From Paracoccaceae bacterium (GTDB lineage: Bacteria; Pseudomonadota; Alphaproteobacteria; Rhodobacterales; Rhodobacteraceae), in the NCBI GenBank assembly GCA_902631295.1, contig CACOXV010000020.1, forward strand, positions 1 to 32,026: a stretch of 32,026 nucleotides of DNA, written 5' to 3'. Each line of letters starts with the position of its first letter. Position 1 is the stretch's first letter. Position numbers and translations under genes: made by a program. This document shows, in pieces, positions 1-32,026 of the stretch. The notes under the pieces were generated by a model, which was given only the letters and a program-made list of their open reading frames with translations, made no database searches and was not told the origin of the DNA.

Positions 1-85
1 TCCCATTCGCAACTTCCCAAATCGATTGTCCTTTTTCTGCATAGACAGTCTCGCCATCAAGTACGAATTCGATCTTTTCACTCAT
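1..85 (-). CDS. fdsA: NAD-dependent formate dehydrogenase alpha subunit, N-terminal fragment (runs off window)
   Basis: Only the first 28 codons lie in the window; the gene continues beyond base 1. The visible start, MSEKIEFVLDGETVYAEKG followed by SIWEVANG, matches the N-terminal [2Fe-2S] ferredoxin-like domain of molybdenum/tungsten formate dehydrogenase alpha subunits (pattern DG..v.a..G.tIWeVA). The start codon lies 3 bp beyond the stop of the beta-subunit gene, so the two are surely co-transcribed. The alpha subunit would oxidise formate to CO2 at a molybdopterin centre and pass electrons through Fe-S clusters to the beta subunit. With so little sequence, a HoxU/NuoG-type subunit cannot be fully excluded, but the IWEVA signature favours formate dehydrogenase. 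Confidence 0.75.
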   Translation of the reverse strand, partial: MSEKIEFVLDGETVYAEKGQSIWEVANG

Positions 86-88
86 TGC

Positions 89-1771
89 TCATACCTCATC
101 GGAGAAATGCCGTAATGTAAGCTTTATAGGGTTTGAAGCAGCTTGGCCTAACCCACAAATTGAAGCATCTCCCATTGCAGTACAAATGTCTGTTAGCAGC
201 TCTGCGTCCCACTTTGGCTGCTCAAGCAGTTTGACCGCTTTCTCACACCCTACTCTACATGGCGTGCACTGCCCACAGCTCTCATCTTCAAAAAACTTGA
301 GCATATTTAATGCGGCATCTCGCGGCTTGTCCACTTGAGATAAAATAACCACCGCGGCGGACCCAATGAATGTATCCAGTGACTGAAGGGTATCAAAGTC
401 CATTGGAACATCATTAATAGATGCAGGCAACAGACCCGACGACGGGCCACCAGGCTGATACGCTTTGAAGGTATGACCATCTAACATACCGCCGCACGCA
501 TCAATAATGTCCAAAATAGTGGAACCAGATGGCAAAAGATGCACACCGGGATTTTTTACTCTGCCGGAAACTGAATAGCTTCGCAAACCTATTCTTCCAT
601 TTTTTTTCGTTCCAGAAAATATCTCACCGCCCTCGCGGCATATTCGCGCTATCCAATGTAACGTTTCGACATTGTGCACAAGCGTGGGTCTACCAAATAT
701 TCCAACCTGCGCAACAAATGGAGGCCGATGCCGCGGAATACCACGTTTCCCCTCTATACTTTCGATCATTGCGCTCTCTTCGCCACAAATATAGGCGCCG
801 GCTCCGCGGCGAAGGTCAATGTAACCTTCTTTAACTATACCTGCATTCTCTAATTTTATGATTTCATCCTTTAAGATCTTAAGAACGGATGGATACTCAT
901 CCCGCATATAAATATATGCCTTTTCGGCTTCAACCGCCCAGGCTGCGATCAACATCCCTTCAAGAAATAAGTGAGGAGTACGTTCTAGATAATATCTATC
1001 CTTAAACGTCCCCGGCTCTCCCTCATCACCATTTACGGCGAGATATCTTGGGCCCTCGTTTGCTCTAACAAACTCCCATTTCTTTCCTGAAGGAAATCCC
1101 GCACCTCCAAGCCCACGAAGACCAGAACCTAAGATTTTAGTCTGCACTTCTTTCCAGTCACCTGATTTGCGAAGTAATTTCAAAGTCTCGTATCCACCAG
1201 AGGAGACATACTCTGAAAATCTTTCATAATCTGGGATAGTCGGGTGCACATGGTTGTTTTCAATTGCCTCTGTCACCTTTTCAACGGTAGCATTGTCGAT
1301 GTGAGCATGCCCTATCTCTAGTGCAGGAGCAGTATCGCAACGGCCCATACATGGAGCACGCAAAACCCGTACCTCAGATGGATCTAAGCCATCTTCTAAA
1401 TTTTTTTTCAGTGTGTCGGCACCAGCTATCATGCAAGATAAGCTATCACAAACACGAATTGTTAGTTTTGGAGGAGGTAATTGACCATCTCTTACAATAT
1501 CAAAATGAGCATAAAAAGATGCTACTTCATAAACTTCAGCCGATGACATTCTCATCTCCTCCGCCAAAGCGCGCATGTGCGCTGTACTTATACACCGAAA
1601 TTTATCTTGAATTAGATGCAAGTACTCAATCAGCATATCACGCTCAAGCCGTTTACCTACGAGAAGGTCTTTTACCTGAGCCCAAGCGACGTCGTCTAAA
1701 GGCCTACCTTTTGTATGAGCCCGGCCTTTGCCCTTAGCGGACTTCCATATCCCTGAATCAATTTTTCCCAT
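89..1771 (-). CDS. fdsB: Formate dehydrogenase beta subunit (NuoE-NuoF fusion, NADH/FMN-binding diaphorase)
   Basis: The 560-residue product fuses a thioredoxin-like NuoE domain with a NuoF domain. The NuoE part carries four [2Fe-2S] cysteines near residues 108, 113, 141 and 145. The NuoF part has the FMN/NADH glycine-rich stretch GSGLRGLGGAGFPSG (about 215-229), the GDEGEPGTFKDR motif, and a C-terminal [4Fe-4S] motif CGQCTPC (about 499-505) with a later cysteine in SICGLGQ. The subunit passes electrons from formate oxidation to NAD+ in the cytoplasm. I chose the ATG at 1771 (MGKIDSG) because family homology starts there. An in-frame ATG at 1840 would add 23 hydrophobic residues unlike the family. 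The LysR gene ends upstream and fdsA follows after 3 bp. A HoxF hydrogenase diaphorase is the main alternative, disfavoured by the downstream gene's start. Confidence 0.88.
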   Translation of the reverse strand: MGKIDSGIWKSAKGKGRAHTKGRPLDDVAWAQVKDLLVGKRLERDMLIEYLHLIQDKFRCISTAHMRALAEEMRMSSAEVYEVASFYAHFDIVRDGQLPPPKLTIRVCDSLSCMIAGADTLKKNLEDGLDPSEVRVLRAPCMGRCDTAPALEIGHAHIDNATVEKVTEAIENNHVHPTIPDYERFSEYVSSGGYETLKLLRKSGDWKEVQTKILGSGLRGLGGAGFPSGKKWEFVRANEGPRYLAVNGDEGEPGTFKDRYYLERTPHLFLEGMLIAAWAVEAEKAYIYMRDEYPSVLKILKDEIIKLENAGIVKEGYIDLRRGAGAYICGEESAMIESIEGKRGIPRHRPPFVAQVGIFGRPTLVHNVETLHWIARICREGGEIFSGTKKNGRIGLRSYSVSGRVKNPGVHLLPSGSTILDIIDACGGMLDGHTFKAYQPGGPSSGLLPASINDVPMDFDTLQSLDTFIGSAAVVILSQVDKPRDAALNMLKFFEDESCGQCTPCRVGCEKAVKLLEQPKWDAELLTDICTAMGDASICGLGQAASNPIKLTLRHFSDEV

Positions 1772-1858
1772 ATTTGGCCTACATATGTATACAAAACAAA
1801 AGTACAGATAATTTCGATAAATTCCAATACAAATAATCAAAGGTGCGATTTGAAATGA

Positions 1859-2737
1859 TTATAGCGCGGACTTAACAGCTTTTCGAAGAGCTTCAATCAT
1901 CGGTAGAACTGGGGATTGATCTTTAATGGAAAGACCAACTGAGTGGGTTAAAACGGGTCGGATCAAATCTAATTGTTTGGTGGACTTTAAATCCAAAAAT
2001 GTCTGCGCAACGCTTACAGGTGCAATTGTCGCAGCGTTGCCCGCGGCAACTTGAGCCAAAACAGCGGTAAAATCACTGGCTTCTGTGACGATACTAGGTA
2101 AGATTCCTAAATCTAAAAAGTGCCGATCTATTAGTTGGCGGTTTTTCATATTTTGAGTCAACAGACATAGTGGAATTTGCGCAACTTCTGCCCAAGTAAT
2201 TTGCTTCTCTTTAGAAATCGTAAGTGACTTAGGCGCAATGAAAACATATCTTTCTTCATAAAGTTTTACTGTTGTCTCTGGGTCACCATTATTGAAGTAA
2301 AGTATTCCGGCATCTAGTGAAAAATCATTTAGCTTAAGTACGATTTGGTGAGTGGACTCAGAATAAATCTCTATAGATAGATTAGGATGCTTTTCTCGAA
2401 GTTTTGCTGAAACACGTGCAGCAAACGGCATTGCCGTGGGTATTACTCCAAGCGACAATGTTCCATTTAGATCGTTTTTAAGGGAAGCGATCTCTTGCCT
2501 CATACCTTCCTCATCAGCCAAAAGCTTTCGCGCCCACTTCAGAACTACGTCACCCTCTTTAGTAAAACCCTGAAAGCTATTACCGCGACGAACTAAAGGG
2601 AGTTTGAAACGCTCCTCTAATTTTCTAATTCGGGTTGAAAAAGCAGGCTGCGAAATATTACAGTCCATTGCGGACCTTGAGAAATTTCTTGTCCTAGACA
2701 ACGACACCAACATTTGTAAATCTCGAAGTTCAGACAT
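1859..2737 (-). CDS. LysR-family transcriptional regulator, probable regulator of the formate dehydrogenase operon
   Basis: The 292-residue protein has the LysR layout. An N-terminal winged HTH (about residues 5-63, with SRSAMDCNISQPAFSTRIRK as the recognition region) is followed by a substrate-binding periplasmic-fold domain (about 90-290). The ATG at 2737 is preceded by AGGA at a good distance. It lies directly upstream of the formate dehydrogenase genes on the same strand. LysR genes commonly accompany fds operons, so control of that operon is inferred. The inducer is unknown. The 5' region contains two 12-bp perfect palindromes that could be operators. Confidence 0.85.
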   Translation of the reverse strand: MSELRDLQMLVSLSRTRNFSRSAMDCNISQPAFSTRIRKLEERFKLPLVRRGNSFQGFTKEGDVVLKWARKLLADEEGMRQEIASLKNDLNGTLSLGVIPTAMPFAARVSAKLREKHPNLSIEIYSESTHQIVLKLNDFSLDAGILYFNNGDPETTVKLYEERYVFIAPKSLTISKEKQITWAEVAQIPLCLLTQNMKNRQLIDRHFLDLGILPSIVTEASDFTAVLAQVAAGNAATIAPVSVAQTFLDLKSTKQLDLIRPVLTHSVGLSIKDQSPVLPMIEALRKAVKSAL

Positions 2738-2994
2738 AATTTTCCTATATCACTTTTATAAAATTTAAATACCCAAAGCTGCCTAGAAACGCTGTGATAA
2801 CAGGGAGGTAGTCACTTCGCTTATCAATCGGTTGCGTGGTCAAAACTAGTTTTATGTATCTGAAGCGTCAATAGAGTCTTTCAATTGAAAAAGTGAATTA
2901 AAAGCCAAGATAAATAATTACAATTACCTCAAAAATTATAGTCCATTTTCTGATGAAATCATAATACACCATGTATACTACAAAAATATTAATA
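2738..2994. promoter_or_regulatory. Intergenic region upstream of the lysR-fds genes with two 12-bp palindromes
   Basis: I see no credible coding sequence in this AT-rich stretch between the puf terminator and the LysR gene. It should contain the promoter for leftward lysR-fds transcription. AAAACTAGTTTT at 2842-2853 and TTTCAATTGAAA at 2879-2890 are both perfect 12-bp palindromes, about 37 bp centre to centre. A TTGACG hexamer on the minus strand (2866-2871) lies between them, but I could not pair it with a convincing -10. Autoregulation by the LysR protein is inference. Confidence 0.4.
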
Positions 2995-3025
2995 AAAAAC
3001 TGCAGCTGAAACAGCTGCAGTTTTT
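2995..3025 (-). terminator. Strong hairpin terminator closing the puhC-pufLM-pufX-like operon
   Basis: A perfect 14-bp stem (2995-3008 pairing with 3012-3025, core CTGCAGCTG/CAGCTGCAG) closes a 3-nt loop. On the minus strand it ends in a T run extending past 2994. It lies 40 bp after the stop of the pufX-like gene and fits rho-independent termination of the reaction-centre transcript. The stem is A/T-flanked on both sides, so it could also act in the other direction. Confidence 0.88.
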
Positions 3026-3064
3026 ACTTTTTTGATAGACCAAGAGTTAAAGGCCGTAATATCT

Positions 3065-3280
3065 TTAATCTTTACTCGATACAAATGAGTCCGGGGTCGG
3101 GTCATCTGCAAGTTTTGACTCGGCAGGCAGAAATTCACCGAGCCACATGAGCGCAACTATAAATACTACTGGTACTCCAACTAGAGCCCCGGCGACTAAT
3201 GACCCTGAAAACATCTGTCCAAAAATTTGAGCAATTGACATTTCCCTGTCCCAAGACCCTTTCGTATTTCTACTATCCAT
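3065..3280 (-). CDS. Small single-TM protein following pufM, PufX-like
   Basis: This 71-residue protein has a charged N-terminus, one membrane segment (about residues 22-45, starting QIFGQMFSGSLVAGALVG) and a polar, acidic C-terminus. It sits directly after pufM, exactly where pufX lies in Rhodobacter-type puf operons. It shares PufX traits: an NT-containing polar N-terminus, Gly/Ala-rich small-residue packing in the first half of the helix, and an LP-E motif just after the helix (EFLPAESK versus MLPIQEN in PufX), then a Pro/Asp tail. PufX opens the LH1 ring for quinone exchange and helps dimerise the core complex. The ATG at 3280 is preceded at 6 nt by GAGGTG, which overlaps the pufM stop. 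A GTG at 3289 is the alternative. Overall identity to PufX is low, so this could be a novel core-complex subunit. Confidence 0.6.
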   Translation of the reverse strand: MDSRNTKGSWDREMSIAQIFGQMFSGSLVAGALVGVPVVFIVALMWLGEFLPAESKLADDPTPDSFVSSKD

Positions 3281-3290
3281 TTTGATCACC

Positions 3291-4214
3291 TCAATTCATT
3301 GGAGCATAGCCATGCAGCTGCGCCCAATAGTACCAATTATCTACTACAGTACCGGTAAGAAGTATTCCGATTCCTCCGGTAATTGTGGTTAGAACTGCAA
3401 ACCACCAAGCCCACCGATGTATACCCTCCATGGAAGCATTGAAGCCCATGGTCCACCGCCAGAACAAAGCAGCACGCTCGGATGCTGTACCACGATCAGC
3501 AATTTGCTCTAATTCTCTATCACCACCAAACCTTGAGACGGCTAAAATAGTCGCTCCGTGCATGGCAAACAATAATGCGGAGCCATAAAGGAACACAATG
3601 CTCAAGGCATGAAATGGATTGTAAAAAAGATTACCGTAGACTACGGAAAAATTCATTGTCCAATCAAGGTGACTAAAAATCCCGTATGGAACAGCCTCCG
3701 ACCAACTGCCCATTAGGACTGGTCGAATTAAACCAAGAACTAGAAAAAGCCATATTGCAGCGCCAAAAGCATAAAATACATGCTTACCCATTTTAAGCTG
3801 CCTTGCTAGTTCGTAAGATCTCAACCACCATGAAAGCACTGAAACAAGTAAAAAGAAACTAGCGATTAACCATAAACCACCTTCCTTCATAGGAGGCATA
3901 CTCAAACCGTATTCTTCAGCAGGTGGCTCCAAGGAGAAGTAAAATAGATCGCGTAGGAATATCGCTGGATTATAATCAGCCTGTGCCCAATAACTTGCGC
4001 CTACTATTACAAACCAAATCAAACCTGTAGCGAGACCAACCACCCCGAATGAACCAAGATAGATCGGACCAAGTTGAGCATTACCAAACCAACCTAACAA
4101 TTTCGAAAATCGAGCTGAATTTGTTCTATCATTAAGAGGCACACCCTCCTCTACCCCCATTTCTGGAGGTCCTTGAACCTGCACCTGCGTAAAAATATTC
4201 TGATACTCAACCAT
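3291..4214 (-). CDS. pufM: Photosynthetic reaction centre M subunit
   Basis: The 307-residue protein has five membrane helices and is clearly PufM throughout. It retains the special-pair ligand His202 (NPFH), the accessory bacteriochlorophyll ligand His182 (HLDW), the iron ligands His219, Glu234 and His266, plus Tyr210 and Trp252. With PufL it binds bacteriochlorophyll, bacteriopheophytin, quinones and non-haem iron for type II light-driven charge separation in the inner membrane. I chose the ATG at 4214 (MVEYQNIF) because it matches family starts and has GGGAGG 5 nt upstream. It overlaps the pufL stop by 8 bp, indicating translational coupling. Two positions look unusual against the Rhodobacter sphaeroides sequence I recall: Tyr193 where that species has His, and Ala203 where it has Gly. 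Confidence 0.97.
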
Positions 4215-5055
4215 TGACGCCTCCCTCAATATCTACCCACATAGGCAGATCTACATACCAAAACCACCATTCAGACCAAGCATCGAACCAAACCGTACCA
4301 GAGATGACGATACATATTGCGGACCAGATTACTGCGTTGAGCGCGAGCAATAGTCCAAGACGATGGATGCCTAGTGGCCCAATGGAGTAGCCTATAAAAT
4401 CACGAAAAAACGTATCTTCATGATCCGGTGAGCGCATTTCGTTACCCTTTTCTGGATTGGCTGCTGAAAGAATAAGCGAGCCGTGCAACGCCAATGCTAG
4501 TGTCGTTGTGAAAAATAAACTTACGGCGATCATATGAGCAGGATTATAGTGAAAATTGCCATATGCATAACCAACATTATTGACCCAATCAAGATGTGAC
4601 CAAATTCCATATGGAAAGCCATGGCCCCACGCACCCATTAAGACAGGGCGAATTACAACAAGCGTTGTGTAAGCCAAAATTGCAACTGCAAAAGCGACTG
4701 GGACATGTAAGCCCATACCAAGCTTTCTCGAGATTTCAACTTCACGTAAAGCCCATGAAATGAATGCACCGTGAGCACAGATTGTAATTAATTGCCAAAG
4801 CCCACCTTCTTTCAAGGGTGCAAAGCCCAGGCCAACTTCAAGTTCCGGGGGTTCAATTGAAATAAGCCATGGGTTCCAAGTATCACCAATAGCAGCGCCA
4901 TAAAAAATTAGAATAGTTCCAAGTAAAGCGAAAAAGGCAACCGAGAGCCCCCAGAAGCCCACATAAAACGGGCCAACCCAAAAGTCACAAAGATCGCCTC
5001 CTACTAAGGTACCTCCGCGAACTCGATATTTTTTTTCAAAAGATAAAAGAGCCAT
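4207..5055 (-). CDS. pufL: Photosynthetic reaction centre L subunit
   Basis: The 282-residue protein is the usual PufL length. Counting the initiator Met, it keeps His154 (HLDW, accessory BChl), His169 and His174 (special-pair hydrogen bond and ligand), His191 and His231 (iron), Glu105 (bacteriopheophytin contact) and the QB-site pair Glu213-Asp214 ([10 protein letters not shown]). All known cofactor positions are intact, so the protein should be functional. The ATG at 5055 has AAGGATAA upstream. A dedicated promoter with two PpsR-type boxes lies 110-175 bp upstream. Unlike classical puf operons, no pufB, pufA or pufQ precedes it; puhC does. Confidence 0.97.
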
Positions 5056-5167
5056 AAATTATCCTTCTCTTCCGTAGGTATACCTGTCTTACCAACATCC
5101 TCGTTTGAGCTTCCATTGAATTTTCAAATGAAAGCGCGTGAATCACAGGTAGATTCCTTCTGCTCTG

Positions 5168-5228
5168 AGGATAAAAAAAGAAATAAATATGTCAATTAAA
5201 ATTTACAGTGTGTAAGGTTATATTTACA
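5168..5228 (-). promoter_or_regulatory. pufL promoter with two tandem PpsR/CrtJ-type operators
   Basis: Two perfect TGT-N12-ACA palindromes lie at 5190-5207 and 5211-5228, 21 bp centre to centre, or about two helical turns. The box nearer pufL ends on the minus strand in TTGACA (5190-5195), a consensus -35 element. A TATCCT hexamer (5168-5173) follows after a 16-bp spacer as a possible -10. The TGT-N12-ACA consensus and paired-site arrangement are known for the redox/light repressor PpsR (CrtJ), and a box over the -35 fits repression. A perfect AGGTATACCT palindrome (5076-5085) sits in the leader before pufL. That PpsR acts here is inference, since no ppsR gene is in the window. Confidence 0.78.
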
Positions 5229-5669
5229 CTAACGTTCCAAGATGTCACGAAATACTAAAATATTATCTTCTCCAAAGCCCATCAAATCTAATTCTTTTTC
5301 AGACGATGGGTCAAAAATACTCAAACGGCCATTCTCTTTTTGTTGTAATATTAGAGGGCCAGATTTATCTAAGTTCTTTTTAAGCCGGTCTCTGTTTATA
5401 ACAGTCAACACAGTGGAAACAAATGATTGCTCGCCTTGTGGATGCTCTACTAAGATAGCACCATTTTCATTTAAAATTTTAGTCGCCAAATCATCACTTT
5501 GTTCAATATAAATAAGTTTACTGCTAATAATACTGCTATTGGGCGACACGTTTACTGGCTCAAAATTGAAAATTTGAAATCCAAGTACAAATAAAATCGA
5601 TGCAACCATCGCACCAGGAACCAGCCACTGGGGCTTAAGAGACCTAATAATATTGCGAACATGAAACAA
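5229..5669 (-). CDS. puhC: Photosynthetic complex assembly protein PuhC
   Basis: The 146-residue protein has a short basic N-terminus, one membrane helix (about residues 16-34) and a periplasmic domain ending in the PuhC pattern: R.R.KK..GP..L..-ENGRLSIFDPSS-KELDLMGFG-DN. PuhC assists assembly of the reaction centre and LH1 core complex. In most purple bacteria it lies with puhA and puhB; here it stands alone upstream of pufL. No ATG is available in this frame. The first usable start is TTG at 5669 with GGGATAG upstream, and a stop lies 9 codons further up. The stop at 5229 directly abuts the second PpsR-type box, so pufL can be driven both from its own promoter and by readthrough from puhC. 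Confidence 0.85.
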   Translation of the reverse strand: MFHVRNIIRSLKPQWLVPGAMVASILFVLGFQIFNFEPVNVSPNSSIISSKLIYIEQSDDLATKILNENGAILVEHPQGEQSFVSTVLTVINRDRLKKNLDKSGPLILQQKENGRLSIFDPSSEKELDLMGFGEDNILVFRDILER

Positions 5670-6058
5670 GAAACTATCCCGTTGAATTAAGTAAAGTCAT
5701 CAATTTTACCAACACAAATATCTATAACATGACTGGCTGATGTATCTAATAAGGATACAGTGGAGTACGTTCTTAAAAGATGGCTGGCAATGTCTTATAG
5801 CTATGTTACTCTTGGCATTAAAGAGCCACACCAAGATGTCGCTTGTGACTAATTTTGTCAATTGCAATTTAGATTGCGAAAATATATCCAACCTAGACTA
5901 TTGAAATCCACTAAAAGGGCGCTTTATTGTAAATTGACTCTAGGTTAGCAAAATAGCAAAAATCTATCGACGCCAGCGCCTTTAGTAAACTTATTGAGTA
6001 TATTATGGCCTGAATTTGTATAATCTTGGTGGGTCACAACTTTGTAATGGAGAAATAA
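5670..6058. promoter_or_regulatory. Divergent intergenic region between puhC and the pseudoazurin gene
   Basis: This 389-bp stretch holds no credible gene. It contains a perfect 6-bp inverted repeat TGTATC-N7-GATACA at 5741-5759. At 5856-5873, TGTCAATTGCAATTTAGA resembles the perfect PpsR-type box at 5190-5207 at 15 of 18 positions but has AGA instead of ACA; on the minus strand it includes TTGACA, so it could be a weaker operator/-35 for puhC. Toward pseudoazurin there is a TATAAT at 6019-6024 with TTGAGT at 5994-5999 (a long 19-bp spacer). The ribosome binding site GGAG is at 6049-6052. Confidence 0.45.
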
Positions 6059-6553
6059 ATGTTCAACAAAATGTCAAAAAGAGAATTTATCGCAGCATCT
6101 GCGGCATTAACTGGCTCATTACTTATGTCAAAAACAGCAATGGGATCTACCAAATATGAAATTCTAATGCTTAATAAAGATCCCGACAACTCTAAAAACA
6201 AGATGATTTTTTCACCACGTTTATTGAAAGTGCAGGTAGGTGATGAAGTAAGCTTTTTACCAACTGACAAAGGTCATAATAGCGAAATAATTAAGGGAAT
6301 GTTACCTGACGGTGCTGAAAAGTGGAAGGGTAAGATCAACAAGCAAGTTGATGTCGTTTTTGATACTCCAGGTTTTTACGGTTATCAATGCAAACCCCAC
6401 GCAAATATGGGCATGATTGGTCTTATTGTCGTCGAAGGTGATGGGATGCTCGATAATCTTGATGAAGCCAGATCTGTAAAACATAGAGGGAAAGCCAAAA
6501 AGGCTTGGAAAGCTTTGTGGGAAGAAGCAGACGCCGCGGGTTTTACAGCTTGA
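6059..6553 (+). CDS. Pseudoazurin (type 1 copper electron carrier)
   Basis: The 164-residue precursor has an N-terminal export signal (about residues 1-29; MSKREFIAASAALTG resembles a Tat signal but with KR instead of RR). A cupredoxin domain follows. The type 1 copper ligands fit His73 (KGHNSE), Cys111 and His114 (YQCKPH) and Met119 (MGMIGLI), the CxxHxxxxM spacing of pseudoazurins. A helical C-terminal segment, also typical, ends the protein. The mature protein would be a soluble periplasmic one-electron carrier, for example to nitrite reductase, oxidase or possibly the photosynthetic reaction centre. The ATG at 6059 has GGAG at 6 nt. The gene is divergent from puhC-pufLM. A hairpin terminator follows at 6634-6659. 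A role as electron donor to the adjacent reaction centre is speculation. Confidence 0.92.
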   Translation: MFNKMSKREFIAASAALTGSLLMSKTAMGSTKYEILMLNKDPDNSKNKMIFSPRLLKVQVGDEVSFLPTDKGHNSEIIKGMLPDGAEKWKGKINKQVDVVFDTPGFYGYQCKPHANMGMIGLIVVEGDGMLDNLDEARSVKHRGKAKKAWKALWEEADAAGFTA

Positions 6554-6633
6554 TACTCCCGTAAAATGCAGGTCGGCACTAAAGTTTACTGTTCTACAGA
6601 GATAATAAGATAGGTCTTTTGATCTTAAACATC

Positions 6634-6659
6634 TAAGAGCGAATATTAATTCGCTCTTA
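6634..6659 (+). terminator. Hairpin terminator downstream of pseudoazurin
   Basis: An 11-bp perfect stem, TAAGAGCGAAT pairing with ATTCGCTCTTA, encloses a very short loop about 80 bp after the pseudoazurin stop. The following T tract is poor, so termination may be partial or the element may instead protect the mRNA 3' end. Confidence 0.55.
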
Positions 6660-6684
6660 TAAACTAATTACAACTTTTTGGAAG

Positions 6685-6714
6685 TTAATGATAAATGAAA
6701 ACAATTATCATTAA
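6685..6714. repeat. 10-bp perfect inverted repeat with 10-nt spacer
   Basis: TTAATGATAA (6685-6694) is matched by TTATCATTAA (6705-6714) around ATGAAAACAA. The arms resemble half-sites of iron- or redox-type operators (GATAA/TTATC). It lies about 180 bp upstream of the rhomboid gene and could be an operator or an AT-rich hairpin. No regulator can be assigned. Confidence 0.5.
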
Positions 6715-6895
6715 TATTTACCGATTGATCATTAGAAAAGGTTGGTAAAATTTAATCCTCTCTAATCTGGAACGATTATTGGTGCTTTACAGTAGGTTTA
6801 GAAAGACACATCGTGACTTTACCATTTCAGTATTTTTAGCAAGAAAAATACTCCATAAGTTTTAGGGAGAAATTTAAGAGGTTAGGCGTTTCGCA

Positions 6896-7663
6896 ATGTT
6901 ACCAATACGGGATCATAATCCATCCGGGAGGACACCCTACGTTACCTATTCGATAATTTCTATTAACTGCATTATTTTTTTTAGCTATTGGGGAAATATA
7001 GACGACCCTCAAATTATAAACGAATTTTTTTCATCATGGGCTCTAATCCCATATAATCTTACTCAAGGCGAAGATTTATTCACTCCAATAACATCAATTT
7101 TTCTACATGCCGGCATACTACACCTCGCTGGAAACATGTTATTTTTGCATATTTTTGGTGATAACCTCGAAGATCAAATGGGGCACCTTGGCTTCCTAGT
7201 TTTTTATTTATTAAGTGGGATTGGAGCTAGTATTATTTACTACCTAACCGCACCTCTTTCACCAATACCACTTGTCGGGGCGTCAGGAGCAATAGCTGGC
7301 GTGATGGGAGGGTATCTTCTTTTATACCCCAAGGCACGCGTAGATGTACTTTTCTTTATATTAATATTTTTTAAAATTTTTTCTTTGCGAGCGTGGCTAG
7401 TTCTGGGCGTGTGGTTTTTCCTACAGTTGGCAAATGGAACTATGTTAATGTCAGGTCAAAGCGGTGTCGCTTATTGGGCGCATATTGGCGGGTTTATTGT
7501 TGGAAGTATTCTTTGCTTGCCAACTTTTTTAAAATTAGGTGGTTTTAAGTTCTGGATAGATAGTAGTGGCCACCCACCCTATCCTGAAGGTGATTATGAA
7601 ATGGTTAAGTCCGCAATTCCAAAGGTAAAGTCACGTCTAAGCAAAAAATCACCCTGGACCTGA
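6896..7663 (+). CDS. Rhomboid-family intramembrane serine protease
   Basis: The 255-residue protein has about six membrane segments and the rhomboid catalytic signature: Ser130 in GASGAIAG and His196 in AHIGGF, with HLAGNMLFLHIFGDNLED (about 76-93) forming the conserved segment after the L1 loop. It would cleave transmembrane segments of unidentified substrates in the inner membrane. A polar C-terminal tail (about 213-255) follows the last helix. The gene ends 1 bp before the convergent suhB stop. The ATG at 6896 fits family starts (LPIRDHNPS is typical). Confidence 0.93.
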   Translation: MLPIRDHNPSGRTPYVTYSIISINCIIFFSYWGNIDDPQIINEFFSSWALIPYNLTQGEDLFTPITSIFLHAGILHLAGNMLFLHIFGDNLEDQMGHLGFLVFYLLSGIGASIIYYLTAPLSPIPLVGASGAIAGVMGGYLLLYPKARVDVLFFILIFFKIFSLRAWLVLGVWFFLQLANGTMLMSGQSGVAYWAHIGGFIVGSILCLPTFLKLGGFKFWIDSSGHPPYPEGDYEMVKSAIPKVKSRLSKKSPWT

Positions 7664-7664
7664 C

Positions 7665-8471
7665 TTACTGCTTAATTATTCTTACAAATTCATTAAATTG
7701 AGCATCATTTGAACAAATTACACTACCCAATTCATGCGGCTCTACAGTGCTATCGTCAAGCGACTCTACAAGAGCCCCAGCCTCTCGGGCAATTATTACA
7801 CCTGCCGCTATATCCCATGACTGTAACCCACGCTCCCAATATCCGTCATATCTCCCCGCAGCAACATATGCTAAATCAAGAGCTGCACTACCAAGGCGGC
7901 GGACACCTGCACAAAAAGGCATAAGGTTTTTCAGCTGCTGTGTCGTGGAAGGAAGATCAACTACAGTGTCAGCAAATGGAATGCCCGTCGCATAAAGACT
8001 ATCAGAAACTTGCGCCCTTGACGACACACGAAGTCTTTCGTCATTCATACTTGGACCATTCATCCAAGCTCCAGCACCTTTCTCAGCGTAAAAGAGTTCA
8101 TCTTTTGCTGGGTCAAATATCACGCCAGAGATTACTTTACCCTTATGCTCGAGGGCAATTGATACCGCCCAGTGAGGAAGACCGTGCAGAAAATTAGTGG
8201 TTCCATCTAATGGATCAACTATCCAACGACGTGTTGGGTCTTCTCCGTCTGAACCACCTGTTTCTTCACCCAACCAACCATAAGTAGGTCGAGCTTCTGT
8301 CAAGATTTGTCGAATAATACCTTCAGCAGCTTTATCAGCTTTTGATACAAAATCTCCTGCCCCTTTGCGTGAGACCTGCAAGTTTTCTACTTCTTTGAAA
8401 TCTTTCACTAGAGAACGCCCAGCTCTGCGGGCAGCTTTTATCATTGTATTAAGATTTGCACTACCCGGCAT
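7665..8471 (-). CDS. suhB: Inositol-1-monophosphatase family protein
   Basis: The 268-residue protein has the metal-binding motifs of the inositol monophosphatase superfamily: GEE at 68-70, WIVDPLDGTTNFLHG at about 83-97 and WDIAAGVIIAREAG near the C-terminus. It dephosphorylates inositol phosphates or similar sugar phosphates in a Mg2+-dependent reaction. In bacteria, SuhB also takes part in ribosomal RNA antitermination. The N-terminus (GSANLN.MIKAARRAGRSL) is the form I associate with Rhodobacterales. The ATG at 8471 has GGAAAGAG upstream. The gene is convergent with the rhomboid gene. Confidence 0.93.
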   Translation of the reverse strand: MPGSANLNTMIKAARRAGRSLVKDFKEVENLQVSRKGAGDFVSKADKAAEGIIRQILTEARPTYGWLGEETGGSDGEDPTRRWIVDPLDGTTNFLHGLPHWAVSIALEHKGKVISGVIFDPAKDELFYAEKGAGAWMNGPSMNDERLRVSSRAQVSDSLYATGIPFADTVVDLPSTTQQLKNLMPFCAGVRRLGSAALDLAYVAAGRYDGYWERGLQSWDIAAGVIIAREAGALVESLDDSTVEPHELGSVICSNDAQFNEFVRIIKQ

Positions 8472-8569
8472 TTTAACTCTTTCCGCTAAGCGTGCGCTGG
8501 CTATACTTGCGTTTTAGTGAATTGCCAAGACCTGGTAGAACTCTTTTTTCTTTGCAATATGGAAAAACG

Positions 8570-8968
8570 TCATGTGACGATAGAATGAATCCAGACGCCA
8601 CCAACAGCTGAAAGAGCTGTTAAAAGAGCACCCCATGAAAGGTCTATCGCTACCATTCTTCTACGCCAACCTTTAAGTGTTGCAAAATTCGTGAATTCGT
8701 ACGTCCCATATGCCATAGCACCGAGTATCAAGCCTGCTACGAAGGCTTGCAACATACTGCCACCGTTTGCGGCCGGTAGTGCAACAAAGAAAACTATTCC
8801 TGCAACATAGAGCAGATAAAATATCCCCGCTGCTCCCATCTTTGGAGCATCAAGCATCATATGACCAATGTGCTTCGAGAATAATGGATGTAAAACACGC
8901 TTTAACATCACTACGTCTAAAGCAAGAAATACTAAAGCTGTAGCTGTATATAGTATAATTAACGACAT
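8570..8968 (-). CDS. DUF2177 family membrane protein
   Basis: The 132-residue protein has four predicted membrane segments (roughly 4-24, 45-66, 73-91 and 105-128). The central YGTYEFTNFATLKGW stretch and the nearby ID.SWG are hallmarks of DUF2177. Function is unknown; it is an inner-membrane protein. AGGAG lies directly before the ATG at 8968. It appears monocistronic, with about 100 bp to suhB and 243 bp to the copper chaperone gene. Confidence 0.85.
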   Translation of the reverse strand: MSLIILYTATALVFLALDVVMLKRVLHPLFSKHIGHMMLDAPKMGAAGIFYLLYVAGIVFFVALPAANGGSMLQAFVAGLILGAMAYGTYEFTNFATLKGWRRRMVAIDLSWGALLTALSAVGGVWIHSIVT

Positions 8969-9211
8969 AACTACTCCTGGCTAAGGATATATACGGTCCA
9001 ACTTCCCAATTGGATCAAAGTCAAACTTCGATAATTTAGCAAATAGGACTAATTTCCAAAAAGAAAAGGGTAATTAGCCCTAACGAATGCTAATCGTAAA
9101 AAACTCTGTCGTTATGCAGAATATTTAACTAATCGGCGTTTAAATGAACTCTCTGCGATTGAAGATCAAAAAGCTTCCACTAAAAACAAAACAAACAGGC
9201 TTCATCTAATT

Positions 9212-9757
9212 TTAATCTGAGTGCGCGTGCTTATGCTTATGAGCCTTAGAGTTCTTTTGTGTGTGGGTATGTGAGTGTGATCTTGAAGTTGATCTCTTCT
9301 TTAAATGAATCGGGATCTCCAACTCAATTGATCCAGCAGTTTCAAATATAAGCGTCAAAGATATTGCCTCCCCATCAACAAAAGGCTGGGAAAGCCCCAT
9401 GAACATTATATGATCACCACCTCTTTCAAGTTGGAGTACTCCATTGCCCAGAATAACAAACCCTTCTTCAACGCGGCGCATTTTCATCACGCCATCATCA
9501 CTCTTAATGTGAGTATGTAATTCAACCTTTTTGGCTATATCTGATTTTACATCGAGCAAGCGGTCGCCCCGTGATGATGTATTCCTAATTTGCATAAAAG
9601 CCGCTGCAGATTTTGCCAATTTTGACGAAGCACGCACATATGCGTCTTCAATCAATATTGTCTCTGCACTCGCCATCCAAGGAGTAAGCAATACCACTCC
9701 AAAAAAAATTAGTTTGTTGTAAAAGTCGCGAACACTTTTACAGTATTCTAAGATCAT
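9212..9757 (-). CDS. PCu(A)C-type periplasmic copper chaperone with His-rich tail
   Basis: The 181-residue precursor has a signal peptide (about 1-31, cleavage near ASA-ET) and a PCu(A)C domain. Copper-site residues fit His81, Met93, His116 and Met118 (H-T-H ... MKM ... HIM), the H-X10-M-X21-H-X-M arrangement with slightly different spacing. The family delivers Cu(I) to the CuA or CuB sites of cytochrome oxidase in the periplasm. The last 20-25 residues are very rich in His and Lys (SHSHTHT and HKHKHAHSD), an added metal-binding tail. The start is 9 bp after the rpmB stop, so it may be read from the rpmB transcript, although no clear ribosome binding site precedes it. Confidence 0.88.
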   Translation of the reverse strand: MILEYCKSVRDFYNKLIFFGVVLLTPWMASAETILIEDAYVRASSKLAKSAAAFMQIRNTSSRGDRLLDVKSDIAKKVELHTHIKSDDGVMKMRRVEEGFVILGNGVLQLERGGDHIMFMGLSQPFVDGEAISLTLIFETAGSIELEIPIHLKKRSTSRSHSHTHTQKNSKAHKHKHAHSD

Positions 9758-9766
9758 AGGATTTCG

Positions 9767-10057
9767 TTAAGCTTCAGCCGCTTGGCTTTTCACAACTTCC
9801 TTCTTAATTTTCAGAGCATTGTCAGATAATTCAGCGTCTTTTGCCTTGAGAAGAAAAGCATCCAGTCCCCCTCGATGGTCTACACTCCGAAGAGCTGCTG
9901 CAGTAATACGCATCTTAAATCCACGTCCCAAAGATTCCGACTGTAAAGTGACATCATTCAGGTTTGGTAAGAACCTGCGCTTTGTTTTGTTGTTGGCATG
10001 ACTTACATTGTTGCCAGTCATAGGGCCTTTACCGGTTAGTTCACAGCGGCGCGACAT
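9767..10057 (-). CDS. rpmB: 50S ribosomal protein L28
   Basis: The 96-residue protein starts [20 protein letters not shown] and contains [11 protein letters not shown], both diagnostic of L28. The alphaproteobacterial form carries a C-terminal extension, as here (about 70-96). It is a component of the large ribosomal subunit. AAGGAATT precedes the ATG at 10057. A copper chaperone gene follows after 9 bp on the same strand. Confidence 0.97.
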
Positions 10058-10254
10058 ATCGAATTCCTTGTTTCCTCAAACTGATTTACTAAAATATACA
10101 TTAATTTTTGTAAATGCAGATTCTTTTTACTCTAATTTGATGTGCTTCTAAGTTTAAAGTTAGGGATCGTCAAGCACACTGCAGTTTAATATTATAACAA
10201 ACTCAGTTTGCCTATTATTACATAAAGAAACACCCAAATCAGAAATCTTAAAAT

Positions 10255-11241
10255 TCAATCTGTCTCAGCTATACATTTTTTTAAAATCTTTTGAGCAGCC
10301 GCTGAGGGATAGATTTTCCCATCATCAACCATATTCATTAACAATGAAATTTCTTCCTTAACTTCTTCCTTATCTAGCATTGATAAAAGTCCTTGGCGAA
10401 TTTCTTCTTTGAACCAAAATCGCAATTGAGCTTTTCTATTTTGATCAAACCATCCGTCTGACTTCCTCCAATCTACAAGTTGTTCAATCTTGCTCCATAC
10501 ATCTGCTAACCCAACTTCCTCCAAGGCAGATATGGTCATTGCAAGAGGAAAACCCTCCGGGTCATGACGCCGTTTTCGTAAAAGCATCAATGAGCTCGCA
10601 TAATCTGAACAAGTTCTTGAGGCCGCGGCTTTAAGATCACCATCCGCCTTATTGACGAGAATTAGATCTGCTATTTCCATTATGCCTCTTTTAACGCCCT
10701 GAAGCTCATCACCACCAGCCGGCGCAATAAGAAGTAAAAAAACATCAGATATTTCTGAAACTATAGTTTCAGATTGCCCTACGCCCACTGTTTCGATGAA
10801 GACAACATCAAATCCAGCTGCTTCACAAATTGTCACGGCCTCTCTCGATCTTTTTGCTACGCCACCCAGATGAGTTTGGCTTGGAGAAGGCCTGATAAAG
10901 GCATTTGGTTCCCTTACCAACCTTTCCATCCTGGTTTTATCCCCTAAAATAGAGCCGCCTGATCTGACTGAACTGGGATCGACTGCAAGAACAGCGACCT
11001 TTAATCCTATTCCGGTCAGGTATGTCCCAAAACTTTCAATAAAAGTAGATTTGCCTACTCCTGGCGTTCCTGAAAGCCCGATACGAATGGCTTTTTTATT
11101 GGATACCCTAAGCTTATCCATCAATTCCATTGCTTGAATGCGATGATCTTCTCTTGAGCTTTCAATCAACGTAATAGCTTGAGACAATGAGCGGCGATCC
11201 GCATTTATAACGCTTTTAGCTAATTCGGCAATATTTTCCAT
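10255..11241 (-). CDS. meaB: MeaB/ArgK-type GTPase, methylmalonyl-CoA mutase accessory protein
   Basis: The product is a G3E-family P-loop GTPase of about 328 residues. It has Walker A SGTPGVGKST (near residues 57-66 from this start), AVDPSS, the VFIETVGVGQSE switch region and the NKAD guanine-specificity motif. MeaB proteins protect and reload adenosylcobalamin-dependent methylmalonyl-CoA or ethylmalonyl-CoA mutase. No mutase gene is in the window. I prefer the ATG at 11241; an in-frame GTG at 11253 would add four residues but has no ribosome binding site. It is transcribed alone, divergent from the DUF3108 gene. Confidence 0.9.
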   Translation of the reverse strand: MENIAELAKSVINADRRSLSQAITLIESSREDHRIQAMELMDKLRVSNKKAIRIGLSGTPGVGKSTFIESFGTYLTGIGLKVAVLAVDPSSVRSGGSILGDKTRMERLVREPNAFIRPSPSQTHLGGVAKRSREAVTICEAAGFDVVFIETVGVGQSETIVSEISDVFLLLIAPAGGDELQGVKRGIMEIADLILVNKADGDLKAAASRTCSDYASSLMLLRKRRHDPEGFPLAMTISALEEVGLADVWSKIEQLVDWRKSDGWFDQNRKAQLRFWFKEEIRQGLLSMLDKEEVKEEISLLMNMVDDGKIYPSAAAQKILKKCIAETD

Positions 11242-11355
11242 ACTGTCCAACACATTAAAGATTTACAAGGCCACCTGTTGACCTTTACATCAAATTTTTG
11301 CCTAGATGAAGACACAACAATAAGAAGTTAAAAATATCTATTTAGGATAAGATTA

Positions 11356-12063
11356 TTGAGAATTATACTGACAGCCTGTTTTCTTATAGTGTTCAATTCA
11401 TCAGAATACTCTTATAGTCAAACACAGCAGCATGTTTTTGATGTATACATACTCGGCCTGAAATTAGGCAGGCTCAATTATGCCATTGAAGTTAAAAATG
11501 ATTTATATAGCGCAGCCGGAAACTTGCGCTCGACCGGCATTTTTTCAGCAATTTCCAAATATTCCTTTGAAGCGTCGTCAAAGGGAAAAGTTGAGAGCGA
11601 CTCATTTAGACCAAATTATTATGCTGAGAGATCAGATACTGGACGGCGAAAAGAAGAAAAAACAATGCAATATTTAAAGCATAGTATTGAATTGATTACA
11701 AAAAAAATTCCAAAACCTTATTGGCAGGATCCTGACAAACAGTTGGACACACTAGACCCAATGAGCTCAATAGTTTACATTTTAAGGGATCAAAAAGAAG
11801 CAAATATCTGCCGGCAAAATTTTGCAATGTTTGATGGTATAAGGCGGGTTAAAATAAAATTTACACATGGTGAAAAAACATCTGATGGTCACTTCAGATG
11901 CCATGGCGTATACACTCGCGTTGGTGGTTATTCACAAAAAGAATTGAAAGATGGAACGAATTTTCCATTTAATGTGAACTACAAAATAAAAAGTGCCGTT
12001 TACAAAGTGGTCGCTTTCGAAATTACAACAAACCGTGGGCGTGCCAAATTTGTGCGTAAATAG
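11356..12063 (+). CDS. DUF3108 domain-containing exported protein
   Basis: The 235-residue protein has a signal peptide (about 1-21) and then a beta-rich DUF3108 domain, recognisable from VYILGLKLGRL, the LRSTGIFSAISKYSF segment and the LDTLDPMSSIVYILR motif. Function is unknown; the family is exported and probably periplasmic. The start is TTG at 11356 with AGGA at 8 nt. The stop lies 3 bp before the hrpB start, so the two genes form an operon, a pairing I recall from other alphaproteobacteria. Confidence 0.8.
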   Translation: MRIILTACFLIVFNSSEYSYSQTQQHVFDVYILGLKLGRLNYAIEVKNDLYSAAGNLRSTGIFSAISKYSFEASSKGKVESDSFRPNYYAERSDTGRRKEEKTMQYLKHSIELITKKIPKPYWQDPDKQLDTLDPMSSIVYILRDQKEANICRQNFAMFDGIRRVKIKFTHGEKTSDGHFRCHGVYTRVGGYSQKELKDGTNFPFNVNYKIKSAVYKVVAFEITTNRGRAKFVRK

Positions 12064-12066
12064 ATC

Positions 12067-14490
12067 TTGAAAGACTTACTTCCGATACATGATGTTATAA
12101 CGCAGGTACAAGAAGCCATTACAATTGGGAAACGCGCCGTGATTGTGGCTCCCCCGGGGGCCGGGAAAACAACTATTATTCCTTTAAAATTACTGGATAA
12201 CCCAAAAATTAAAGGACAAATTATCATTTTAGAGCCCAGACGACTCGCAGCACGCGCCGCAGCTAGTCAAATGGCAGCGATACTCAATGAAAGGATTGGA
12301 GAAACAGTCGGCTTTAAGATTAAAGGGCTCACTAAGGTCAGCAAACAAACTCGTATAGTGGTTATGACCGAAGGCATACTAATCAGAATGATTCAATCCA
12401 ATCCAAGTTTATCTGAAGTCGGTTGTATTATTTTTGATGAATTCCATGAAAGATCAATTAATTCAGAATTAGGCCTCGCACTGAGCTTACAACTTGCAGA
12501 AATTTTAAGAAGTGACTTAAGGATAATAGTCATGTCTGCTACTTTAGATATTGGTCCTGTTTCAGACTTATTGGACACGAGAGCTCCAATTATATCAGAC
12601 GGTCGAGCTTATCCCGTCAACGTCGAGTACTTATCCCGCCCAAGATCAAAAAATGATAAAATATGGGAAAACTTCGCCAAACTTGTTTCTGATGCGTTTG
12701 AAATGACAGAAGGAGGTATTCTAGCATTTTTACCAGGAGAGGCAGAAATAAGAGCAACAGAAAAGCTCTTGAAAGAAATGTTGCCCAACTCAGCAATTAT
12801 AATGCCTCTTTATGGATCACTCCCGTTTGAACAGCAGAACAAAATATTAAAGCCATTGAAAGACGAAACACTCCGTAAAGTTGTTCTCTCAACTTCTATT
12901 GCAGAGACATCTCTTACAATTTCAGGAATTAAAGTAGTCGTTGATAGTGGTTACACCAGGCGCGCTCACTATGACCCCAATAGTGGCATGTCTAGGCTAA
13001 TCACGCAAAAAATCTCTAAAGCCGAAGCAAATCAACGTATGGGCAGAGCCGGACGTGTTGCTGCAGGTTGGTGTTACCGAAATTGGGCAGTAAGTGAGGA
13101 AGGTGGAATGTTAGAATTTCCTCCCAGTGAAATTGAAATTTCGGACCTTAGTAATTTCGCTCTAGAACTTTCCCTATGGGGTTCAAAACCAGAGAGTATG
13201 AAATTTTTAACAATGCCAAAGCCAAATCGTCTAACAAAAGCAAACGAATTATTGTATAAACTAGGCGCGATTTCAGGCCAAAACAAAATAACGCCACATG
13301 GTCGAGAAATCGCAAAATTTCCTTGCCATGTGCGGTTAGCGCATATGCTTACCAAAGCAGGAAAAAAATCTGCTATTATCGCTGCCTTGTTGCAAAATAG
13401 AGATATTATGTTTGATAAACATAATTCTGACTTTCAACTACGGCTAAATAAATTTGATGAGTATTTATGTTCTGGCGAGATAAATGCGGGTTTATACTCG
13501 AAAATAAAGATAGATCTCAAAATTTTTCAAAAACTGCTGCAGCACGATACCGCTTTTAGTTCAGCTCAGAGTTTGGCTCTGGCATTCCCTGATCGGATAG
13601 GCAAGAAAAGAGATGGGTCGAATTCAAAATTTATTTTGTCCAGCGGAAAGGGGGCATACGTTCATAAAGGTGATCCGCTCGGCAGAAAGAAATACATTGT
13701 AGCAGTGGATATGGACGGTGATCAAAAGGACTCAAAAATTAGATTAGGCATAGAAATCTCAGAAAACGAAATACGAGAACTGTTTGCGGACATGATCGTT
13801 CGGCAAGAAACTTGTTATTGGTCAACACGTGAAAAGCGTGTAAAGGCACTTAGAACAGAGGTTCTCGGAAAAATTCCACTTAAGTCAGAGACTTGGACCA
13901 ATCCACCAACTGAAAAAATCTCGTCAGCAATTCTTGAGGGAATTAAAAGTTTAGGGTTTAATTTTGGCCCAGCGGAAGAGCAATTCATCGCCAGAGTTAA
14001 AATTGGTGGTGAAGATTACCCTAATATGGAGATAAGTCATTTACAGGAAACAGCAAAAGAATGGCTAACACCATTTATAAAAAATATAAAAACTGCAGAC
14101 GATTGGAGAAAATTTGATTGCCTACCAGCCCTAAGAAATTTACTTAGTTGGAAGCAGCACAGAAAATTAGACGAGGTTGTTCCAAAGTACTTTGTCAGTC
14201 CGTTGGGTCGAAAATTGTCTATAGATTACCTAGGACAACACCCCTCTGTGGAATTACGTATGCAAGAGCTTTTTGGACAGAAATCACACCCAATGATCAA
14301 AAAAAAGCCACTTCTTTTAACACTTTTATCACCGGCAGGAAGGCCACTTCAAAAAACGATGGACCTACAAAACTTTTGGAAGACAAGCTATCTAGAAATT
14401 AGGAAAGAAATGCGAGGAAGATATCCAAAACACTCTTGGCCAGAAAGGCCTGAAAACGAAAAACCAACTATTAAAGTTAAGTCCAAATAA
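12067..14490 (+). CDS. hrpB: ATP-dependent RNA helicase HrpB (DEAH-box)
   Basis: The 807-residue protein has Walker A PPGAGKTT (about 29-36), DEFHER (124-129), SAT (157-159), the helicase C motif SIAETSLTI, QRMGRAGR (motif VI), an HA2 domain and the C-terminal HrpB domain ending with SWPERP. It is a superfamily 2 helicase of the DEAH group. HrpB's exact cellular role is unsettled, with mRNA processing or ribosome-related roles proposed for relatives. The start is TTG at 12067, with no strong ribosome binding site. It follows the DUF3108 stop after 3 bp, suggesting translational coupling. The gene ends 7 bp from the convergent truA stop. Confidence 0.94.
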   Translation: MKDLLPIHDVITQVQEAITIGKRAVIVAPPGAGKTTIIPLKLLDNPKIKGQIIILEPRRLAARAAASQMAAILNERIGETVGFKIKGLTKVSKQTRIVVMTEGILIRMIQSNPSLSEVGCIIFDEFHERSINSELGLALSLQLAEILRSDLRIIVMSATLDIGPVSDLLDTRAPIISDGRAYPVNVEYLSRPRSKNDKIWENFAKLVSDAFEMTEGGILAFLPGEAEIRATEKLLKEMLPNSAIIMPLYGSLPFEQQNKILKPLKDETLRKVVLSTSIAETSLTISGIKVVVDSGYTRRAHYDPNSGMSRLITQKISKAEANQRMGRAGRVAAGWCYRNWAVSEEGGMLEFPPSEIEISDLSNFALELSLWGSKPESMKFLTMPKPNRLTKANELLYKLGAISGQNKITPHGREIAKFPCHVRLAHMLTKAGKKSAIIAALLQNRDIMFDKHNSDFQLRLNKFDEYLCSGEINAGLYSKIKIDLKIFQKLLQHDTAFSSAQSLALAFPDRIGKKRDGSNSKFILSSGKGAYVHKGDPLGRKKYIVAVDMDGDQKDSKIRLGIEISENEIRELFADMIVRQETCYWSTREKRVKALRTEVLGKIPLKSETWTNPPTEKISSAILEGIKSLGFNFGPAEEQFIARVKIGGEDYPNMEISHLQETAKEWLTPFIKNIKTADDWRKFDCLPALRNLLSWKQHRKLDEVVPKYFVSPLGRKLSIDYLGQHPSVELRMQELFGQKSHPMIKKKPLLLTLLSPAGRPLQKTMDLQNFWKTSYLEIRKEMRGRYPKHSWPERPENEKPTIKVKSK

Positions 14491-14497
14491 TTAAAGT

Positions 14498-15265
14498 TTA
14501 GCTAAAGGGCTCCTCTGGATATGCAACCGAAGTTAAATACAAACCTTCCGGGGGGCTAACTGGGCCACAGGCAGTCCGATCTTTCGCTGATAAAGCGTCG
14601 AGGACATTCTGAGGCGACCAAGCTCCTGCTCCAACTCTTTCAAGGGTTCCAACAAAACTTCTTACTTGATTATGTAAAAAACTGCGTGCTCTTAAAATGA
14701 ATCGTATCTCTATTCCATTAGCCAAAGTTATCTTTCTAACGTTTAATTCATCTAGCGTTTTGATTGGACTGCTGGCTTGGCATATTGACGACCTAAAAGT
14801 CGTAAAGTCATGTTTGCCCAGCAAATAGTTCGCAGCTAGTTGCATAGCATCAACATCCAAATCATGTTTTAAGTGCCAAACTAGTCCATTTTCATGGGTG
14901 AGCGGGGCGCGCCGGCATACTATTCGAAACTCATAATGCCTTCCAACAGCAGAAAATCGAGCATGCCAATTATCATTAACCTGTGCGCATGAAACAATTG
15001 AAATTGGGCTCGGCTTTAAATGAAAATTTAACGCCTCAGAAAGACGAAAAGGATCCCAGTCCTGTGTCAAATCACAATGTGCAACTTGCCCAACTGCATG
15101 GACGCCCGCATCAGTTCTTCCAGCAGCTGCAACAGTGTGATCCCCTGGCTCTAGAATAGCCAATGCACTTTCAATACTACCTTGGACCGACGGAAGTTTC
15201 GCTTGTCGTTGCCAGCCGACAAAAGGGCCACCGTGGTATTCCACTTTTAAAGCATATCTTGGCAT
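14498..15265 (-). CDS. truA: tRNA pseudouridine(38-40) synthase
   Basis: The 255-residue protein is a typical TruA, with the catalytic Asp52 in [14 protein letters not shown], the N-terminal YHG..F.GWQRQ motif, and the [10 protein letters not shown] motif near residue 200. It converts uridines 38-40 of the tRNA anticodon stem-loop to pseudouridine in the cytoplasm. The ATG at 15265 gives the standard [12 protein letters not shown] start. Confidence 0.96.
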
Positions 15266-15402
15266 TTACAAAGATCACTTGCTCTCTAAACCTAACAACA
15301 ACTGAGGCGTATTAAATTAAATATACAGTAATCTCAAGTTACAATAAGTCCGCAATTAACTAGTTCTGTAAAGTGTAATTACATCTATCTAAAAACCCAA
15401 GT

Positions 15403-15897
15403 TTAATTTTTGAGTCTTACAGGGCAAACTTCACCCAGAACCCCCTGCCAAGAAAAGTGTTCTAACTCCATGCCCAGAATACGATCTGGATTGGTTGGCG
15501 GCGGGAACATGATCCCATCCATCTTTCGAAAACCAAACCTTCTATAGTAGATTTCATCACCAACCATTAAAACGCGCTTCCAATTCAATTTTTTTGCTCT
15601 TTTGATGCTATTTTTTATTAAAGCAGCGCCAAGACCCTCACCTTGATAGGTGGGATGTACCGCAATTGGTCCGAGAAATAGAATCTTTTTATTGTTAATT
15701 TCTACTGGCCAATATCTTATTGCGCCTACTAGAATATCTTCTTCACTTTTTGCAATGAGGCATAAATCTTTAATAGGTGAATACCCTTCTCTCAGTCTGT
15801 AAGAGGATAATGCAAAGCGACTGGGAGTAAAACAAAGGTCAAATAGAGCCTCAACATCCCAATAATCTTTTTTTTTCTCGTTATGAATCTCGAACAC
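15403..15897 (-). CDS. GNAT-family N-acetyltransferase
   Basis: The 164-residue protein has a GNAT fold. The acetyl-CoA-binding motif A is visible as LGPIAVHPTYQGEGLGAALI (about 75-94, with the Q-G-x-G-x-A/G loop), followed by LMVGDEIYYRRFGFRK, typical of YhbS-like acetyltransferases. The substrate is unknown. I prefer the GTG at 15897, which has AAGG at 7 nt; a TTG at 15903 is also possible. It stands alone. Confidence 0.87.
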   Translation of the reverse strand: MFEIHNEKKKDYWDVEALFDLCFTPSRFALSSYRLREGYSPIKDLCLIAKSEEDILVGAIRYWPVEINNKKILFLGPIAVHPTYQGEGLGAALIKNSIKRAKKLNWKRVLMVGDEIYYRRFGFRKMDGIMFPPPTNPDRILGMELEHFSWQGVLGEVCPVRLKN

Positions 15898-16157
15898 CTG
15901 CAAACCTTATCAGAATTCTAAAATCTTTTTATATTTGCCTCTGTACTTATACAGTCATTAATATATTCGAAAAGCCACTATCATTTTCAATAAAACCTTT
16001 AGCAAAATTCTGTAACCAACCTACTTGTAATTGAACTAAAATAGTGGGATACCTCCGGTTTTTTCTGGACTAGTTCCTGAGTATAATTGTTGTTAGAGTG
16101 TAATAGTTACGACAGTTAAAATCGTAGTGGTTAAATGAACCAATTTTAGAGAGTTAA

Positions 16158-17336
16158 ATGAGTTCTTCCATACTACCGACCTATAACCGCGCTCCATTGG
16201 CCTTTGATAAAGGTCAAGGTAGTTGGCTGTTTACAAAGGACGGTGACCGTTATCTTGATATGGGAGCCGGTATCGCAGTTAATGCCTTGGGGCATTCAAA
16301 CCCAGAACTTGTAGAAGCATTAACGTGTCAGGCTAGCAAACTCTGGCACGTATCCAATCTTTATGAAATCCCTGAACAACGACGGCTGGCGGACTTGCTT
16401 GTAGAAGCAAGCTTTGCAGATAATGTTTTCTTCACAAACTCGGGAACAGAAAGCTGTGAGTTAGCCATAAAAATGGTTCGTAAATACTGGTATGAAAAAG
16501 GAAAAGAAAATAAAGTTGAAATAATAACTTTTGAGGGCTCTTTCCATGGCCGTTCCTCAGCAGGTATCGCTGCCGCAGGTGGCGAAAAGCTTACAAAAGG
16601 TTTCGGGCCAATGCTCCCCGGGTTCGTTCAACTTCCTTGGTATAATCATGATGCCATCGAAGCTACAATTAATGAAGACACTGCTGCAATTCTTATAGAA
16701 CCTATACAAGGCGAGGGTGGTATTCGGTGCTTGCCCGATGAATGTTTAAAGAGCCTTCGAATTTTGTGTGACAAGCATGATATATTGCTAGTGGTTGATG
16801 AAGTTCAATGTGGAATTGGCCGTACCGGCAAGCTATTTGCGTATGAATGGTCTGGAATAGAACCCGATATCGCTATGGTTGCAAAAGGCATCGGTGGCGG
16901 TTTCCCTTTAGGAGCAGTTCTTGCAAAAGAACATGCAGCGAGCGGAATGACTGCGGGAACACATGGTTCGACGTACGGTGGAAATCCATTAGCCTGTTCA
17001 GTAGGAATAAAAGTTCTTGAATTAATAAATACGCCCAAGTTCCTTAACTCTGTGATATCAAAATCAGGAATTATGAGCCAAGGACTTCTTCGCTTAATTG
17101 ACTCTTATCCCGATATTTTTGAAGAAATAAGGGGAACGGGTTTAATGTTGGGAGTAAAATGCAAATGCCCAAATACGGATTTTGTTAAAGGAGGTTATGA
17201 AAACGCCATCTTAACAGTTCCAGCTAGTGATAATGTCGTTAGACTGTTACCCGCTTTAAATATAACCGCAGAAGAGGTTAATGAGGGTCTAAGTCGGTTA
17301 GAAAAGACTGCAGCCTGTCTGAGAGAAGCTTTGTGA
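16158..17336 (+). CDS. argD: Acetylornithine/N-succinyldiaminopimelate aminotransferase
   Basis: The 392-residue protein is a class III PLP aminotransferase. The Schiff-base lysine is Lys243 in MVAKGIGGGFPLG, the PLP-phosphate site SGTE is at 95-98, and VDEVQCGIGRTG (213-224) binds the ring. It converts N-acetylglutamate semialdehyde to N-acetylornithine in arginine synthesis, and often acts in lysine synthesis too. The ATG at 16158 has AGAGAG upstream. argF follows after 8 bp. The 254 bp upstream has no gene and should hold the argDF promoter. Confidence 0.95.
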   Translation: MSSSILPTYNRAPLAFDKGQGSWLFTKDGDRYLDMGAGIAVNALGHSNPELVEALTCQASKLWHVSNLYEIPEQRRLADLLVEASFADNVFFTNSGTESCELAIKMVRKYWYEKGKENKVEIITFEGSFHGRSSAGIAAAGGEKLTKGFGPMLPGFVQLPWYNHDAIEATINEDTAAILIEPIQGEGGIRCLPDECLKSLRILCDKHDILLVVDEVQCGIGRTGKLFAYEWSGIEPDIAMVAKGIGGGFPLGAVLAKEHAASGMTAGTHGSTYGGNPLACSVGIKVLELINTPKFLNSVISKSGIMSQGLLRLIDSYPDIFEEIRGTGLMLGVKCKCPNTDFVKGGYENAILTVPASDNVVRLLPALNITAEEVNEGLSRLEKTAACLREAL

Positions 17337-17344
17337 AGAAATAA

Positions 17345-18271
17345 ATGGCAAATTTTTTAGATATAAGAAATATAGAAAGTAATGACCTTAAAAAGATAAT
17401 CCAAACTGCTTTGGAACTAAAAAAATCTAGGTCAGGCCTCACAAAGGGTGCCTGTGATAGCGATCGGGCACTAGAGGGCCACATTGTAGCTTTAATTTTT
17501 GAAAAACCATCAACCCGCACTCGAGTAAGTTTTGATGTGGGGGTACGTCAAATGGGTGGCCAAACAATAGTTTTATCAGGCACGGATATGCAACTTGGCC
17601 ATGGTGAAACTATTGCCGATACTGCGAGAGTTCTAAGCCGTTACGTCGACTTAATTATGCTTCGAACGTATGAGGAGGCGACACTTCATGAAATGGCTCA
17701 ATTCTCAGAGGTACCAGTAATTAATGGCCTAACAAATTTCTCACACCCTTGTCAGATTATGGCTGATATAATGACTTACGAAGAACACAGAGGCTCAATC
17801 GAGGGTAAAAAAATAGTTTGGTCAGGCGATGGAAATAATGTTTTCAATAGTTTTGCTCAGGCTGCAGAAAAATTTAATTTCAATTTAACATTTACAGGTC
17901 CGGAAACTCTTGAACCAGATAGGGAAGTAATTGAGCAAGCTCAGCAAAATGGGGTGAAAATTTCAATCGAACGCGATCCTACTATCGCAACAAAAGATGC
18001 AGATCTAGTTGCAACTGATACATGGATAAGTATGCATGACCTTCAATCTGCTAGAGAGCGGAGGCATAACCAACTACGGCCATATCAGGTCAATAAAGAA
18101 TTACTTGCACATGCAAAATCCGATGCATTATTTATGCATTGCTTACCAGCGCATAGAGATGAGGAAGCAACGTCTGATGTTATGGATGGAAAAAACTCAG
18201 TAATTTTTGATGAAGCAGAAAATAGGCTGCACATTCAAAAAGCAATAATGCGATGGTGCTTGGGAAAATAA
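17345..18271 (+). CDS. argF: Ornithine carbamoyltransferase
   Basis: The 308-residue protein has the carbamoyl-phosphate motif FEKPSTRTR (about 52-60), the HPCQIMAD ornithine/carbamoyl-phosphate motif and HCLPAHR near the C-terminus, which together define ornithine carbamoyltransferase. It makes citrulline from ornithine and carbamoyl phosphate. It is co-transcribed with argD (8-bp gap) and followed by a hairpin terminator at 18274-18290. Confidence 0.97.
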
Positions 18272-18273
18272 AC

Positions 18274-18290
18274 AAACCGCCTTGCGGTTT
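18274..18290 (+). terminator. Terminator after argDF
   Basis: A 7-bp perfect stem, AAACCGC pairing with GCGGTTT around a CTT loop, lies immediately after argF. It has a short T tract and sits between the convergent argF and sulP genes, so it may serve both. Confidence 0.75.
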
Positions 18291-18294
18291 CTAA

Positions 18295-19920
18295 CTAATG
18301 GCCCTCTTCCAGAATACCGGTCCTTACTGAATAATTTACTGCGAGTGCGTAGTCAGGGTCATCATCACTGTCAACCATAAGGTGACCTGCCTTTATTAAA
18401 AGCATATGGCAATCTCTACTAAGGTGTTTTAATTGCAGACGCTTTCCTGCACTTTCATATTTGGCAGCAACAACTTCTATTGCTTGCAAGGCAGATTGAT
18501 CAACGACCCTGCTCGCCTCAAAATCCAAAATGACGGTATTGGGATCATTTTGAACGTCAAAAAGCTCTACGAAACCGTCTGTTGAACCAAAAAACAACGG
18601 ACCCTGAATTTTATAAGTTTTTTCATCACCATTTAACTCAACATGCGCATGAATTCTTCGTGCATTATTCCAAGCATAGGCAAGTGCGGAAACAATAACG
18701 CCAACAACTACTGCTACAGCGAGATCAAACCAAACTGTTACAACAGTTACTAAAATGGTCACAAAGGCATCAGTTTTCGGTACAACCCGTAAAATTTTGA
18801 GTGAATTCCATGCGAAAGTCCCAATTACAACCATAAACATAACGCCAACCAAGGCGGCCAAGGGAATTTGCTCAATAATTGAGCTACCAACTAGAATGAA
18901 AAGTAAAAGAAAAATGGCAGCAGATATCCCTGCTATACGAGTACGCCCTCCTGATTTTACATTTATCATGGATTGACCGATCATGGCACATCCACCCATA
19001 CCCCCGAAAAATCCTGTCACTACGTTGGCTGCACCCTGGGCAAGGCATTCTTGACTTGCACCTCCGCGCTTGTTTGTCATTTCACCAACCAAGTTAAGTG
19101 TAAGCAAACTCTCGATAAGGCCAATGGCAGCTAGTATTACCGCATATGGGAAAATTATTTCAAAAGTTTCCCAGCTTAAATCAACCATCGGCACGTGAAA
19201 ACTTGGAAAACCTCCTTTAATTGACGCCATATCACCAACTCTTGGCACATCTAACCCGAAAAATATGACGATAAGCGCAACGACCCCAATACCAGCGAGC
19301 GGTGCCGGAATAATCTTTGAGATCTTTGGTAGAAAATAAATGATAGCCATCGTTACGCCGACTAGTACTAACATGGTAACCAAGGGGGTACCGGTTAACC
19401 ACTCGCCACCAGACATTCCATGACCAGAGACTTCGACTGAGCCCGGGACTTTGAACTGGGTTAGTTGAGCTAAAAAAATCACGATAGCCAAACCATTTAC
19501 AAAACCTAACATGACGGGATGGGGGACAAGACGTATAAATCTACCCCACTGCATAATGCCAGCTACCAGCTGCAAGATCCCCATCAGAACAACAGTTGCG
19601 AAAAGATACTCAACCCCGTGTTCTGCAACTAAGGCGACCATCACAACCGCTAAAGCACCCGTGGCTCCCGAAATCATACCTGGACGCCCACCAAAAACTG
19701 CCGTTATCAACCCAACTATGAATGCTGCATACAAACCTACGAGTGGGTGAACTCCTGCAACGAATGCAAAAGCCACGGCCTCAGGCACAAGTGCAAGTGC
19801 CACTGTGAGACCAGAAAGCAACTCTATTTTCAATCGAGTAAGGCTGATTCCGTCCGAACCTATTGAACCCAAATCAGGCTTAAACAAATTTGCGAATGCT
19901 CCAAAAAGGGCGCGTCTCAT
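18295..19920 (-). CDS. SulP-family inorganic anion transporter with STAS domain
   Basis: The 541-residue protein has about 10-12 membrane segments, then a C-terminal STAS domain (about 430-541, with VILDFEASRVVDQSALQAIE). The N-terminal LSGLTVALALVPEAVAFAFVAG and the FGGRPGMISGATGALAVV segment are SulP signatures. SulP members carry sulfate, bicarbonate (BicA) or other anions by Na+ symport or exchange. The substrate cannot be decided from sequence alone. There is no sulfate-assimilation or carbonic-anhydrase gene nearby. It appears monocistronic, convergent with argF and divergent from apt. Confidence 0.9.
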   Translation of the reverse strand: MRRALFGAFANLFKPDLGSIGSDGISLTRLKIELLSGLTVALALVPEAVAFAFVAGVHPLVGLYAAFIVGLITAVFGGRPGMISGATGALAVVMVALVAEHGVEYLFATVVLMGILQLVAGIMQWGRFIRLVPHPVMLGFVNGLAIVIFLAQLTQFKVPGSVEVSGHGMSGGEWLTGTPLVTMLVLVGVTMAIIYFLPKISKIIPAPLAGIGVVALIVIFFGLDVPRVGDMASIKGGFPSFHVPMVDLSWETFEIIFPYAVILAAIGLIESLLTLNLVGEMTNKRGGASQECLAQGAANVVTGFFGGMGGCAMIGQSMINVKSGGRTRIAGISAAIFLLLFILVGSSIIEQIPLAALVGVMFMVVIGTFAWNSLKILRVVPKTDAFVTILVTVVTVWFDLAVAVVVGVIVSALAYAWNNARRIHAHVELNGDEKTYKIQGPLFFGSTDGFVELFDVQNDPNTVILDFEASRVVDQSALQAIEVVAAKYESAGKRLQLKHLSRDCHMLLIKAGHLMVDSDDDPDYALAVNYSVRTGILEEGH

Positions 19921-20152
19921 AATTCATTCCATGCAGGGAAAACCTTTTCTGGCGACATAAACTATAGATTCCCAAAAAGAAACCCCAGACCATTATATTT
20001 ATTTGATGCAGAGCCTTGATTATTTGCTATTTTATATTCATTCCTACCAAAAATAAACTCTCGATATAAGTTATGTGCAAATTGGTGAAGCAAAGGTATG
20101 ATTTCAAGTTTCAATTTAAGTTGAGTCTGATATCACAAGTGAAATGTAGAAG

Positions 20153-20689
20153 ATGGATAAAATAGGAATAAAAAAATACATCCGAACGATTAAAGATTTC
20201 CCGCACGAAGGAGTCATGTTTAGGGATGTTACTACTTTATTCTCTGACCCAACTGGTTTCGACCTTACTATAAGTGAAATATTATCCTCTATTAAAAGTA
20301 GTGGGATAGATAAAGTAGTAGGAATTGAAGCACGTGGCTTTATAATGGGTGGTGCTTTGGCAAACAGGTTGGGATGTGGCTTCGTCCCTATTCGAAAATC
20401 TGGAAAATTACCAGGGGCCACAATCAGCCAAGATTACCAACTTGAATATGGAACTGACACCCTAGAAGTCCACTTAGATAGTATTGAACCGGGGGAAAGA
20501 GTTTTGCTTGTTGATGACCTATTGGCAACCGGAGGGACAGCTGAAGCGGGTGTTAAATTAATAGAGCAACTGGGTGGCAATATAATATCCTGTAATTTTA
20601 TAGTGAATTTACCAGATCTAGGTGGCGGCGAAAAACTTGCAAACTTAGGCATATCTACAAATTTTCTGTGTTCATTTGATGGCAAATAA
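20153..20689 (+). CDS. apt: Adenine phosphoribosyltransferase
   Basis: The 178-residue protein has the PRPP-binding motif [14 protein letters not shown] (about 117-130), the adenine-side loop IEARGFIMG and the [10 protein letters not shown] segment, all diagnostic of Apt. It salvages adenine to AMP using PRPP. The ATG at 20153 is preceded by a weak GAAG site. tdk follows after 5 bp, giving a two-gene nucleobase/nucleoside salvage operon. Confidence 0.96.
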
Positions 20690-20694
20690 CTTCG

Positions 20695-21273
20695 ATGGCA
20701 AAGCTCTATTTTCACTATTCAACAATGAATGCGGGCAAATCAACTCTACTGCTTCAAGCATCTCATAACTATCAAGAGAGAGGTATGAATACATACCTTA
20801 TAACAGCTCAACTTGATAACAGAGCCGGAGAGGGAAAAATTGGCTCAAGAATAGGCATTGAAGCAGGAGCTGATACATTTAAAGGTGATGATGATTTGTT
20901 TGCCAAAATTCAGGCAAAATTGAGTCTGGAAAAAATTTCTTGTGTCTTAATAGATGAGGCACAATTCCTTACATCTCAACAGGTATGGCAACTTGCTAAA
21001 GCCGTAGATGACCTTGCAGTTCCTATTATGTGTTATGGTTTGAGAGTTGACTTCTTAGGCAATCTTTTTCCAGGTTCAGCATCTTTATTGGCACTTGCTG
21101 ACGAGATGCGAGAGATTAGAACAATTTGTCATTGTGGAAAAAAAGCAACTATGGTTGTGCGCCAAGATGAAGACGGTAATATAGTTAAAGGCGGTGATCA
21201 AATACAGATCGGAGGCAACGAAACATATGTATCATTATGCCGTAGACATTGGCGCGAGGCTTTTGAAAATTAA
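20695..21273 (+). CDS. tdk: Thymidine kinase (type II)
   Basis: The 192-residue protein has the P-loop STMNAGKST (9-17), the LIDEAQFL catalytic motif and a zinc ribbon made of CHCGKK and a later CRRHW, typical of type II thymidine kinases. It phosphorylates thymidine (salvage). It lies 5 bp after apt. Its 3' end overlaps the convergent dehydrogenase gene by 4 bp. Confidence 0.95.
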   Translation: MAKLYFHYSTMNAGKSTLLLQASHNYQERGMNTYLITAQLDNRAGEGKIGSRIGIEAGADTFKGDDDLFAKIQAKLSLEKISCVLIDEAQFLTSQQVWQLAKAVDDLAVPIMCYGLRVDFLGNLFPGSASLLALADEMREIRTICHCGKKATMVVRQDEDGNIVKGGDQIQIGGNETYVSLCRRHWREAFEN

Positions 21274-22226
21274 ACCAGGTTGGGCGGTTCATTACCTTCA
21301 ATAAAGGATTTAATATTTTGCACCGCCATTAACCCCATACCAGTTCTAACCTCCAAAGAAGCTGTTCCAAGATGAGGTAGAAGCACTACATTCTCCATTG
21401 CGATTAGATCCTCAGGCACTTTGGGCTCATGTTCATAAACGTCCAACCCAGCTCCAGCGATCTGGTTCAATTTGAGCGCATCGATTAGGTCCCTTTCATT
21501 TACTACATCGCCACGGGCAATATTTACAAAATAAGCATGCTGCTGCATTGAAGAAAATATATCTTTATTTATTAAATGATGCGTTGCAGATCCACCCGGC
21601 ACTGAAACAACAAGTATATCACTACTTGCCGCTAATTCCGTCAGTGAATCATATCGTTTTACAGAGAAACTTAAAGTTTTTGCGGACCTAGAGAAATACC
21701 CCACCTGCATTCCAAAACCGAAGTGGCATCGCTTTGCGATAGCCTGTCCAATATTCCCCATCCCAACAATACCGACTCTCTTATTAGATATATGGAACCC
21801 GAGCATCTGAGTTGGATGCCAACCTTCCCACTTGTTGGCTCTCACAATTCTTTCACCCTCTGAGGTTCTCCTACAGCACATCAGCATAAGCGCCATGGCT
21901 ATATCAGCTGTTGCATCTGTAACCGCACCAGGGGTATTAGAAACTTTAACGCCGTGTTCATTTGCCACTTTTACATCAATATGATTAAAGCCTACCCCAA
22001 AATTTGCAAGTAATTTTGCGTTTATTTTATTACAAGATGAAAATATTTTTTCTGAATAAATATCACCAAGCGTAGGTAAAACAACGTCATAATTAACGAG
22101 GCTATCTATCATCTCAGTTTCATTCATGGCGGAGGTATTTTCGCGCACTGTAAGTTCGCCTAGCAGACCTGCTGCACTTAGAACTTCTTTCGGTAGTGGT
22201 CGAGTAATAAATATTTTTTTAGTCAA
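21270..22226 (-). CDS. D-2-hydroxyacid dehydrogenase (glyoxylate/hydroxypyruvate reductase type)
   Basis: The 318-residue protein has the NAD(P)-binding motif VGIVGMGNIGQAIAKR (about 151-166), the catalytic Arg in NIARGDVV, the acidic GLDVYEHEP segment and the catalytic His in LLPHLGTAS. It would interconvert 2-oxo acids such as glyoxylate and the D-2-hydroxy acids. The exact substrate is not determinable. The start is TTG at 22226, overlapping the CsaA-like stop as TTGA, with GGGGAA upstream. It is the last gene of the ybjN-proC-csaA run. Confidence 0.88.
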   Translation of the reverse strand: MTKKIFITRPLPKEVLSAAGLLGELTVRENTSAMNETEMIDSLVNYDVVLPTLGDIYSEKIFSSCNKINAKLLANFGVGFNHIDVKVANEHGVKVSNTPGAVTDATADIAMALMLMCCRRTSEGERIVRANKWEGWHPTQMLGFHISNKRVGIVGMGNIGQAIAKRCHFGFGMQVGYFSRSAKTLSFSVKRYDSLTELAASSDILVVSVPGGSATHHLINKDIFSSMQQHAYFVNIARGDVVNERDLIDALKLNQIAGAGLDVYEHEPKVPEDLIAMENVVLLPHLGTASLEVRTGMGLMAVQNIKSFIEGNEPPNLV

Positions 22227-22561
22227 TGCATTCGTTCCCCATTTGGAATTTCTTTATCTGGACCTAATAATGTAACCGCCCCTTTATTATCAGTTACTCC
22301 TAAAGTCAAAACCTCCGACATAAATGGCCCAATTTGTCGGGGTGGAAAATTAACAACTGCCAATACTTGCCGCCCTATAAGTTCGGTCAGTGTATAATTA
22401 TCGGTAATTTGGGCTGACGTTTTCTTTGTTCCAATCGACGGGCCAAAATCAATCCAAAGTTTATATGCCGGCTTCCTAGCCTCTGGGAAGGTCTCTGCTT
22501 TCAGTATACTACCCACACGAATATCGACTTTCAAAAACTCGTTAAAAGTTATTTCATCCAT
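22223..22561 (-). CDS. csaA: CsaA-like tRNA-binding protein
   Basis: The 112-residue protein is an OB-fold tRNA-binding domain. DIRVGSILKAETFPEARKPAYKLW and IGPFMSEVLTLG are classic for CsaA and the EMAP/MetRS C-terminal family. CsaA has been described as a secretion-related chaperone in Bacillus. The ATG at 22561 overlaps the proC stop by 8 bp (ATGGATGA) and the next gene overlaps by 4 bp, so translation is coupled. An upstream in-frame ATG at 22633 would add 24 residues encoded inside proC and is unlikely. Confidence 0.88.
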   Translation of the reverse strand: MDEITFNEFLKVDIRVGSILKAETFPEARKPAYKLWIDFGPSIGTKKTSAQITDNYTLTELIGRQVLAVVNFPPRQIGPFMSEVLTLGVTDNKGAVTLLGPDKEIPNGERMH

Positions 22562-23369
22562 TTGCCAATTCCTTCGATCTTGCCGTAGCAGCAGCAACCG
22601 TTTTTTCGATAAGAGGTCCCAATCCATTCTCACTATTCATAAGGATATTTAATCCTGCTTCTGTTGTACCATTCGGACTAGTAACATTTACCCTCAATTT
22701 CTCAGGAACAGCGGTTGAACCAGCAGCTAATTGTCCTCCTCCAAGAACTGTCATTTTTGCCAGTTTCATAGCAAGTTCTTTATCTAGACCCTGTTTATGA
22801 CCAGCAGCAGCAAGCACGTCTATTAAATAGAAAACGTAGGCTGGACCAGAACCTGAAAGACCAGTAACAGCATCCATTTGATCTTCCGAATTTAGGCGCA
22901 CAACTTCTCCAATTGCTGACAACAAATTTCCAGCAACCTCGAACGCATCCATAGAAACATTCTTATTCGCTATAATAGCAGTAATACCCAAACCAATTTC
23001 AGCAGGCGTATTTGGCATTGCGCGAATAATCGGTGTTTTTTGTCCTAAAAGACTTTCAAAACTTGATATTGTTATACCCGCAGCAATTGATAAGAAGACA
23101 ACTTGCCTATTACCATAATGAGAAAACTTTGGTAAAATCTGTGGTATCATTTGCGGCTTGACCGCAATACAAATAAATGTGGGATTGGACGGTAATTTGG
23201 AATTTACGTTTACCCCTATATCAATTAACCAATCGCTGGGATATGGGTCCTCTACCCAAATATTCTTTGGTTCAAATCCCTTTGCTATCCAGCCCTTAAG
23301 CATTGCAGAGCCCATCTTACCGCAACCTAATAAGATGAGTGTATTTCTCTCAGAATTTTCTTGAGTCAT
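22554..23369 (-). CDS. proC: Pyrroline-5-carboxylate reductase
   Basis: The 271-residue protein has the N-terminal NAD(P)-binding LLGCGKMGSAMLKGW (about 13-27), the AMPNTPA motif near residue 117, and the dimer/active-site signature VTGLSGSGPAYVFY...LGGGQLAAGS...VTSPNGTTEAGL. It performs the last step of proline synthesis. AAGGATG precedes the ATG at 23369. It follows a YbjN-domain gene and precedes csaA, the order I expect in Rhodobacterales. Confidence 0.96.
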   Translation of the reverse strand: MTQENSERNTLILLGCGKMGSAMLKGWIAKGFEPKNIWVEDPYPSDWLIDIGVNVNSKLPSNPTFICIAVKPQMIPQILPKFSHYGNRQVVFLSIAAGITISSFESLLGQKTPIIRAMPNTPAEIGLGITAIIANKNVSMDAFEVAGNLLSAIGEVVRLNSEDQMDAVTGLSGSGPAYVFYLIDVLAAAGHKQGLDKELAMKLAKMTVLGGGQLAAGSTAVPEKLRVNVTSPNGTTEAGLNILMNSENGLGPLIEKTVAAATARSKELANG

Positions 23370-23400
23370 AGAACATCCTTACTTTTTCATAAGGATAGTC

Positions 23401-23901
23401 TTAAGCCCGGCCGAATGCCTCTGCAATGGCTACTTGTATTGCTTCTTTGGGCGTTTTGTCACCATACACAGCTAATTGAAAAGCTGGATAAAACTTTTCA
23501 GAGCTCAAAACAGCTGTTGAAATCAGACAGTCTACTTGCTCTGCACTGGCTATCTGTCCACCAGTAAGCACCAAACCGTACTTATAAACCATCATTTTTT
23601 GCTCTGTCCAAAACGAAAACGAACCCGCCCAGCATTTTTCATTAACATCATTTAGTAGTTCGAATAATACAGCCTGTTTTTCTAAAGGGGGCTCCATTTC
23701 AAAAGAGCATATCAGTCGCAGAGTTTCATCGAATGATGACCACGCAAGCGTTATAGAATATGTTCTCCACTGCCCTTCAACCGCCATCGCGATTTGATCG
23801 TCAGCAATTCGATCGAAATCCCATTCATTATATTCAGCCACCGACTCGACCAAGTCAATTGGGTGTATGTCGTCATCCAGTAATTGCTCTGTAAGTGCCA
23901 T
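23401..23901 (-). CDS. YbjN-domain-containing protein
   Basis: The 166-residue protein resembles the YbjN/sensory-transduction-regulator family: an acidic alpha/beta domain with AEYNEWDFDRIADDQIAMAV, W-rich and poorly conserved otherwise, and a type III secretion chaperone-like fold. Its function is unknown. AGGTGGGG precedes the ATG at 23901. proC follows after 31 bp, and ubiK lies upstream on the same strand, which is the arrangement I recall from Rhodobacterales. Confidence 0.82.
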   Translation of the reverse strand: MALTEQLLDDDIHPIDLVESVAEYNEWDFDRIADDQIAMAVEGQWRTYSITLAWSSFDETLRLICSFEMEPPLEKQAVLFELLNDVNEKCWAGSFSFWTEQKMMVYKYGLVLTGGQIASAEQVDCLISTAVLSSEKFYPAFQLAVYGDKTPKEAIQVAIAEAFGRA

Positions 23902-24117
23902 CGCCCCACCTCTTTCTTTTTATACCTAAGGATTTGGCCGCATACCCTAGGTCTTGGTGCCTGCTCTAAGGATAGACATATTAAGAAAATCCTTACTACA
24001 TATGGTGGTGTTATTTTGTGGTCGTGTAAAGAGAAATATTCACTGTTAAGCGAATAAGTTGTGGATAGATTTAAAAGTGGTAGAGATATTAACAGCAGCA
24101 AGCTGTTTTACGGGCGA

Positions 24118-24357
24118 CTATTTGCTTTCAAGTGCTTCAATCCTGGCTTTGAGATCTTTATTCTCTTCTCTCGCCTTTTGAGCCATTGCTTTAACCGCAT
24201 CGAATTCTTCACGAGTTACAAAATCACGTTCAGCTAACCATCTATCAACCATCGAGGCAAAGGCATTTTCTGCCTCTTCCTTTGCCCCCTGTGCAACCCC
24301 CATAGCATTTGTCATAAGCTGAGAAAAATCATCTAACATTTTATTACGCGTCTGCAT
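24118..24357 (-). CDS. ubiK: UbiK-type accessory factor (BMFP domain)
   Basis: The 79-residue protein has an amphipathic N-terminal helix and a C-terminal coiled coil (about 43-79, TREEFDAVKAMAQKAREENKDLKARIEALE). FDAVKAMAQKAREENKDLK matches the BMFP/UbiK pattern. UbiK assists ubiquinone biosynthesis by connecting the Ubi complex to membrane lipids. I chose the ATG at 24357, where family homology begins; a TTG at 24369 would add four residues. A weak hairpin (AACAGC/GCTGTT, 24091-24107) follows the stop. Confidence 0.85.
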   Translation of the reverse strand: MQTRNKMLDDFSQLMTNAMGVAQGAKEEAENAFASMVDRWLAERDFVTREEFDAVKAMAQKAREENKDLKARIEALESK

Positions 24358-24608
24358 TTTCACACTCAATTACAATGGTTAAAAATATTTAATTTTAGTT
24401 CCTCTGTCCCGGTTGAAAATTAGAGCAAATTTATGCCTATTCAACAATAAAAGATTATAACGCTAACTTTTCAACTTTGTTATATTTAAATTCTACTTCA
24501 ATAAACAATTTTTAAACAGCCTTTAATTCTATTTTTAATTTAGCTAACTATCCTACTAAGTTCCGCTAATATATACATATGCTCTCTAATTATTATGATA
24601 AATTTTAT

Positions 24609-25673
24609 ATGACAAAACTTGAAAAATTGATCATTAAACGCATTCAAGAAACTGGACCAATAAGCATTTCCACTTTCATGCGAGAGTGCCTGCTTCACCC
24701 AGAGCATGGGTTTTATACTCAGAGAAATGCGTTAGGTTCAAATGGGGATTTCATAACATCACCCGAGATAAGTCAGATGTTCGGTGAAATCTTAGGGTTG
24801 TGTTTAGCTCAATACTGGATTGATTTAAATCGACCTGCTCGTTTTGCTTTGGTGGAGCTAGGACCAGGCAACGGTACATTAATGCTTGATATTTTAAGAG
24901 CTGGTTCTTCAGTAAACGGTTTTATAGATGCATGTAAAATTTACTTGGTAGAAGCATCTTCAAAGTTAAAAAGACAGCAACAAAAAAAACTATCACAATT
25001 CAATGTAAACTGGATCAATGATGATTTATTGCTCCCCAAAGTTCCTACTTTTTTCATCGCTAATGAATTCTTTGATGCTTTACCTGTTAAACAATACCAA
25101 AGAAAAAATGACCTATGGTATGAAATTCAGGTTGGTTTAAAGAATGTACAGCTTAGTCTTGGCATGTCGCAAGTGCCTTCAAATCACCCTGAATTAGAAA
25201 CACGTTTTAAAGACTGCGTGACCGGAGATATTGTTGAGATTTCTGATGATGCATTAAGAATTTCTAATTCAATTGGCCAAATTATAAATAATGAGGGCGG
25301 CTGTGCTTTAATTATTGATTATGGGGATTGGCATTCTCTCGGATCTACTTTGCAAGCAGTCAAATCACATAAAGTTGCAAAAATTTTTGATCGACCTGGG
25401 GAGGTCGATTTAACCTGCCACGTAGACTTTGAGGCACTTGCAAGAAGTTCAGGATGCGCATACTCTAAATTAACAACACAGGGGGTTTTTTTGGAAAGGT
25501 TAGGAATTTCAGATCGTGCCAATCTACTACTTAAAAACTCCAAGCCTGAGTATAAGAACTCCATTATCTCGGCTCACAGACGCTTAACACACCCGGATGA
25601 GATGGGAACTCTTTTTAAAGTTTTAGGTCTATTTCAAAAAGACCAAAATAGTCCTGCTGGTTTAGTAAGGTGA
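24609..25673 (+). CDS. MidA/NDUFAF7-like SAM-dependent methyltransferase
   Basis: The 354-residue protein belongs to the DUF185/MidA family. It has the N-terminal GPISISTFMRECLLHPEHGFYTQR, the SAM-binding VELGPGNGTLMLDILRA (about 79-95) and the NEFFDALPVKQY motif. In mitochondria, the homologue methylates an arginine of a complex I subunit (NDUFS2) during assembly; a similar role on bacterial Nuo is plausible. The ATG at 24609 fits family starts; an ATG at 24579 is also open. pgeF overlaps its stop by 4 bp. In relatives lgt often sits just upstream; it is absent here. Confidence 0.87.
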   Translation: MTKLEKLIIKRIQETGPISISTFMRECLLHPEHGFYTQRNALGSNGDFITSPEISQMFGEILGLCLAQYWIDLNRPARFALVELGPGNGTLMLDILRAGSSVNGFIDACKIYLVEASSKLKRQQQKKLSQFNVNWINDDLLLPKVPTFFIANEFFDALPVKQYQRKNDLWYEIQVGLKNVQLSLGMSQVPSNHPELETRFKDCVTGDIVEISDDALRISNSIGQIINNEGGCALIIDYGDWHSLGSTLQAVKSHKVAKIFDRPGEVDLTCHVDFEALARSSGCAYSKLTTQGVFLERLGISDRANLLLKNSKPEYKNSIISAHRRLTHPDEMGTLFKVLGLFQKDQNSPAGLVR

Positions 25674-26428
25674 GTATTCATCGATTCCAAAGTAGAAAAC
25701 TTGATAGTTTTGAACATGGGTTTTTTACGCGCTTAGGCGGCATTTCGATTGGCATTTTTGAAGGGCTTAATTGTGGAACTGGATCAAAAGACGATCATAA
25801 AAACGTACAATTTAATCGTGACTTAGTTGCAGCTGAAATGAACGTAAATCCACAAGAGCTAATAACAGTTCATCAGGAACATTCTGCGCGGGTTGTAGTC
25901 GTTGATAGTCCGTTAGAGGTTTTAACGAAAGCAGACGCCATAGTCACTAATACACCCAATTTGTCGATCGGTGTACTGACAGCTGATTGCCTTCCGGTTC
26001 TCTTCGCCGATAAAAAAAACCATGTAATAGGAGTAGCTCACGCTGGATGGAAAGGCGCACTCAATGGGATTTTAGAAAATACAGTTCATTCAATGATTGA
26101 ACTTGGTGCAGATATTAAAAGTATTAAAGCAGTAATCGGGCCTTGCATTTCCCCCAGCATCTACGAAGTCGGTCAAGATTTTTTTGATACATTTATAAAA
26201 AGAAGTACATCTTTTCAAAATTATTTTTCTAAAGGGGTTCACAAAAAAAAATACTTTTTCAACTTGCCGAAATTTGCATTGGATCGACTATATCATCTCA
26301 AAATTTCAGACGCTGAATGGATTGGAAATTGCACTTATCACGAGTCTGATAAATTTTATTCCTATCGTCGCTCTCAGCATTTGGGCGAGTTGGATTATGG
26401 CAGGCAGATATCAACAATAAAAATCTAA
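25670..26428 (+). CDS. pgeF: Peptidoglycan editing factor PgeF (laccase-domain protein)
   Basis: The 252-residue protein has the zinc-binding triad of the YfiH/PgeF family: His71 (HQEHSA), Cys107 (TADCLPVLF) and His124 (AHAGWKG), plus GPCISPSIYEVG. PgeF hydrolyses misincorporated L-Ser from peptidoglycan precursors; related proteins act on purine nucleosides. The start is GTG at 25670, overlapping the methyltransferase stop as GTGA, which indicates translational coupling. Confidence 0.93.
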   Translation: MSIHRFQSRKLDSFEHGFFTRLGGISIGIFEGLNCGTGSKDDHKNVQFNRDLVAAEMNVNPQELITVHQEHSARVVVVDSPLEVLTKADAIVTNTPNLSIGVLTADCLPVLFADKKNHVIGVAHAGWKGALNGILENTVHSMIELGADIKSIKAVIGPCISPSIYEVGQDFFDTFIKRSTSFQNYFSKGVHKKKYFFNLPKFALDRLYHLKISDAEWIGNCTYHESDKFYSYRRSQHLGELDYGRQISTIKI

Positions 26429-26442
26429 ACCTTAGATTTAAA

Positions 26443-26943
26443 TTATGCCTTCTGTGCTAAACGCTCTTCTAAAATATCAAATGGAACTCCTGGATCATCT
26501 TTTGCTCCACGAATTACCAGTGAAGTCTTAACAGAACCAACATTTTGAGCAGTTAATAATTCGCCTGTAAGAAATGATTGAAAACTACTTAAATCAGGGG
26601 CCACGCACTTGAGCATAAAATCGACTTCACCGTTAAGCATATGGCATTCTCGGACTAAAGGCCAAGTCTTACAAAGTTCCTCAAAAGAACTTAAATCAGC
26701 CTCTGCTTGACTTTGCAGCCCAACCATTGCAAAAACTTTAACTTCAAAACCTAATGATCTTTCATCTACCTGAGCGTGATATCCATTTATAAAACCCTGC
26801 TTTTCCAATGCCCTAACCCTGCGCAAACACGGTGGCGCAGATATCCCAACACGTTTCGCCAATTCGACATTCGTTATTCTGCCATTGGCTTGCAATTCTG
26901 ACAAGATTAGGCGATCGATAGGATCTAATCTGGTTAATGGCAT
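26443..26943 (-). CDS. Lrp/AsnC-family transcriptional regulator
   Basis: The 166-residue protein has the N-terminal AsnC HTH (about 7-58; RITNVELAKRVGISAPPCLRRVRALE) and a C-terminal RAM ligand-binding domain. The SAPPCLRRV recognition region is typical of the Lrp branch. Ligands are usually amino acids. It is divergent from trxB, an arrangement I recall from Rhodobacterales. An 8-bp inverted repeat at 27062-27081 lies between the two and is a candidate binding site. Confidence 0.92.
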   Translation of the reverse strand: MPLTRLDPIDRLILSELQANGRITNVELAKRVGISAPPCLRRVRALEKQGFINGYHAQVDERSLGFEVKVFAMVGLQSQAEADLSSFEELCKTWPLVRECHMLNGEVDFMLKCVAPDLSSFQSFLTGELLTAQNVGSVKTSLVIRGAKDDPGVPFDILEERLAQKA

Positions 26944-27061
26944 ATATTAAAACCTTATTTGGTTTTTTTATACAGCATTCAGTTGGTGCTGCGCAATAAT
27001 ATTTCAATACTAAGTAATAATCTTATACGGCTAAAAAGGTAAAATTTAGAATTACAGACTT

Positions 27062-27081
27062 TCATCCTTATGAAAGGATGA
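27062..27081. repeat. 8-bp inverted repeat between lrp and trxB
   Basis: TCATCCTT (27062-27069) is mirrored by AAGGATGA (27074-27081) around ATGA. It lies 36 bp before the trxB start and about 120 bp before the Lrp-family start. It could be a regulator site or an mRNA hairpin in the trxB leader; the two cannot be separated from sequence alone. Confidence 0.45.
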
Positions 27082-27116
27082 GTATAAACCTACAGGGCTT
27101 CTTGGGAAAATTTAGA

Positions 27117-28058
27117 ATGGCTGAAGTAATAAAAACAAAAGTGTTAATAATAGGCTCAGGACCTGCTGGATACTCAGCGGGTGTTTATGCTAGTCGGGCT
27201 ATGTTAGAGCCAATTCTGATACAGGGTATTGAGCCAGGAGGCCAACTTACAACAACCACTGAGGTAGAAAATTGGCCGGGAGATACTGAGGTACAAGGGC
27301 CCGATCTGATGTTGCGGATGGAAACACATGCCAAAGCTATGGGATGTCAAATTATTCATGATATGGTTACCAAGTTAGAACTTGGCAATAGGCCTTTCAA
27401 TGCAACCTGTGACAGTGGCACCTCTTACGAGGCCGATGCTGTAATACTTGCAACTGGAGCGAGGGCAAAATGGTTAGGATTAAAGTCGGAAGAATACTTT
27501 AAGGGTTTTGGTGTTTCAGCCTGTGCGACCTGTGATGGTTTTTTCTATCGCGAGCAAGAGATTGTTGTTGTAGGTGGGGGAAATACCGCTGTCGAGGAGG
27601 CACTGTTTTTGACAAATTTTGCCTCAAAAGTTACCCTGATACACAGACGAAATGAACTTAGAGCTGAAAAAATTCTTCAAGAGCGCCTATTCAATCATCC
27701 TAAAATTGAAACACTTTGGTTCCACGAACTTAAAGAAGTTATCGGAACAAATGATCCAAAAGGAGTTGAGGCTGTTCGCTTAGAAAATGTCCATACTAGT
27801 CAAATCAAAGAGATCCCATGCAAAGGTGTATTTATCGCGATCGGTCACTCGCCAGCTTCAGAGTTAGTAATTGAGCAATTGGAAACCCATAACGGCGGGT
27901 ATGTGCAAGTTCAAGCTGGTAGCACTCGGACTTCTATTGATGGTGTTTTTGCAGCAGGAGATCTCACCGACCATATCTATCGTCAAGCAATTACCAGTGC
28001 GGGCATGGGTTGTATGGCTGCCCTAGATGCGGAGAAATTTCTTGCTGAAAAAGGATAA
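27117..28058 (+). CDS. trxB: Thioredoxin-disulfide reductase
   Basis: The 313-residue protein has the FAD-binding [16 protein letters not shown], the redox-active CATC (about Cys136-Cys139, [11 protein letters not shown]), the NADPH-binding [14 protein letters not shown] and the C-terminal FAAGDLTD. It reduces thioredoxin with NADPH. I chose the ATG at 27117 ([13 protein letters not shown]), with GGGA at 9 nt. An in-frame ATG at 27078 has its only ribosome binding sequence too close and would start inside the inverted repeat. Confidence 0.96.
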
Positions 28059-28068
28059 AACCTCAGCA

Positions 28069-28971
28069 CTAAACCTTTAACTTTCCAGTCATTAAAATAT
28101 ATGCTGAACCAGTAACTTTTACGCCGGATATATTTCCAGCGGGGCCTAAAACCTCTACCTCAGCTTCACCAGGCCGGCCTAAAAAGTCACCCTGATGGGC
28201 TGTAAAAGTCGGGTTTTGTATTAAGCCATTATCCCAAAGATATGCTGCCATTGCACCAGTTGCCGAACCTGTAAAGGGGTCTTCACCTCGGATACTGGAT
28301 TGCAATAGTAGTCTTGAAAAGGTTGTTCCATTCTTACGGATTGGATTTAAACACACCCAGAAAGGTTCCATCAAGTCACTTTCAGAGATTGTTGCCCGAA
28401 ACTTATCAAAGGCTCTATAATCAATTGTTACTTTTTGAAGCGTTTCCAAACTGTCAACCACCACTATTGGGAAGGGAAGGCCTGTAGAAACCACTTGTGG
28501 TTTGCAAAGAATGCAATTCTCAGGAATGCCTCCGATTTGAGACAAAACTTTCTTCTCAACTTTTATACCAAATTTAGGTTTAGGTTGAGTCATAGATATT
28601 TTTATTTGATCACCAGACCAACTAACTTCAACATTTATAAGGCCAGCCAATGTTTCAAAAACCAGCTTATTTTTATTATGTTTACCCCTAGAAACAAGCG
28701 ACATCGCTGTTGCAACCGTTGGGTGCCCCGCAAACGGGATTTCCCGATCAGATAAAAAATAGCGAACGCGAAAATCAGCAATATCCGAGGAAGAAAGAAA
28801 AGTGCACTCTACTAGAGACGTCTCTCTGACTATATTTAAGCAAGATTGCTCCGACAAGACACCATTATCGTAAACTACCGCACAACCGTTTCCACAAAAT
28901 GGACTTTGACTAAAGGCGTCTACCCAATCAAAATCAAATTGACGATCACTTATAGTCATTGGTGGTCTCAT
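28069..28971 (-). CDS. PhzF-family isomerase/epimerase
   Basis: The 300-residue protein has the PhzF layout: N-terminal VDAFSQSPFCGNGCAVVYD, the conserved SLVECTFL acid near residue 55, the REIPFAGHPTVATAM motif and the later GEDPFTGSATGAMAAYL. Family members catalyse isomerisation by proton transfer; the substrate here is unknown, and phenazine synthesis is not implied. The ATG at 28971 is 12 bp after the formamidase stop, in one operon with the amide uptake genes. A small-molecule catabolic function is therefore likely. Confidence 0.87.
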   Translation of the reverse strand: MRPPMTISDRQFDFDWVDAFSQSPFCGNGCAVVYDNGVLSEQSCLNIVRETSLVECTFLSSSDIADFRVRYFLSDREIPFAGHPTVATAMSLVSRGKHNKNKLVFETLAGLINVEVSWSGDQIKISMTQPKPKFGIKVEKKVLSQIGGIPENCILCKPQVVSTGLPFPIVVVDSLETLQKVTIDYRAFDKFRATISESDLMEPFWVCLNPIRKNGTTFSRLLLQSSIRGEDPFTGSATGAMAAYLWDNGLIQNPTFTAHQGDFLGRPGEAEVEVLGPAGNISGVKVTGSAYILMTGKLKV

Positions 28972-28983
28972 GATTCAATAAAC

Positions 28984-29922
28984 TCACTCCAAGACCGATT
29001 TAGGTAGATAGAAGGAAACGGTCCAATTTGGGATATCGACAATTTCACTTATCCTCAGGTCGCCACAAACTGAGCAAAGCATGTAAGCTTCCAATGCACT
29101 CATCCCTGTTGTATGCGACACCCAATCTATCATCCCAGACACTGCATCCCGAGCAGCTTGCATCAAATCATCGCCGATACCTGTTGTCGCTTTGTACCCC
29201 TTTGTGTCTAAATGGCGTGTGACTGGTCCATCTGTTTCAAATCGCGGAAATCGAAGATTTGCATCTTTTACAAGGTCGATTTTGACTGACACGATCATTG
29301 GACTTTCGATCGCGGTGCCACAAATTTCACCATCTCCCTGCGCAGCGTGAGTGTCGCCCAATGACAAAAGCCCCCCCGCCACTTCTACTGGCAAATATAG
29401 CGTTGTGCCAACCGAATTATCACGTATATCCAGGTTACCTCCAACCCGTCTTGGAGGTACAACAGAATGATTACCAGTTTCATTAAGGGCTAAACCAATT
29501 GTTCCAACAAAAGGTTTTAGTGGAACTTTTCCACCTGGACCATACATTGCAGGCGCCATGGACTGGTTATCATATTCCCAAATGTGCAGCGCTGGCTCTG
29601 TGAACTGGTCAGCAAGTAGTCCAAAGCCAGGTATATTGGCGGTCCAACCCCAACCTGAGGGCTGAAAGTCACAGAATGTTACCGCCACAGCATCTCCGAC
29701 TTGCGCCCCTTCAATAAAAATTGGACCAGTCACCGGATTAACCTTATCAAAGGATAGTTGTAAAAGATCCTCTAACGAGGAGTGAACCGAAAGCTGGCCA
29801 CCAGAACTATCAATTGTTTCAATTTCAACAGTTTCACCAGGCGCCACGCTCAAGATTGGGTCTATCGAATTGTCCCACCCAAAATGATGTTGATGTTTGT
29901 GAATCGTATGATTGCACGACAT
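28984..29922 (-). CDS. Acetamidase/formamidase family protein
   Basis: The 312-residue protein has the acetamidase/formamidase features: GPIFIEGAQVGDAVAV near residue 90, the VPPRRVGGNLDIRD motif and the LGDTHAAQGDGEICGTAIE metal-site segment around residue 200. It would hydrolyse formamide, acetamide or related amides to ammonia and the acid in the cytoplasm. GGGGAG lies 7 nt before the ATG at 29922. It is transcribed with the branched-chain ABC transporter, which suggests uptake and hydrolysis of a small amide as a nitrogen (and carbon) source. Confidence 0.92.
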   Translation of the reverse strand: MSCNHTIHKHQHHFGWDNSIDPILSVAPGETVEIETIDSSGGQLSVHSSLEDLLQLSFDKVNPVTGPIFIEGAQVGDAVAVTFCDFQPSGWGWTANIPGFGLLADQFTEPALHIWEYDNQSMAPAMYGPGGKVPLKPFVGTIGLALNETGNHSVVPPRRVGGNLDIRDNSVGTTLYLPVEVAGGLLSLGDTHAAQGDGEICGTAIESPMIVSVKIDLVKDANLRFPRFETDGPVTRHLDTKGYKATTGIGDDLMQAARDAVSGMIDWVSHTTGMSALEAYMLCSVCGDLRISEIVDIPNWTVSFYLPKSVLE

Positions 29923-29934
29923 GCTCTTTCTCCC

Positions 29935-30957
29935 CTATTTTTTTAAAATCAAATCTTCAATTTCGGTTTCCCCCATAATCCCGCTTGGACGCAGAGCCAT
30001 TGTAAAGACAATTACGGCTCCCAGCGCAATTCCAGATAGACCCAAGACTTCCGGAAGATCAATACCAAGGACGATAGGACCAGTTTCCAGCCATCGAACC
30101 ATTTCTAGTCCAAGAGAAATCAAAAAGGTGCCCAACACTGCACCAGTAATAGTACTCATGCCACCAAATATGAGCATGGCAAGTGTGAGAAATACATGGT
30201 TAAAGTAAAAAGGTCGTGCAGAAATTGTGCCAAGAAAATAAGCGTAAGCAATGCCGGCAACGGCAAGTAGCATCCCAGAGAAAACCCACGCAATTAAGCG
30301 TAATCTGTACATATCTACTCCCATTGATAGGGCACCTATTTCATCATCTGCGGTTGCTCGAAGTGCAACTCCCACTTTACTTTCGCGAAAAATGCGAACA
30401 GCGAAGACAATAATCGCAGCTAATATCACAACAGAGGTCAGATTAAAGACCTGCGGAATACCAAAAAAAGCCTGATTACCCTTAAAAATATCTGTTCGAT
30501 AAAGGAAGAGTGTGTGGATTATTACCAGAAACGCAAGCGATACAATGGTTGCCCCGATACCTGAAAGGCGCACGATTAGTAACCCAACTAAAAGTGCTAC
30601 CGTCCCCGTTATTGCAATTGCGATAAGCGCTGAACTAATTGGGTCAATTGAAAACGCATTTAGACCCCAGGGTGCACTTGGCAATGAAAGTGCTTTAATA
30701 TTCTGGGGTGTCACACAAATTGCTGCGGCGTATGCGCCAATACCCATAAAAGCAGAATGGCTAAGATTAGTGATCCGTGCATTACCCATAAAAACCTGCA
30801 AACCCAATACCACAAGTAAATTGACGTACGTGCTGTATACGAGCCTTACCTGGTAGCGCGACCCAAAGTAGGAGGTGATTAAACCTATAGTGATCAAAAG
30901 AAAACTTAAGAGCGCAGCTCCAATAAATCCCCTTTTCATAGCTCGAGACAACTTCAA
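29935..30957 (-). CDS. livM: Branched-chain amino acid/amide ABC transporter permease (LivM type)
   Basis: The 340-residue protein has about 9-10 membrane segments and LivM hallmarks: ITNLSHSAFMGIGAYAAA, the EAA-like RATADDEIGALSMGVDMYRLRL loop and GTFLISLGLE. It forms half of the inner-membrane channel of a HAAT-family importer, with LivH. The start is TTG at 30957, overlapping the livH stop as TTGA, with AAGGTGAT upstream. The substrate may be amides rather than leucine, given the next gene is formamidase. Confidence 0.9.
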   Translation of the reverse strand: MKLSRAMKRGFIGAALLSFLLITIGLITSYFGSRYQVRLVYSTYVNLLVVLGLQVFMGNARITNLSHSAFMGIGAYAAAICVTPQNIKALSLPSAPWGLNAFSIDPISSALIAIAITGTVALLVGLLIVRLSGIGATIVSLAFLVIIHTLFLYRTDIFKGNQAFFGIPQVFNLTSVVILAAIIVFAVRIFRESKVGVALRATADDEIGALSMGVDMYRLRLIAWVFSGMLLAVAGIAYAYFLGTISARPFYFNHVFLTLAMLIFGGMSTITGAVLGTFLISLGLEMVRWLETGPIVLGIDLPEVLGLSGIALGAVIVFTMALRPSGIMGETEIEDLILKK

Positions 30958-31850
30958 TGTTTATCACCTTTTTCAGTGCGTGGTGATAGAATTCCGTCCG
31001 GTCGCCATACTAACAAAAGTGCAATTATGCCAAATACGAATGCATCAGTCATACCGCCCAAGCTCTGCGGTAGCATAACCAGCATAGCAACCTCGACTGC
31101 ACCTAAAAGAAATCCACCAAGCACAGCACCCTGTAGACTACCGAAACCGCCAACCACGCAGGCCACAAAAGCTTTGAGCACGGGATCAAATCCAAGATGG
31201 GGATCTACTGCTCCTCGCCTCGCCATTATAAAAACACAAGCAATGCCCGCAAGTAGCCCTGAGATCATAAATGCTATAGCAAAAACCCTGTTTGCCCTTA
31301 CTCCCGAAAGGCGAACCATTTCAAAATCTAGAGATGCAGCTCGCATTGCTAGGCCTAGTAATGTACGCTTCAAAAAGAAAATAAGCAGCACAATCACTAC
31401 TAAAGTAGTAATAGTTTGAAAAAGCTGCAGAGATGATACGCTGATACCACCAATATCCAACGACCATTCCAAAAAATAGAGAGATGTAACAGCAATTGGA
31501 CGAGGTGAGACAACCAGTAAAAAGATGTTTTGCAATATTATCGAGACCCCAAAGGCCGTGAGCAGACCAGTTGTTGGATCTGCATAGCGTACCGGTCGAA
31601 AGGCTACACGCTCCAAAGTGACGGAAGCCACCATCGCAACTACAATAGCAGCTCCAATAATTATTAGCGGATTTTGCACAGCTATTGCAGCCGCGGCGAC
31701 CATTGTGTAGCCTCCAACAGCTATCATTTCTCCGTGTGCAAAATTCACAAGTCCCATAATTGAAAAAACAATTGCTAATCCGAGCGCAAGCAGTGCGTAT
31801 TCTGCTCCAAAGGCAAAAGCGTTCATGATTTGCTGAACAATATACTCCAT
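30954..31850 (-). CDS. livH: Branched-chain amino acid/amide ABC transporter permease (LivH type)
   Basis: The 298-residue protein has about 8 membrane segments and the LivH signature MGLVNFAHGEMIAVGGY, plus the AMRAASLDFEMVRLSGVRANRVFA coupling loop. It pairs with LivM. The ATG at 31850 comes 1 bp after the livF stop, and its stop overlaps the livM start by 4 bp, so the transport genes are translationally coupled. Confidence 0.9.
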   Translation of the reverse strand: MEYIVQQIMNAFAFGAEYALLALGLAIVFSIMGLVNFAHGEMIAVGGYTMVAAAAIAVQNPLIIIGAAIVVAMVASVTLERVAFRPVRYADPTTGLLTAFGVSIILQNIFLLVVSPRPIAVTSLYFLEWSLDIGGISVSSLQLFQTITTLVVIVLLIFFLKRTLLGLAMRAASLDFEMVRLSGVRANRVFAIAFMISGLLAGIACVFIMARRGAVDPHLGFDPVLKAFVACVVGGFGSLQGAVLGGFLLGAVEVAMLVMLPQSLGGMTDAFVFGIIALLLVWRPDGILSPRTEKGDKH

Positions 31851-31851
31851 A

Positions 31852-32026
31852 TTATACGATCCCTGTGAGTTCTGCCATTAAGTCTTCACGTCCACCCAAA
31901 GCCTCCGGATTACCCTCAGCAACAATATGGCCATTATTCAATAAATAGGCGTAATCTGAGAGACGCAGCGCTTGCGTGGCGTTTTGCTCAACCAAGAGAA
32001 TAGTGCGCTTTTCATCCTTCAATTTT
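31852..32026 (-). CDS. livF: ABC transporter ATP-binding protein, C-terminal fragment (LivF type, runs off window)
   Basis: The last 58 codons are visible. They read KDEKRTILLVEQNATQALRL followed by SDYAYLLNNGHIVAEGNPEALGGREDLMAELTGIV. This contains the H-loop region (LLVEQN) and the typical LivF C-terminus. The protein supplies ATP hydrolysis for the importer and lies on the cytoplasmic side. livH begins 1 bp after its stop. The second ATPase (LivG) and the periplasmic binding protein presumably lie beyond the window edge. Confidence 0.9.
   Translation of the reverse strand, partial: KLKDEKRTILLVEQNATQALRLSDYAYLLNNGHIVAEGNPEALGGREDLMAELTGIV

Follow-up and report, generated by a model that had tools for sequence, protein, structure and literature searches.

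How a photosynthetic reaction centre came to be encoded apart from its antenna is the question raised by a compact group of genes in the 32,026-nucleotide stretch of Paracoccaceae DNA analysed here (the window). Four genes and a clean terminator, all on the reverse strand, occupy positions 2995-5669 without antenna genes, as a sequence-only reading of this DNA had stated. The cassette is led by puhC (5229..5669; TIGR03054, 83.6 bits, cut-off 55; start codon uncertain, TTG), which encodes an assembly factor, followed by pufL (4207..5055; TIGR01157, 427 bits), pufM (3291..4214; TIGR01115, 520 bits), and pufX (3065..3280, with its ATG at 3280; PF11511, 29.2 bits, cut-off 25). The intrinsic terminator after pufX (2995..3025) has a 14-pair stem and a T-rich tail on either strand. 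The cofactor residues, described in the same reading as intact, matched those of reference chains at all 15 pigment, iron, and quinone positions examined (7/7 in M, 8/8 in L), using position numbers that we presume for the ligands, the QB site, and the donor side. The reading also had puhC attached to these genes; a puhC-like gene is indeed present but is not the only one, as it is a second, diverged copy distinct from the ordinary puhC in the puhABC group on another contig of the same genome, C3.

The absence of antenna genes extends through the window. The 173-bp gap before pufL contains none, and a tblastn search of the window with 44 proteins gave nothing beyond weak matches (E at least 0.03) for the cluster genes among them: pufB, pufA, pufQ, pufC, puhA, puhB, puhE, acsF, and 22 more, including bch and crt genes. 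For the genes covered, which did not extend to crtA, crtC, bchG, bchP, or ppsR, the earlier statement that the usual neighbours lie outside the window stands. An organism without LH1, possessing a reaction centre with no antenna, would explain a window with no antenna gene. A genome-wide search, however, found pufB and pufA on C3 above cut-off, with NCBIfam names of LH1 beta and alpha, and LHC-family matches above cut-off occurred nowhere else in the genome. We therefore rejected this explanation, which is extremely unlikely, and with it the idea that a pufBA pair had been missed beside the cassette. The other suggestion of that reading, a split photosynthesis gene cluster, proved correct, as C3 carries pufBA and puhABC together with the bch and crt genes, acsF, and a gene resembling ppsR. 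There pufQ-B-A is followed by dxs, and the cluster, antenna included, is otherwise complete and in its ordinary place, with only LM(C) missing.

Several features mark the window genes as encoding a PufX-type reaction centre. First, pufX lies directly 3' of pufM by profile match and pufC is absent; no PufC match was found in the whole genome, which is ~70% complete. Second, the donor-side positions M88 and L257 (numbering again presumed) are both aspartate, as in PufX types; glutamine and lysine or alanine occur there in the six native PufC types compared. The gene order, by contrast, is not that of a PufX-type operon, in which pufQBALMX precedes dxs, as pufQBA-dxs is on C3 and LMX is on the window contig, C20. 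Low dN/dS ratios (at most 0.045 for pufL and pufM in six close pairs, and 0.05-0.08 for pufX against four close relatives) show that purifying selection acts strongly on the cassette, although pufL of G013 is split into two frames by error or decay.

Comparison of the puf neighbourhood among related genomes, a check that the sequence-only reading had proposed, revealed both canonical and split arrangements within the genus. Two congeners, G002 and G003, have an ordinary pufQBALMC-dxs operon, and the foreign cassette is present at an ectopic locus in nine of the 11 congeners with LM. The window PufL and PufM sequences are only 73-76% identical to those of G002 and G003, compared with 85% and 93% for bchZ and 100% and 98% for PufA. 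In the PufLM tree, 11 solo cassettes from three lineages and G020 formed one clade (support 100/99), grouped with rows lacking pufC and far from the PufC clade that contains the native G002 and G003 sequences (100/100); the label X in this tree denotes the lack of a pufC match, not a pufX match in every row. Four PufM-only rows (G013_C29, L088, L091, and L114) and the long-branched G079_C3 were omitted, and L075 and L131 were removed as duplicates of G020 and G079. A single clade for PufLM of the genus was rejected (p 6.7e-61). In the bchZ tree, the genus and G196 formed one group (99/99), and a single clade of the split members was rejected (p 1.35e-4). By phylogeny, then, the window PufLM is foreign to the photosynthesis gene cluster of its host. 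These results bear directly on plain translocation, in which the organism's own pufLMX would have left the puf operon with no foreign gene involved. G000, G008, and G012 each contain what amounts to one puf set in two pieces, as translocation predicts, but strong support separates the cassette PufLM sequences from the canonical ones into two clades, and in the canonical operons pufC is present and tblastn showed no pufX. Translocation is thus refuted by the PufLM tree unless the G002 and G003 operons are themselves imports, and we consider it very improbable.

Could the split instead reflect assembly or binning, with pufLMX contigs of another organism placed in this genome? The genome to which the window contig belongs is fragmented and 70.48% complete, and G006 has two cassettes on short contigs, one of them nearly identical to that of G004 and probably foreign to its bin. 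Against such an artefact, the same arrangement recurs in AG-390-B07, AG-390-A18, and AG-359-N23, three congeners whose isolate names we take to denote single-cell genomes, as well as in several further genomes, MAGs among them. The cassette lies deep within long contigs; in AG-359-N23, pufBA-dxs is on a contig of 134,895 bp and pufLMX on one of 104,256 bp. Moreover, of the nine genomes of the genus in which the pufA-dxs junction is assembled, all but G002 and G003 lack LM there (seven of nine). The tetranucleotide correlation between C20 and part of C3 was 0.979, but has little power, as a congener's contig gives 0.974. A chimeric assembly, which had been named as a possible refutation of the split, is accordingly highly unlikely.

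The pufA-dxs interval itself shows what became of the native genes. In G000 and G012, it retains the pufA-pufL spacer and the first native pufL codons (~17-30 bases or more, depending on the aligner), and homology resumes within ~60 bases after the pufC stop. The window's genome is among those in which this beginning of native pufL persists. In the second subgroup, B, traces of the pufL start region also remain, although the start codon is altered; homology resumes 57 bases after pufC in G007. These scars show an in-place deletion of the native pufLMC genes, so that the earlier operon at this site seems to have been of PufC type. Being similar in position, the two scars do not by themselves establish separate deletion events. 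Two native losses are likely all the same, since each subgroup includes genomes with the canonical arrangement, though a regain of pufLMC would remove this argument.

The regain alternative holds that LMC was lost once in the ancestor of the genus, or that the PufX type is old there, and that G002 and G003 took pufLMC back from a PufC-type relative. It would account for the presence of the cassette in both subgroups and for the similar placement of the two scars. In addition, PufLM of G002 lies about as near to the outside genomes G196 and G136 (paths 0.088 and 0.12) as to G003 (0.11), and the bchZ of G020, whose PufX-type genes occupy the canonical position, is 87% identical to that of the window genome. 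However, this history would require two regains, the scars keep traces of a pufL start in canonical position and resume behind pufC, G196 is a PufC type in the same bchZ clade, and the subgroup-A insertion site is without a cassette in G001 and G003. We judge regain improbable, if less so than translocation or an artefact.

The surroundings of the cassette are those of an inserted island, and its insertion site differs between the two subgroups. In subgroup A, the same island includes a gene for a LysR regulator (1859..2737, reverse strand; PF03466/PF00126), which G001 and G003 lack in the interval from livK to the rhomboid gene, and a NuoE/NuoF-like subunit of a putative NAD-dependent formate dehydrogenase (89..1840, reverse strand; profile matches), where the contig of the window genome ends; in G010, G012, and G015, a molybdopterin subunit adjoins the latter gene. 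A rhomboid-like protease gene (6896..7663, forward strand; named by reading) forms the right-hand border and adjoins livK in relatives without the island. No mobile gene was seen among the neighbouring open reading frames by reading, and the window contains no tRNA. Carriage of the cassette lineage by phages, viruses, or plasmids was also considered and rejected: a phage collection held no PufM relative, viral contigs gave no pattern match, and 11 plasmid records were 62-77% identical, below the 82-99% of cassette-clade members.

Divergently from puhC runs a gene for pseudoazurin, a blue copper protein (6059..6553, forward strand; TIGR02375, 133.7 bits, cut-off 109.85), in which the His, Cys, His, and Met ligands of type 1 copper are kept, as judged by eye from an alignment to 3tu6. 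Sites for PpsR (TGT-N12-ACA) or FNR-like regulators were found in the spacer between the two genes at none of ten loci, an uninformative result. Pseudoazurin adjoins the cassette in all nine cassette-bearing congeners and is absent in G002 and G003. Across the family such genes are frequent (50 of 248 above cut-off), one lies near a PufC-type operon in G103, and the cassettes of G214 and G016 have none adjoining. A c-type cytochrome gene, identified by reading, is still present in the photosynthesis gene cluster (L010, 1993-2412), so pseudoazurin may be dispensable or have a different role. That it is a real donor to the reaction centre, a role suggested by linkage only, is possible but somewhat short of an even bet.

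Taken together, these results make it very probable that a compact cassette in the window, divergent pseudoazurin plus puhC-pufL-pufM-pufX, was acquired horizontally and replaced the organism's own PufC-type centre. Gain of the cassette was probably followed by a phase with both reaction centres and then by native loss; no genome in our sample of the genus, most of them incomplete, has both, but apparent intermediates occur in other lineages (G214, G016). After replacement, PufBA of the native LH1 ring and the native H subunit, PuhA, would assemble around foreign L, M, and PufX, helped by the cassette's own PuhC. With the bound tetrahaem cytochrome PufC lost, the centre would be re-reduced from the periplasm by a soluble electron carrier, which could be the linked pseudoazurin or a cytochrome of the c type. 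More tentatively, and we think it rather unlikely in full, a self-contained transferable module (L, M, PufX, its own PuhC, and its own copper donor) may move among Rhodobacterales and have displaced the native cytochrome-bound centre, perhaps twice in one genus, while the antenna stays; each centre would then need one copper in place of four haem irons, a possible advantage where surface water is poor in iron.

The usual view treats the antenna, the H subunit, and the reaction-centre core as one co-evolving unit. In this genus the core was exchanged alone, with PufA of LH1 still 98-100% identical between canonical and split congeners, and the LH1 ring thus seems to tolerate PufC-type and PufX-type centres alike. 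With canonical and replaced states and a scar in one genus, and apparent intermediates elsewhere, the PufC-to-PufX transition becomes directly testable, and a blue copper protein becomes a candidate donor in purple bacteria. Surveys of pufM will misplace these organisms if PufM is taken as a marker of host lineage.

The known replacement of PufC by PufX took a new route here. Brinkmann et al. 2018 (PMC6052148) describe it in Rhodobacteraceae as a single event, with pufX precisely between pufM and dxs; in both cases PufX was gained and the bound cytochrome subunit lost, but here the PufX type is at ectopic loci, L and M are xenologous, and the native operon bears a deletion scar. In Citromicrobium sp. 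JL354 (PMC3338782), an integrative conjugative element carries an additional, incomplete cluster, pufLMC-puhCBA, for which acquisition by transfer has been proposed. Those antenna-free extra genes are likewise joined to puh genes, but they are of PufC type with puhABC and add to a complete cluster; the window has only puhC, lacks pufC, puhA, and puhB, has pseudoazurin beside a PufX-type centre, and comes from a genome whose native centre is gone. Roseobacters of the COR cluster, possibly the same marine group as that of the window, include seven genomes with both pufLMC and pufLMX, per a figure legend (PMC12661815, 2025); its main text has no match for pseudoazurin or puhC, and the passages covered do not describe relocation, missing pufBA linkage, scars, a PuhC of the cassette's own, or pseudoazurin. 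Auracyanin of Chloroflexus, a blue copper protein proposed as an electron carrier to the reaction centre (PMC3150298), belongs to a different phylum and is a different cupredoxin from the window pseudoazurin, for which linkage alone suggests such a role. The photosynthesis gene cluster of Rhodovulum sulfidophilum (PMC3738892) is also split, into two segments ~300 kb apart, but keeps pufQBALMC whole, where the cut here falls inside the puf operon. Finally, another described case resembles ours in having both types in one genus through transfer; there whole clusters moved, whereas in the window's group the reaction centre alone was exchanged and the antenna stayed.

The window spans all 32,026 bases of contig C20 in a source genome of 1,958,576 bases and 67 contigs (completeness 70.48%, contamination 0.06%). 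On its reverse strand it carries genes for a PuhC-like protein (5229–5669), PufL (4207–5055), PufM (3291–4214), and PufX (3065–3280), with a hairpin terminator after pufX (2995–3025). A search with 44 proteins found no antenna, puhA, bch, or crt genes in the window, confirming the sequence-only reading of an isolated puhC-pufL-pufM-pufX cassette. In L and M, all 15 of the presumed pigment-, iron-, and quinone-binding positions examined were intact. That reading had also offered an antenna-free reaction centre, which is wrong: an LHC family search of the genome located pufB and pufA on contig C3 (110,311 bases), with three weaker matches under the cut-off. The gene order on C3 is dxs, pufA, pufB, pufQ, bchZ, bchY, bchX, bchC, crtF, crtE, crtD, crtC, tspO, crtB, crtI, crtA-like, bchI, bchD, bchO, a c-type cytochrome, hemA, puhE, acsF, puhC, puhB, puhA, lhaA, bchM, bchL, bchH, bchB, bchN, bchF, ppaA, and then ppsR-like, bchG, and bchP; most of these genes were named by eye from translations, pufA, pufB, and pufQ were scanned with profiles, and puhC was matched by search. 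The genome thus has its antenna genes, and pufLM alone is gone from its usual spot before dxs. The other proposal, a split cluster, held in that pufBA and the remaining cluster are on C3; this split is the outward sign of a replaced reaction centre.

Among 16 genomes of the source genus, PufL/M was matched in 11, LHC in 10, and PuhC in 12. Two of them, G002 (96% complete) and G003 (95%), have the canonical order pufQ-B-A-L-M-C-dxs and are the only two with PufC. Nine (G000, the source genome, and G004, G006, G008, G009, G010, G012, G013, and G015) carry puhC-pufLM without adjoining pufBA, and in seven (G000, G005, G006, G007, G008, G012, and G013) dxs comes immediately after pufA. The five genomes without an LM match are G001, whose contig stops within pufA; G005 and G007, where the pufA-dxs gap is visible; G014, which has a pseudoazurin gene at a contig edge; and G011 (58% complete), which also gave no LHC, PuhC, or pseudoazurin match. 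An assembly artefact is made very unlikely by recurrence of the split in AG-390-B07 (G010), AG-390-A18 (G009), and AG-359-N23 (G008), which from their AG- names we take to be single amplified genomes of individual cells, and by the depth of the G008 cassette, 91 kb inside a 104,256-base contig; pufQBA-dxs of G008 lies 105 kb inside a contig of 134,895 bases. The G006 bin has two cassettes, one of each subgroup type, on C76 (L160) and C44 (L161); the C76 copy is nearly identical to the G004 cassette in the PufLM tree and probably lies on a stray contig.

In a tree of 102 rows of concatenated PufL and PufM, the solo cassettes of the genus, those of G214 and G016 from outside it, and the canonical-position PufX type G020 formed one clade (support 100/99), and PufLM of G002 and G003 fell inside the PufC clade (100/100); constraining PufLM of the genus to group together was rejected (p 6.7e-61). 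In a bchZ tree of 94 rows, by contrast, the genus and the PufC-type G196 formed one clade (99/99), within which G003 and G001 grouped with G000 and G012 (99/96). The two trees together show that the cluster comes from a PufC-type lineage and that the reaction centre does not. Because 70 of the 102 PufLM rows were loci picked as best matches to the window PufM, the position of the cassette among PufX types may shift with wider sampling. In a tree with some long branches, a single branch (89/91) set the 12 cassette PuhC rows apart from the 7 ordinary ones, and PuhC therefore probably travelled together with LMX.

Local and global alignment of pufA-dxs intervals to G003 revealed deletion scars. 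G000 and G012 retain the pufA-pufL spacer and the first pufL codons (17–31 bases by global alignment, more in local alignments), and the local match resumes at most ~60 bases past the pufC stop; the global aligner scatters a few bases between these points. In the five subgroup-B genomes, the main match stops ~50 bases ahead of the pufL start; G005 and G008 have 18–23 extra matching bases across that start, and in G007 the alignment runs through an altered pufL start codon and picks up 57 bases past pufC. The scars are unequal in the amount of pufL kept and alike in position, and so do not alone demonstrate two deletions. A single clade of split genomes was rejected by the bchZ data (p 1.35e-4), which implies either two losses or one loss followed by regain of pufLMC by G002/G003.

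In subgroup A, livK and a rhomboid gene flank an island made up of fdhA, fdhB, lysR, pufX-M-L-puhC, and pseudoazurin; it is complete in G010, G012, and G015, and the G000 contig ends within it. In G001 and G003, livK directly adjoins the rhomboid gene. Subgroup B has different cassette neighbours and a rhomboid locus without the cassette. The genes sharing the subgroup-A island with the cassette include those of a putative NAD-dependent formate dehydrogenase (L158, 3430–7965). The subgroups differ in PufLM by 0.21 in the cassette and by 0.11 in the native genes, with bchZ values of 0.30 and 0.26 for the matching pairs; on these distances, the cassette may either have been gained twice or have evolved faster.

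Elsewhere (INTERMEDIATES), G214, from another genus of the family and 98% complete, has a canonical pufLMC and puhABC cluster on C67 (L205) and a solo puhC-pufLM-pufX on C99 (L206; PufX 42.7 bits), so that PufC and PufX types co-occur there unless a contig is stray. Its cassette (L238, 15214–19857) borders an orthologue of the liv operon beside the subgroup-A site, at that operon's far end; this contact may point to transfer by recombination there or be coincidental. In G016, puhB-puhC-pufQ-pufLMX and a pufQBA-dxs stretch that lacks LM are on separate contigs. The G016 cassette (L074, 3412–7176) bears a second puhB and pufQ; no second puhC was found by HMM in the available part of the cluster, including the ordinary puh operon (L243). 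In the puhB/acsF interval of L243, a small conserved protein of ~97 residues, also present in G012, precedes acsF. G079 has pufLMX in canonical position; on C3 of that genome (L208, 3437–8304) there is a further, divergent pufLMC along with puhA/puhB-like genes. In the rearranged cluster of the small genome G054 (C27, L211, 2710–6222), pufBALMX and then pseudoazurin are placed between bchX and bchY.

In six close pairs, dN/dS was up to 0.045 for pufL and pufM, 0.05–0.14 for pufX, 0.03–0.07 for pseudoazurin, and 0.13–0.20 for puhC (one puhC pair saturated). These low values indicate that the cassette is in use, although pufL of G013 is divided between two overlapping frames (C29, L164, 7084–8011), through sequencing error or decay. 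At M88 and L257, presumably on the donor side, the cassette matches PufX types in having acidic residues; the corresponding residues in the six native PufC types compared are Q and K or A. Because PufC is gone, a soluble donor would serve the reaction centre; candidates by gene content are the c-type cytochrome in the cluster and pseudoazurin. In favour of pseudoazurin, it is encoded upstream of the cassette, divergently, in nine of nine genomes with solo puhC-pufLM (in G013 across ~1.1 kb containing one more ORF); it is under purifying selection, and in G054 it directly follows pufBALMX within the cluster. It scored above cut-off in 10 of 16 genus genomes (G001 fell below) and is missing from the two PufC congeners, G002 and G003. 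Against such a role, pseudoazurin is common across the family, does not adjoin the G214 and G016 cassettes, and in G103 (C25, L237, ~4819–5145) sits just behind dxs, beside a PufC-type operon. Among 80 loci that were best PufM matches, the examined flanks held pseudoazurin only at L070–L073, all from genus members.

Among the literature matches listed, we recognized no paper describing the relocation of the cassette, the scars, or the adjoining pseudoazurin, with supplements and subscription journals outside reach. The low G+C of the genus (38.6–42.8% in the stretches examined) suggests a possible place in or near the COR-1/COR-2 subclusters. According to a figure legend in a 2025 survey (PMC12661815), pufLMX and pufLMC occur together in seven genomes from the COR roseobacter cluster, and HIMB11, a COR-cluster member, is reported to have pufQBALMC (PMC4148974). 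According to Brinkmann et al., 2018 (PMC6052148), pufC was replaced by pufX one time, at precisely the same place. The replacement described here is of a known kind of event in a new form, and its electron-donor hypothesis is testable; for comparison, Citromicrobium JL354 is reported to have an additional pufLMC-puhCBA inside an ICE (PMC3338782).
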